52,710 nucleotides of DNA, taken from Phycisphaera sp. (lineage in GTDB: Bacteria > Planctomycetota > Phycisphaerae > Phycisphaerales > Phycisphaeraceae). Position 1 is the stretch's first letter, and each line of letters begins with the position of its first letter. A program made the position numbers and the translations under genes. The stretch is from positions 1 through 52,710 of the forward strand of contig JANQPR010000105.1 in the NCBI GenBank assembly GCA_028285385.1, in the 5' to 3' direction. This document shows, piece after piece, positions 1 to 52,710 of this stretch. The notes beneath the pieces were generated by a model that saw only the letters and a list, made by a program, of their open reading frames with translations, was not told where the DNA came from and did not search any database.

Positions 1-132
1 AACCAGCTGCTGCCGCGATTGGCCGAGCCGGTGAAGTTCGTCGACGACGCCACGGACGCCGAACCGCAAGCCGAGACCGACGCCCCCGCCGAGACGATCA
101 CGGACGCCGCGGCCGACGAACCGGCGGAGTGA
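1..132 (+). CDS. C-terminal end of an unidentified protein, 5' part outside the window
   Basis: The first 43 codons of the window stay open in frame 1 and end at a TGA at 130-132. The visible peptide begins NQLLPRLAEPVKF and becomes an acidic tail rich in Ala, Asp and Glu. It carries no recognisable domain, so no function is assigned. The stop overlaps the GTG start of the pseudouridine synthase gene (GTGA at 129-132), so the two are probably cotranscribed and translationally coupled. In many bacteria the gene before an RluA-type synthase is lspA, but a charged low-complexity tail like this does not prove that here. Confidence 0.65.
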   Translation, partial: NQLLPRLAEPVKFVDDATDAEPQAETDAPAETITDAAADEPAE

Positions 133-1379
133 CCCGCGACCCCCGGTACCACGCCGAGACGCTCGAGGAGCTCGAAGCCCAGGACGCCGAGCACCGGCAC
201 TGGACCATCGGCACCGACTCCAAGTTCCGCCTCGACAAGTACCTCAACAACCGCATCGGCGGCATCTCGCGGTCGCAGATCCAAAAACTCATCGCGCTCG
301 GCGGCGTCACCGTCAACGACAAGCCCGCCAAGCCGTCGTACCAGCTCAAGCTGGGCGACGAGGTCCACGTCGTCGTCCCCCCCAAGCCCGCGGTCGACCT
401 CCGCCCCGAGCCGATCCCGCTCGACGTCCTTTACGAGGACGACGACCTCATCGTCGTCAACAAGCACGCCGGCATCATCGTCCACCCCGCGCGGTCTTAC
501 ACCTCCGGCACGATGGTCAACGCGCTCGCCTGGCACCTCAAACACGGGCAACGCTTCGACGATGAAACCAGTCAAGCCGATGCGCAGGAACGATTTGACA
601 AAACTCCGGACACCGGACTGTCAAGTGTTGGCGCCCACGCCCAACGCCCCGGCGTCGTCCACCGGCTCGACATGAACACCACCGGGTGCATCGTCTTCGC
701 TAAGCAGGACGCTACGCACTGGCTACTCGCGAAACAGTTCGAGGACCGCACCAACCTCAAGTGCTACCTCGCGCTCGTGCACGGCAACTTCACACGGCGC
801 GGCGTCCCGCTCTCGGGCGCGATCGACGAGCCGCTCGGCAAGCACCCGACCATCCGCGAGGGCATGGCCGCCCGCCACGACCACGCCGGCAAGCCGTCGC
901 TCACGCTCTACCGCGTCCGCCGGCAGTACCGCGGGTTCAGCCTCGTCGAGCTCGAGCTCAAGACCGGGCGTACCCACCAGATCCGCGTGCACCTCTCGTA
1001 CCTCGGCTTCCCGATCGTGGGCGACTTGCTCTACGGCGGGCTCCCGGTCGGAGAAACGGAACTACGCGATCCACCCGAGAACGCACCGGGCGCACGGCCC
1101 AACCTGACTTTCGCCACGCCAAAGGAAGAAGGTAAGAAGGCCGAGGCCGCTGCACATGCGCGCCGCGACACCGGCGAACAGCCGCTCATGATCACCCCCG
1201 CCCTGCACGCGGGCCTGCTCCAGGTTCAACACCCGGTCACGAAGGAGGCCCTCACCTTCACCGCCCCGCTGCACGACGCGATGGCCAACCTCGTCCACTG
1301 GCTCGAACAATACGGAGCCCCGTCGCCCGGCATCACCGACGGCACGCACATCGACCTGAACGCGGCGCTGGGAAAGTGA
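129..1379 (+). CDS. RluA-family 23S rRNA pseudouridine synthase
   Basis: This 416-residue protein is an RluA/RluD-type enzyme that isomerises uridines to pseudouridine in structured RNA. An N-terminal S4 RNA-binding domain spans about residues 33-80 (FRLDKYLNNR onward). The catalytic motif HRLDMNTTG is at 178-186, with D181 the expected catalytic aspartate, and the second family motif GRTHQIRVHL starts near 280. A GTG start is used because it overlaps the preceding stop (GTGA). Compared with RluD (about 325 aa) there is an extra low-similarity segment around 140-172 and another near 310-355. Whether the target is the RluD site in 23S rRNA or another RNA cannot be told from sequence. Confidence 0.93.
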   Translation: MTRDPRYHAETLEELEAQDAEHRHWTIGTDSKFRLDKYLNNRIGGISRSQIQKLIALGGVTVNDKPAKPSYQLKLGDEVHVVVPPKPAVDLRPEPIPLDVLYEDDDLIVVNKHAGIIVHPARSYTSGTMVNALAWHLKHGQRFDDETSQADAQERFDKTPDTGLSSVGAHAQRPGVVHRLDMNTTGCIVFAKQDATHWLLAKQFEDRTNLKCYLALVHGNFTRRGVPLSGAIDEPLGKHPTIREGMAARHDHAGKPSLTLYRVRRQYRGFSLVELELKTGRTHQIRVHLSYLGFPIVGDLLYGGLPVGETELRDPPENAPGARPNLTFATPKEEGKKAEAAAHARRDTGEQPLMITPALHAGLLQVQHPVTKEALTFTAPLHDAMANLVHWLEQYGAPSPGITDGTHIDLNAALGK

Positions 1380-1403
1380 GAAGCCGCGGATGAACGCGGA
1401 CGC

Positions 1404-1835
1404 TCACTCAGACTCTGCCAGTTCGACTTTGACCGGCATCTCATCCCTCGGCAAGTCGGCGATACCCAAGAACGACCGCCCATCGTCTGCCTCAAGACGA
1501 ATCACAATCACGGATTCACGACCACTGTCTACAACCCAACCACCTAACCGGGTAGTGCGATGACCACGCGCGACCGCCGTGAACGGATTTGATTCGACGG
1601 GCCTAGATCGGATCGCAAAGGTGGAAGGAAGCCCCTCTTCGTCCCGAAGCTCCGACTCGGCGATGCGCCGATCGAAGTAGCAGGCATACGCGATCGACTC
1701 CACCTCGACTTCGGGAGGAAACTCTAGTTCAACGAGATGCTCAAAGCCCAGACTCGAATGAGTCTTGATCGACCAAAACAGTATTGCAGCCAGCAATCCC
1801 ACCGCAGCAAACAATAGTCCCATCCAGCGCTTCAC
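1404..1835 (-). CDS. hypothetical single-pass membrane protein
   Basis: The product is about 143 residues. One hydrophobic helix near the N-terminus (GLLFAAVGLLAAILFW) is followed by a soluble domain with alternating beta-like segments, so it is probably anchored in the inner membrane with the domain outside. I do not recognise the family. The GTG at 1835 was chosen because it forms a GTGA overlap with the stop of the adenosyltransferase gene upstream; a GTG four codons earlier is also possible. Base composition is clearly lower in GC than the flanking genes, as in two other small membrane-protein genes of this window. Confidence 0.6.
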   Translation of the reverse strand: MKRWMGLLFAAVGLLAAILFWSIKTHSSLGFEHLVELEFPPEVEVESIAYACYFDRRIAESELRDEEGLPSTFAIRSRPVESNPFTAVARGHRTTRLGGWVVDSGRESVIVIRLEADDGRSFLGIADLPRDEMPVKVELAESE

Positions 1836-2413
1836 GGCTTCACCCACGGCACATCCTTTACCCCCGCGTCGTGATTCGCACGGCGGGCCAACGCAAACAG
1901 CAAGTCACTCAACCTGTTCAGGTACTGGACCACCAGCTCGCTCACCGGCTCATGCGACGCCAGAGACACGCACCGTCGCTCAGCCCGTCGGCACACCGTC
2001 CTTGCAACATGAAGCCTCGCCGACAGCTCTGTGCCGCCCGGCAGGATGAACTGGTTCATCGGCTCGACCTGATCGACCGCGGCGTCGATCCAGCCCTCCA
2101 GCTCCGCAATGTGCGTGTCGGTGATGCGCGGCACCATGCGCGGCGGCTTGCTCGACCGCGAATCTTCCGGCGTCGCGAGGTCGGCGCCGATCTCGAACAG
2201 CCGGCTCTGGATCGCCCGCAGCGGCTCGGCCACATCGGCGGGGATCGCGCGTTGCCCTTCGCCCGCGTCGTTACCGGCCAGGCAGAGCCCGATCACCGCG
2301 TTGAGCTCGTCGACCGTGCCGTACGCCTCGACGCGTGCGTCGTCCTTGCCGACGCGCTGCCCACCGAAAAGGTCGGTCTGCCCGGCGTCACCACGCTTGG
2401 TGTAGAGCTTCAT
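1832..2413 (-). CDS. cob(I)yrinic acid a,c-diamide adenosyltransferase, PduO/MMAB type
   Basis: This 193-residue protein transfers the adenosyl group of ATP to cob(I)alamin, giving adenosylcobalamin in the cytoplasm. It begins KLYTKRGDAGQTDLFGG, the typical ATP-binding N-terminus of PduO-type transferases, and continues with GTVDELNA near residue 33. The RRAERR motif near 144, which binds the triphosphate and corrin, is also present. The length fits the single-domain bacterial form. It is transcribed away from folE2 and overlaps the small membrane-protein gene downstream. No other B12 gene lies in the window, so it may serve salvage or a B12-dependent mutase elsewhere. The family assignment is secure; the exact substrate form is inferred. 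Confidence 0.93.
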   Translation of the reverse strand: MKLYTKRGDAGQTDLFGGQRVGKDDARVEAYGTVDELNAVIGLCLAGNDAGEGQRAIPADVAEPLRAIQSRLFEIGADLATPEDSRSSKPPRMVPRITDTHIAELEGWIDAAVDQVEPMNQFILPGGTELSARLHVARTVCRRAERRCVSLASHEPVSELVVQYLNRLSDLLFALARRANHDAGVKDVPWVKP

Positions 2414-2586
2414 GGCCGCATGCTAGGGCTTGCCCCTGAACCTCCGGCACATCGACGCCAAAACCTCGGCCTCGAGGTCGGATATCGTCATACGTCCCGC
2501 CCGACCCTCCCGGCGCGCCTACACTCGCGGGCACGGCTCACGTCCCGAGGCAGACCGCCGTCGGTCCCCTCCCCCGAGGAGCCCCC

Positions 2587-3468
2587 ATGAAGCCGCCAGC
2601 CACCGTCGACCCGTCGTCGTCCGATGCGCCCGTGCCGACCACCCGCACCACTTTTTACGGCAACGCCATGACCGCCCCGCTGGACCCGATGCCCGACATC
2701 CAGGGCAGCCCCGACCGCCGCAACCAGCCGATCGACCGCGTCGGCGTCAAGAACGTGCGGTACCCGATCGCGCTCTACTCGCCGGGCACGGGCGGCACCC
2801 AGCACACCGTCGCGACCATCGACATGTACGTCGCCCTGCCCCACCACCAGAAGGGCACGCACATGTCGCGATTCCTCGAAGTGCTCAACGAGCACCACGA
2901 CGCGTTGCGCAGCGACGACATCACCGCCGTCTGCCGTGACATCAAACGCCGGCTCGACGCCGAGCACGCGCACCTGCGCTTCGAGTTCCCCTACTTCATC
3001 GACAAGCAGTCGCCCGTCACGAACCAGACCGGCAAGCTCGACATCGAGGTCGTGTTCGAGTGCGAATCGAACGACGACGACGACTTCGTCATCACGCTCC
3101 GCGTGCCGGCCACCTCGCTGTGCCCCTGCTCCAAGGAGATCAGCGAGTACGGCGCCCACAACCAGCGTTGCGTGATGGAGGCGTCCGTCCGCTTGGGCGA
3201 GGGCGAGAACATGTGGATCGAAGACCTCTTCGCGATCGTCGAGCAGGCCGCGAGCACGCAGGTGTTCTCCGTCCTCAAACGCCCCGACGAGAAGTGGGTC
3301 ACCGAGCGGGCGTATGAGAACCCGAAGTTCGTTGAGGACATCGTCCGCGACCTCGCGGCCGCCCTCGACGCCGACGAACGGATCGTGTGGTACCGCGTCA
3401 ACAGCGAGAACTTCGAGTCGATCCACAGCCACAATGCCTACGCCGAGATCGTGAAGGACAAGCGGTAA
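2587..3468 (+). CDS. folE2: GTP cyclohydrolase FolE2 (type IB)
   Basis: This 293-residue enzyme of the FolE2 (GCYH-IB, COG1469) family converts GTP to 7,8-dihydroneopterin triphosphate, the first step of folate and queuosine precursor synthesis. The start of the conserved region, PDIQGSPDRRNQPIDRVGVK, lies near residues 38-57. The metal-ligand region SLCPCSKEISEYGAHNQR carries the active-site cysteine and the histidine characteristic of the type IB enzyme. The ATG at 2587 is preceded by GAGGAG. FolE2 is often used where zinc is limiting because it accepts other divalent metals, but I saw no clear Zur box in the 170 bp upstream. A strong nested hairpin follows the gene. Confidence 0.95.
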   Translation: MKPPATVDPSSSDAPVPTTRTTFYGNAMTAPLDPMPDIQGSPDRRNQPIDRVGVKNVRYPIALYSPGTGGTQHTVATIDMYVALPHHQKGTHMSRFLEVLNEHHDALRSDDITAVCRDIKRRLDAEHAHLRFEFPYFIDKQSPVTNQTGKLDIEVVFECESNDDDDFVITLRVPATSLCPCSKEISEYGAHNQRCVMEASVRLGEGENMWIEDLFAIVEQAASTQVFSVLKRPDEKWVTERAYENPKFVEDIVRDLAAALDADERIVWYRVNSENFESIHSHNAYAEIVKDKR

Positions 3469-3480
3469 GGCGCTCGTGCG

Positions 3481-3526
3481 GTGCGAGCCCGGCCCGCGCC
3501 GCGGCGGGCCAGACCGCGGGCCGCAC
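3481..3526 (+). terminator. nested hairpin after folE2, possible terminator
   Basis: An outer imperfect stem pairs 3481-3491 (GTGCGAGCCCG) with 3517-3526 (CGGGCCGCAC), and an inner 7-bp stem pairs GGCCCGC with GCGGGCC. The run after it is A-rich rather than T-rich, so factor-independent termination on the plus strand is uncertain. It may instead be the 5' part of the structured leader of the next gene. Confidence 0.4.
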
Positions 3527-3550
3527 AAAGAAAAATTCTAGGCGTCTACC

Positions 3551-3637
3551 CGTAAAGGGCTTGGCGAAACCCCCCGATGATGGCGGTGTCCGGGGGGGGA
3601 CGCGAAGCCAGCGCGTCCTCTGGCCGGGGAATCTGAC
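3551..3637 (+). promoter_or_regulatory. structured leader of the PilZ gene, candidate GEMM-I (c-di-GMP) riboswitch-like element
   Basis: A GGC at 3563-3565, a GAAA, and a C-run at 3570-3575 are followed, after a spacer, by a matching G-run at 3592-3599, then ACGCGAA and a GCC at 3607-3609 that can pair with the first GGC. This order (GGC-AAA-CC ... GG-GACGC-AA-GCC) matches the core of class I c-di-GMP riboswitches with one extra or changed base on each side. The loop is not a GNRA tetraloop and the second helix is not clear, so the call is tentative. The element ends just before the GTG of a PilZ-domain gene, a biologically fitting target. A further 6-bp hairpin (GACGCG/CGCGTC, 3599-3617) is an alternative fold that would compete with it. 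Confidence 0.38.
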
Positions 3638-4078
3638 GTGAGTCAACTCGACACTGAACGCTCGGCCGACCAGGCTATCGATACGCTGCGCCTCGACGAC
3701 GACGAGTGGCGGGCGTTGGTCGGCGAACTCGACCGCATCACCGCGAACGGCAGCTCGATCCCCGAGCGCCGGGAGCACGAACGCGTCGCCTACCGCAACT
3801 CCGCCTTCGTCTTCGCCACGATCGAAGGCCCCGACCAACAGCCCAAGCGCTACAAGATCCGCACCCACGACCTCAGCGCCGGCGGGATCGGTTTCCTGCA
3901 CGGCACGTTCATCTACCCGGGCTCCAAGGTCCAGGTCGTCTTGAGGCACCAGACCCAAGGCGCCGTGCTCATCACGGGGGCCGTGCGGCGTTGCGATCAC
4001 CTGACGCGGCACATCCACCACGTCGGCGTGCAGTTCGACGAACTGATCGAACCCGAGCACTTCCTCCTGGCCATGTGA
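3638..4078 (+). CDS. PilZ domain protein (predicted c-di-GMP receptor)
   Basis: This 146-residue cytoplasmic protein has a helical N-terminal extension of about 40 residues followed by a PilZ domain. The two c-di-GMP-binding signatures are present: RREHER at 44-49 (RxxxR type) and DLSAGG at 78-83 (D/NxSxxG type). It has no catalytic domain and is likely a single-domain effector whose partner is unknown. The start is a GTG with GGGGAATC upstream. The leader before it looks structured and may itself sense c-di-GMP (see separate entry). There are no flagellar or cellulose genes next to it, so the output pathway cannot be named. Confidence 0.9.
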   Translation: MSQLDTERSADQAIDTLRLDDDEWRALVGELDRITANGSSIPERREHERVAYRNSAFVFATIEGPDQQPKRYKIRTHDLSAGGIGFLHGTFIYPGSKVQVVLRHQTQGAVLITGAVRRCDHLTRHIHHVGVQFDELIEPEHFLLAM

Positions 4079-4104
4079 AGCCGGCGATTCGCGACACGCC
4101 CTAC

Positions 4105-4950
4105 TCACTTCCGGGCGGTCAGCGTGAACGTCATCGGGTACTTGCCGCGGTACGGCTCGGGCAGCTCCCACCAACCGGGGCGGGTCTGCTCCATCGCCCG
4201 CAACGCCGGCCAAACGCAGCGGTCCGATTCTTCGAGCCGCTCGACACGCAGCCCGGCTTCGACGACGGCCGTCACGACGTCGCCCACGCTGTGCACCCAC
4301 TCGGCCATCTTGTTGTGGGCGAAGCCGCTCGCGTCGCTGGCGTAGGTGCCGTCGTCTTCGTACACCAGCCGCTGCCCGCCGAGGTATGGGCCACGCAGCG
4401 CAAACCCCGGCTCGCCGTCGACGTCTTCCAACGCGCCAATCAACGGGTGCGTATCCTCTAGAAACAGTCGGCCGCCCGGCGTCAGTAACTGCGCCACCAC
4501 CGCCGCCCACCGCGGCACGTCCGGCAGCCAGCACAGCGAACCCACCGACGCGAACACCACGTCGAACCCGCCGTCCACATGCTGCGGCGCGTCATACACC
4601 GGGCAACACACGAACCGCGCGTCCAACCCGAGTTCGTCACGCATTCGCTCGGCCTTGTCGATCGCCGGCCGGGAGAAGTCGACGCCCACCGCCTCGGCCC
4701 CGAGCGTCGCCCAGCCGAGCGTCTCCATCCCCATGTGGCACTGCAGGTGAATCAGCCGCTGGCCCCGCACGTCGCCGACGCCCTCGACCACGTGCGCCGC
4801 GAGGTCGTGCCGACCGGCCCGCAGCGCCTCGGCGTGCGCCCGGTACATCGCGGATTCCCAGTGCGCTTCGACGCGCGCGTCCCACGACGCGCGGTTCCAC
4901 TCGATCCCTTCGCGCTCCGCCGGCGACAACCCGGGCGACTCCGACGACAT
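4105..4950 (-). CDS. class I SAM-dependent methyltransferase
   Basis: The predicted 281-residue protein contains a Rossmann-type methyltransferase domain (Methyltransf_11/25 like). The glycine-containing first motif is degenerate (LIHLQCHMGMETLGWA), followed by the acidic residue of motif II (AVGVDFSRPAI) and FDVVFASVGSLCWL as motif IV. The open frame reaches 5148, but that would overlap the divergent MgtE gene. The second of two close ATGs (4950) has GGGAG eight bases upstream, so it was taken as the start. The substrate is unknown. The segment before the methyltransferase fold, rich in Trp and acidic residues (EWNRASWDARVEAHW), is typical of small-molecule methyltransferases of this group. 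Confidence 0.85.
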   Translation of the reverse strand: MSSESPGLSPAEREGIEWNRASWDARVEAHWESAMYRAHAEALRAGRHDLAAHVVEGVGDVRGQRLIHLQCHMGMETLGWATLGAEAVGVDFSRPAIDKAERMRDELGLDARFVCCPVYDAPQHVDGGFDVVFASVGSLCWLPDVPRWAAVVAQLLTPGGRLFLEDTHPLIGALEDVDGEPGFALRGPYLGGQRLVYEDDGTYASDASGFAHNKMAEWVHSVGDVVTAVVEAGLRVERLEESDRCVWPALRAMEQTRPGWWELPEPYRGKYPMTFTLTARK

Positions 4951-5011
4951 ACACATCGCTCCCGTAAAAAGACCCCGAGAGCATACCCACTGGTCCGGCT
5001 TACGATCCGGC

Positions 5012-6001
5012 ATGCCGCCGCTCACCCCCGACGACCTGCACCAGCCCGTCACGAAGTTCATGCGACCCGTCGAGGTGATCGTCGGCACGTCGCAGACCGT
5101 CGCCCAGGCCATCGACGCCATCCGCGCCGCCCAGCCACAGGCCCGCATCCTCTACGTCTACGCGGTCGACGAAGACCAGCGCCTCGTCGGCGTCGTGTCG
5201 ACCCGTGCATTGCTGACCAGCCCCGCGAACCGGCGCATCGGCGACGCCATGGACCACGGCGTCGTGACGATCCCGCACACCGCGACCCTCGACCTCGCGC
5301 TCGACCTGTTCGCCCTGCACCGCCTGCTCGCGCTGCCCGTCGTCGACGACGACACCGGGCAGACCCAGGGCGTGCTCGACGTGCAGGTCTACGCCGAGGA
5401 GATGCTCGACCTGGCCGAGACCCGCCGCAGCGCCGAAGTGTTCCAACTCATCGGCGTCACCGCGTCGACGCTCCGCGAACACAACCCCGTCAAGCTCGCC
5501 AAGGCCCGGCTGCCCTGGCTGTCCGTCAACCTGCTCGCGGGCCTCGCCTGCGCCGGGATCGCCGCGCTGTTCAACGCGACGCTCTCCGAGGCGATCATCC
5601 TCGCCATGTTCATCCCGCTCGTGCTCACGCTCAGCGAGTCCACTGCGATGCAGACCGTCACGCTCGGACTGCCCCAACTCGAAGCCGCCGGCGTCAACTG
5701 GAAACGCTGGTGGCAACAGCAACGACGCGAGTGGCTCGTCGCGCTGCTGATGGGCGTCACGCTCGCGCTGGCCGTGGGATTGATCGCGCTGCTGTGGCGG
5801 TCGGGCGTCGGGGCGCCGGTCGTGATCGCGCTGGCGACCGTCGCCGCCGTGCTCACCGCCGCCACCCTGGGCACGATCGTCCCGCTCTGCCTGCACGCCC
5901 TGAAGCTCGACCCCAAGCTCGCCGCCGGCCCCGTCGCGCTTTCGCTGACCGATGTCGCGACGATAACGGTGTACCTCTCGCTCGGCGCGCTGTTGCTGTG
6001 A
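5012..6001 (+). CDS. MgtE-like magnesium transporter lacking the N-terminal regulatory domain
   Basis: This 329-residue protein has tandem CBS domains at about residues 10-135 and a five-helix MgtE membrane domain at about 175-329. The family pore-region motif near 210 reads PLVLTLSESTAMQTVTL, where typical MgtE has a Gly-Asn rich version. A conserved LKLDPKLAAGP block precedes the last helix. Standard MgtE is about 450 residues because an alpha-superhelical N domain precedes the CBS pair. That domain is absent here, so Mg2+ gating, which normally uses N-CBS contacts, must differ. The ATG is 61 bp from the divergent methyltransferase start. Transport of Mg2+ or another divalent cation is inferred from family. 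Confidence 0.85.
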   Translation: MPPLTPDDLHQPVTKFMRPVEVIVGTSQTVAQAIDAIRAAQPQARILYVYAVDEDQRLVGVVSTRALLTSPANRRIGDAMDHGVVTIPHTATLDLALDLFALHRLLALPVVDDDTGQTQGVLDVQVYAEEMLDLAETRRSAEVFQLIGVTASTLREHNPVKLAKARLPWLSVNLLAGLACAGIAALFNATLSEAIILAMFIPLVLTLSESTAMQTVTLGLPQLEAAGVNWKRWWQQQRREWLVALLMGVTLALAVGLIALLWRSGVGAPVVIALATVAAVLTAATLGTIVPLCLHALKLDPKLAAGPVALSLTDVATITVYLSLGALLL

Positions 6002-6007
6002 CCGCCG

Positions 6008-6598
6008 TTACCCGCCCATCTGCCACTGCCGGATAAAGTCAAACGGGTACAGCAGCATCACGACGTTGAGCGTCAGGTTGTCGCGGATAAACCAGAGCAT
6101 GACCAGCTCCAACACGACGAACAAGGCGACCGACGCCTTGAACCCGATCCGCTGAGCGACGTAGAACCCCGCGACGCAGAACGCGATGTCGCCCACCGCG
6201 TTGACGATCGAGTCGCCCTCGTAACCCGTCGCCATGGTCTGCCGGTACCGATCGATCACCATCGGTGAGTTCTCGAGCACCTCCCACGCCGTCTCGACCA
6301 ACACCGCGACCGGTAGCGCCCACGGCTTGAGCGTCGCCCACCGTTTGCCCAACCACCACAAAACCCAGAAGAAGATCACGCCGTGCAGCAGGTGCGAGAA
6401 GCTGTACCAGTCGAACACGTGTTGCGAGTTGCACGCCGAGTCGACCTGTGCCACGAAGAACCGCGGGTCCCGCTGCCCGCACCACCACACCCGGCCCATC
6501 GCCCACAGCGCCAGCACGCCGGAACCGGCGAACACCGCCGCCGCCGCGTACGGCCACACGCCCCGGGCCGCGTTTGAACGTCCGGTCTCGCCCGACAT
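6008..6598 (-). CDS. DUF2585 family membrane protein
   Basis: This 196-residue integral membrane protein has about five or six hydrophobic segments. It matches the DUF2585 (UPF0314) family through motifs such as FDWYSFSHLLHGVIFFW, the glutamate-rich ETAWEVLENSP and GYEGDSIVNAVGDI. These conserved polar residues inside the membrane are family hallmarks, but no function is established. Its ATG overlaps the TGA of the isomerase gene upstream by one base (TGATG at 6600-6596), indicating translational coupling. It converges with the MgtE gene with only six bases between stops. Confidence 0.9.
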   Translation of the reverse strand: MSGETGRSNAARGVWPYAAAAVFAGSGVLALWAMGRVWWCGQRDPRFFVAQVDSACNSQHVFDWYSFSHLLHGVIFFWVLWWLGKRWATLKPWALPVAVLVETAWEVLENSPMVIDRYRQTMATGYEGDSIVNAVGDIAFCVAGFYVAQRIGFKASVALFVVLELVMLWFIRDNLTLNVVMLLYPFDFIRQWQMGG

Positions 6599-7647
6599 CA
6601 GCTGTCGAACTGCGCATCAAACGCCAGATCGCTCCGCGGGAAATCGATCTTGCGGACGAACGCCGCCGCCTCGGCCGCGCCGTGTTCGCGGTCCATGCGG
6701 GAGTCCTCCCACTCGACGCTGAGCGGCCCGGCGTAGCCGATGTCGTTGAGCGCGACGATGATCTCTTCGAAGTTGATGTCGCCGCGGCCCAAGCTGCGGA
6801 AGTCCCAGAACCGCCGGGGGTCGGCGAAGGTCGTGTGCCCGCCGAACACGCCGACCGTACCGTCGCCGTGGCCCCACCAGACGTCCTTCATGTGGGCGTG
6901 GTAGACGCGGTCGGGGAAGGCGCGGATGAACTTGACGTAGTCCACGCCCTGGTACCCCAGGTGCGACGGGTCGTAGTTGAAGCCGAAGCGCTTGTGCCCG
7001 TTCACCGCCTCGACCGCACGCTGCGCGCTGGCCGTGTCGAACGCGATCTCGGTCGGGTGCACCTCGAGCGCGAAGTTGATGTCCTGCTTGTCGAACTCGT
7101 TCAGGATCGGCGTGAAGCGTTTCGCGAAGTCCTTGAAGCCCTTGTCCCAGTAGGCTTGGTCCGTCGGCGGAAACGCGTAGATGCTGTGCCAGACCGACGA
7201 GCCGGTGAAGCCGTTGACGACGCTCGGGAAGTCGTCGCCCTTCGCGCCGGCCTTCTTGCCCCGGCCGGGCTTGTTGTTCAGGAACCGCCGGCACGCCTTC
7301 GCGCTGACCTTCATCTTCGCCGCGGCGCGTTTGCGGACGCCCTCCGGCTCGCCGTTGCCCCAGACGTCACCCGGCAGGATCGACTTGTGCCGTTCGTCGA
7401 TGGGGTCGCACACCGCCTGGCCGACGAGGTGCATCGAGATCGCGTAGCTGGTCAGGCCGTGGTCGGCGAGAATCTCCCAGCGCTGCTTGCAGTACTTGTC
7501 GCTCTTGGCGGCCTGGTCGACGTCGAAGTGGTCGCCCCAGCACGCGAGCTCGAGCCCGTCGTACCCGAACGACTTGGCCTTCTCGCAGATAGTCTCGAAC
7601 GGCAGGTCGGCCCACTGGCCGGTGAAGAGTGTGACGGGGCGGGGCAT
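6598..7647 (-). CDS. sugar phosphate isomerase/epimerase family protein (AP endonuclease-2 type TIM barrel)
   Basis: The 349-residue protein belongs to the xylose-isomerase-like TIM barrel family (COG1082). It starts [20 protein letters not shown] and shows metal-binding positions in [52 protein letters not shown] and [11 protein letters not shown], the usual Glu/His/Asp set for a divalent metal. The start at 7647 has GGAGGA six bases upstream, so an earlier in-frame codon at 7683 was rejected. Such enzymes act on sugars or inositol-type substrates, but the specific substrate cannot be told. It is coupled to the DUF2585 gene by a one-base stop/start overlap. Confidence 0.88.
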
Positions 7648-7677
7648 GAGAGTCCTCCGGTTGCGTGAAAATCGAAC

Positions 7678-7802
7678 CGCCAAGACGCCAAGAAACCAGG
7701 GCGCCGGGTAGAAACTATCACGATTCGGGGCCCGGTTGGGATGGACCGATACCCAACGCGGTGTCGGATTCCTGGCGTCTTGGCGACTTGGCGCCTTGGC
7801 GA
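7678..7802. repeat. iterated CTTGGCGN repeat with a 13-bp inverted copy
   Basis: Four consecutive 8-base units (CCTGGCGT, CTTGGCGA, CTTGGCGC, CTTGGCGA) occupy 7771-7802. The exact reverse complement of 7773-7785 occurs at 7678-7690. The two arms flank the 3' end of the MFS-PlsC gene, and the tandem units lie inside its last codons, so the extreme C-terminus of that protein is repeat-derived. A related array lies between sufB and sufC. Confidence 0.75.
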
Positions 7803-9697
7803 TCTCCGGCGCCAGCCAACCCCAACATCCGCTCCCGCAGCTCCGCTGTGACGGACACCGGGTCCGCCTTGCGGTCGACCGTCATCGGCACGCCGAACGT
7901 CACCCGGCAACGCGTCGGCTTGAACACGTGGACCCACATCTTCTTCGACCGCGGCGTGCCCTCGATCCAGCACGGCACGATCACCGCGCCGCTCAAACGG
8001 GCGCACACCGCGGCGCCGGGCTCGAACGGCTTGAGCACGCGGTCGTCGTACTGAAGGTGCCCCTCGGGGAAGATGCCGACGATTTCCCCCTTCTTGAGCT
8101 CGCGTACGATCTCGCGGACCTGTGCGGCGCCGGGCTCGGCGCGGTCGTTGCCCAACTCGTGCTCCAGGCAGATCGGCTGGATCGCGTTCCACAGCGGGTT
8201 GAACATCGGGAACCGGTAACTCGTGAGCATCAGCCAGCGGATCATGCGCGGGCATGCCGCCTGCAGCAGGAACGGGTCGAGCGCCGTGGTGTGGTTGCTC
8301 GCAAGGATCACCGGACCGTCGCCGGGGATGTGATGCCGGCCGCGCCACTCGAGCCGGTGCCAGACCAAGCAGAACCACCGCTCGATATGCCGGAGAACGT
8401 TCGCGGGAACGTTCGGCATCGGGCCGCGGCGCAGGTACCACAGAAACTGCACCGTGCCGAGGACGACCAGCAACGAGCCGAGGACGTAAAGCGTCGGAAA
8501 GATGATCTGGTCCGCGTCCCATCCCAGGCGGGGCGACTGCCAGATCGCGAGCTGCGTCAGCACCAACACGAGGTTGTTCACGATGGAGTCGACGCCCATG
8601 ACCCGGCCGCGGATGTAGTTCGGCGTGATCGACTGGATCAGCGTCACGGTCATGATGATCGCGATGTTGCCCGCGAACCCGATGAAGAACGCGGCGGCCA
8701 TCGTCACCCAGTAGAACGAGCTCGTGATCGTCAGCAGCACGGCGAACCCGGCACAGACCAGCGAGAACATCATCGGCATCGGCGCGTGCCGCCGCGTGCC
8801 CAGCGCCGCGGCGAACCCCGCGCCGGCGAGCATCCCCGCGCCCAGGATCGCGCCCATCCAGACGAAGTGAGTCTGCAGCGCCTTGTCCGTGAGGTTGAAG
8901 TTGAGCTTGCCCACGGCGAGCACCGCCGCGTACACGATCATCGCCGAGCCCCACACCAGCGTGTGCAGCGCGATCAGGATCAGCACCTTGCGGTGGTGCA
9001 GGACGTAGACGAAGCCCTGCTTGAAGGTGCGTTTCTTGCGGGGCTCGTCGTCGATGGGGCGCGGGTCGTGGTGGACCTTGAGGAAGGCGAAGAACGTGCC
9101 GGACACCGCGAAGAGCACCACGGCGAACAGCAGCCCGTCGCGTACGGTGCCGGCCTCGTTGGGATCGATGATGAAGTCGCCGACAACCATGCCGATCATC
9201 GACGCGATGACGCCGATCGCGAGGATGATCGAGTTCGCCGCCTGGAGCTGCTTGGGCGGGATGATCTGCGGCACGATGGCCATGCGGTTGGGGTAGAACG
9301 TCGCCGCGAACGTGCCGACAACGAACAGCACCGCGAACACCTTCCAATGCTCGGCCGCGGGGATCGTCGGCGCTACCATCCCGGCCGGCACGAGCAACAA
9401 CGCGATCAGCAGCACGACCGCCCGGCTCTCGTCACACGCGAGCATCACCCACTTGCGCGGCAGGTGGTCGGCCAGCCAGCCCGCGACCAGCCCGAAGAGC
9501 AGATACGGCAGGAAGAACCAGAACTGCGTCGCCGCGTTCACCGCGGTGGAATCGACCTCCCTGCCCATCGCGCCCAGCAGCGCGAGAGCGGCGAGCATCA
9601 TCATGCGGTCGCCGAACCCGCTCGCGGCGGTGCTGGTCCACATCAGCGTGAAGCTGACGTTCCGCCACAGCGGGGTGCGCTCGTCGTGGTGCCACAT
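7718..9697 (-). CDS. fusion of MFS transporter and PlsC-type lysophospholipid acyltransferase
   Basis: The 659-residue protein joins an MFS permease (about residues 10-425, about 12 hydrophobic segments, LplT-like) to a 1-acyl-glycerophosphate acyltransferase domain (about 440-640). The acyltransferase has the catalytic NHTTALD motif (H469, D474) and FPEGH at 543-547 that binds the phosphate. In Gram-negative bacteria LplT flips lysophospholipids and Aas reacylates them, sometimes as a fusion. The layout here, without an AMP-ligase domain, suggests coupled lysophospholipid import and reacylation in the inner membrane using acyl-ACP or acyl-CoA made elsewhere. That role is inferred. The C-terminal 20 or so residues overlap the short repeat noted separately. 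Confidence 0.88.
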
Positions 9698-9730
9698 GCG
9701 GCGGTGAGTTTATGCGAAGCGGCTGATTTA

Positions 9731-9753
9731 GCCGCGTTGCGGCGCAACGCGGC
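9731..9753 (-). terminator. 10-bp hairpin after the SPFH gene
   Basis: A perfect 10-bp stem pairs GCCGCGTTGC (9731-9740) with GCAACGCGGC (9744-9753) around a 3-base loop, about 13 bases beyond the stop of the SPFH gene. The tract following on the minus strand is only weakly T-rich (TAAATCAG), so it may be a factor-dependent or weak terminator. Confidence 0.5.
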
Positions 9754-9765
9754 CAAGCCACCAAA

Positions 9766-10653
9766 CTATCGGGGGCTCTCGCCCAGGTTCATCAACGGCA
9801 GCGGCGCGGGGCTGTCGCCGTCGAGGAAGTAGACCTTGCTGGCCGGGTCCTTGCTGATCGCCTTGAGCGCCTCGAGCGACTGCAGCTGGATGTAAGCCGG
9901 GTTCTCGGCGATCGCCGCGTTGATGTGTTGGATCTCGTACGCCTGCGCGTCGGCCAGGATCTTTACCTGCTTGGCACGTTCCTCGGCAGCCTGGCGCTCG
10001 GCTTCGGCTTGGACAAACTTCTGCTGCGCCTCGATCTTGATGCGGTCCAACTCGGCCTTCTCGCGCTCGGCCTCTTGCTCCTTGACCTTCTTCTGCTCGA
10101 CCTGCCGCAGGATCACCTCCGGCAGCCGGAAGTCACGGATCAGAACCTCTTCCACCGCGATGCCCTTGGACTGCAGCGTCTCCTGCAGGCTCGCGGTCAT
10201 CATCGTCTCCAGCCGTTGGTGCGTGGTGTCGTTGAAGAAGTCCTCGGCCCGTTGGATCGTCTTGCCCGACTCACGGATCAGCGACCGCAGGTTCGGGACC
10301 AAGTGAACCTCCAACGCCTGCTCCGCGGTGCCTGTGTCGTTGCGGATCCCCGGTGCCATCCCACCGATCAACCGGTACTGCACCGAGATGTCGACCTCGG
10401 TGTTCTGCTGGTCTTGGCTGGGGACGTTCGCGGTCTCGTAGTGCGACTTCTGCTTCACGTCGTAGAGCTGCCAACTCAGCAGCGGGTTGACGACGTGGAA
10501 TCCGGGGTTGTAAGGCTCGGTTTTCACCTTGCCGAACAAGTCCGCTACGCCAACGTGACCGGCCGGGATGACCTTGACGCAGCGCGTCGCGCCAAAGATG
10601 AGAAGGCCGATCACGACGACGACCGGGATCACTTTGTTGAGGTTGGATTCCAT
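9766..10653 (-). CDS. SPFH/prohibitin domain membrane protein
   Basis: The 295-residue protein has an N-terminal transmembrane helix (VIPVVVVIGLLIFGATRC) and then a prohibitin/SPFH domain beginning at IPAGHVGVADLFGKV. After that comes a long charged helical stretch rich in Glu, Lys, Gln and Arg (about 180-245) typical of the coiled coil that drives ring assembly. Family members (prohibitin, HflC, stomatin) form large membrane-bound cages that organise lipids or restrain proteases. The start at 10653 has GGAGG six bases upstream, and an upstream codon at 10794 has none. A gene for an NfeD-like protein, the usual partner of SPFH proteins, starts divergently about 195 bp away. Confidence 0.9.
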   Translation of the reverse strand: MESNLNKVIPVVVVIGLLIFGATRCVKVIPAGHVGVADLFGKVKTEPYNPGFHVVNPLLSWQLYDVKQKSHYETANVPSQDQQNTEVDISVQYRLIGGMAPGIRNDTGTAEQALEVHLVPNLRSLIRESGKTIQRAEDFFNDTTHQRLETMMTASLQETLQSKGIAVEEVLIRDFRLPEVILRQVEQKKVKEQEAEREKAELDRIKIEAQQKFVQAEAERQAAEERAKQVKILADAQAYEIQHINAAIAENPAYIQLQSLEALKAISKDPASKVYFLDGDSPAPLPLMNLGESPR

Positions 10654-10847
10654 GGCGGCCTCCAGGTGGGTGTGAGTCGGATGGATGCGGGGTGGAGTGT
10701 AGATCGGCGGCGGCCGCGATTCAGTGCCGCGTCTGCGAATCACGGGGCGTCCAAACTCGGAGTTGACGAACCGAGAACGGCAACTCGCCGACAACCACCG
10801 AGACGAATCGACTGGATTCCCGTGGGTCGCCGTGCGATCATGCTGGC

Positions 10848-11420
10848 ATGGACGTCGTGGCTTCGTTCTTGGTACAGGCGGGTTCGGGCGCCGGGGCGTC
10901 CGGGAGCGGCGACGGTCTGCTGGTCTGGGGCGTCGTGCTGCTGGGGTTGGCGGCGGTGTTGCTGGCGGTGGAGATGATCGTGCCGTCGGGCGGGTTGATC
11001 TCGCTGGCGGCGGCGTTGAGCGCGGTGGGCGGGCTGGTGTGCCTGACGTTCGAGAACACGCAGCTGGGGCTGATCACGACGCTGGCGGTGGTGGTCGCGT
11101 CGCCGTTCATCGCGGCGTTCATGCTGAAGGTCTGGCCGAACACGCCGATCGGGCGGATGCTGATCCTCCGGAACGAGGACACGGAGCAAGGCGGCGGTCG
11201 GACGGCGAGGCCGGCACGGCACGTGGTCGACGCCGAGGCCTTGCCTGCCGTGGGCGCAACGGGCAGCGCGAAGACCGCGCTGCGTCCGGTTGGCACGTGC
11301 GTGATCAACGGTCACCGGGTCGAGTGCCTGGCCGAGGCGGGGATGATCGACGCGGGGGCGACCGTGCGGGTCGTCGACGTCGACGGCAAAGAGGTACGGG
11401 TGAGGGAGATCGCCGAATGA
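10848..11420 (+). CDS. NfeD-like membrane protein
   Basis: The 190-residue protein has an exported or unstructured N-terminal segment, hydrophobic helices at about 25-45, 48-68 and 75-93, and a C-terminal OB-fold of the NfeD type. The OB-fold is recognisable from GATGSAKTALRPVGTCVING followed by the beta-rich GATVRVVDVDGKEVRVRE. It is the short form without the ClpP-class protease domain. NfeD proteins pair with SPFH proteins, and here the SPFH gene is the divergent neighbour, which supports a shared membrane-organising role. The region after the stop carries a different short iterated repeat. Confidence 0.87.
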   Translation: MDVVASFLVQAGSGAGASGSGDGLLVWGVVLLGLAAVLLAVEMIVPSGGLISLAAALSAVGGLVCLTFENTQLGLITTLAVVVASPFIAAFMLKVWPNTPIGRMLILRNEDTEQGGGRTARPARHVVDAEALPAVGATGSAKTALRPVGTCVINGHRVECLAEAGMIDAGATVRVVDVDGKEVRVREIAE

Positions 11421-11481
11421 GGATTGCCGATTGCTGATCGACGATCAAGCAAACGCCAACCGGCGATCCTGAATCGGCGAT
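11418..11481. repeat. iterated GATTGCCG-like intergenic repeat
   Basis: The spacer between the NfeD and FliN-like genes consists of loosely periodic words of the kind GATTGCCGATTGCTGATC, with inverted versions (GGCGATCCTGAATCGGCGAT) towards its other end. Such arrays fill intergenic spaces in many environmental genomes. Nothing else is visible in this spacer. Confidence 0.55.
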
Positions 11482-11485
11482 ATGG

Positions 11486-11752
11486 TCACCCCCCCAGCGC
11501 TTTGACGCGCTCGGCGGGGTCGGCGATCTCGTTGATGCGGATGCCGAAGTTCTCGCCGACCTTGACGGCCGCGCCGGTGCCGACGGGCTTGTTGTTGACG
11601 TGGAGGTCGAGCGGGTCGTCGGCGTTCTTGGGCAGCTCGATGATCGCGCCCGGGGCCCAGTTCAGCACATCGGACAACGGCAGCTGACGCCGTCCAATCT
11701 GAACGATCACGGGCACGTCCAGCGCGAGGATGGTCCTGAAGTCGGTCGGCAC
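11486..11752 (-). CDS. stand-alone FliN/SpoA-domain protein
   Basis: The 88-residue product is almost entirely a SpoA (FliN/YscQ C-terminal) domain. It shows LDVPVIVQIGRRQLPLSDVL, then PGAIIELPKNADDPLDLHVN and VGTGAAVKVGENFGIRI in the order seen in FliN, where this fold forms the flagellar C-ring or the cytoplasmic ring of type III secretion. FliN is usually 80-140 residues. The GTG at 11752 is the only plausible start before trpE, 56 bp upstream on the same strand, and its ribosome binding site (GGGG) is weak. No other flagellar or secretion gene lies in the window, so whether it serves a motor encoded elsewhere is open. Confidence 0.85.
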   Translation of the reverse strand: MPTDFRTILALDVPVIVQIGRRQLPLSDVLNWAPGAIIELPKNADDPLDLHVNNKPVGTGAAVKVGENFGIRINEIADPAERVKALGG

Positions 11753-11808
11753 GCTACCCCGGTATCGGTCAGGGACGCGGGACGGCTGCAAACGACCCGG
11801 AACCCGGC

Positions 11809-13383
11809 TCAGCCGCCGAACACTTGCTCCGCCACCGCGACCGCCTTGGCCAACGCCGCCGCCTTGTTCACGCACTCCTCGTGCTCGGCGTCGGGGTCGG
11901 AATCGGCCACGATGCCCGCCCCGGCCTGGATGTCGACGAGCCAAGTGGGGCCTTTTTCCGGAGTCACCCACTCCCCGGGCAGCACCACCATCGTCCGCAG
12001 CCCGATGCACACGTCCAGGTTCCCCGCCAGGTCCGCGTAGCCCACCGCCCCGCCGTACGGCCCGCGGCGCGACGGCTCCAGCTCGTCGATGATCTGCATC
12101 GCCCGCACCTTCGGCGCTCCGCTCACCGTGCCCACCGGCAGCGACACCCGCAGCGCCTCCCACGCGTCCACGCCCTCCCGCAGCCGGCCACGCACCTCGC
12201 TGCTGAGGTGCATCACGTGGCTGTACCGCTCGACGACGAACTGCTCGACGATCTCCACCGTGCCGGGCGCGGCGACCCGGCCGATGTCGTTGCGGTGCAG
12301 ATCGACCAGCATCGCGTGCTCGGCGTTGTCCTTCGGGTCGGCGCGGAGTTCCGCTTCCAACGCCGCGTCCTCTTCCGGGGTCGCGCCGCGCTTGCGCGTC
12401 CCCGCCAACGGGCGCGACGCCGCGACGCCGTCCTGCACCTTCACCAAGATCTCCGGACTCGATCCGACGAGGATCGCGCCGTCGATCTGCAGATAGAACA
12501 TGTACGGCGACGGGTTCACCACCCGCAGCGCGCGGTACACGTCGAACGGGTCGGCCTCGGTCGACACGCGGAACCGCTGCGACGGCACGATCTGGAACGC
12601 GTCCCCCGCGGCGATGTACTCCTTGCACGCCCGCACCGCGTCCTGGTAGCCACCCTCGCCCATGTTGCTCGTCGGCAGCTTCGGCGGCGCTGTCGTGACG
12701 TCCACATGCAGCTTCGGCGTGTGGATCGGCTCGTGGTCATCGTCGAGCAACCGGGCCTCGAGGGCGTCGAGTTGCTCCAGGCCATCGTCGTAGAGCTTCC
12801 GCGGGTCGTCGCCGGGCGCGACGCGCACGTGCGTCACCACCAGCACCGTCTTGCTCACGTGGTCGAACGCGACGATGTCCCGGTAAAACTGCATATGCAA
12901 GTCCGGCAACCCGCGGTCGTCGGCCGGCGGGTTCGGCAACGCCTCGCCCTCGAGGTACCGCACCGTGTCATACCCCGCGACGCCGACCCAACCGCCACAG
13001 AACTCGGGCACACCCGGCCCCGGGAGGTCGATCCATTTGCCGTCCTCCGTGAGCCGACGCATCTCACTCAATGGATCATCGCAGCGGTAACGGTCGGTGG
13101 TGCCGTCCGTGTGGTTGCGCAGCTCGACGTCGTGACTCCGGGCGATGACTTCGAGTTGCGGCCGGGTCCCGAGGTAGCTGTACCGACCGACGCGCTCGCC
13201 CCCGACCACCGACTCGAGCAGGAAGCTCGGCGACATCCGCTCGTCGCCCCGCACCAGCCGGCGGTACCCCAACACGGGCGTGAGCGCGTCGCCCAGCAAC
13301 CGCCGCACCAACGGGACACGCACCGGGCGCGGCGCGTCGGCCAAGCGTTCAAACGTCGCAAGATCGGGCAGACAGGGCGTCAC
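11809..13383 (-). CDS. trpE: anthranilate synthase component I
   Basis: The 524-residue enzyme forms anthranilate from chorismate, the first committed step of tryptophan synthesis, with ammonia normally supplied by TrpG. The chorismate-binding domain fills the C-terminal half: SRPLAGTRKRG at about 323-333, DLHRNDIGRV at 361-370, PVGTVSGAPK at 416-425 and RRGPYGGAVGY near 439-449. The N-terminal half is the TrpE regulatory/glutaminase-contact domain. The GTG at 13383 was preferred over one ten codons upstream because GAGGAAG precedes it. No trpG or other trp gene adjoins, so the pathway is dispersed. PabB is a related alternative, but the spacing of motifs and the N-terminal domain favour TrpE. 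Confidence 0.92.
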   Translation of the reverse strand: MTPCLPDLATFERLADAPRPVRVPLVRRLLGDALTPVLGYRRLVRGDERMSPSFLLESVVGGERVGRYSYLGTRPQLEVIARSHDVELRNHTDGTTDRYRCDDPLSEMRRLTEDGKWIDLPGPGVPEFCGGWVGVAGYDTVRYLEGEALPNPPADDRGLPDLHMQFYRDIVAFDHVSKTVLVVTHVRVAPGDDPRKLYDDGLEQLDALEARLLDDDHEPIHTPKLHVDVTTAPPKLPTSNMGEGGYQDAVRACKEYIAAGDAFQIVPSQRFRVSTEADPFDVYRALRVVNPSPYMFYLQIDGAILVGSSPEILVKVQDGVAASRPLAGTRKRGATPEEDAALEAELRADPKDNAEHAMLVDLHRNDIGRVAAPGTVEIVEQFVVERYSHVMHLSSEVRGRLREGVDAWEALRVSLPVGTVSGAPKVRAMQIIDELEPSRRGPYGGAVGYADLAGNLDVCIGLRTMVVLPGEWVTPEKGPTWLVDIQAGAGIVADSDPDAEHEECVNKAAALAKAVAVAEQVFGG

Positions 13384-13519
13384 GGCGGGTTCACTTCCTC
13401 GGTCTCGGGACACGCACAGGCTATCGTCCGCCAGCCCGGCCCGTTACCATCCAAAACCTCAACGCCTCGACGAACCACGACCCGCACGACCGACCACGCA
13501 CTCGGTGGGGAGCGTCCGA

Positions 13520-15046
13520 ATGAACGTCCAATCCTTCCTGGCCCACCACCAGCTCGGCGAGAACCCGTTCACCGCCGAAGAGGCCCGACTCGACCCGGTC
13601 TTCGCCAAGCTCGGCGACGCCAACCCCCAGCACCCCGACTTCGGCAAGATCCTCGGCCGGATCGACAACCCCGCCACCGCCGTCGTGTTCGGCGAGAAGG
13701 GCTCGGGCAAGACCGCCATCCGCATCGACATCGAAGAGCAGGTCGCCAAGCACAACGAGCAACACCCCGACCGCAAGGTCCTCACCGTCGCCTACGACGA
13801 CCTCAACCCCGTCCTCGACCAGCTCCAGCGTGCCAAGCGCATGGATGCGCAGCGGATGCTCGACAGCTTCCGACTCGAGGACCACCAGGACGCGATCCTC
13901 GCTCAGGCCGTGACCAAGATCATCGACGCGCTCCTGGCCGGGGAGTCCAAGCCGGGCGTGCCGATGCCCGACCGGGTCCACAAGGTCCTCAAGAAGCTGC
14001 CCAAGGAAACGCGGCGAGACCTGTCGACGCTGACGATGCTGTACGACCACCCGACCTCGGGCGACCCGGTCGAGCGGCACGCCGAGTTGCGGCGACGGAT
14101 GCGTCTGGCGTCGGGGTTGCCCGTTTCGTTCTGGCTGTGGACCGGTGTGTTGTGCGCGTTCGCGCTGGTGGTCTTTGCCGTGTGGTACTGGCTGACGCAG
14201 GACGACCCGGCGCGCTGGCTGGTGCCGGCGGTGATCCTCTCGGCCGCGGGGCTCGTAGGCGGCATCGGCCTGTGGATCGGGCAGCAGGTGTCGCTGTGGG
14301 GCCGGGCGCGCCGCATCATCAAGGAGATGCCCGCCGTCGGCCGGACCGCCGCACAGCTCAAGCCGATGATCGACAGCACGAGCGCCGCGACCCTCGCCGG
14401 CCAACCGCTGCCCGAGCCGCACACCGAGCAGGACGGGCCCCGCGACAACCGCTACCAGCTCACCCGCCGGCTCGTCGGCGTGCTCCGCGGACTGGGCTAC
14501 GCCGGCATCATGGTCCTCGTCGACCGCATGGACGAACCCACCATCGTCTCCGGCGACCCGCAGCGCATGCGCGCCATCGTCTGGCCCATGTTCGACAACA
14601 AGTTCCTCAAGCAGGACGCCGTCGGCCTGAAGCTGCTACTGCCGATCGAGCTGTCGTACCTGCTCGCCAAAGAGTCGGCGCAGTTCTTCCAGGAGGCCCG
14701 CCTCGACAAGCAGAACATGATCGAACGCCTGAACTGGTCGGGCGCGACGCTCTACGACCTGTGCACCAGCCGACTTAACATCGTCCGGCCGAGCAACGTC
14801 GGCACGATCTCGCTGACCGACTTGTTCACCGACGAGGTCGACCGCAACATGCTCATCGACGCGCTGGATCAGATGCACCAGCCGCGCGACGCGTTCAAGT
14901 TCATGTACGCGGTGATCCAGGAGCACTGCCGGCTGATGCCCGACGAGTCCGCCGAGTTCAAGATCGCCCGGCTCACGCTCGACACCGTCCGCCGCAACCA
15001 GAGCCAACGCGTGCAGGAGCTGTACCGCGGGTTGACGCCGGCGTAA
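13520..15046 (+). CDS. membrane P-loop ATPase with transmembrane pair inserted between Walker motifs (KAP-like)
   Basis: The 508-residue protein has a Walker A motif GEKGSGKT at 58-65 and a Walker B-like GIMVLVDRMDEP at about 329-340. Two strong hydrophobic helices (about 203-226 and 234-256) are inserted between them. Insertion of membrane helices inside the NTPase domain is the hallmark of KAP NTPases. The remaining sequence is helical and soluble, and the N-terminus (LGENPFTAEEARLDPVFAKL) lacks a signal. The ATG at 13520 has GGGGAG seven bases upstream. It converges with a tail-anchored coiled-coil gene. KAP proteins link membranes to ATP-driven assembly and occur in conflict-related systems, but no role can be assigned here, and the KAP label rests on architecture. 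Confidence 0.75.
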   Translation: MNVQSFLAHHQLGENPFTAEEARLDPVFAKLGDANPQHPDFGKILGRIDNPATAVVFGEKGSGKTAIRIDIEEQVAKHNEQHPDRKVLTVAYDDLNPVLDQLQRAKRMDAQRMLDSFRLEDHQDAILAQAVTKIIDALLAGESKPGVPMPDRVHKVLKKLPKETRRDLSTLTMLYDHPTSGDPVERHAELRRRMRLASGLPVSFWLWTGVLCAFALVVFAVWYWLTQDDPARWLVPAVILSAAGLVGGIGLWIGQQVSLWGRARRIIKEMPAVGRTAAQLKPMIDSTSAATLAGQPLPEPHTEQDGPRDNRYQLTRRLVGVLRGLGYAGIMVLVDRMDEPTIVSGDPQRMRAIVWPMFDNKFLKQDAVGLKLLLPIELSYLLAKESAQFFQEARLDKQNMIERLNWSGATLYDLCTSRLNIVRPSNVGTISLTDLFTDEVDRNMLIDALDQMHQPRDAFKFMYAVIQEHCRLMPDESAEFKIARLTLDTVRRNQSQRVQELYRGLTPA

Positions 15047-15102
15047 CACTCACACCGCGTCGCTTTCGTTGTGTCACGACGCAGCGAAGTGAACCGCATA
15101 AC

Positions 15103-15792
15103 TCAACCCACGCCGCCGTCGCGCAGCAGCAGCCACGCCGCGACGCACACCGCCGCCGCGGTCATCAGGGCGCTCATGAACAGCATGACCATGTTCGTCC
15201 GCTGGCCCTTGCGGTAGAGCTCGGCCATGCGCTCCTCGCTCCGGCGGGCCTGCTCCTGCGCGGCGCTCAGCGCCTCCTTCGCGGCGAGGTTGCTCGCCTC
15301 GACGCTCTCGAGCGTGCTGTTGAGCGCGAGGACGCCGGTGTTCAACTCGCGCCGCGTACCGGACTCCTCGGTGAGGTGGTCGCGGATTTCACCGAGGGTC
15401 TCGTCCTGCTTGGTGGCGGACCTGCTCAGGCCGTGGATCGCGTCGGTGAGGTGGCCGTTGGTCGTGTTCTGCGACTCGAGGTGGGCGCCGATCGCCTTGA
15501 TGAGTTGGGTCTGCGTGCGCGTCGCCTCGGGGAGCGTCCGCAGCACCTCCGGCAAACCCTCCATCATCGTCGCCATCTGGGCCTGGCGCTTCTGCGTCTC
15601 GTCGAGGTGCGACCGCAGGGCCTGCATGGTGTCGACGACCTCGCCGTAGCCCTGCTTGAGCTGCGCGATCGTGACCTCCTTGCGTTGCTCGCCGTCGACG
15701 AGCTCGTCGCGCCGCGTGACGTCGTAGCGTTGCGGGCCGTTGCCGCGCATCTTGCCCAGCAGGCTGCCCATGCGTTCTTTCAGCGTCGCCAT
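15103..15792 (-). CDS. tail-anchored coiled-coil protein
   Basis: The 229-residue protein is almost wholly alpha-helical and polar, rich in Gln, Glu, Arg, Thr and Leu (for example LRSHLDETQKRQAQM and LESQNTTNGHLTDAIHGL). It ends in one hydrophobic helix (VMLFMSALMTAAAVCVAAWL) followed by a short charged tail. It is therefore likely a cytoplasmic coiled coil anchored in the inner membrane by its C-terminus. I do not recognise the family. The start at 15792 has GGGAGAG directly upstream; an in-frame codon at 15936 lies within the terminator of the preceding gene and was rejected. It converges on the KAP-like ATPase gene. Confidence 0.78.
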   Translation of the reverse strand: MATLKERMGSLLGKMRGNGPQRYDVTRRDELVDGEQRKEVTIAQLKQGYGEVVDTMQALRSHLDETQKRQAQMATMMEGLPEVLRTLPEATRTQTQLIKAIGAHLESQNTTNGHLTDAIHGLSRSATKQDETLGEIRDHLTEESGTRRELNTGVLALNSTLESVEASNLAAKEALSAAQEQARRSEERMAELYRKGQRTNMVMLFMSALMTAAAVCVAAWLLLRDGGVG

Positions 15793-15896
15793 CGCGCTCT
15801 CCCTACCCGTGTGTCCCGGGCGTGTCGTGTCGGTCGCAGGCCGTCGGCCGTCGTCGGGGCGATTGTAACGACGCCCATAATCCACCGAACCCGCGC

Positions 15897-15933
15897 TAAA
15901 AACAACGGCCCGCCGATGCGCTCGGCGGGCCGT
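15897..15933 (-). terminator. Rho-independent terminator
   Basis: A perfect 12-bp stem (ACGGCCCGCCGA at 15905-15916 with TCGGCGGGCCGT at 15922-15933) encloses a 5-base loop. On the minus strand it is followed by TGTTTTTAG. It lies about 43 bases after the stop of the small Asp/Ala-rich lipoprotein gene and separates it from the coiled-coil gene. Confidence 0.88.
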
Positions 15934-15975
15934 CAACCATTCCGGTGTGGAGTCTTCGGTTGTCGCAAGCGGGTT

Positions 15976-16197
15976 TTAGTTGACCGCGTCCTTCACCGCG
16001 TCGGCGGCGTCGTCGGCCATGTCCTTGGCCTCGTCGGCGGCGTCTTCCGCCGCGTCGGCGGCGTCGTCGGCGACCTCTTCAGCCGCATTCGCCGCGTCAT
16101 CGATCACGTCCGAAGCGTCGTCCGCGGCCTGCTCGCACGCCACGACCGTCAGCGTAAACACGCCCATGGCCAGCATCGTCAGAAACTTGTTCAGCAT
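15976..16197 (-). CDS. small Asp/Ala-rich lipoprotein
   Basis: The 73-residue product has a lipoprotein signal (MLNKFLTMLAMGVFTLTVVAC, lipid-modified Cys at 21). The rest is a repetitive, strongly acidic helix made of Asp-Ala, Ala-Glu and Asp-Asp steps that looks like an 11-residue repeat. AAGGAAAGG sits at a normal distance before the ATG, and a strong terminator follows, so it is probably a single-gene, well-expressed unit. It resembles small abundant envelope lipoproteins (entericidin-like or LEA-like repeats) only in general character. The function is unknown. Confidence 0.78.
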   Translation of the reverse strand: MLNKFLTMLAMGVFTLTVVACEQAADDASDVIDDAANAAEEVADDAADAAEDAADEAKDMADDAADAVKDAVN

Positions 16198-16453
16198 GGT
16201 CCAACCTTTCCTTCAAAATGGAGAATCCCCGCAGCCTCGGCCCGGGGCACCCCGTGAGCCAATCTGCACAACACACCATCATACCCCGAGCTGCGCCCGA
16301 GGCGGGGAATCCCCCGCCCCGTCGGTCCCAAAACCGCGAAAACCGAGGCTGGGCGGGCCCCCGTCACCCCAACACGCCCAAGTTGGCGCGTACAACTCAC
16401 ACCGACCGGGGCGGCTCGTCCCCGCCGGGATGCCGTACCCCGTCTCGGCCGCT

Positions 16454-17257
16454 TCACATCTCGTCCACCGACACCGGGCCGTGGCGCCAGGCGAACTCGC
16501 TGCGCGCGATCCACGGCTCCCACCACGCCTCCGAGTCGCCCCACTCCCGCCAACCCAACGCCAGGTCCGCCGCCGCCCGCACCGTCTCGGCATCGGTTGA
16601 GTCGGCCGCGGCCTTTGCTGCGGCAACGAACCCGTCCGGCTTCTTCGCGCACGCCTCGACGCTGCGCATCAGCCACTTGTGGTACGGGTACAGCACCCGG
16701 TTCTCCGCCAGCACCAGCCGGCACGACAGCAGCACGACCCGCTGGGCGCACCAGCGTTGCAGGTACCGGTCGTCGCGCTTCTGCGCCTCGCCGATGTACC
16801 AGTGCATCCCGCGCAGGTGGCTGGCCAACTGCAGCACTTTCTCCGCGTGCCCCGCCTCGGGGTACGTGGCGACGCGCCGGAACAGGTCTTCGAACTCGGG
16901 CTGCTCGTCGGGGTCCCGGCACCACAACACCTTCACGCCGACGTACGCGTTGCGCCAGGGCTCGCTCGCGTGCTCCGCCGCCGCCTCGAGCAACCCCCGG
17001 GACACGGCCTTCATGTCGACGTACCCGCCCTCCCAGTCGCAGTGGTTCCGCTCCGCGATGAAGGCCAACTGAGCGTTGCGCTGCCGCTGCTCTATCGCGT
17101 CGTCGGTGAACACGAGGTGCCCGTCGAGGTCGCTGCCCGGCTGCCCCCACCCGCGCGCGAGCGACCCGCCGAGCACAAGCGCTAACGTGTCGGGCCGGGC
17201 CTCGACTTCCTCGATCAGCGACGCGATCGCGCGTTCGTGGTGCGGCCAGAGCTTCAT
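16454..17257 (-). CDS. nucleotidyltransferase-domain protein
   Basis: The 267-residue protein begins with a minimal polymerase-beta-type nucleotidyltransferase domain. GGSLARGWGQPGSDLDG at about 30-46 contains the GS motif and the DxD pair (D43, D45) that binds Mg-NTP. The C-terminal two thirds are helical with many Trp, His and Arg residues, as in aminoglycoside or uncharacterised nucleotidyltransferases. The substrate is unknown. GGAATCA lies upstream of the ATG. The 256 bp between this gene and the small lipoprotein gene downstream contain no gene, only an imperfect inverted repeat (CCCGCCC..TCGGT / ACCGA..GGGCGGG) near 16314-16361 that may end transcription. Confidence 0.82.
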   Translation of the reverse strand: MKLWPHHERAIASLIEEVEARPDTLALVLGGSLARGWGQPGSDLDGHLVFTDDAIEQRQRNAQLAFIAERNHCDWEGGYVDMKAVSRGLLEAAAEHASEPWRNAYVGVKVLWCRDPDEQPEFEDLFRRVATYPEAGHAEKVLQLASHLRGMHWYIGEAQKRDDRYLQRWCAQRVVLLSCRLVLAENRVLYPYHKWLMRSVEACAKKPDGFVAAAKAAADSTDAETVRAAADLALGWREWGDSEAWWEPWIARSEFAWRHGPVSVDEM

Positions 17258-17300
17258 GGCATGATTCCTGAAATGAAGGCCGGATCACTGTAGCGGTGCG

Positions 17301-17331
17301 CAAAAGAGAACCGCACTCCGACGGAGTGCGG
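17301..17331 (-). terminator. Rho-independent terminator after the A-type carrier gene
   Basis: CCGCACTCCG at 17311-17320 pairs with CGGAGTGCGG at 17322-17331; the outer eight pairs are realistic around a 5-base loop. On the minus strand the stem is followed by TTCTCTTTTG. It lies about 35 bases beyond the stop of the A-type carrier gene. Confidence 0.8.
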
Positions 17332-17366
17332 CTAAGCGTGCAACCAAGTCGAAGCGGATCAGTCGC

Positions 17367-17699
17367 TCACGCGCTGAAGCTGCTGCCGCAGCCGCAGGTG
17401 CTCGTCGCGTTGGGGTTGTTGAAAACGAAGCCCCGGCCCATGATCTCGTCCTTGAAGTCGATGTTCGTGCCGTTGAGGTAGAGGTAGGACTTCGGGTCGC
17501 AGACGACGCGGATGCCGTGGAGCTCGAACTCCTCGTCGTTGTCGCGGTGGGTCTCGGTGAGGTCGAGCAGGTAAGAGAACCCCGAGCAGCCGCCGCCCTT
17601 GACGCCGACGCGGAGGCGGACCTTATCCTGGTCCAGCTCCTGCTGTTGGATGATGCTCTGGATTTCCTTGGCGGCGGTTTCGGAGATTGCGATGCCCAT
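17367..17699 (-). CDS. sufA: A-type iron-sulfur carrier (HesB/IscA/SufA/ErpA family)
   Basis: The 110-residue protein carries the three conserved cysteines of the family: one in KGGGCSGFSYLLDL near residue 38 and two in the C-terminal CGCGSSF. It would accept and deliver [2Fe-2S] or [4Fe-4S] clusters in the cytoplasm. Its gene is divergent from sufB with a 253-bp shared upstream region, and this context supports a role with the SUF scaffold. The ATG at 17699 starts the conserved family N-terminus (MGIAISETAAKEIQSI), although its ribosome binding site is poor. ErpA or IscA are equally acceptable names; the family call is firm, the symbol is a context-based choice. Confidence 0.85.
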   Translation of the reverse strand: MGIAISETAAKEIQSIIQQQELDQDKVRLRVGVKGGGCSGFSYLLDLTETHRDNDEEFELHGIRVVCDPKSYLYLNGTNIDFKDEIMGRGFVFNNPNATSTCGCGSSFSA

Positions 17700-17952
17700 G
17701 GTCTTTGTGAGGTCGGGGGTTGCGGGTCGGGGGTCGTGGCCAGCCCGCTTCCGGGGTGGGTGGGGTGTTGAGAATCCGTCGCAGGCATGGTAGCCGAGGC
17801 GGGTCACGGGGGCTACACTGCGGGGCTGCCCTTTTTGAACGTTTGCCCGGCCGGTTTGGCGCTTCGCTTGAGCTGATTTCGGGCGGGAGCCCGTCCCCCG
17901 GCCCGGCGTCGCCGCTGAACCCGTTCTTCGCACCCCGTACCACGCTGCCGCC

Positions 17953-19519
<1,567 letters not shown>

Positions 19520-19521
<2 letters not shown>

Positions 19522-19620
19522 CCACCAAGGCGCAATGAACGCCAAGCCGTGAGAAGGAAAATGAGGACGCAACACCCGACAAGAGTTTCCGGCCTTGGCG
19601 CTCTTGGCGCCTTGGCGGTT
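19520..19620. repeat. CTTGGCG-type iterated repeat forming an inverted repeat between sufB and sufC
   Basis: Tandem CTTGGCG units occupy about 19594-19618. AACCACCAAGGCG at 19520-19532 matches the reverse complement of 19608-19620 at 12 of 13 bases. The arms could pair in the mRNA between sufB and sufC. The same word family occurs at the end of the MFS-PlsC gene. Confidence 0.7.
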
Positions 19621-19634
19621 CAAACGAGAAAGCC

Positions 19635-20420
<786 letters not shown>

Positions 20421-20480
20421 TCGTACCTTTCTCAGAAGCGACGCCCCGTGAACGCAGGCGGGGCCCAACCGAGGCGAACC

Positions 20481-21824
20481 ATGACCGCGGTCTCCAACCC
20501 CCGTACACTCGACGGCGTGATCGACACGGCCACCCCCCGCGAGCTGCCCGAGTGCCAGTCCTGGCTCAACCCGCTCCGCGACGCGGGCCGGGACGCGTTC
20601 AACGGCCTCGGCTGGCCGGACCGCCGCAACGAGTCGTGGCGGTTCACCAACCTCGACGCGCTCAAGGCGATCAACTTCGTCTCCGCGGTCGACGACGCCG
20701 AACTCGGAGACGAGGTCGCGCCCGGCTTCGCGATCCCCGGGCTCGACGACGTCACGCTCGTCTTCGTCAACGGCCGGTTCCGCAAGGACCTCTCCGACGA
20801 CGTGGCCGCGCTCGGGAAGGGCGTGACCTGCTGCACGCTGCGCAAGGCCGCTTGCGAGCACCGCGACCTGCTCGAGCCGTTCATCGGCGAGCTAACCAAA
20901 GACACCGACGACGTCTTCACCGCGCTCTCCAACGCCAGCATCGAGGACGGCGTGTTCGTCCACGTCCGGCGTGCCCAGCACGCCGCCAAGCCGATCCACA
21001 TCCTCAGCATCGGCACGGAAACCGACGAGCCGATCGCGACGCACCCGCGCAACGTCGTCGTCGCCGAGGAGGGCGCGAGCGTCACCGTGCTCGAGCACTA
21101 CGTCACGACCAGCGACGACGCGGTGTACCTGAACAACGCGGTCACCGAGGTCTTCGCCGACGAGCAGGCGGTCGTGCACCACTACCTGCTCGAGAAGGAA
21201 TCTGAATCGGCGTTCAACGTCTCGTCGTTGTTCGCGCACCTGGGCGAGAACGCCGACGTCCACAGCCACACCGTGCTGCTAGGCGGCAAACTCGTCCGCA
21301 ACAACGTGATCCCCACCCTCGCCGGCACGAAGTCGCACTGCCTGATCAACGGGCTCTACGTCGGGCACGGCGAGCAGCACCTCGACAACGCGATGCGCGT
21401 CAACCACGCCGCGCCCGACTGCCAGAGCCGGCAGTTCTACAAGGGCATCCTCAACGGCAAGTCCCGCGGCGTGTTCACCGGCCGGATCATCGTCGACCAG
21501 GTCGCGCAGCTCACCGACGCCGTGCAGTCCAACCGCAACATGCTGCTGTCCGACGACGCCCGCGTGAACGCCCGGCCGCAGCTCGAGATCTACGCCGACG
21601 ACGTCAAGTGCACCCACGGCTGCACCACCGGCGCCGTCGACCCCGAGAACGTGTTCTACTTCATGTCGCGCGGCCTGAGCGAGGACGTCGCCCGCGCGAT
21701 GCTGATCTACGCCTTTGCCGCCGAGGGTTTCGAGCGGATGGACCTCGTCCCCGTCCGCCAACTCCTCGCCGCCGAGATGATCGCGAAGCTGCCGAAGGCG
21801 CAGGGCCTGAGCATCGAGGTGTGA
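20481..21824 (+). CDS. sufD: Fe-S cluster assembly protein SufD
   Basis: The 447-residue protein is the SufD partner of SufB. The SUF core beta-helix is visible from VVVAEEGASVTVLEHYV through HCLINGLYVGHGEQHLDN and the C-terminal KCTHGCTTGAVDPENVFYF, followed by the family ending RGLSEDVARAMLIYAFAAE. An N-terminal segment containing WPDRRNESWRFTNLDALK is typical of SufD. The ATG at 20481 was chosen because GAGGCG precedes it; a GTG at 20448 is in frame but has no binding site. Together with SufB it provides the cluster assembly site. Confidence 0.96.
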   Translation: MTAVSNPRTLDGVIDTATPRELPECQSWLNPLRDAGRDAFNGLGWPDRRNESWRFTNLDALKAINFVSAVDDAELGDEVAPGFAIPGLDDVTLVFVNGRFRKDLSDDVAALGKGVTCCTLRKAACEHRDLLEPFIGELTKDTDDVFTALSNASIEDGVFVHVRRAQHAAKPIHILSIGTETDEPIATHPRNVVVAEEGASVTVLEHYVTTSDDAVYLNNAVTEVFADEQAVVHHYLLEKESESAFNVSSLFAHLGENADVHSHTVLLGGKLVRNNVIPTLAGTKSHCLINGLYVGHGEQHLDNAMRVNHAAPDCQSRQFYKGILNGKSRGVFTGRIIVDQVAQLTDAVQSNRNMLLSDDARVNARPQLEIYADDVKCTHGCTTGAVDPENVFYFMSRGLSEDVARAMLIYAFAAEGFERMDLVPVRQLLAAEMIAKLPKAQGLSIEV

Positions 21825-21841
21825 AATAGACCTCGCAAGTC

Positions 21842-22207
21842 TTACCAACGCAGCGAGAAACAAAGGAGAAAACCCAGATTTGTCGCTGTCACGGCAACTG
21901 CGTACGTACTCGTGGCCACCAACGTGGTGGTGACGCGAGACGCTCCTCGCCTCCGAAGCACCCGGATCGTGAGAACCACCGCCACGAATATCAGGCACAC
22001 CTGAATCACTGCCCGTAACGGGAATCGGTCCGCACGAAGAAGTCCCACGGGAAATGCCACGATCAGCAGCCATTCGGCGCCAGGCGGTATCGAGTCAGGC
22101 CAAACCCACATGTCAGCTCCATCGTGCAGCAATATCTGAAACCCGCTTGCTACGACTGCGACAGGCAATTGGTTCGGCCAGTGTCCTAGACTCAGGATGA
22201 TGTCCAT
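21842..22207 (-). CDS. hypothetical small membrane protein antisense between sufD and sufS
   Basis: The 121-residue product has about four hydrophobic segments (LPVAVVASGFQILL, EWLLIVAFPVGLL, VIQVCLIFVAVVLTIRVL and the C-terminal AVAVTATNLGFLLCF) and few charges, so it is likely an inner-membrane protein. I recognise no family. It lies on the strand opposite to the SUF genes, and its predicted ATG overlaps the first codons of sufS by about ten bases. The region is markedly less GC-rich than its neighbours, which favours a real, unusual gene over a shadow frame. A downstream start is possible. Confidence 0.5.
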   Translation of the reverse strand: MDIILSLGHWPNQLPVAVVASGFQILLHDGADMWVWPDSIPPGAEWLLIVAFPVGLLRADRFPLRAVIQVCLIFVAVVLTIRVLRRRGASRVTTTLVATSTYAVAVTATNLGFLLCFSLRW

Positions 22208-23483
22208 CGCCTCCAAACCTAGTTCTACCGGCGCCATCGAAGCCATCCGTGCACAGTTCCCCGCCCTGCAGCAGGAGATTCATGGGCACCCGCTCGCGTA
22301 CCTGGATAACGCGGCGACGGCGCAGAAGCCGGCGTCGGTCATCGAGACGCTCGACGACTACTACCGGCGGTACAACGCGAACGTCCACCGCGGGCTGCAC
22401 GCCATGGCGGAGGAGGCGACACGGGCCTACGAGGACGCCCGGCTCAAGGTCGCGCGGTTTGTCGGCGCGCCGTCGCCCGAGAGCTGCGTGTTCGTCCGCG
22501 GCGCGACCGAGGGCATCAACCTCGTCGCCAATGCCTACAAAACCCCGGGCAACCCGCTGTCGCTGCAGCCGGGCGACCGTGTGATCGTCTCGCACATGGA
22601 GCACCACTCCAACCTCGTGCCCTGGCAGATGGTGTGCGAGGCGACGGGCGCGACGCTCGACGTGGTCCCGATCACGGACGACGGCGAACTCGACATGGAG
22701 CACTTCCGGGGGATGCTCGATGAGCGGGTGAAGCTCATCGCGGTCGTCTGGGTCAGCAACGCGCTGGGTACGATCAACCCGGTAAAGGAGATCGTCGAAG
22801 CCGGCCACGCGGTCGGCGCGAAGGTGCTGCTCGACGCCTGCCAGGCCGCCCCGCACCCCGCCCACCCCGAGCACGAAGACGCCTATCCGGAGTTGAACGT
22901 CGCCGACCTGGGCTGCGACTTCCTCGTGTTCTCCGGGCACAAGGTCTTCGGGCCGACGGGCATCGGCGTGCTGTTCGGCAAACCCGAACTGCTCGCGGAC
23001 ATGCCGCCGTACCAGGGCGGCGGCGAGATGATCGCGCGGGTAACGCTGGAGAAGACGACCTACGCCGACCCGCCGCACCGCTTCGAGGCGGGCACGCCGC
23101 ACATCGCCGGCGTCATCGGCCTGGGCGCCGCGATCGACTTCATGAACCGCCTCGACCACGCCGGCGCGGCCCGGCACGAGGCCGACCTGCTCGCCTACGG
23201 CACGCAACGGCTGCAGGAGATCGACGGCCTGCGCCTGATCGGCACCGCGAAACACAAGGCGTCGATCCTGTCGTTCGTCATCGACGGCGTCCACCCCTAC
23301 GACCTCGGGCCCGTGCTGGACCGGCACGGCGTCGCGGTGCGCACCGGGCACCACTGCGCCGAGCCCGTCATGGACCGCTTCGACGTACCAGCGACCGTGC
23401 GGGCGTCGCTGTGCTTCTACAACACGAAGGCCGAACTCGACCAACTCGCCGACGCGCTGCGCGCCGCGATGAAGTTCTTCTAG
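22197..23483 (+). CDS. sufS: cysteine desulfurase SufS
   Basis: The 428-residue PLP enzyme of the class V aminotransferase fold releases sulfur from cysteine for the SUF scaffold. HPLAYLDNAATAQKP and YNANVHRGLHAMAEEAT are typical group II desulfurase starts. The PLP lysine is K249 in VFSGHKVFGPTG and the persulfide cysteine is C387 in RTGHHCAEPVMDRF. Two adjacent ATGs (22197 and 22200) are both possible. It lies in line with sufBCD but is separated from sufD by 372 bp holding an antisense gene, so it may have its own promoter. No sufE or sufU was seen in the window. The stop overlaps the convergent phosphatase gene by four bases. Confidence 0.95.
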   Translation: MMSIASKPSSTGAIEAIRAQFPALQQEIHGHPLAYLDNAATAQKPASVIETLDDYYRRYNANVHRGLHAMAEEATRAYEDARLKVARFVGAPSPESCVFVRGATEGINLVANAYKTPGNPLSLQPGDRVIVSHMEHHSNLVPWQMVCEATGATLDVVPITDDGELDMEHFRGMLDERVKLIAVVWVSNALGTINPVKEIVEAGHAVGAKVLLDACQAAPHPAHPEHEDAYPELNVADLGCDFLVFSGHKVFGPTGIGVLFGKPELLADMPPYQGGGEMIARVTLEKTTYADPPHRFEAGTPHIAGVIGLGAAIDFMNRLDHAGAARHEADLLAYGTQRLQEIDGLRLIGTAKHKASILSFVIDGVHPYDLGPVLDRHGVAVRTGHHCAEPVMDRFDVPATVRASLCFYNTKAELDQLADALRAAMKFF

Positions 23484-24034
23484 CTCGCGTCATCCAGCTG
23501 CAGCCGCTCGACTCGGAAGTCCTTCTCACGCGGCTGACTGATGCAAAACCCATCGGGGCATTTCAGTGAGGCCCAGCCCGGGAATCCGAAGTGAGGGTCG
23601 AGCCGGTGAATGATCAGGGAGATGAGTGCGCCGTGGCTCACGAGGACCACGCGTTGCTCGGGGCAAGCCAACGCGGCGTCCATGGCTTCCCACCCGCGGG
23701 CCGTGCTCTGGGCGCCGGATTCTCCGCCAGGAGCTTTCAGGTGGGGGTGGGTGAAGGCCTTCTGCAGCCAAGGCCGCCAGTCGTCTACCGGTGGATCCGA
23801 AAGGCGGTGCTCGATCAGGCGCTCGTCCACATTCACCTTGAGGTCAAGGCGATCGGCCAAGGGAGTGGCGGATTCACGAGCCCGGCGGAACGGACTCGAC
23901 ACGATCCGCTCAACCCCAAACTCCGACAGGCGCACGGCGAGCGCCCGTGCCTGGGCTTGGCCCGCCTTGGTCAATGGCGACTCGGGGGCCTGGCCGGCGG
24001 CCCGGCAGTGGCGGACAAGCAAGACCTCAGACAT
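23480..24034 (-). CDS. histidine phosphatase family protein (SixA/phosphoglycerate mutase-like)
   Basis: The 184-residue protein shows the histidine phosphatase signature LVRHCRA near residue 6 (R8, H9), where the usual RHG is RHC. It also has SSPFRRARESATPLA near 46 and the second catalytic histidine in VVLVSHGALISLI near 130. The length and the opening MSEVLLVRHC resemble the small phosphatases of the SixA/CobC group. The substrate is unknown. Its 3' end overlaps that of sufS by four bases on the opposite strand, and the next gene on its strand starts more than 1 kb upstream. Confidence 0.88.
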   Translation of the reverse strand: MSEVLLVRHCRAAGQAPESPLTKAGQAQARALAVRLSEFGVERIVSSPFRRARESATPLADRLDLKVNVDERLIEHRLSDPPVDDWRPWLQKAFTHPHLKAPGGESGAQSTARGWEAMDAALACPEQRVVLVSHGALISLIIHRLDPHFGFPGWASLKCPDGFCISQPREKDFRVERLQLDDAS

Positions 24035-24070
24035 CGCAAGGCATCTTCAACGCCAAAAGACGCGGGTCAT

Positions 24071-25201
24071 TCAACCGTCCGCGGCGACGGCGCTGGCTTC
24101 CTCGGCCTCGCCTTCCGCCTCGGGCGCGGCGATGGACAGGTCGTCCTCGGTGAAGTTCAGCGGCGGCGGGGTCATGCGCTCGGCCCACGCCGCGGCGACC
24201 TCGATCAGGCCCGCGAAGTCGTCCTGGGCGAGCCGGTTCGCCACCCCCGGCGGCAGGTTGCCCGGCAACCCGAGCGTCCGCGACAACTCTTCGAGGATCG
24301 TTGCGAACTGGGTCAGCAGCGCCCGCGCGGTCGACGCCTGGGCGTCCGGGATGTCGCCCGCTTCGAGCTGAGTCGAGATCAGGTGAAGGTACCGCTGCGC
24401 GGCGCGGAGGAACTGCCGGCGCTGCGCGTTGGTGAACTGGCCCAGCCGGGAAATGAAGAGCTCCTGCACCGCGCCGAGTTCCGGTTGGTACGACAGGGCC
24501 GGGTCCGCCGCGTGGAGCAGGACGCGGGCGTTGAACACCGCGATGAGCGTGGACGGCACGTCGTCGAGCCCGGTGGCGCTGATCGCCGGCAGCAGCTTGC
24601 CCACGACGAACGCGTCGGGCTCGGCCGAGGCGGCGTCGGCGAGGACCTGCAGCAGCCGCTGCCGGTCCCGGGCGTTGAGGTTCAGGCCCTCGTTGGGCAT
24701 CAGCTCGCCGAGCGTCTTGGCGGCGCCGAAGCGGACCCCGGCGTTGTCGTCGCGCATCCCGGCCTCGAGGACCTGCGTGATGTTCGGGTCGATGACTCGG
24801 CGGGCAAGCATCATCGCGTTGACCCGGCCGATGACCGAGTAGTTTGCCAAGCCGTCGTTGAGCCGCTGCGCCAGCAGCCGGAAGTACTGCGACTGGAACG
24901 TCGCCGTGGCGGTCAGGTCGTTCAACGGCTCCAGCAGTGCTTCGCGGGCGTTGCTGATCGCCTCGGCGTCGTCGGTCGCAAACGACGCGAGATGGAAATC
25001 GACAAAAGCCTGCACACCTTGGGCTTGCGCGGAGGACCACGCCGCCTCGGCGGTAATGGCGTCTTCGGGCAACTCGGGCGTTTCGTCGTTCTGTGCAATG
25101 GTCGGCAGCGCCACCGCGCACAGCAACAGCAACGCGGGCACCCACGCCGGGAACGGGCACGACACGGTCCGGGCAACGCTGGGACGATTGGTCTGGAACA
25201 C
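24071..25201 (-). CDS. exported helical-repeat (HEAT-like) protein
   Basis: The 376-residue product starts with a signal sequence (hydrophobic core AWVPALLLLCAVALP, cleavage expected near IAQND). The rest is composed of amphipathic helices, including a segment where DNAGVRFGAAKTLGELM has the look of a HEAT repeat. It ends in an acidic tail rich in Glu and Ala. No catalytic motif is visible and I do not recognise a named family. The GTG at 25201 was chosen because GGAG lies seven bases upstream and the resulting protein begins just before the signal peptide; the open frame extends to 25393. It is probably periplasmic and may act as a scaffold. Confidence 0.72.
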   Translation of the reverse strand: MFQTNRPSVARTVSCPFPAWVPALLLLCAVALPTIAQNDETPELPEDAITAEAAWSSAQAQGVQAFVDFHLASFATDDAEAISNAREALLEPLNDLTATATFQSQYFRLLAQRLNDGLANYSVIGRVNAMMLARRVIDPNITQVLEAGMRDDNAGVRFGAAKTLGELMPNEGLNLNARDRQRLLQVLADAASAEPDAFVVGKLLPAISATGLDDVPSTLIAVFNARVLLHAADPALSYQPELGAVQELFISRLGQFTNAQRRQFLRAAQRYLHLISTQLEAGDIPDAQASTARALLTQFATILEELSRTLGLPGNLPPGVANRLAQDDFAGLIEVAAAWAERMTPPPLNFTEDDLSIAAPEAEGEAEEASAVAADG

Positions 25202-25524
25202 GCACGAACTCCGGGCCGTTGTGATGCCACCCCTCTGAAACCACCCCGTCGCCACCCCCCGCTGAGGCCCCCCGCGTCGCCCCGTCGGCCGAGTCCCTGG
25301 CCAAGCGCCGCGCCGGCGAAACCCGACCCAAACCCGGGAGGAATAACCCCCAGCGCGACCCGCAAAGTACCCGCGATCTGCCGGTGATGTCAAAGGTTAC
25401 GCAACCGAACCGGCCGCCTGAGCCTCTCCCGTGCCTCCCCATCTTGACCCATCCAGACATCGAGCCGGGTCAGCCCGTCCGTAGAAGCGTTCGGCACCAA
25501 GCGCCGCCGCGCAGCCCCAGCGGA
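25202..25524. other. 323-bp spacer without a supported gene
   Basis: The region lies between the exported HEAT-like protein gene and the end of the glycosyltransferase gene, both on the minus strand. It should hold the promoter of the former. Open frames crossing it are extensions of the neighbours in high-GC sequence. I see no hairpin with a T-tract and no convincing promoter boxes. Confidence 0.5.
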
Positions 25525-26742
25525 TCAGCCGAGTTGACCCGCCACGACCGACCACACCGCCGCCATCGGCACGGCCCGCATCAGCGTGTCGTCGTCCCGC
25601 CGCTTCCGATAATCCACCGCCCCGTCCACCGCCCCCGGCGCGCGGACCACCCGATGCCGCGCCCCCAACGCCCGCCGAGACGCCGCCTCGGCGGGGCCCG
25701 CTCCGCCCTCCACCGCGCCCCCCGCCAACTCGTATCCCCATGGCCCCACCAACGCCGGGTCCGTCGGCCCGAACACGCTTACGGTTGGCACTCTCAACCC
25801 CACCGCCAGGTGCAACGCCGCCGAGTCGTTGCAGACCACCAGCCGCGCCCCGGCGATCACCGCCATGAGTTGCCCGACCGTGGTGTCCGGCCAGAGCACC
25901 CGTTCGCGCAAAGCCGGCTCGTCCAGCGCCGTGTCGAACCCTGACCGGACGCCGTCCCGCTCGACCGGCGAACACACCACCACAACCCGCTCGACCAAAT
26001 CTTCGCGCAGCACCGCTTCCGCCACCGCGGCATACCGCTCGACCGGCCAGCACTTGCAGCCCCACTGCGCCGTCGGCGCGATCACCGCGTACGGTTCGTT
26101 GCCCATGCCCTGCTCGTTGCGCCACGCCGACCACCACGCCACGTCGCTGTCGCCCACGGACAAACGCAAGTCGTCCACGGCCGGCACGCCGTCCGCGGCG
26201 AGCAACCCGAGCATCTTCTCCACCGCCCACACCGCGCCCGGTGTCTCGCGCTCCGGGATCACCACAGCGTTTCCCCCCCTTCGATTCACCACCCACGTGT
26301 CATCGCTCTGCGCGGCTTTGTCACGCTCCACCCGGTGCCGCACGTTGCACCCCAGCCACCCGCCCTCCCGCGCGTCCGCAAACCCGACCCGCCGCGGGGC
26401 GCGCGTGCTCCACGTCAGCAGCCCCGACCGCGCCAACCCCTGCAGGGCGTAGACCACGTCGTACTTCCGCCGCCGCAGCTCGCGCATCAGCCCCCACACC
26501 TTGCCGGGCGAGTCGCGGTCGAACGGGATCACCTCGTCCACCGCCGGGTGGTGCCGCACCGCGTCGACGAACGGCCGGTTCACCACCCACTCCAGCCGAC
26601 ACCCGGGCCACCCCGCCTTGATCGACACCGCCGCCGGCACCGTCCGCGCCACGTCCCCCAAAGCCGACGGGCGCACGAGCAGCGCCCGCTTCGGCGCGGC
26701 ACGAGGGTCTGGCGTCTGGCGTTTAGCGTCTGGCGAAAACAC
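25525..26742 (-). CDS. glycosyltransferase family 9 (heptosyltransferase-like)
   Basis: The 405-residue protein is GT9-like. RALLVRPSALGDVARTVPA near residue 19 is the family N-terminal motif, VVYALQGLARSGLLTW follows, and the C-terminal half has VIAPTAQWGCKCWPVERYA and VCNDSAALHLAVGLRVPTVSVFGPTDP, the nucleotide-sugar binding region. Such enzymes build the inner core of lipopolysaccharide from ADP-heptose, but the donor and acceptor here are unknown. The only upstream start is a GTG at 26742, and the first 16 or so codons coincide with a TCTGGCG repeat, so the true start is uncertain. No other LPS gene adjoins. Confidence 0.85.
   Translation of the reverse strand: MFSPDAKRQTPDPRAAPKRALLVRPSALGDVARTVPAAVSIKAGWPGCRLEWVVNRPFVDAVRHHPAVDEVIPFDRDSPGKVWGLMRELRRRKYDVVYALQGLARSGLLTWSTRAPRRVGFADAREGGWLGCNVRHRVERDKAAQSDDTWVVNRRGGNAVVIPERETPGAVWAVEKMLGLLAADGVPAVDDLRLSVGDSDVAWWSAWRNEQGMGNEPYAVIAPTAQWGCKCWPVERYAAVAEAVLREDLVERVVVVCSPVERDGVRSGFDTALDEPALRERVLWPDTTVGQLMAVIAGARLVVCNDSAALHLAVGLRVPTVSVFGPTDPALVGPWGYELAGGAVEGGAGPAEAASRRALGARHRVVRAPGAVDGAVDYRKRRDDDTLMRAVPMAAVWSVVAGQLG
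26708..26735. repeat. 7-bp TCTGGCG tandem repeat at the 5' end of the GT9 gene
   Basis: Four perfectly phased 7-base units (TCTGGCG, TCTGGCG, TTTAGCG, TCTGGCG) cover 26708-26735. They fall in the first codons of the glycosyltransferase frame, encoding a low-complexity N-terminus, or else in its untranslated leader. Confidence 0.75.
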
Positions 26743-26868
26743 TCGAACGGGCGGGCCTCTGTAGGTTCGTAACGCGTTCGGCTACATTACCCGTTCGGCC
26801 CGGGCCCGGGCTTCCAACCCCTCGTGCCGACGCTAGCCCCTGAACCCCAGTCGTTCGACGCCCGCCCC

Positions 26869-27672
26869 ATGCCCACCGCCCTCATCTCCGACATCCACGG
26901 CAACCTCGACGCCCTCGAGACCGTCCTGGCCGACATCGACCGCCGCGGGATCGAGCGCATCTACTGCCTCGGCGACATCATCGGCTACGGGCCCAACCCC
27001 GTCGAGTGCCTCGACACCGTCATGGACCGCTGCGAGTTCGCCATGATGGGCAACCACGACTTCGCCGTCCTCTACGAGCCGACCAGCTTCAACACCTCCG
27101 CCGAGGCCGCCGCCTTCTGGACCCGCAAGCAGTTCGAGGAAGAGGCCGACGACGACAAACGCAAGCACCGCTGGGAGTACCTCGGCAACCTGCTCATCCG
27201 CCGCTGGCACGAGGGCGCCGTCTACGTCCACGCCTCGCCCCGAAGACCCATCAACGAATACGTCTTCCCCGACGACGTCATCACCGCGCCCGGCAAGATG
27301 GACGCCATCTTCGAACGCATCGAGAACCGCTGCTTCTGCGGCCACACCCACGTCACCGGCGTGTTCACCGACGAGCCCGACTTCTACCCCCCCGCCGACC
27401 TCGGCGGCGTCTACAAGTACGCCGACACCGAGAAGTGCATCGTCAACCCCGGGTCCGTCGGCCAACCCCGCGACCGCGACCCCCGCGCCTCCTACGCCAT
27501 CATGTACGAGCAGGGCGAACCCAACCCCGACGACGCCACCAACGGCGAAGAGACGTCGGCCCGCGTCGAGTTCGTCCGCCTCGAGTACGACATCGACAGC
27601 GTGATCCGAAAAGTCGAAGCCGTCCCCGACCTCGCCGACTTCCTCGGGCAACGGTTGCTGGAGGGGCGGTGA
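26869..27672 (+). CDS. calcineurin-like metallophosphoesterase
   Basis: The 267-residue protein carries the metallophosphatase signatures in order: ISDIHGN at 6-12, GDIIGYGPNP at 35-44, GNHD at 61-64 and GHTHVTGVF near the middle. These bind two metal ions. It resembles the YfcE/DNA-repair-type phosphodiesterases of unknown substrate common in this phylum. The ATG at 26869 begins the conserved strand (MPTALISDIHG). A GTG at 26824 would add 15 residues without similarity, and neither start has a strong binding site. A small membrane-protein gene follows six bases after the stop. Confidence 0.88.
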   Translation: MPTALISDIHGNLDALETVLADIDRRGIERIYCLGDIIGYGPNPVECLDTVMDRCEFAMMGNHDFAVLYEPTSFNTSAEAAAFWTRKQFEEEADDDKRKHRWEYLGNLLIRRWHEGAVYVHASPRRPINEYVFPDDVITAPGKMDAIFERIENRCFCGHTHVTGVFTDEPDFYPPADLGGVYKYADTEKCIVNPGSVGQPRDRDPRASYAIMYEQGEPNPDDATNGEETSARVEFVRLEYDIDSVIRKVEAVPDLADFLGQRLLEGR

Positions 27673-27677
27673 GGTTC

Positions 27678-27992
27678 ATGGAAGACGCCGCGGCGATCAC
27701 GGAGAAACACGCAAGGCGAATCAATGCACTACGAAGCGCCGGAAACTTCTGGGTAGTCCTTCTTGCCCTTTCGATCTTCGTGCCGATCTTGCTTGTCTTC
27801 TTACCTGTGGTCGGGCTCGGTTATGCCGTCGAATCGAAGATTCTGCTTCGGCGGTATCCAGATATGGAAACGCAGACTCTCAAGGAATTGCGTAAGTCAT
27901 TCCGACAGTTCACTTGGCTCACCGTTGTGACTTTGCTGATTTGGATTGCTTTCATTGGCGTCTTTTTGGTAGTGATCGCCAGCGACGGCTAA
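27678..27992 (+). CDS. small two-helix membrane protein
   Basis: The 104-residue product has two hydrophobic segments (about 24-50 and 80-101) separated by a basic loop, and no recognised family. Its ATG lies six bases after the stop of the metallophosphoesterase gene with GAGGGGCGG upstream, so the two are probably cotranscribed. Base composition is near 50 percent GC, far below that of its neighbours, and resembles two other orphan membrane-protein genes in the window. Confidence 0.65.
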   Translation: MEDAAAITEKHARRINALRSAGNFWVVLLALSIFVPILLVFLPVVGLGYAVESKILLRRYPDMETQTLKELRKSFRQFTWLTVVTLLIWIAFIGVFLVVIASDG

Positions 27993-28019
27993 AGTCAATC
28001 GTGATTGGTGTTGTCGAAG

Positions 28020-28097
28020 GCCACACCTCACGCACAGCGTGATGTGTACGGAAATCACAGATACCTCCGACACACATCGGCTGCGCCTAGGTGTGGC
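28020..28097. repeat. 78-bp nested inverted repeat
   Basis: GCCACACCT at 28020-28028 pairs with AGGTGTGGC at 28089-28097, and GATGTGT at 28041-28047 with ACACATC at 28072-28078. A further CGGA/TCCG pair lies within the loop, so the two sides form imperfect arms of about 27 bases. It fills the spacer between a plus-strand and a minus-strand gene that converge. No T-tract follows on either strand. It could be a convergent terminator or a small palindromic element such as a REP or MITE. Confidence 0.65.
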
Positions 28098-28106
28098 GCC
28101 CCGCCC

Positions 28107-28688
28107 CTAGGATCGCAACAACGTGTCGAGCTTCGAGGTGACGGTCTTGCTCCTGTCCCCGACGAAGACCGCGCGGAAGTCGTGGATGTCGGGTCTCTCC
28201 GGGGGCTGGTACTTCACCGTGACGACCACGTCGTCCCGGGTCTGGAACGGCAGCCGGTCCCCCAGGGGCACCACGACACTCCCGGAAACCGCGTGGGGCA
28301 GCCAGGGCTGGTAGGCCACGTCGATCACGGGGTCGGTTTCCGCGTGCAGGACCACCACGGGTTGATCCCCGATCCGCATCGTGACCTCGTGCAGCTTGCA
28401 GACGCCCTGCGTCTGCCCATAGTACGAGGTCACCACGTGCAGGGTGTACGGCCCGGTCAGTTGGCCGTGCGAATCCACCAACACGTCCGCGGGGTTGTCC
28501 AGGCCGGGGGTGCTCACTTCTCCGCTGATCACCGCGCGCAGGCGAAACGGCCCGATCTTCGTTTCGGCCGCCGACGGGTCTTTCAGGCGATACCGCTCGA
28601 CTTCGTGCGTGTGCTCCCCGCAGCCCCCGAAGCCAAAGGCCGCGGACACGACACAACCGATGGTCAGGCCGGACAGCATCCGTTTCAT
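28107..28688 (-). CDS. hypothetical lipoprotein
   Basis: The 193-residue protein has a lipoprotein signal peptide (MKRMLSGLTIGCVVSAAFGFGGC, Cys at 23), then a beta-rich domain with a carboxypeptidase-regulatory or immunoglobulin-like feel (FRLRAVISGEVSTPGLDN, VVTSYYGQTQGVCKLHEV, VVVTVKYQPPERPDIHDF). I do not recognise the family. The ATG at 28688 has AGGA nine bases upstream and overlaps the stop of a small upstream open frame as ATGA. It is predicted to sit on the periplasmic side of a membrane. Confidence 0.78.
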   Translation of the reverse strand: MKRMLSGLTIGCVVSAAFGFGGCGEHTHEVERYRLKDPSAAETKIGPFRLRAVISGEVSTPGLDNPADVLVDSHGQLTGPYTLHVVTSYYGQTQGVCKLHEVTMRIGDQPVVVLHAETDPVIDVAYQPWLPHAVSGSVVVPLGDRLPFQTRDDVVVTVKYQPPERPDIHDFRAVFVGDRSKTVTSKLDTLLRS

Positions 28689-28873
28689 AGCCACGTTTCC
28701 TTGAGCGCCGTCAGCCGGAGGCGGCGGGGCTCCCCGTCGAAGGCCTCGCCATCACCCGCCGGGTATCGGAACGAAAACTCTCCGGGGTAGTATCGGACAG
28801 GTCTCCTGCGCCGTGTAGGGCGTCGTGGAGAAAACACTGGTTTGTACGCTTTGAACGGCCTGTGCCGAATCAC
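28685..28873 (-). CDS. possible small basic protein coupled to the lipoprotein gene
   Basis: This 62-codon frame starts with a GTG and ends in a TGA that overlaps the ATG of the lipoprotein gene (ATGA at 28688-28685), the arrangement seen in translationally coupled pairs. The first half is Arg/Pro-rich and could be non-coding. The second half (YYPGEFSFRYPAGDGEAF onward) has a more protein-like mix. I know no family for it. It is listed because of the overlap, and the call is weak. Confidence 0.3.
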   Translation of the reverse strand: MIRHRPFKAYKPVFSPRRPTRRRRPVRYYPGEFSFRYPAGDGEAFDGEPRRLRLTALKETWL

Positions 28874-28933
28874 CGGGGCGGCTCCGCCCGGAGCAGGGCC
28901 TCGATCACGCTAACGACTCCGCGTTTGCGTAGC

Positions 28934-29695
28934 TCATTCGTCCCGCGCCGCCGCCAGCGCGTCCCAGATCGCCTGTTGCTGCGGGTTGAACGCCGCGTCC
29001 AACGCGGTGCACTGCGCCAGGTCCTCGTCGAACACCGCCCTTTCGACGCGCCCCACCGCGCTGTCGGCATAGAGCACGTGCACGAAGTCGACGTGGCGGG
29101 AGTCCAGACGCGCCGGCAGGCCGACGCCGTCGGCGAGCAAGGGTTGGCCGGACTCGAGCGTGTCGAGCGTCGCCCAGCCCGGCGGGTCCAGCGGCGCGGT
29201 GCCGGTGCCCCAGTCGACGAACGGGTACGACGCGTAACCCGCCTGCACGTTCACCCCCGGAAGTCCGGGCGTCCACGGGTTTTCTTCGGTGTTCCACCGC
29301 TGCCCGGGCGCGGTCTCGGCCGGGCAGTACAGGCTCCGCCCGTCGCCGGCGTAGCTGCCCTCGACCAGCAACCCGAACAGCACGAGCTTCCCGCCGCCGA
29401 AGCCCGACGCGACCATCGTGTTGAACTGCTTGCGCCCGAGCCGGTAACCGAGCGGCAGCCGCGCGTCGTGGTCGACGGCGAACGACGTGACGAGCTGGTG
29501 CGTTGTGCGCAGGTTCGCCTGACAGACCGTGTCGCGGGCCGTGCGCCGTGCGGCGCCCAACGCGGGCAGCAACAGCCCGATCAGCAGCGCGATGATCGAG
29601 ACCACGACCAGCAGTTCGATCAGCGTGAAGCCGACACGCCGGGCCGGGCGCGGGCGGGCCGTCCCGACCGGGCGAACAAGGCGGTTCCTTCTCAC
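28934..29695 (-). CDS. prepilin-type N-terminal cleavage/methylation domain protein
   Basis: The 253-residue protein has the type IV prepilin signature [19 protein letters not shown] near residue 22. A basic leader comes before it, and the cleavage Gly, the Phe to be methylated and Glu5 are all present. A long helix then leads into a globular domain with scattered aromatic residues. The family is hugely expanded in planctomycetes, where most members are thought to be exported pseudopilins. The function of the globular part is unknown. The start is a GTG without a strong binding site. It stands alone on the minus strand with no pilus-assembly gene nearby. Confidence 0.85.
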
Positions 29696-30125
29696 GGGCG
29701 GATCGTAGGCGTCCGGTCACGCGCGGGCTGTTGACCCGCGGCAACGCGTGCGGAAGCTACCGGAGCAACGGTTGACTGCGCACGGGAGTGCGTTCCCGCC
29801 CCCGGGTAGAGCCGGCGCCCCCGCGGGGAGCGCGGCGGGTGGGGCGACGCCTCGCCGGACGGACCGCTTCCGGGTATGCGACGTGCCCGGGCCCGCGTTT
29901 CGTGGTCTTGCGACCGTCGGCCGATTCAACGACCCGAACCCCGAGTTCCCTCGTTGTCTCCGCCGCGACCGACTCACCACGTTGCCCGCCGGGCGCCTCC
30001 GCCGTTCCGCGAAGTGATCCCGAAGAGTCCCGTCCGAACGCGGGGGCCGGCGCGTTGGTGTCGACGACACCGGCAGCGCTCAGGCTCTTTCTTTGACAAG
30101 TGCATCACGAGCGTCTTGCTCTACC
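29696..30125. other. 430-bp spacer without a supported gene
   Basis: The stretch upstream of the pseudopilin gene contains only open frames with the skewed Arg/Pro/Gly composition of non-coding high-GC DNA. No ribosome binding site with a plausible start, no hairpin terminator and no RNA gene could be recognised. It must contain the promoter of the pseudopilin gene. Confidence 0.5.
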
Positions 30126-30959
30126 TCAGTACCAGCCGCGTTCGAACTCGTCGACGAGTTGGTCGAGCGTCTTGCCGGTCTGGTTATGGACCTCTTCTTC
30201 GAGCGCGTCGAGGTCGTTGCGGTGCAACGCCAAGCCGTCTTGCGTGACGACCACGACGCCCTGCGGCGACGATGCGGGCTTGGAGATAACCGCGATGGTG
30301 TCGCCCGACGATCCTTCGGTCACGCCGGGCAACAGCACGAACCCGCCCTGGTTGCGCAGCCAGCGGGCCCGGTCCGCGGCGGCCCACTGGTCGAAGTCGT
30401 CGGGGACGGGTTCGTCGCCGAACGGGTCTTCGAAGATCGCCGCGTCGATGTAGCCCGGGTCCACCAGGTCGAAGGGGTTGGTCGTGAACCGCGACGGCTG
30501 CGTCGGGTTCTCGTCTTGTTGGTCGTAGGCGTGCGCGTGCAACGCGAAGTGGATCTGCCGGGCCTGAGAGTGCTGGACGAGGCCGAGCGCGGCCTGCTTC
30601 GCGTGCCAGCCGGCCGAGATAAAGGCCGCGATCGTGACCGCGAAGACGACGATCGCGAGCAGCCCCGCCGCGATCCCGCCGACGGCCATGCCCCGGCCCT
30701 TGGGCTTCGGGCCGCCCGGCGCCGCTTTGGTGGTCGCCAGCGCGATGACGCCGAGCAGGATCGCGGCGAGCCCGAGCAACAGGCCCAGCCCCACGCACGC
30801 CGTGACCACCCCGACCAGCCCCAGCACCAGCGACAGCACCGCCAGCGTCGGCGGCTTCTCCGCCGGCGCGCCCGGCGGCGCGGCGTACGGCGGGGGTTGG
30901 TGTGACGGCGTCGGCGGCGCTGCGGCACTCGACGGCGGGGGCGGCGGCGTGTCGTTCAT
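30126..30959 (-). CDS. DUF4190-like membrane protein with Pro-rich N-terminus
   Basis: The 277-residue protein begins with a Pro/Ala-rich cytoplasmic segment (about 1-38). Two or three hydrophobic stretches follow (TLAVLSLVLGLVGVVTACV, LLLGLAAILLGVIALATT, AAGLLAIVVFAVTIAAFISAGW), a pattern typical of DUF4190 membrane proteins, and then a soluble, presumably extracytoplasmic domain of about 145 residues. That domain includes DPGYIDAAIFEDPFGDEPVP, reminiscent of pseudopilin globular parts. The start at 30959 has GAGGAG six bases upstream. It is divergent from the six-gene lipoprotein/protease group and may share the 187-bp promoter region with it. Confidence 0.75.
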   Translation of the reverse strand: MNDTPPPPPSSAAAPPTPSHQPPPYAAPPGAPAEKPPTLAVLSLVLGLVGVVTACVGLGLLLGLAAILLGVIALATTKAAPGGPKPKGRGMAVGGIAAGLLAIVVFAVTIAAFISAGWHAKQAALGLVQHSQARQIHFALHAHAYDQQDENPTQPSRFTTNPFDLVDPGYIDAAIFEDPFGDEPVPDDFDQWAAADRARWLRNQGGFVLLPGVTEGSSGDTIAVISKPASSPQGVVVVTQDGLALHRNDLDALEEEVHNQTGKTLDQLVDEFERGWY

Positions 30960-31146
30960 GCTCGGCTCCTCGTTTCCCCGAGTGCTCGCGTTCACAGCGG
31001 CGCTCCGACCCGCGCCACGGGTCGGCCACCCGTCCGGGCGTCAGCGTACCGCGGCGGCCGGGTTGTCTGAACCGCGGCATCGATTACCCTGTCCGGGTTG
31101 GTGACGGTGGCCATTTCCGCCGAGAGAAACCCACGGGGACGACAAC

Positions 31147-31584
31147 ATGCCTTGGTTCTCGTCGCGTTGTTCCGCGGCGCCCGGCCGACCGCCGCGCCGC
31201 GCCTGGCTCCGCCTGCTCCTGATCGCGTGCTGCGCGACGCCGGTGCTGCTGTCGTCGGTCGGTTGCCAAAACCGCTCGCGCCCGGGCGTCTCCGAGCCGT
31301 GGGGCCGGTATGAACACTTCGCCTCGGCGTCGCCGGAGCAGACGTGGGACGCGGTCGAGTGGACGATGCAGGACCTCGGCTACACGGTGACGCAGCGCGA
31401 GCGCTTCGCCGACCGGCCGTGGCGTCTCGAGGCGCGCGACGCCGGGAGCAACCGCATCAAGGTCACCGTCGCCGGCACCGACGCGGGCACCAGCCGGTAC
31501 ACCGTGCAGGTCGACCCGGGCCGCAACGACGCGATGTCCCGGCTGATCCTTGAGTCCATCCGGCAGCGTGTGTCGGCGAACTGA
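31147..31584 (+). CDS. lipoprotein, first gene of the envelope protease group
   Basis: The 145-residue protein has a long basic leader, a hydrophobic core (LRLLLIACCATPVLLSSVG) and a lipobox with the lipidated Cys at 40. A small alpha/beta domain follows (PEQTWDAVEWTMQDLGYTV, then three beta strands) that resembles DUF3568-type lipoproteins in pattern. The function is unknown. It is the first of six co-oriented genes (31147-40223) that all encode predicted envelope proteins. Its start is an ATG without an obvious strong binding site (GGGACGACAAC precedes it). Confidence 0.75.
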   Translation: MPWFSSRCSAAPGRPPRRAWLRLLLIACCATPVLLSSVGCQNRSRPGVSEPWGRYEHFASASPEQTWDAVEWTMQDLGYTVTQRERFADRPWRLEARDAGSNRIKVTVAGTDAGTSRYTVQVDPGRNDAMSRLILESIRQRVSAN

Positions 31585-31740
31585 TTCGATCGTGCAGAAT
31601 CTTGTCCCAGAATTGAAACCCGTGTCCCGTCCGTGCGTCGGTTCGCCAAGGCAGCCAAAACACCGCGCGACTCCGCCACGACCCGGCCCGGCCCGGCTCC
31701 CGACCCTCCATCGAAACTCTTACCTCCGAGGACTTTTGAG

Positions 31741-32571
31741 ATGAGACCCACCGCTTCCCTGATCGGATTCGTCGCGCTCGCGGCCGTGATCGGCCTGTCC
31801 ACGGGCTGCACCGGCATCAAGACGCACGGCGTCGCCGACGTGAACCTGCCGTCCGACGTCGCCCGGCAGAAGATCATCGACGACACGGACTTCTGGGGCA
31901 CGATGGGCGCGTTCTTCAGCAGCGAGCAAGGCGAGAACTCGCTCGAGCAGCGGATGCTCAGCGTCCAGCAGCAGGCCGAGGAGAACGCCAACAAGGTCCC
32001 CGACGAGGCGTTTATCGAGCTGGCGCCCGAGGCGGCGCGTTGGCTGGCCCGGACGCTGCCCCGGAGCCCGGCGAGCGAGGGCCCGACCAAGAACATCCTC
32101 GTGTTCCAGAACAGCAAGTTCCCCGACACGCCCGAGGGCAACTCGTTGCGGGCCGCGGCCGACGAACTGCGGGTCAACATGATCAACAGCGACGTGCTGC
32201 AGGGGCTGTTCGTGTTCCTCTCCGAGGACGACCAGGCGGGCAACGAGGCGATCCAGAAGGCGACGAACAACCAGCCGATCGCGGTGTTCGACCCGCTGGG
32301 CAACAACAACCAGCCCGCCGCCTACCCGCCCAGCCAGGTCTACGTGATCAAGACCAAGTTCAACAAGACCACCGACGCCAACGCCCAGAAGCTGACGTAC
32401 CGGCTGACCGTCACGCTCAACAAGCCGATGCTCCGCCGGGACTTCACGTCCAAGACGTTCAGCAAGAACTTCTTCTATCAGCCGTACCGGCAGATGTGGA
32501 TCAGTGCCGAAGAGAACGGCCGGCTCCAGGAGACGTATCAGCAGAAGGTCGCCGAGAACGCCCAGAAGTAG
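31741..32571 (+). CDS. LpoB-like lipoprotein
   Basis: The 276-residue protein has a signal with lipobox STGC (Cys at 23). Its domain fits the LpoB/CsgG-fold group: PTKNILVFQNSKFPDTPEGN, a helical DELRVNMINSDVLQGLFVFL, then NNNQPAAYPPSQVYVIKTKF and repeated beta strands ending in a conserved YRLTVTLNKPMLRRDF. LpoB activates penicillin-binding protein PBP1B from the outer membrane in enterobacteria, but similarity here is at fold and pattern level, so this role is only a possibility. The ATG at 31741 has GAGGA nine bases upstream. The next gene encodes a related protein. Confidence 0.7.
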   Translation: MRPTASLIGFVALAAVIGLSTGCTGIKTHGVADVNLPSDVARQKIIDDTDFWGTMGAFFSSEQGENSLEQRMLSVQQQAEENANKVPDEAFIELAPEAARWLARTLPRSPASEGPTKNILVFQNSKFPDTPEGNSLRAAADELRVNMINSDVLQGLFVFLSEDDQAGNEAIQKATNNQPIAVFDPLGNNNQPAAYPPSQVYVIKTKFNKTTDANAQKLTYRLTVTLNKPMLRRDFTSKTFSKNFFYQPYRQMWISAEENGRLQETYQQKVAENAQK

Positions 32572-32661
32572 CCACGACGAACCCCCGCCGACTCCCGCCC
32601 GCAACCGGGTGGGAGTCGCTTCCTTTCTGTACGCCTTCCCCCGCGCGACGCGAGACCCGCC

Positions 32662-33348
32662 ATGAAGCCCCACCAACGCGTTGGTTCGTTCAGTGGTTTC
32701 CCCCGATCCGTCCGGGCGTCTCTCGCGAACACCACGCTCGCCGTGGTCACGCTCGCTCTCCTCCTGGGTTGTGAGACGACGCCCGACGCCCCGGCCCCCG
32801 CGCCGCCGCCCCGCAACGTCGTCGCCCCGCTCGAGCTGACCGACGAGTTCGTCGACGCCGCCGCCCGCGACCTCGCCCGCCGGCTCGCCAACGTGCCTAG
32901 CGTCCGCACCGCCGCGACCAAGGTCGTCCTCGCCTTCGCCCCGATCCAGAACCGCACCACGCTCTCGGGCGCGACCCTCGCCGCCGCCCAGGACCGCCTC
33001 CGCAACCAGCTCACCGGGATGGACGTCATCCAGGGCAACTTCATCCTCGTCGGCGACACCTACGCCAACGACGAAGAACTGCTCCGCGGCTTCCAGCCCA
33101 ACCCGGCCGACGTCTACGACCCGCTCGGCCCCGGGACCGCCGGCCAACCCGCGGACTACGACCCCAACCTCCTGCACCTGCTCCGCGTCTCGGCGGTCGA
33201 GGCCGGCTCCGGGGCGCAGCGCACGGTCACGATGTCCGTCCGGCTCACCCACCCCGCGTCGCGCCGCGACCTGCTCGCCACCTCGCTCGACGCCCGGCTC
33301 GTCTGGGACGGCAACCGCCGACGGTGGGTCGTCCTGCAACGCCAGTGA
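32662..33348 (+). CDS. LpoB-like lipoprotein (penicillin-binding protein activator family)
   Basis: The 228-residue protein has a lipobox (LLLGC, Cys at 37), a Pro-rich linker and a compact alpha/beta domain. In that domain KVVLAFAPIQNRTTLSGATL, DRLRNQLTGMDVIQGNFILVGD and VSAVEAGSGAQRTVTMSVRLT follow the order of LpoB, as does the ending RRWVVLQRQ. It is immediately followed by a YcfL-like lipoprotein gene, which is also the partner arrangement of lpoB (ycfM) in enterobacteria, and this strengthens the call. It may contact cell-wall synthases, but that is inferred. Confidence 0.75.
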   Translation: MKPHQRVGSFSGFPRSVRASLANTTLAVVTLALLLGCETTPDAPAPAPPPRNVVAPLELTDEFVDAAARDLARRLANVPSVRTAATKVVLAFAPIQNRTTLSGATLAAAQDRLRNQLTGMDVIQGNFILVGDTYANDEELLRGFQPNPADVYDPLGPGTAGQPADYDPNLLHLLRVSAVEAGSGAQRTVTMSVRLTHPASRRDLLATSLDARLVWDGNRRRWVVLQRQ

Positions 33349-33411
33349 TTCCGGCTTGATCACCCGCCGCCGCGGAACTTCTGCCGACCGCCGCGCGTCT
33401 CTGGAGACCAC

Positions 33412-33855
33412 ATGCCCGTTCCCTTTGCTCAACTCGTCCGGTGGTTCGCTCCCGCGGTGTTGGTGGCCTGCCTGCTCACGCTGCCCGGCTGCGCCGGCGA
33501 CGACAACGTGGTCGGGCCGAAAAACCCCGCCCGCGACCCCGTCCCCTCCATCGCTTACCCCAAGATCACGCTGCAAGGCGAACTTGATTACCAACTCGTC
33601 CTGCTCGGCGAGCCGGTCGTCGTGGGCGCAACCCCGACTCAGCCCATGTCCGTCCGCCTCCGGCTGCGCAACGCGACCGAGGACGACCTCTACGTCGCGT
33701 ACCGCTACCGCTTCTTCGGCCCCAGCCGCGAACCGGTCGACGTCGACATGCCCTGGCGCCCGCTGAAGCTGCCCGCCACGCTGGCCAAGGACTTCGAGGG
33801 CGACGCGATGCAGGTCCGCGCCGTGGACTGGGAACTCGAAGTCCGGCCCGATTGA
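33412..33855 (+). CDS. YcfL/DUF1425 family lipoprotein
   Basis: The 147-residue lipoprotein (lipobox LPGC, Cys at 27) has a beta-sandwich type sequence, including LRLRNATEDDLYVAYRYRFF, a pattern shared with YcfL (DUF1425). In enterobacteria ycfL sits next to lpoB, as here. The function is not established in any organism that I can cite with confidence. The ATG at 33412 follows GGAGACCACATG-type spacing. It is in the middle of the six-gene co-oriented group. Confidence 0.75.
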   Translation: MPVPFAQLVRWFAPAVLVACLLTLPGCAGDDNVVGPKNPARDPVPSIAYPKITLQGELDYQLVLLGEPVVVGATPTQPMSVRLRLRNATEDDLYVAYRYRFFGPSREPVDVDMPWRPLKLPATLAKDFEGDAMQVRAVDWELEVRPD

Positions 33856-33976
33856 TCACCACATGCCGCTTCGCCTTGGTTGCGAGTCTGTATCGCCGCC
33901 AGACCGCACCGGTTTTGAGTTGAACGAGAGCCGCCGTGGTCTTGCACGAGCGCTCGGCCAAGAAGAGAGACAGACC

Positions 33977-36900
33977 ATGAACGCTGCCCCCCGGATGTTG
34001 AGACCCGCCGCAAAACCGTCTCGCCGCCACCGCTTCAGCGCTTGGTGTGCCGCCATGCTGAGCGTGACGCTGCTCGCCGGCGTGTCGCTGGAACTGTCCG
34101 CCCAGAAGCCCGACCCACCGATCCTGGGCGGCGGTGGCAACGCCCCGGTCGCGCCGATCCAGAAGGAAGACCCCACGGCGCTGGGGCCGAACGAACTCGA
34201 CCCCGCGGTCAAGCGGCGCTTCATCGAGAAGTACGAAGACGACTTCGGGCCGGCGGTCGCGATTGAGGCCTTCGTCACGCCCGGTCCCAACGGCAAGCGG
34301 CTGGTACAGGTCGACACGTCGCTGCTCGCGGCGCAGGTCCGCCGGTTCTGGAAGCAGAACCACCCGGGCGTCGACATCGTCAGCCTCGAGGCCAACGCCC
34401 GCAACGCCGCGCAGAAGCAGCTCGCGCTGGGCCGGAACGACCCCGAAGGCGTCGCCAAGACGCTGGCGCTGGAGAGCGACGCCGAACTCGCGCTGGTGCT
34501 CAAGTGCTACCCCGCCGCGGGCCAGCCGAACGGGCAGGCGTTCGACGTGGAGTTCGACTTCCTCGACCTGCGGACCGGCGAGCTCATCACCTCCGGCCGG
34601 GGCGTCTGGCACAACCCCGGGCAGGTGCTTCCCGCCGAGATCCTCGCCCGGCACCTCACCCGCGCCGCCTGGGAGGGCTACGCCCCGCCGCCGCAGGACC
34701 CGGGCATCAACCTCGAGGTCCGCAACTTCGCCGTGACCATTACCGGCCTGTCCAACCGCGACCAGGCGCAGCAACTGACCGACGAGATCGGGCGGTGGAT
34801 CGACGGCCGGATCCGCCTCGACAACTTCGACGACGGCGGCGACCAGACCACAACCCGCATCCGCATCCGCGGCGCGTTCGACGTGCAGGGCCTGGCCGGT
34901 GAACTGGAGAAGGCAGCGGAAGAGGTCGGCGTGGCGCTCAGCGTCAGCAGCGCCCGTGGCCGGGAGATCGTCGCCGTCGCCGACGCGCTGGGTACCGGCG
35001 GGGGCGACGACGACCTGATCCAGTGGTGGCAGGACTGGCAAGTCGAGCGCGACCCGCGCGACGTCCGCCTGCTCTCCGGGTGGTCGCTGAGCAAGGAACC
35101 CGGCAACGTGGGGCTGCCCGGCACCGAGAACCAGGACCTGCTCGGCAACGACATGATGACCGGGCTCGCCAACGCGATGACCGACCCGCTGTCGCCGATC
35201 ACCAACACCGCGCTGGCCGGGCTGCGCGACGGCAAGCTCAAGGAAGCCTTCGACGACTTCGACGAGGAGGGCCTCAAGGACCTGCTCGCTAAGCGGTTCC
35301 CCGACGAGATCATCTGGCTGGTTTCCGGTCGGCCGATCCTCGCGGGCAAGGAGCTGCAGCGCGTCCGCGTCACGGTGATGGTCGTCGACACGCTGAGCGC
35401 GCAGACGCTGGCCGTGTTCAACGACGACTGGCCGAAGTTGGCGAGCGACGAACGCACGCTCGAACGCAAGGGGCGGGAGTACGTCGCCCGCGCGTTGGAA
35501 AGACTGCAAAAAGCCGAGCAGGCGCCGGCGCGGCAGCAGACTGTTTTTATCGCCGGGCTCGACGGCGTGAACGACCGGGACCTGCTGGTCGACGCGGTCG
35601 CGGCGAAGCTGCCCACCGGGGCCAAGGGCGTAAAGGTCCGTGACGCCCGGCAGGCCGACGTCGCCGGCGAGGCGGTCGTCGAGCTGTCGCTCCGCGTCAA
35701 CGCCGACGCCGCCGGCGTGTCCCGTCTGGTGCGTAGCGCGATCTTCGACGAGTTAGCCTGGCCGGTTCACGAGTACGCGTTGAACCCGGCCGTGGTCCTG
35801 CGGGTCAAGAACGCGCTCGAGGTGCCGGAGTGGGCGCTGCTCACGCCGGACGACAAGCAACGCGACCAGGCGACGCAACTGCTGCAACGCGTCGAGGGCG
35901 TGGTCTCCGAACTCGGCCGGCCGCGGGTGCTGACGCTGATGCAGACGCCCGACGACACCGTCCCGACCGAGACGCTCGAGGCGATCCAGGCGGCGGTGAA
36001 CAACCACCTGTCCAACGCCGGCCTCGACGTGCTTGATACCACCACTGCCACCGAACTCGCGCAGGCCGTCCGCAGCAACCCGGCCTACGGCGACGAACGC
36101 TCGGTGTGCGGCTTCCTCCGCGACCAGGTCCGCGCCGACTGGGCCTTGCTGGGGTACGTGTCGCGCGACGGCGACGGCCTGCGGGGGAACTTCCGGCTGG
36201 TGGACCTGCGGCTGATGGGCCGGTTCGTCACCGGCGTCACCGTCCCCGACCCCGAGGCGAAGTCGTCGCGCAAGGTGAAGGTCGACCGGAACGAGCCGTT
36301 GTCGGTGGCGCGCTACGTCGCGGGCCGGTCGCTCGGTGGGGTGCTGCGTCTCGAAGGCCGGCCGCACCGCTTAGAAGTGTTGGTGCAGGGGGCGAAATCT
36401 GGCGACCAGGTCACCGCGCTCGCGCAGCAGATCGCTAGCAACATCCCGCAGGTCGTCAGCGTCGAGAACCTGTACTTCGACTACGGCGTCGCGGGGTTCT
36501 TCGTGGTGCACCGCGGGTCGTTCAACCACCTCGCCAAGCAGATCGACCTGATCCGCGACGGGCTGCCGTTCGACCTGCAAGACGCGAAGTTCGACGCGGG
36601 CGTGTGGGTGCTGAGCCTGGACGCCCCCGCCCCGCCGAGCGGCGCGGACGTGCGCCCGATCCTCCCGGGGCAGGGCGTGATCGTGGGCCGACCGCCGGCC
36701 GTGACGCCGCCCGCCGCGGGTGTTGACGATGGCGACCACGGCGCCGCCCCGGTCGATCAGCCCGACGCGGCCGACGCGCCCGAGGGCGTCCGCACCAAGG
36801 TCGCCGAGGTGCCGCGCAGCCGGCTCGCGCCGAAGGTCGGCGGCAACGACGCGGCCGAGCGCTTCCGCCGGGAGTATGCGGAGCGCGCCCCGCTGGGCAA

Positions 36901-39115
36901 CCGGAAGCGCAGCCTGGATACCGCGGTAAGCCGGGTGTTCAACGCCGAACCGTTGCCCGAACCCGACGGGTTGTTGGTGTTCCGTGACGCGAAGCGCACG
37001 CGCAACGCCGGCGGCCGCGGGTTGCCCGCGGGGGTCGGGAGCGCGCCGCTGGCGGTGGAGCGCGTCGCCGCGGTCCGCACGCGCGGCGAGAACAACAACG
37101 ACCTGTTCGCCGCCGCCGCGCAACTGGAAGCAGAAGACCCGTCGGTCACGCTCGCGATCCCGAACCTGCCCGTGCAGGCGTACGCCGGCCCGCAGACCAA
37201 GCTCCGCGAGTTCCAGTGGACGATCCGCAACCCCGTGAACGACGGCATGGACACCGGCTGGTTCGAGGTGGCCGACCGCGTGGTGTCGTCGTCGTCGAGG
37301 CTTCCTTTGGTTGCGGTCGTTGACGAAGGGCTGAACACCGACGACGCCCGGCTGCGCGCCTTCCTCTGGACCAACCCCCGCGAGCAGGAGAACGGCAAGG
37401 ACGACGACGGCAACGGCCTGGTCGACGACGTGCACGGCTACCACTTCCCCACCAAGAGCGGCCGCCTGTACAAGCCCGGCGACGACTTCAACCACGGCTC
37501 GTTCTGCGCCTCGCTCATCGCCGGCCGACCGGGCGGCAACGCCGACGCCGTCCTCGGCCTCGCGCCGGGCGTCACCGTCCTGCCCGTCGGGGTCATGCAG
37601 TTCGACGGGCGCGGCAGCCTGCAGGACATCCTGTTCGGCATCGCCTACGCCGCCGACCAGGGTGCGAAGGTGATCAACCTTTCCCTCGGCGGGCCGATCG
37701 ACCACGACTCGCTCCGCAAGCTCAATCAGCTCGAGCTCTGGGACTGGCTGGAGAAAAAGGGCGTGCTGCTGGTGATCGCCGCCGGCAACGAGCACAACGA
37801 CAACGACCGCAACCCGCGCTTCCCGGGCTCGCTGCCGCGGCCGAACGTGATCACCGTCGCCGCGGTCGACCCGGCCGGCACCATCGCCCGCGCCCACGCC
37901 GGCGGCGGCCGCTGGCAGCCGTTCAGCAACTACGGCAAGACCAGCGTCCACATCGCCGCGCCGGGCAGCACGATCCTGGGCATCCCGCTCACCGGCCAGA
38001 CCTCGTTCTCCGACGGCACGTCCTTCGCCGCGCCGATGGTCGCCGCCGCCGCTGCCGTCGTCTGGGCCCAGCACCCCGACTGGGATTACCAGACCGTCCG
38101 CCGCGCGATCCTCGAGTCCGCCCGGCCCGTGCAAGGCCTGGAAAACAAGGTCGCCACCGGCGGCGTGCTCGACCTGCCCGCCGCGCTCGCCTGGCGCCCC
38201 GACGGCAACCACGCGGTCGGCCCCGGCAGCGGACAGCCCGGAAGCCCCGGGCAACCGAACCAGCCCCCGGCCAACCCGACGCAACCCAACCCGACCGCGC
38301 CGTCGCCCACGCCGCCCAACCCGACGAGTCCCACCAACCCGACGCAGCCCGCGCCGGTGCAGCCTGTCGCCAACAGCAACGTCGCCGTCGTGATCGGCGT
38401 CAACGAGCTTTACGAGCAGGACAACGATCTCCGCATGGCCGTGCCCGACGCGCAGGCGATGGCCCTCACCCTCACGCGTTTCGGCGGCTACCGGGTCGAC
38501 CGCGTCAACCTACTCATCGACGGCGCGAACAACGGCCGCAACAGCCCCACCGGGCAGCGCATCAAGGACGTCGTCCGCGCCGCCGCACAGGAGGCCGGAC
38601 CCAACGACACGCTGCTGTTCTACTTCTCCGGTCACGGCACGCAGACCGCCGACCGCGACGGCACGGCGCAGACCTTCCTCGTCCCCGCCGACGCCAACGT
38701 GAGCAACCCCGACACCCTCGTCTCCCTCGCCGAGCTCCGCGCGATCATCGACGGTTCGGCGGCCAAGCAGAAGGCCATCATCGTCGACGCCTGCCACGCC
38801 GGCGGCACCGGCGAGTTCCCCCGGCTCAACCCCAACGAGGCGTTCGGCGGCGCGGGCATCGTCACCCTCGCGTCCTGCACCGTCGAGCAGGAATCCATCG
38901 AGGTGCCCGACTATCAGGCCGGGCTGTTCACGCACTGGGTCACCCGCGGCCTGCGCGGCGAGGCGCGCGGCAACGACCAGACCGTCTCCGTCTTCGAGCT
39001 CTTCCAGTTCGTCAGCGGCAACGTCCCCTCGGACGCGCGACGCATGAACCACGACCAGACCCCGGTGTTCTACGGCAAGATCACGACCGACTTCCCGGTC
39101 GTGACCGTGCGGTGA
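33977..39115 (+). CDS. giant exported dual-protease protein: TolB/FlgT-like modules, subtilisin (S8) and caspase-like (C14) domains
   Basis: The 1712-residue protein has a signal peptide ending near residue 43 (LELSAQ). A roughly 900-residue N-terminal region follows, built from repeated alpha/beta modules that resemble TolB-N/LpoB/FlgT domains, for example the one starting RPRVLTLMQTPDDTVPTETL. The S8 domain spans about 1105-1400, with D1116 (VVDEGLN), H1173 (NHGSF), oxyanion N1271 (AAGNEH) and S1349 (GTSFAAPM). A Pro/Thr/Asn-rich linker (about 1415-1465) leads to a caspase-like C14 domain with H1553 (SGHGT) and C1606 (DACHAGGT). Both catalytic sets are intact. The start at 33977 has AAGAGAGA upstream; the open frame reaches back to 33863. 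It is the largest gene of a six-gene envelope group. Confidence 0.9.
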   Translation: MNAAPRMLRPAAKPSRRHRFSAWCAAMLSVTLLAGVSLELSAQKPDPPILGGGGNAPVAPIQKEDPTALGPNELDPAVKRRFIEKYEDDFGPAVAIEAFVTPGPNGKRLVQVDTSLLAAQVRRFWKQNHPGVDIVSLEANARNAAQKQLALGRNDPEGVAKTLALESDAELALVLKCYPAAGQPNGQAFDVEFDFLDLRTGELITSGRGVWHNPGQVLPAEILARHLTRAAWEGYAPPPQDPGINLEVRNFAVTITGLSNRDQAQQLTDEIGRWIDGRIRLDNFDDGGDQTTTRIRIRGAFDVQGLAGELEKAAEEVGVALSVSSARGREIVAVADALGTGGGDDDLIQWWQDWQVERDPRDVRLLSGWSLSKEPGNVGLPGTENQDLLGNDMMTGLANAMTDPLSPITNTALAGLRDGKLKEAFDDFDEEGLKDLLAKRFPDEIIWLVSGRPILAGKELQRVRVTVMVVDTLSAQTLAVFNDDWPKLASDERTLERKGREYVARALERLQKAEQAPARQQTVFIAGLDGVNDRDLLVDAVAAKLPTGAKGVKVRDARQADVAGEAVVELSLRVNADAAGVSRLVRSAIFDELAWPVHEYALNPAVVLRVKNALEVPEWALLTPDDKQRDQATQLLQRVEGVVSELGRPRVLTLMQTPDDTVPTETLEAIQAAVNNHLSNAGLDVLDTTTATELAQAVRSNPAYGDERSVCGFLRDQVRADWALLGYVSRDGDGLRGNFRLVDLRLMGRFVTGVTVPDPEAKSSRKVKVDRNEPLSVARYVAGRSLGGVLRLEGRPHRLEVLVQGAKSGDQVTALAQQIASNIPQVVSVENLYFDYGVAGFFVVHRGSFNHLAKQIDLIRDGLPFDLQDAKFDAGVWVLSLDAPAPPSGADVRPILPGQGVIVGRPPAVTPPAAGVDDGDHGAAPVDQPDAADAPEGVRTKVAEVPRSRLAPKVGGNDAAERFRREYAERAPLGNRKRSLDTAVSRVFNAEPLPEPDGLLVFRDAKRTRNAGGRGLPAGVGSAPLAVERVAAVRTRGENNNDLFAAAAQLEAEDPSVTLAIPNLPVQAYAGPQTKLREFQWTIRNPVNDGMDTGWFEVADRVVSSSSRLPLVAVVDEGLNTDDARLRAFLWTNPREQENGKDDDGNGLVDDVHGYHFPTKSGRLYKPGDDFNHGSFCASLIAGRPGGNADAVLGLAPGVTVLPVGVMQFDGRGSLQDILFGIAYAADQGAKVINLSLGGPIDHDSLRKLNQLELWDWLEKKGVLLVIAAGNEHNDNDRNPRFPGSLPRPNVITVAAVDPAGTIARAHAGGGRWQPFSNYGKTSVHIAAPGSTILGIPLTGQTSFSDGTSFAAPMVAAAAAVVWAQHPDWDYQTVRRAILESARPVQGLENKVATGGVLDLPAALAWRPDGNHAVGPGSGQPGSPGQPNQPPANPTQPNPTAPSPTPPNPTSPTNPTQPAPVQPVANSNVAVVIGVNELYEQDNDLRMAVPDAQAMALTLTRFGGYRVDRVNLLIDGANNGRNSPTGQRIKDVVRAAAQEAGPNDTLLFYFSGHGTQTADRDGTAQTFLVPADANVSNPDTLVSLAELRAIIDGSAAKQKAIIVDACHAGGTGEFPRLNPNEAFGGAGIVTLASCTVEQESIEVPDYQAGLFTHWVTRGLRGEARGNDQTVSVFELFQFVSGNVPSDARRMNHDQTPVFYGKITTDFPVVTVR

Positions 39116-39233
39116 TCCCCGGGAACCCCGCCGGGCCGGACGCGTCGAACGTGTGTGCCGGCACGTTTCCCCCGCGAGCCCAAGACGCCAACGGGCGAGA
39201 GCACCGGACCGCTTCACGCAGAGAGATCCCCCC

Positions 39234-40223
39234 ATGGAACACGACGCCCCCGCGACCGGGCAGCCGACCGCCGCCGCCCCACCTCCGCGCCGCCGCGCGG
39301 TCTGGCCGATCTTCGTCGTGCTGGGGTTCCTCGCGGTCGTGGTCGCGGTGTTGGCTGTCGCGGTGTACCTGCTTTGGCCGACCATCGACGAGACGTTCAT
39401 CGACCCGCGCCCGGAGTGGACCGAGTCCGGCGAGGGGATCGAGTTCTTACCGTCGGCCAACGGCGAGTTCGTCGAGGTGTACCTGAGCCGTGACCTGGCC
39501 GAACTGTGGGGCGTACCGCGTGACCAGCAACTCAGCGGTGAAGACGTGCCGCGCGACGCCGAGCAAGCCGAAGCGATCTCGGCCGACCTGGCGCAGGCGA
39601 TGCGGGACGCCGACGACCGCGGCGCGGTGTTTCGGTTGCTGTGCCTGCTGGCCTCAGAGCCGGACGTGCGTCGCGCGGGCGACGTGCACCTGCTCGACGC
39701 CGTGGCACTCGGACGCACCAACCTGGCGGTCGGCATGATCGAGGCGGGCGTGCGCGACCAGAGCGTCGACGCGAACGGGAACCACGCCCTGCACGTGGCC
39801 GCAAAACACAACCGCGTTGAGCTTGTCGAGGCCCTGCTGAGGCGACGCGACCTCGATGGGGCGTTCGGCATCGATGACCCGAACGCGCTGGGACGCACGC
39901 CGCTCGCCGTCGCCGCCGAGTTTGGGAACGTCGACGTCGTCGAGGCAATGGTTGGCTTCGCGGCGGAGACGGAGCCGTACGCCCCGATCGATTTGATCCG
40001 GAGCCGTGACCTGGGCGGGAACACGCCCTTGCACCTCGCCGCCGAGTCGGGGCATGTCGAGATGGTGCGGCGGTTGATCGCCGGCGGCGCCGACCGCGCC
40101 GCGACCAACAACAACGGGCAGACCCCGGCCGACCTCGCCCGCGCCAACGGTGTGGACGCCGCCGCCGATCTGCTCAACCCCAGCGGCGCAGACCCGATCG
40201 TCCTCGAACAACCCGCCGGGTGA
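39234..40223 (+). CDS. single-pass membrane protein with ankyrin repeats
   Basis: The 329-residue protein has a Pro/Ala-rich start, one transmembrane helix at about 25-50 (PIFVVLGFLAVVVAVLAVAVYLLW) and a C-terminal ankyrin domain of about five repeats. Consensus stretches include NGNHALHVAAKHNRVELVEA, LGRTPLAVAAEFGNVDVVEA and LGGNTPLHLAAESGHVEMVR. With the positive-inside rule the repeats should be extracytoplasmic, where they could bind an envelope protein. The ATG at 39234 has GAGAGA upstream and is 118 bp after the dual-protease gene, so cotranscription is likely. A binding or inhibitor role toward the protease is a guess from context only. A short hairpin (GCGGG/CCCGC, 40225-40241) separates it from the convergent esterase gene. 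Confidence 0.85.
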   Translation: MEHDAPATGQPTAAAPPPRRRAVWPIFVVLGFLAVVVAVLAVAVYLLWPTIDETFIDPRPEWTESGEGIEFLPSANGEFVEVYLSRDLAELWGVPRDQQLSGEDVPRDAEQAEAISADLAQAMRDADDRGAVFRLLCLLASEPDVRRAGDVHLLDAVALGRTNLAVGMIEAGVRDQSVDANGNHALHVAAKHNRVELVEALLRRRDLDGAFGIDDPNALGRTPLAVAAEFGNVDVVEAMVGFAAETEPYAPIDLIRSRDLGGNTPLHLAAESGHVEMVRRLIAGGADRAATNNNGQTPADLARANGVDAAADLLNPSGADPIVLEQPAG

Positions 40224-40241
40224 CGCGGGCGGCGCTCCCGC

Positions 40242-41834
40242 TCAGCGGCTGTCGTCGGTGACGCCCGGCCAGTCGTCGGTGCGGAACGGCGAGGCGGGCA
40301 GGCCCTCGGCGTTGGTCAGGTTCGCCCAGGCCGGGTCGTCGTCCCAGGCGTAACGCACCGCGCGCGGGTCGGGCACTTTCGCCTCGCTCACGGCCAGCGT
40401 GTCGGGCGCGACCACCTCGGCGACGGCCCAGCGGAACTTCATGTCGGGGCCGGCGATCACGAAGCCCCGCATCGATCCGCCGTCGCGCGTTGTCAGCGTT
40501 GAGCCGGCGTGGTCGAACGTCAGCATCATCCGGTCACCCTCGACCCGCCAGTCGCGCAACGCCGGTCCCGACGGCAGCACGTCCCGGCCGTACGCCGTGG
40601 CCAACGCCCACCGCGTCACCCGCTCGGCGACGGGTTGCTTTGCCGTCGGGTGGATGTCGGTCGAGTCGCCGTGGTCGATCGTCACGATCAGCCCGACGTT
40701 CGGGTCGGACTCCGCGACCGCGCGCTGGCTGTCGCGCAGCTCGGGCCAACTCGACACGGCGGGCGGCACGCGCGGCGGCGACGTGTAGCCGGGCAACTGC
40801 ACCACCGCGAACGGCAGCGCGTCGTCGCCCCAGTCCTTCCGCCACGACGCGATCAACGCCCGCAGCAACGGCTCGTACTGCCGGGCCCGCCAGACGTTCG
40901 ACTCGCCCTGGTACCACACGAACCCGCGCAGCGCGAACGGCCGGAGCGGACAGACCATCGCGTGGTACAACCCGGCCGGCGCGTACCGCGCGGTCGGAGG
41001 CGTCGGCGCTTCGGGCGGCTCGATGACCGCTTCGGCAACCGAGCCGGACTTCTGCTCGTCCGCTCGCGCTTCTCGTTGCACGGCCTCCAGCGCCGCGTCG
41101 TAGGCGGCCTTCTCGGCTTCGTACTTCTCGACACGTCGTTGATGACGGTCCAGGATGGGCCGCAGCGCCTCGGCCTCCTGCATCGCCCCCAAAGGCGTCC
41201 ACGCCTCGGCCGGGGTCCCGCCGTACGCCGTGTGGATGACCCCGACGGGAACGCCCAGCTCTTGTTGCAGCTCCCGACCAAAGAAGTAACCGACGGCGCT
41301 GAAGTTCCGAGCATCGTCCGGGTTGCTCTTCACCCAGCGCGCGTCGACGTCGTCCTGCGGCGTGTCGGCGATCGCACGCTCCACGCGGAACAGCCGCAGC
41401 TGGTCGTGATGCGCAGCGGCGACTTCGGATTCGGCGTCGTCCACCTTCCGCAGCCGCATGTCCATGTTCGACTGCCCGGAGCACAGCCATACCTCGCCGA
41501 CCCACACGTCCTCGAGCACGCGTGTCTCGTCGCCGACGGCGATCGCCACGGTGTGCGGGCCGCCGGCGTCGAGCGGGGCGAACGTGACGGACCACCACCC
41601 GCTTTCGTCGGCCACCGCTTCGTGCGTCTGTCCGAAGGCCTCGACCGTGACCGTTATCCCCGCGTCGGCCCAGCCCCACAGCGGCGCCGGCTTGTCGCGT
41701 TGCAGCACCATGTGGTCGCCGATCACGGCGGGCAGCCGAAGTGGCTCCGCGACAGAACCCAGGGTCAACAACAGAGCGGCAACAGCGGTCGTGACCAACA
41801 CGATGCGACAACGCCGTATGTCAGGGACGGGCAT
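40242..41834 (-). CDS. sialate O-acetylesterase-like carbohydrate esterase
   Basis: The 530-residue exported enzyme has a signal peptide (core IVLVTTAVAALLLTLG) and the SASA/GDSL-like esterase fold. The serine motif LCSGQSNMD places the nucleophile near S119, VIHTAYGGTPAEAW and FVWYQGESN are the following blocks, and DIHPTAKQPVAER carries the catalytic His. The family removes O-acetyl groups from sugars, not only sialic acid. Next to a PL6 lyase gene a plausible substrate is an acetylated uronic-acid polymer (inference). The start at 41834 has TTGGAG upstream; an ATG-like codon 11 positions earlier was rejected. A coiled Glu/Ala/Arg-rich insertion lies around 240-285. Confidence 0.88.
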   Translation of the reverse strand: MPVPDIRRCRIVLVTTAVAALLLTLGSVAEPLRLPAVIGDHMVLQRDKPAPLWGWADAGITVTVEAFGQTHEAVADESGWWSVTFAPLDAGGPHTVAIAVGDETRVLEDVWVGEVWLCSGQSNMDMRLRKVDDAESEVAAAHHDQLRLFRVERAIADTPQDDVDARWVKSNPDDARNFSAVGYFFGRELQQELGVPVGVIHTAYGGTPAEAWTPLGAMQEAEALRPILDRHQRRVEKYEAEKAAYDAALEAVQREARADEQKSGSVAEAVIEPPEAPTPPTARYAPAGLYHAMVCPLRPFALRGFVWYQGESNVWRARQYEPLLRALIASWRKDWGDDALPFAVVQLPGYTSPPRVPPAVSSWPELRDSQRAVAESDPNVGLIVTIDHGDSTDIHPTAKQPVAERVTRWALATAYGRDVLPSGPALRDWRVEGDRMMLTFDHAGSTLTTRDGGSMRGFVIAGPDMKFRWAVAEVVAPDTLAVSEAKVPDPRAVRYAWDDDPAWANLTNAEGLPASPFRTDDWPGVTDDSR

Positions 41835-41876
41835 GACAGACTCCAAGGACCTGGGCTGAGGAAACAAAGACGAAAG

Positions 41877-44138
41877 TCAACCGCGTCGCCGACCAAGCCC
41901 GACGAAACCGAGCAACGCGACGCTCCCCGGCTCGGGCAGTGATGCGCCGTCGAACCGCGGCGCGGACGACGCCCCCCAGTTCTGCAGCACCCCGTCGAGC
42001 TCGTTCTGATCGACGTTGCCGTCGAACGGTCCGCCGCCGTCGAGCGCCGCTGCGTCGCCTCCGAAGGTCCCGGTGCCCCAGTTCTGAAGGACGAGGTCGA
42101 GGTCGCCCTGCTCGACCTGACCGTTGCCGTTGTAGTCGCCGGTGATCGCGGTGGCCGTGAACAACGCGTCGAGCTCGGCGTCGGTCAGCGAGCCGTCGAG
42201 GGCGAACACGATCGCGTCGAGCACGGCAAACTGCTCGCGCTTGCCGAGGCGGAGCTCGAGCGGCATCCCGAGCATCGAGTCGTTGATCACGAAGGTGCCA
42301 CCGTTCTCCCAGTCCCACGCGCCGGTGTTGGTGGTGGCGGTCGCGGTCTCTGGGTCGTCGCCGAAGAGGACGGGCCGGTGGAAGCTGTCGGTCGAACTCG
42401 AGAACCCCGCCGCGCGGTAGTACGCCGTGTAGGTCCCGGCTTCGGTGAAGGTCAGGCCGAACGTGGCGACCGCGTCCTGGGTCTCCAGCGGCGGGTCAAC
42501 CCGGTCGCCCGGCGGCGCCTCCAAGACGTTCTGCCCGAGCGAGCCGGCGGCCGACGCCAAGACCCATGTGTCGCCGTCGCCGTTGGGGTCGAGGCGGTTG
42601 GAGAAGGAGTCGGCGGTCAGCGCGACGTGGCCGGGCCCGGTGATCAGCCCGGCGCCCGGGCCCGGCCCCGTGCCCGGGTCGTAGAACCAGCCGGCGCCGA
42701 CGTCGCCTTCGCTCAGCGGCTTGCGGACGATCTGCGCCGACGACACCTCGTCGGCGCCGACATCGAACAGGCCGACGCGGGCTTGGCCGTCGAAATCGGT
42801 CGGCACAAGCGCGCCGTAGTCGCCGGCCGCTCCGTCGATGACGGGGCTGCCCGCCGCGGGCCGGAACAAGCCGTCCGCCCCTTGCACCAACTGCGGGTCG
42901 ACCACGGTGACACCCGGCGGTGTCGGCTGGTTGACTCCGCCGAACACGATGTTGCCCTCCCACGTGAAGCTCGCGCCCTCGTTGCCTTCAAACGCGGGCG
43001 CCGCGTTCTGGATCAGGTTGTTCGCGATCGTCACGCCCTCGGGGAGCAGCGTCCGGCCCGAGCTGCCGATCCCTTCGTCGAGGATGATCCCCGCGTCCGT
43101 GATGTTCACGATCGTGTTGTGGGCGATCACGGCGTCCTTGACCTGGAAGTAGCCGCTGTTGGGCGAGTTCGGCACGCCGCCGGTGAGCACCAGCCCGCCG
43201 TTGGCCCGGCCGTCGAGATCCTGCAGGTAGTTGTTCACGATCGTCTGGCGCTCGCCGATGATGCGCACACCGCCCGAGCCGCTGACGTTCTCACCCAGAA
43301 AGAAGTTGCCCTCGACGGTGTTGTCGTTCCCGTGCCGGAGCGTGACGGTCGCGGACGTTCGGCGGAAGGTGTTGAAGCGGATGTCGTTCTGCCCGGCCTT
43401 GACAGAGATCGCCTCGATCTCGCCGTCGACTTCTTCAAACAGGTTGTTCTCGACCACGGTGTAGGAGTCGGACAGCGACTGCTGCGACGTGCCGATGCGG
43501 ATGGTCTCGAACCCGTTGCCGTTGCCCTCGGGCCGGCCGTTGAAGTGGTTGGCGTCGATGCGGTGGTCGTCGCGGGCGGACGAGTCGCGCCAGACGGTGA
43601 CGGTCACGCCGGAGTGGTTCTGGTTGGTGAACGTGTTGTGGTCGACGCGGTTGTTCGTGCCGTACATCGAGACCCAGAAGTACCGGGTGTCGATGTCGGC
43701 GGGGTTGTAGTCGGTGATGGCGGAGTTGGTGAACCGGGAGTGGTTCGCGTCGCCGTTGCTGCCGGTGAAACGGACGACGTGCCCGGAGCTGAGCGACCCG
43801 CCGTTGAAGTGCAGCCCGTCGACGACGAGGTGGTCGCCGGAGATGTCGAGGCGGGAGCTGCCGTTGAGGACGACGCCGCCGGGCGTCTCGGCGCGGAGCG
43901 TGATCGGGTTGCCCGCGGTGCCGTCGGCGTTGAAGCGGATGTACTGGTTGGTCCAGACGCCGTCGGTGAGGACGACGGTATCCCCGGGGCCGGCCTGCTG
44001 GAGGGCGGTCGTGACCTCGGACGCGTTGCCGGCGGTGAACTCGGCGGCGTGAACGCTCAATGAGGCCAGACCAAGCGGCACAACGCCCCATACGACACGC
44101 GGCTTGCACACGAAGCACTTCTCGAACCACGTCGACAT
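41877..44138 (-). CDS. polysaccharide lyase family 6 (alginate lyase/chondroitinase B type) with dockerin and PEP-CTERM tail
   Basis: The 753-residue exported protein has a signal peptide (core GVVPLGLASLSVHA) and a parallel beta-helix of PL6 type. ISGDHLVVDGLHFNGG near 90-105 and the catalytic stretch with K247 (ISVKAG) and R268-H269 (VTLRHGN) match the Lys/Arg pair of the family. The C-terminal 250 residues hold a beta-sandwich region and two dockerin-like EF-hand repeats (GDYNGNGQVEQGDLD and its partner, about 667-725). The tail PEPGSVALLGFVGLGRRRG is of PEP-CTERM type for cell-surface sorting. The start overlaps the upstream stop (TGATG), and GGAGG precedes it. Whether the enzyme prefers alginate, dermatan or another uronate polymer cannot be told. 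Confidence 0.9.
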   Translation of the reverse strand: MSTWFEKCFVCKPRVVWGVVPLGLASLSVHAAEFTAGNASEVTTALQQAGPGDTVVLTDGVWTNQYIRFNADGTAGNPITLRAETPGGVVLNGSSRLDISGDHLVVDGLHFNGGSLSSGHVVRFTGSNGDANHSRFTNSAITDYNPADIDTRYFWVSMYGTNNRVDHNTFTNQNHSGVTVTVWRDSSARDDHRIDANHFNGRPEGNGNGFETIRIGTSQQSLSDSYTVVENNLFEEVDGEIEAISVKAGQNDIRFNTFRRTSATVTLRHGNDNTVEGNFFLGENVSGSGGVRIIGERQTIVNNYLQDLDGRANGGLVLTGGVPNSPNSGYFQVKDAVIAHNTIVNITDAGIILDEGIGSSGRTLLPEGVTIANNLIQNAAPAFEGNEGASFTWEGNIVFGGVNQPTPPGVTVVDPQLVQGADGLFRPAAGSPVIDGAAGDYGALVPTDFDGQARVGLFDVGADEVSSAQIVRKPLSEGDVGAGWFYDPGTGPGPGAGLITGPGHVALTADSFSNRLDPNGDGDTWVLASAAGSLGQNVLEAPPGDRVDPPLETQDAVATFGLTFTEAGTYTAYYRAAGFSSSTDSFHRPVLFGDDPETATATTNTGAWDWENGGTFVINDSMLGMPLELRLGKREQFAVLDAIVFALDGSLTDAELDALFTATAITGDYNGNGQVEQGDLDLVLQNWGTGTFGGDAAALDGGGPFDGNVDQNELDGVLQNWGASSAPRFDGASLPEPGSVALLGFVGLGRRRG
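41929..42151. repeat. dockerin/PEP-CTERM cassette, copy A
   Basis: About 220 bp at the 3' end of the PL6 gene are closely similar in nucleotide sequence to 49681-49910 at the 3' end of the PEP-CTERM/dockerin gene, both read on the minus strand. Both copies encode GQVEQGDLD, VLQNWGTGTF, GGGPFDG, VDQNELDGVLQNWG and then FDGA followed by the PEP motif. It behaves as a shared secretion/attachment cassette. Confidence 0.8.
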
Positions 44139-46645
44139 CAGATCTGCCTCCCGTGTCGCCATGCCCGCCCGGTGAGCCAAGGCCAAACCAAGGTGAACAC
44201 ACCAACCGACGCTTCGGGCACCAGCACCGCGTCGAGCGCCGCCGTGTCGCCCGTGTACGCCGCGCGGAGCAGCGCTACATCGCGGAGGTCGACGTCGCCG
44301 TCGCCGTCCTGGTCGCCGTCGGCCCAAGACTTCCCGCCCACGCCGGCGGCCAGCGCGCCGGTGTAGTTCTGCTGCAGCGTCATCGCGTCGAGCAGGTCGG
44401 TGTCGCCGTCGACGTCGAGGTCGCCGAAGTCGGTGCCCGCCACGACGCGCAACCACTCGGCGAGGTCGGCGGCGTCGACCACGCCGTCCACCGCGAGGTT
44501 CAACGCATCGCCCGGGCTGCCGGGCTGGCCGAACGCCGCGAAGAGCTCGTCGACGTCGCCGGCGTCGAGCTGGCCCGAGCCGTCGAAGTCGCCGAACACA
44601 CCGGGCGTCGCAACCAGGTCCAGCCGGGCCCAGTCCACCGCCAGGTCCGGGCCGACCAACCCGTTCAACTGCCCGTCGCGCAGGTCCGCCAACGCCGAGC
44701 CGAGCAGCTGCACCACGACCACGCTCGTGCCCGAGCCCGTCACCGGCTGCGTGTAACTCAGCCCGGCCAGTGACGCGACGTCGGCGGTGCGCTCGAGCGC
44801 GAGCAGCCCCGACCCGTTGTCGCCGCTGGTGCCGCGCAGCGCCAGCGTCAGCGTCGCCGCGGCGATGTGTTCGCCGGCGTCCACCGTGAAGTCGAACGTG
44901 AACGGCACCACCGCGTCGGACAGATCGTCGAAGCCCGCGGTGCCGCGGCTCAAAAGCGTCGCGAACGCGTCGGCCTCGAGCTGCCAGTCGGCGTCGACGG
45001 GCACGTCGTCGCGCGGGTCGGCCGCGCCCGCGCCGTCGGCGAAGAACACGTCGTAGTCGCCCAGGTGGTACTCGCGGAAAGACGCGTCGGCGAAGCGGTC
45101 GCGGTCGGCGACCTGCGCGTAGTAAAGGCTCCGCGTGTCGACCGCCGCGCCGTGCTGATCGACGATCCCCGGCGGCTGCGGGCCGAATCGGTTGTCGGTT
45201 TCGATCGTGCCGACCGACCCGATCAGCCAGTTCTGCGCGGTCGGCGGGTTCTGGACGATGTAGCTGTCCGCCGTGCTGTTCCAGATGATCATGTTGCCGC
45301 CGGCCCAGCCGTGCCCCGTGCCGAAGTAGCCGCGGTTGCGGAGGTTGATCTGGTCGCCGTCGACCGAGATGTTGTCGTAGAGCCCGCCGACGCTCCACCG
45401 CTGGTGCGGGCCTGTATCGTTCAACGCGTTCTCGGCCACGCCGTCGACGAAGACGTTGGGCCCTGTATTAGGCGAGTTCTGGATGAAGTCGTGCCGCCCG
45501 TTCTCCGAGTACAGGTCGCGGAACAATGAGAGCTGGCTGTTGTTCTGGAACGCGTACCGCCGACCGCCGGTCACCCGTGAGATCGGGTCGAGGTTCGTCG
45601 AGTCCTCGACCGTGATGTTCTTCGCGCGGGTGTCGGTCTCGACCAGCGAGTACCAGAAGTGCTCGGCCGTGACGTCGCGAACAAACCCGTGCTCGAGCCG
45701 GTTCATGAAGATCAGGCTGCGGGCGTGGTCCTCGTCCTCGGGGTCGTTGGTGTCGTAGTCGGAGACGCCGCGCAGGTTCTCGACGCCGACGTGGCTGATC
45801 CGGCCGGTCCAGTTGTACTTGTAGACGGTTCCGCCGCCGAACTCCGCGTCGAGCGACTGCGTCAGCGGCGCGTTGAGGAACACGCGGTCGCCCTCGACAC
45901 GGGTGACGACGCGGTCGTGGGTTCGGTCGAAGTTGCCGGCGGCCCACTGCGTGATCGGGTTGCCGTCGGGCCGGGGCGGTATCTGATCCATGCCCAGCGC
46001 TTCGATCCACTCCTGCGTGCTGGGACGGAACACGTTGACGCGGTCGCCGACCTGAAAGCTCGACGCGTCGGCCACGCGCAAACTGGTCGCGCCGACGGGC
46101 ACGTACTTGTCCAGCACGGCCTTCTCGCTGCCCGAGACCTTCGACGCCGAGCCGGAGCCTTCGATCTGGATCAGGTCGCGCGACTGCGTGCCCGTCCCGC
46201 GTATCACCGTGCCGCCGTTGTTCGGGTCCTGCCCCGAACCGCGGAGGACGATCCCGCTGGTGTTGATCGTGACGAAGCTGTTGATCTGGAACTCGCCCGG
46301 CCCGAGTTGCACGGCGCCGCGGTAGCCGTTGGGACCGATCGGCAGCGCCGCGACCTGGTTGATCGCCAACTGGATCGCGAACCCGTCGTCGCCGTTGGCG
46401 GGGTTCACCGTCACCGCCGTCGGCACGTCCGGGATCGCCGTCTGGCCGAACTCGTACCCCACCGCCGAGAAGTCCGGCAGCCGGTCGCCGTTGGGCTGGG
46501 CGTGGTACAGCAGCCGGCCGTCGGCGCCGGGGTAGGCCCAGGTGCTCTCCGCCGCGTCCACGCCCACCGCACCCGCCCACAGAAACGCCGACGCGACCGC
46601 CGCGCCTGTTCCCCGTCGCGTCGCGATCGTCGGAGGTCGTTTCAT
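44138..46645 (-). CDS. exported beta-helix protein with dockerin-like repeats (possible polysaccharide lyase or hydrolase)
   Basis: The 835-residue protein has a signal peptide (core AAVASAFLWAGAVGVDA) and a right-handed beta-helix region of pectate-lyase-superfamily type from about 60 to 480 (NGYRGAVQLGPGEFQINSFV, then NTSGIVLRGSGQDPNNG). A Gly-rich RNRGYFGTGHGWAGGNMIIW block follows. A beta-sandwich comes next, then dockerin-like calcium loops (GDFDGSGQLDAGD, DLDVDGDTDLLD, DGDQDGDGDVDLRD) near 680-815, and a short hydrophobic end. I cannot assign a lyase family or catalytic residues. It may degrade or bind the same polymer as the PL6 lyase, to which it is coupled (TGATG). An ATG at 46645 was chosen over a GTG at 46663. 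Confidence 0.75.
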   Translation of the reverse strand: MKRPPTIATRRGTGAAVASAFLWAGAVGVDAAESTWAYPGADGRLLYHAQPNGDRLPDFSAVGYEFGQTAIPDVPTAVTVNPANGDDGFAIQLAINQVAALPIGPNGYRGAVQLGPGEFQINSFVTINTSGIVLRGSGQDPNNGGTVIRGTGTQSRDLIQIEGSGSASKVSGSEKAVLDKYVPVGATSLRVADASSFQVGDRVNVFRPSTQEWIEALGMDQIPPRPDGNPITQWAAGNFDRTHDRVVTRVEGDRVFLNAPLTQSLDAEFGGGTVYKYNWTGRISHVGVENLRGVSDYDTNDPEDEDHARSLIFMNRLEHGFVRDVTAEHFWYSLVETDTRAKNITVEDSTNLDPISRVTGGRRYAFQNNSQLSLFRDLYSENGRHDFIQNSPNTGPNVFVDGVAENALNDTGPHQRWSVGGLYDNISVDGDQINLRNRGYFGTGHGWAGGNMIIWNSTADSYIVQNPPTAQNWLIGSVGTIETDNRFGPQPPGIVDQHGAAVDTRSLYYAQVADRDRFADASFREYHLGDYDVFFADGAGAADPRDDVPVDADWQLEADAFATLLSRGTAGFDDLSDAVVPFTFDFTVDAGEHIAAATLTLALRGTSGDNGSGLLALERTADVASLAGLSYTQPVTGSGTSVVVVQLLGSALADLRDGQLNGLVGPDLAVDWARLDLVATPGVFGDFDGSGQLDAGDVDELFAAFGQPGSPGDALNLAVDGVVDAADLAEWLRVVAGTDFGDLDVDGDTDLLDAMTLQQNYTGALAAGVGGKSWADGDQDGDGDVDLRDVALLRAAYTGDTAALDAVLVPEASVGVFTLVWPWLTGRAWRHGRQI

Positions 46646-46663
46646 CCTCACAGCATGACTCAC

Positions 46664-48511
46664 TCAGGCGGCTTCCGCCACCAAACCCTCGGCCGATCGG
46701 CTCGGCGTTTTCCGGGTCGAACGCGACCCCAGCCAGAACAACAACGCCCCCATCGTCGCCACGAACCCACCCACAAACAAGACGGCCAACACGCCCGACA
46801 GCGCGTCCTGCATCAGCACCAGCAGGCAGATGCAGCAGCCCATCACGAGGCCAAAAGCACCGACGATCTTGAGCTGACTCAGGTCGTTCCCCGGGCCGAC
46901 CTCCGCGGCGAAGTCGATCGGCCGGTGCATCCTGGCGAAGAAGGTGTCGACCTTGTCGCGGTACGCGCCCGGGGCCGTGTTCCAGAACGGCACGGTCGCG
47001 AAGAAGCCCACCGCCGCCGCGGAGATGTTCATGAAGACCACGGTCGAGAACGCCCACTCGCCGCCGAACAACGGCTGGTGGTACGCCGCTGTGTCACGCA
47101 GCGCTTCGGTGATCGCCTTGCCGTCGCCGAAGAGCGCGTCGCTGAAGAAGCCGACCGCCGAGACGCACAGGCCGACGCCGATCGACACGAGCGCCGCCCA
47201 CGCCGGGACCCGCCGCACCAGCAGCGCCAGCAGCATCGGCACCGCCAACGGCAGCGCCAGCATCGCGCCGACGTTGAGCATCAGCGTGAAGACGCCCTTC
47301 CCGTCCTGGTTCACGAAGTAGAGCGTCAGCCCGATGATCGTCAGCCCGAAGACGAACGACGCGACCTGGGCCGTGCGCAGCCTCGGCTTGTCAGGATCGA
47401 GCCGAACGCCGAACAGCCGCAGCACCGCCGGCTGGATGTCGCGGACGTACATCGCGGCGTTCTTGTTCAGCCCGCTGTCCATCGAGCTCATCGTCGCCGA
47501 GAGCATCGCCACCACCATCAGCCCGGTCAGCCCGGCGGGCAACAGCTTCATGCTCGTCACCGCGTAAGACGCCTCGGCCGGCTTCGAGAGCGACGTCAAC
47601 GCGTCGATGTCTGCCGAGAACAGAAGCCGGCCCGTCATCGGCGGGATGAACCAGATCGCCGCCCCCGCCAGCATGAGCAGCCCGGCGAGCAACGCCGCCT
47701 TCCGCGCGTCGGTGCCGGTCTTCACCGCGTAGTACCGCTGCGACGCCATCACGGTGTTCATCTTCACGATCTGCGCGACGAACACCGCGCCCGCCCACAC
47801 CCACGTGTACGTGTTGTTCCCCGTGAACCGTCCCGCTTCGTTCACCAGCGCGTAGTCGTCCGCCAGCCCGGCGTCGCGGATCCCGCCGAGCAACCCCTCG
47901 ACACCGCCGAGCTGTTGCAGGCAGAGGAACGCGACCAGGATCGTGATCGGGATCAGGATCAGCGTCTGTAAAAAATCGGTCGCCATCACCGCCCAGCTGC
48001 CGCCCGCCGTGGAGTACACCAACACGATCAGCCCGATGACGATGACGACCAGCTCGATGTCGTAGCCGAACACCGCGGCGCAGAACAGCGACAGCCCGTA
48101 CAGCCACAGGCCCGCGTAGAGCAGGCCCAGCACAACGAAGACCCACGCGTAGACCTGCTGAGTGATCGGGCCGAAGCGCGCACGGATCGCCTCGGGCACG
48201 GTGACCACGCGCAGCTGCCGGAACCACGGCGCGAACAGGACCGCCGCCACGAAGTAGCCCGCGGTGTTGGCCAGGAAGATGGTCATCACCGACCACCCGG
48301 CCTCGTACGCTGCGCCGGCGGCGCCCGTGAAGGTCCACGCGCTGAACTGCACCATGAACGCGCTGGCCCCCACCAGCCACCACGTGCCCTTGCACCCGTT
48401 GCGGAAGTAGTCGCTGTCGTCGCGGTTCAACCGCTTGAACACGAACCCCACCGCGACCAGCACCACCAGGTAGCCGGCCACCACGATGTATTCGGTCGTC
48501 AGGTCGGACAT
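46664..48511 (-). CDS. sodium:solute symporter (SSS family)
   Basis: The 615-residue protein has about 14 transmembrane segments. It carries the SSS sodium-site region ASAFMVQFSAWTFTGAAGAA near residue 50 and the conserved WAVMATDFLQTLILI. A large extracytoplasmic loop and a cytoplasmic tail follow. It imports small organic solutes driven by the Na+ gradient. In PL6 gene clusters of marine bacteria an SSS protein commonly takes up unsaturated uronate mono- or oligosaccharides, and its location between lyase genes supports this (inference). It ends right before the beta-helix protein gene (TGA then GTG), consistent with one operon. The start is the ATG at 48511. Confidence 0.92.
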   Translation of the reverse strand: MSDLTTEYIVVAGYLVVLVAVGFVFKRLNRDDSDYFRNGCKGTWWLVGASAFMVQFSAWTFTGAAGAAYEAGWSVMTIFLANTAGYFVAAVLFAPWFRQLRVVTVPEAIRARFGPITQQVYAWVFVVLGLLYAGLWLYGLSLFCAAVFGYDIELVVIVIGLIVLVYSTAGGSWAVMATDFLQTLILIPITILVAFLCLQQLGGVEGLLGGIRDAGLADDYALVNEAGRFTGNNTYTWVWAGAVFVAQIVKMNTVMASQRYYAVKTGTDARKAALLAGLLMLAGAAIWFIPPMTGRLLFSADIDALTSLSKPAEASYAVTSMKLLPAGLTGLMVVAMLSATMSSMDSGLNKNAAMYVRDIQPAVLRLFGVRLDPDKPRLRTAQVASFVFGLTIIGLTLYFVNQDGKGVFTLMLNVGAMLALPLAVPMLLALLVRRVPAWAALVSIGVGLCVSAVGFFSDALFGDGKAITEALRDTAAYHQPLFGGEWAFSTVVFMNISAAAVGFFATVPFWNTAPGAYRDKVDTFFARMHRPIDFAAEVGPGNDLSQLKIVGAFGLVMGCCICLLVLMQDALSGVLAVLFVGGFVATMGALLFWLGSRSTRKTPSRSAEGLVAEAA

Positions 48512-48638
48512 GGGCGGTACAACCGAACCAACCAGGCCGTGGGCAACACGTGAACCGGGGCGAACTCAAGCGGATCAAGTGCTGCGGGCGACGGCGACAA
48601 CAGCGTTGGCAACACCGGGGTCACGCAAACGGGTCGGC

Positions 48639-49514
48639 TCACTCGAACGCGAGGACGTACTCGAGGTCTTTCTTGCCTTCGGGGTCGCGCAGCGTGATGG
48701 CGGCCTCGGTCTTCTCGATGGACTCGACGTGCCCGTCCATGAACAGGTAGTTGGCCCGGCCTTCCGTGGTCGCGGAACCCTTTTGGAGCTTGGTGTCGTC
48801 CAGACCGCTGTGGCGGTCGGGCTCGCCGGACGCCCAACGCTTCAAGGCTCGTTCCTCGTTGCTACCCGACGCCGGCTCGAAGTACACGAAGCCACCGGCG
48901 TTCACCGTGCCCGGCCGGGCCTTGAGGTGCTGCTCGAAGCTGTCGCCGTTGATGATCGTGCCGCTGGTGTTGCGCATCGTGTCGATGAGCAGCCAGCCGG
49001 TGAACTCGTCGTCGCCCGGCATGACGATGCCCTCGGTGGTGGTGGGCAAGGGGAAGTACCGGTCGGAACCGTTGTCAACCAAGTAGAGGTTGTACCCGTA
49101 ACCGGTCTTGGTGGTGTTGAAGCCGATCGTCGACGTCGGGTCGGCGGCGCGTTCGAAGTCAAACTCCGGGCAGTTGAACTGTTCGCGGATGAACTCGCTG
49201 CGGTCACCGGTGTTGGTGAAGTCCGGCTTCTCGCGGATCATCACATCGATCATTTCCTGGAACCAGAGGACTTCTTCCACCGGGGCGCCGCTGGAATCGA
49301 ACTTGGTGTAGGCGTAGGGCACGATCCGGCCGTTGTTGTCGGCGCTCCAGACCTCGTTGGCGATGCCGAGTTGCTTGAGGTTGCTCTTGCAGGCGACGTC
49401 GCGGGCGGTGGCCCGGGCGGCGCCGAGCGCCGGGAGCAGGATCCCGATGAGCAGCGCGATGATGGAGATGACGACGAGGAGCTCGATGAGCGTGAAGGCG
49501 TGCGGGCGACGCAT
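48639..49514 (-). CDS. prepilin-type N-terminal cleavage/methylation domain protein in the PUL
   Basis: The 291-residue protein starts [18 protein letters not shown], a standard type IV prepilin leader, followed by the long pilin helix ([20 protein letters not shown]). The globular domain ends near [14 protein letters not shown], the DGH-V signature common in planctomycete pseudopilins. The start at 49514 has AAAGGAC upstream. It sits between a PEP-CTERM/dockerin gene and the transporter gene, all on the minus strand, so it is probably part of the carbohydrate-induced set and may assemble a surface structure involved in polymer handling. That role is inference. Confidence 0.85.
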
Positions 49515-49579
49515 GACGGGGTCCTTTGGCAAAGAGAAACGCGGAGGGGTGCGAGGGGCGGTTGGGGACGGCCGCCGAG

Positions 49580-49606
49580 AAAACCCGCGGCGGCGTTCGG
49601 GCCGCC
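49580..49606 (-). terminator. hairpin with T-tract after the PEP-CTERM/dockerin gene
   Basis: GGCGGC at 49589-49594 pairs with GCCGCC at 49601-49606 around a 6-base loop. On the minus strand it is followed, after CGCGGG, by TTTTCTC. It is about 17 bases after the stop of the 49623-50855 gene. The short stem and the distance to the T-run make it a moderate candidate. Confidence 0.45.
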
Positions 49607-49622
49607 CCGGGGTGGAGGAGGT

Positions 49623-50855
49623 TCAGGCGCAGCGGCGACGCAGCGTGACGCCGACCAGTCCGAGCAGCGCGGTCGCGGCGGCCGGCTCGGGCACCGCGGC
49701 GCCGTCGAAGCTCGGGGCGCTGGTGCTGCCCCAGTTCTGGAGCACGCCGTCGAGCTCGTTCTGGTCGACGGTGCCGTCGAACGGGCCGCCGCCGACCAGC
49801 GCGGCCTCGTCGCCGGTGAACGTGCCGGTGCCCCAGTTCTGCAGGACGATGTCGAGGTCGCCCTGCTCGACCTGGCCGGACGTGTCGTAGTCGCCGGCGA
49901 TGACGGTGGCGCCGCCGATGAACTCGACGAGGATGTTGTCGATGACGTAGTCGAAGTCGCCGATGTTCTCGAAGACCATGTAGTGGAAGGTGTCGTCGAA
50001 GGTAGAAAGATCGGGATCGGTGAAGGGGTCGTCGCCGGTGATGGTGGAGGTCCCGTCGACGTCGGTCATGGTGTAGGAAGCGTCGAGCATGAGCTCGCCG
50101 TCGACGTTGGTGATGCTCCACTCGCCGACGAAGGTGTGCTTGGAGGTGGTGGTGAGCCCGAGGTTGACGAAATCGGAGTCGGGCGCGACGGAGCTGGGCG
50201 AGGCGACGGTCTCGCCGCTGCCGGACATGACGCCGTTCTGGTTGGCGTTTTCGGTGCGCATCCGGGAGTTCTGGCGGAGGACGAAGATGTTGTCGCTCCC
50301 GGTGGGGATGCGGGCGTGCATGCCGAAGTCGGGGGCGATGGGGGCCATGTTGCCGTTGGCGGCGGCAGGATCGAAGCTGAAGTCGCCGTTCTCGCTGCCG
50401 AACACGGCGGGCTGCTTGTCGGTGCCGGCGCCGTCGGCGTCGAAGGTCTGTCCCAGCGAGCCGTCGGCGTCGGCGAAGATGCCGACGTAGAACTGGTCGT
50501 TGCCGCTGGCGGGCAGCGAGTTGGGGTCGAGCCGCATGTCGAAGCTGTAGCGGATGGTCGTGCCCTCGACGAGCTGGACGGGCTCGCTGAAGGGGATGTA
50601 CCACTCCGACCCGCTGCCGCCGGACTCGATGAACGCGGCGTTGCCGCCGCCCAAGCCGGCGGCGTCGTCGGCGATGGTGAAGATCGGCTTGAGGCCGTCC
50701 TCGACGGCGGTAAACGACTCGGCCTGGTACGCGGTGCCGACGGCGCCGGTGGTGGTGCCGCTGGTGAAATCGATGTCGACCAACGTCTGGCCGAGCGCGG
50801 GGGACGCGGCCAACAGGCCGGCGGTCAGGGGCAGAGAGACGGTGAGGCGATGCAT
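49623..50855 (-). CDS. exported PEP-CTERM protein with dockerin-like repeats
   Basis: The 410-residue protein has a signal peptide (LTVSLPLTAGLLAASPALGQ), a beta-rich domain of about 300 residues that resembles concanavalin-type or carbohydrate-binding sandwiches (TLVDIDFTSGTTTGAVGTAY onward), and the EF-hand cassette GDYDTSGQVEQGDLD ... NELDGVLQNWG. It ends in a PEP-CTERM tail with PEPAAATALLGLVGVTLRRRCA spread over the last residues. No enzyme motif is visible, so it may bind sugar or form a surface scaffold. It is upstream of a pseudopilin gene and downstream of another PEP-CTERM gene on the same strand. The start has GGAGG-type sequence (AGGAGGATTCCCC). Confidence 0.85.
   Translation of the reverse strand: MHRLTVSLPLTAGLLAASPALGQTLVDIDFTSGTTTGAVGTAYQAESFTAVEDGLKPIFTIADDAAGLGGGNAAFIESGGSGSEWYIPFSEPVQLVEGTTIRYSFDMRLDPNSLPASGNDQFYVGIFADADGSLGQTFDADGAGTDKQPAVFGSENGDFSFDPAAANGNMAPIAPDFGMHARIPTGSDNIFVLRQNSRMRTENANQNGVMSGSGETVASPSSVAPDSDFVNLGLTTTSKHTFVGEWSITNVDGELMLDASYTMTDVDGTSTITGDDPFTDPDLSTFDDTFHYMVFENIGDFDYVIDNILVEFIGGATVIAGDYDTSGQVEQGDLDIVLQNWGTGTFTGDEAALVGGGPFDGTVDQNELDGVLQNWGSTSAPSFDGAAVPEPAAATALLGLVGVTLRRRCA
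49681..49910. repeat. dockerin/PEP-CTERM cassette, copy B
   Basis: This is the partner of copy A at 41929-42151, with similarity over about 220 bp in the same orientation. Identity is high at the nucleotide level, suggesting recent duplication or gene conversion between two exported proteins of the locus. Confidence 0.8.
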
Positions 50856-50977
50856 GGGGAATCCTCCTGGCGAAACGTGAATACGAGTGTCGAAGCAGAG
50901 ATCAAGAAATAGAGACGGGAAGGCGTGTTGGTCTGATATCGAGCGGGCTCGGTTCGGAAGGAACTGGGAGTGGAATC

Positions 50978-51004
50978 GCGGCCCCGGCGGTGTGCCGGGG
51001 CCGC
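50978..51004 (-). terminator. 11-bp GC hairpin after the PEP-CTERM gene
   Basis: GCGGCCCCGGC at 50978-50988 pairs exactly with GCCGGGGCCGC at 50994-51004 around a 5-base loop, 15 bases after the stop of the 51019-51930 gene. There is no long T-tract on the minus strand (ATTCCACTC follows), so it may work with Rho or stabilise the mRNA end. Confidence 0.6.
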
Positions 51005-51018
51005 AGCTAGGGGGTCTA

Positions 51019-51930
51019 TCACGCCCGGCGACGCAACAGGGCGAGACCGCCGAAAGCAGCCAGCGCTAGGCTGGACGGCTCGGGGATGATCTCGATGGTG
51101 ACGTTGGAAAAGTCGATGCCGTTGTCGGGGAGGTCCGGTGAGTTGAGCAGGCCGAACGTGTTCGAGTTCGCGTGGAACGCGAGCATGCCGAAGTTGTTGG
51201 CGATGTCACTTGCGTCCGACTCGGTGTGGGTGCTGAGCAGGTTGCCCGCCGCGTCCAAGAGCGAACTGGTGACGTCGGCCGTGTCGGCACCGGTACGGGT
51301 AACGGCGAACGTGCCGATGTAGGTCGTGTTGGCGGTGATGGAGTAGGGGTCGCCGCCGCTGCCCAGGGAATCAAAGCCGGACGAGGTCCCCAGCAGCCGT
51401 CCGGTCGCCGCCGAGGTGTCCTGCTTGCGGAGGCCGATGTTCTCACTGCCCGTCGCGACGTCGTAGTCGGCGTAGTAGCCGGGCAGGCCGTCGTACAGCG
51501 GCTCGGGCGAACCGGATGAGGCGGAGAGGTCGGCCTCGAGCCCGGCCCGGCCGAGCTTATCGAACATCGCAACGCGGAAGGCGCCGCTTCGGTTCGTCCC
51601 GACCGTGTCGGGGGTGGTGAAGGTGTAGGTGGCGATGATCGTCTCACCAACGGCGAGCGTCTGCGGGGCGAAGGTCGCGCGGATGCCGCGACCCGACGAA
51701 CCCGTGACCAGGCCGAGCGAGCCAACCGAGACCTCGATCGCGTTGCTGTTGCTGGTGGTCCACCACGCCGCGTCCAGCGGGTCACCGGCCTCGTCGCTGC
51801 GATCACCGGTGGGCCAACTGTCGTTGACGATGACCATGGCCTCAGCCGGCGACGTCGGCGCTAAACCGATCACGGCCGCCATCAGGCCGGATCCGAGAAC
51901 TGTTAGTGGGCGACAAGTTCGAATCAACAT
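51019..51930 (-). CDS. exported PEP-CTERM sorting domain protein
   Basis: The 303-residue protein has a signal peptide (core PLTVLGSGLMAAVIGLAP), a beta-sandwich-like domain rich in Thr, Ser, Gly and Asn with few Lys, and a PEP-CTERM tail (IPEPSSLALAAFGGLALLRRRA, split here as IPEPSSLALAAFGG and LALLRRRA). The tail targets proteins to the surface through an exosortase, which is not encoded in the window. No catalytic motif or known domain is recognised. AGGAGGA lies eight bases before the ATG at 51930, so expression is probably strong. The gene lies directly downstream of the LacI-type regulator gene. Confidence 0.85.
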   Translation of the reverse strand: MLIRTCRPLTVLGSGLMAAVIGLAPTSPAEAMVIVNDSWPTGDRSDEAGDPLDAAWWTTSNSNAIEVSVGSLGLVTGSSGRGIRATFAPQTLAVGETIIATYTFTTPDTVGTNRSGAFRVAMFDKLGRAGLEADLSASSGSPEPLYDGLPGYYADYDVATGSENIGLRKQDTSAATGRLLGTSSGFDSLGSGGDPYSITANTTYIGTFAVTRTGADTADVTSSLLDAAGNLLSTHTESDASDIANNFGMLAFHANSNTFGLLNSPDLPDNGIDFSNVTIEIIPEPSSLALAAFGGLALLRRRA

Positions 51931-52027
51931 GAGCAAGTTCCTCCTAAAGGCCAAGAAAACCAAACATGAAGCGAGTCAGAAAGAGAGCCTTCGAATACCA
52001 GGCCGACTATCGACGGCCGCCAGAAGA

Positions 52028-52710
52028 TCAATGCGACACGGTCTCGGCACCAACCACCAAGCGCGGCTGCACCAATAACGAGCTGCGCGTCATCGAACGC
52101 GAGTCGGGCTCTTCCAGGCGACGCAGCAACTGACGCACGGCTTCGGCACCGATCAACTCGGGCTGGATGTCGATCGTCGCCGGCGCCGGGTTCAGCCCGC
52201 CGAGGATCGGGTCGTTGTCACACGCGAGCACGTGCACGTCCCGGCCCGGCTCGAGCCCGACCCGCCGCAACGCCTCGTACACCATGAACGTCCACCGGCC
52301 CCGGGGTACGAACAACGCGGTGACCTTCGGTCGGGCGTTGACCAGGTCACGCACCACCACGTCAAACGCGGCGCGGTCGACCTGCGTCTGGTGCGGCTCG
52401 GGGGCGGCGGCGTGGGTCGCATCCACAACCTCGACCGTAGCGCCGCCTTCCTCGGCCGCCACGACGAACTCCTGCTCGCGTTGCTGGAACCCGCGGTGCG
52501 AGTCCTCGATCCGCAGGTACGCGAGGTGTTCGTGCCCGCTGCCCAGGAAGTGCTCGGCGGCGATCCGACCGATCGCCTCGTTGTCCGGCGCGACGCGGTC
52601 CCCCCAATCGCCTTTGGCGGTCCGCCGGCTCATCATCCACACCGCGGGGAAGTCGCGGAGGTGGTCCGCGACCGTGTCGTTGGGCGGGTAGCCGTGCAGG
52701 ATCAGCCCGT
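52028..52710 (-). CDS. LacI/GalR-family transcriptional regulator, 5' end outside the window
   Basis: The visible 227 residues are the C-terminal effector-binding (periplasmic-binding-protein-like) domain. GLILHGYPPNDTVADHL at the window edge, PDNEAIGRIAAEHFLGSGHE, ALFVPRGRWTFMVYEALRRVGL and LACDNDPILGGLNPAPATID are typical LacI-family blocks. The DNA-binding helix-turn-helix lies beyond the window end. The gene is the first of the minus-strand carbohydrate locus in this window and is the natural candidate for its regulator, with a sugar or uronate as inducer. No palindromic operator was found in the short spacer after it. Confidence 0.88.
   Translation of the reverse strand, partial: GLILHGYPPNDTVADHLRDFPAVWMMSRRTAKGDWGDRVAPDNEAIGRIAAEHFLGSGHEHLAYLRIEDSHRGFQQREQEFVVAAEEGGATVEVVDATHAAAPEPHQTQVDRAAFDVVVRDLVNARPKVTALFVPRGRWTFMVYEALRRVGLEPGRDVHVLACDNDPILGGLNPAPATIDIQPELIGAEAVRQLLRRLEEPDSRSMTRSSLLVQPRLVVGAETVSH

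Follow-up and report, generated by a model that had tools for sequence, protein, structure and literature searches.

For most bacterial metacaspases, to our knowledge, neither the natural substrates nor the activators are known. Exported members of the prokaryotic family have been described, as have WD40 or FGE-sulfatase partners, in the accessible portions of two studies (PMC3501461, PMC8283722), which in those portions make no mention of a C14 domain fused to a complete subtilisin. The first of them surveys 671 sequences, and its counts, covering those with any localisation clue, give 98 membrane, 30 extracellular and only 7 intracellular cases, many of the 98 being probably signal peptides. 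The preliminary description of the present locus had held prokaryotic caspase-like proteins to be usually cytoplasmic and an exported one tethered to a subtilisin to be unusual. Those counts do not support the first opinion: exported prokaryotic metacaspases are no rarity (PMC3501461), and the caspases encoded beside the subtilisins of related genomes also start with a signal-peptide-like or hydrophobic N-terminus.

A fusion of a serine protease with a caspase homolog is already published. In Alphaproteobacteria, one protein combines a trypsin-like domain, a pseudo-orthocaspase whose dyad is lost (QC) and DUF4384 (PMC6426788), and in the protein analysed here, too, a serine protease precedes a caspase homolog within one polypeptide. 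It falls outside that group: its serine protease is an S8 subtilisin instead of a trypsin, its caspase dyad is intact, DUF4384 is absent, and the TolB-like N-terminus and the Pro-rich linker are its own; most of its S8 relatives do carry DUF4384. In the literature searched, which comprised few subscription journals, neither a subtilisin-metacaspase fusion nor this S8/C14 gene pair turned up. Secreted S8 subtilases with a propeptide, deseasin MCP-01 being the best solved match, share the catalytic set and the domain with this protein, which has a second, C-terminal protease and, ahead of the propeptide, a stretch of about 900 residues that includes TolB-like modules. The likeness to the TolB N-terminal domain, FlgT, CsgG and LpoB lies in the fold of residues 643-793; compared with these, the protein has no visible propeller, pore or lipid anchor, and its sequence similarity to them is undetectable.

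The window analysed, a stretch of 52,710 nucleotides from Phycisphaera sp., encodes this protein in a frame that is open throughout (33863..39115, forward strand), with a start ATG preceded by AAGAAGAGAGACAGACC (Table 1). The central claim of the preliminary description, one exported 1712-residue polypeptide with two intact protease active sites, has held: Pfam recognises both domains far past cut-off (PF00082, residues 1110-1391, E 1.5e-42; PF00656, residues 1468-1706, E 6.7e-21), and the six catalytic residues that it had named all sit at the numbers it had given (Table 1) and in the right motifs. The Sec-type signal peptide was recovered by a hydropathy scan, in which the only other clear hydrophobic segment lies inside the S8 core. 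Loss of catalytic residues in close orthologs was also looked for, and the sets proved intact in all eight S8 relatives aligned and in 17 C14 relatives. Judging by these sequence features, the two proteases would form a system located outside the cytoplasm.

Table 1. Features of the fusion gene and its neighbours (positions in the window; residues of the encoded protein)
Feature	Positions	Strand	Details
LpoB-like lipoprotein	32662..33348	+	first gene of likely operon; weak relatives in L034, L147, L150 near related genes
DUF1425 (YcfL)-like lipoprotein	33412..33855	+	PF07233, E 1.2e-5, slightly below gathering score
Fusion gene, 1712 aa	33977..39115	+	signal peptide, TolB-fold modules, S8 propeptide and domain, Pro-rich linker, C14 metacaspase
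Sec-type signal peptide, residues about 1-42	33977..34102	+	hydropathy scan; inferred cleavage site between RRHRFSAWCAAMLSVTLLAGVSLELSA and QK
N-terminal region, residues 78-882	34208..36622	+	probably three tandem TolB-N-like modules, ~275 residues each
Best-modelled module, residues 643-793	35903..36355	+	fold of TolB N-terminal domain / FlgT / CsgG / LpoB
Low-confidence, probably disordered segment, residues 885-989	36629..36943	+	Lys/Arg-rich after residue 936
Putative internal S8 propeptide, residues about 990-1066	36944..37174	+	ends ..LAIPNLPVQAY; mature start ..FQWTIRNP
S8 subtilisin domain, residues 1110-1408	37304..38200	+	D1116/H1173/N1271/S1349
Pro/Asn/Gln/Thr-rich linker, residues 1409-1466 (58 residues)	38201..38374	+	no Lys/Arg, no hydrophobic segment
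C14 metacaspase-like domain, residues 1468-1706	38378..39094	+	H1553/C1606; pocket D1491, S1551, D1604
Ankyrin-repeat protein, N-terminal hydrophobic segment	39153..40223	+	37 bp downstream of fusion gene

By its profile, its caspase fold and its HC dyad, the C-terminal domain belongs to the metacaspases and orthocaspases, with whose prokaryotic members (C14, PF00656) it has fold, dyad and acidic pocket in common. Structure prediction succeeded for this part (pLDDT about 90; match to metacaspase-4 with Z 24.1, rmsd 2.4 over 219), whereas the S8 region was modelled at low confidence, too poor to use, because its alignment had three S8 relatives only. Motifs and metacaspase alignments place D1491, S1551 and D1604 on Asp95, Ser156 and Asp211 of TbMCA2, the residues of its S1 pocket (PMC4357240), and such an acidic pocket implies a predicted preference for Arg or Lys at P1. 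The window protein is the sole full-length C14 of its genome; the other match scores 26 bits and spans less than a third of the profile. In the C14 tree the fused domain groups, on a long branch, with the C14 genes found directly downstream of S8 in G074 and G167 (98/98). Elsewhere, three closely related C14 genes occur within 11 kb of G324 (L122:3611-14900), in a fetched stretch from which the S8 subfamily is absent.

The profile and the D/H/N/S catalytic set make the preceding domain a member of S8, for which proteolysis is predicted. A profile of its subfamily, built with all nine scored members included, gives the window protein 587 bits, the weakest of the eight relatives first found 484 and the best outsider 295. 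In the S8 tree it groups with G016, G024, L034 and others, in a branching order that is not settled. Residues about 990-1066 are conserved with the S8 relatives and display a partial beta-alpha-beta pattern in the model; by likeness to S8 zymogens, they would be the propeptide. Some named assignments were tried and rejected: the IteS / IetS anti-phage S8 peptidase scored 41.9 bits against a curated cut-off of 900, on the S8 part only, and the EACC1-associated caspase (NF047832) 80 bits against 140, and a defence system was discarded because of its curated scores.

Ahead of the proteases, TolB/LpoB/FlgT-like modules had been proposed, and for residues 643-793 this stands by structure. The model of that stretch matches the TolB N-terminal domain (Z 13.2, rmsd 2.5 over 118) well above unrelated rows of the structure comparison, with further matches to FlgT (Z 11.3), CsgG (Z 9.7) and LpoB (Z 8.4). 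The proposal holds less firmly for the other modules, which lie in a part modelled at low confidence and too poor to use; a repeating secondary-structure pattern suggests that there are probably three in tandem within residues 78-882. Pfam matched no family in residues 1-1100, and the sequence alone gave no significant internal repeats in the N-terminus. This N-terminal region resembles that of L034, where it is fused to S8, and has weaker relatives among stand-alone exported proteins in G075 and G173. Since N-terminal region, S8 and C14 each occur apart in relatives, the window protein is a joining of three separately existing parts. In L148:7207-11410, a stand-alone TolB-like exported protein is followed directly by a Ser/Thr kinase with ankyrin repeats, an order identical to that of L034.

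The S8 subfamily was found in eleven genomes, the window's included (G000, G016, G024, G794, G257, G390, G865, G129, G074, G167 and G872), all of them members of the same class as the window's genome, and ten of the eleven also have a C14 domain. Besides a search of relatives, a scan of genome contigs with the S8-region alignment as query contributed to this set; a single-protein query gave none. The exception, G872 (locus L034; 94% complete), has the N-terminal region and S8 and no C14 match. Separate S8 and C14 genes are adjacent in six loci, in both orders and at distances from a 17-bp overlap to a 110-bp gap: S8 comes first in L114 (gap of 90 bp), L117 (110 bp) and L118 (18 bp), and C14 in L115 (12 bp), L162 (15 bp) and L022 (overlap of 17 bp). 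In G024, the C14 gene runs 17 bp into the beginning of the S8 gene. This adjacency marks them as a functional pair, and the link between the two proteases suggested by the preliminary description gains support from it. In G016, G129 and G794 the C14 lies on a different contig from the S8; in G129 no C14 is found downstream of S8, and the upstream side ends with the contig.

The association is specific to the subfamily. Among 397 genomes drawn from the class, a C14 match was present in 7 of the 7 with the S8 subfamily and in 20 of the 390 others (Fisher 3e-9), and in 3 of 3 (p 2e-4) after removal of the four genomes supplying C14 profile rows, both values being for genomes that share ancestry. 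A Fisher value for adjacency, which predates the addition of L162 and takes no account of common descent, is given no weight here. A phylum-wide draw of 392 genomes held no further clear member of the subfamily, its one other match (208 bits) being in the background range. As a control, 82 further S8 loci, taken from many phyla, were compared: only L111 has a C14 in the fetched stretch, about 5.6 kb away, a count that is a lower bound because some of these stretches are short. Across Phycisphaerae, the survey of architectures that had been called for finds the S8 usually as a separate exported protein and the window as the fused form of a recurrent pair. The window's genome has both members of that pair, subfamily S8 and C14, without DUF4384 before the S8: this domain, accompanied by CsgG in some of the S8 relatives, has no match in the window protein and none reported by Pfam in L034, and a TolB-like region stands there instead. 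When 41 relatives were searched with the S8-C14 part, S8 was matched closely in two proteins (49 and 47%), neither of which has a C14. No second S8-C14 fusion appeared among the relatives searched, the window protein is absent from the same-genus genome G001, and a plasmid search gave no record spanning both domains. The partner C14s do not all belong to one clade and bear WD40, FGE-sulfatase or DUF1579 as accessory domains, so that the choice of partner is loose. A recurrent exported subtilisin-metacaspase pair provides a concrete candidate for the activator or co-enzyme of a metacaspase, and the natural fusion fixes the partners at one to one; the metacaspase question thereby moves away from cell death in the cytoplasm and towards the envelope.

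In the reading that we regard as probable, gene fusion has given rise to a zymogen of the envelope that unites two proteases. Once exported by Sec, the protein would be kept at the envelope by its TolB-like part, perhaps in company with the LpoB/YcfL-like lipoproteins of the adjacent genes. The S8 domain would fold with its internal propeptide and, judging from S8 biology, cut itself near residue 1066, which would separate the TolB-like part from a freed fragment, some 650 residues long, of S8, linker and C14. With its acidic pocket, the C14 domain would cleave after Arg or Lys. Such an enzyme should not cut the linker, which is devoid of both residues, and the basic segment 936-990 is the likelier place, a detail that narrows the self-processing cascade imagined in the preliminary description; residues 885-989 hold a candidate site at which C14 may also cut, releasing the pair. 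S8 and C14 might act on one another or on a common envelope substrate. That the locus represents an extracytoplasmic proteolytic cascade of Phycisphaerae, with mutual control between a subtilisin and an active metacaspase, obligate here by fusion and on a TolB-like envelope tether, is put forward only tentatively.

An unlikely alternative, although several observations fit it, would have two independent degradative proteases sharing one compartment, for nutrient or quality-control proteolysis, with neither activating the other. The S8 and TolB-like part of L034/G872 occur without a C14, so S8 does not need C14; the varied extra domains of the C14 partners (WD40, FGE-sulfatase) are expected of enzymes with separate targets; and the linker offers no obvious C14 site. 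C14 could act on a substrate of its own and be fused merely for co-localisation. However, the specific pairing of C14 with this S8 subfamily, rare in other S8 loci, suggests more than a common location. More improbable is a role in signalling or programmed death, where the TolB/LpoB-like part would sense envelope stress and set proteases free to lyse the cell itself or those around it. The TolB, LpoB, CsgG and FlgT folds do belong to envelope parts, ankyrin and kinase-ankyrin genes lie nearby, and the two domains are hit by the caspase and subtilase models of PADLOC, but the PADLOC and IteS matches are limited to generic protease domains, the proteins carry export signals, and the neighbours scanned include no toxin, pore or defence gene.

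The zymogen reading takes the joining of the two proteases as genuine, and the junction bears this out. The S8 relatives mostly stop at the equivalent of residue 1408 or a few residues earlier (L114 and L116 differ here), and none reads on into a C14 domain. In the window, GC3 is 0.92-0.97 in the S8 part, the linker and the C14 part alike. The Pro-rich linker announced by the preliminary description occupies the place where partner C14 genes have their signal-peptide-like or hydrophobic start; since it holds neither a hydrophobic stretch nor Lys or Arg, and no stop codon, a single lost stop would not explain the junction. All this looks like one protein by real gene fusion. The frameshift or assembly error once named as its possible undoing, a missing stop or mis-assembly joining two neighbouring genes, is very improbable: the assembly is in 264 contigs and in some relatives a C14 gene does follow the S8 gene at a distance of tens of bases, but the frame is open through 1712 codons, the codon signature is constant over the junction, and a lost stop would leave a signal peptide, of which the 58-residue linker keeps no trace.

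A strong terminator-like hairpin (32589-32618) separates two tandem paralogous lipoprotein-like genes (31633-32571 and 32662-33348; hhalign 97%), which puts the probable start of the fusion gene's operon at 32662. For LpoB membership of these upstream lipoproteins there was no Pfam, NCBIfam or PDB sequence match, so 'LpoB-like' stands for resemblance in length and pattern only. The LpoB-like and YcfL-like genes of the window recall the E. coli order ycfL-lpoB. The window, L034 and G075 each have an LpoB-like gene upstream. Downstream, L034 and G173 have a kinase with ankyrin repeats, and in L034 and L148 the place of the window's ankyrin gene is taken by a Ser/Thr kinase that bears such repeats.

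LPP20 or FlgT_N-type genes occur near the S8/C14 pair in L114:4427-14617, L160:2-904 and L117:3234-4226, and L114 also has ExbB/ExbD genes nearby; a larger group of envelope genes may accompany the pair. In L114:10141-12075 and L117:14572-16848, caspase domains are linked with FGE-sulfatase domains, a combination already described for cyanobacteria (PMC8283722).
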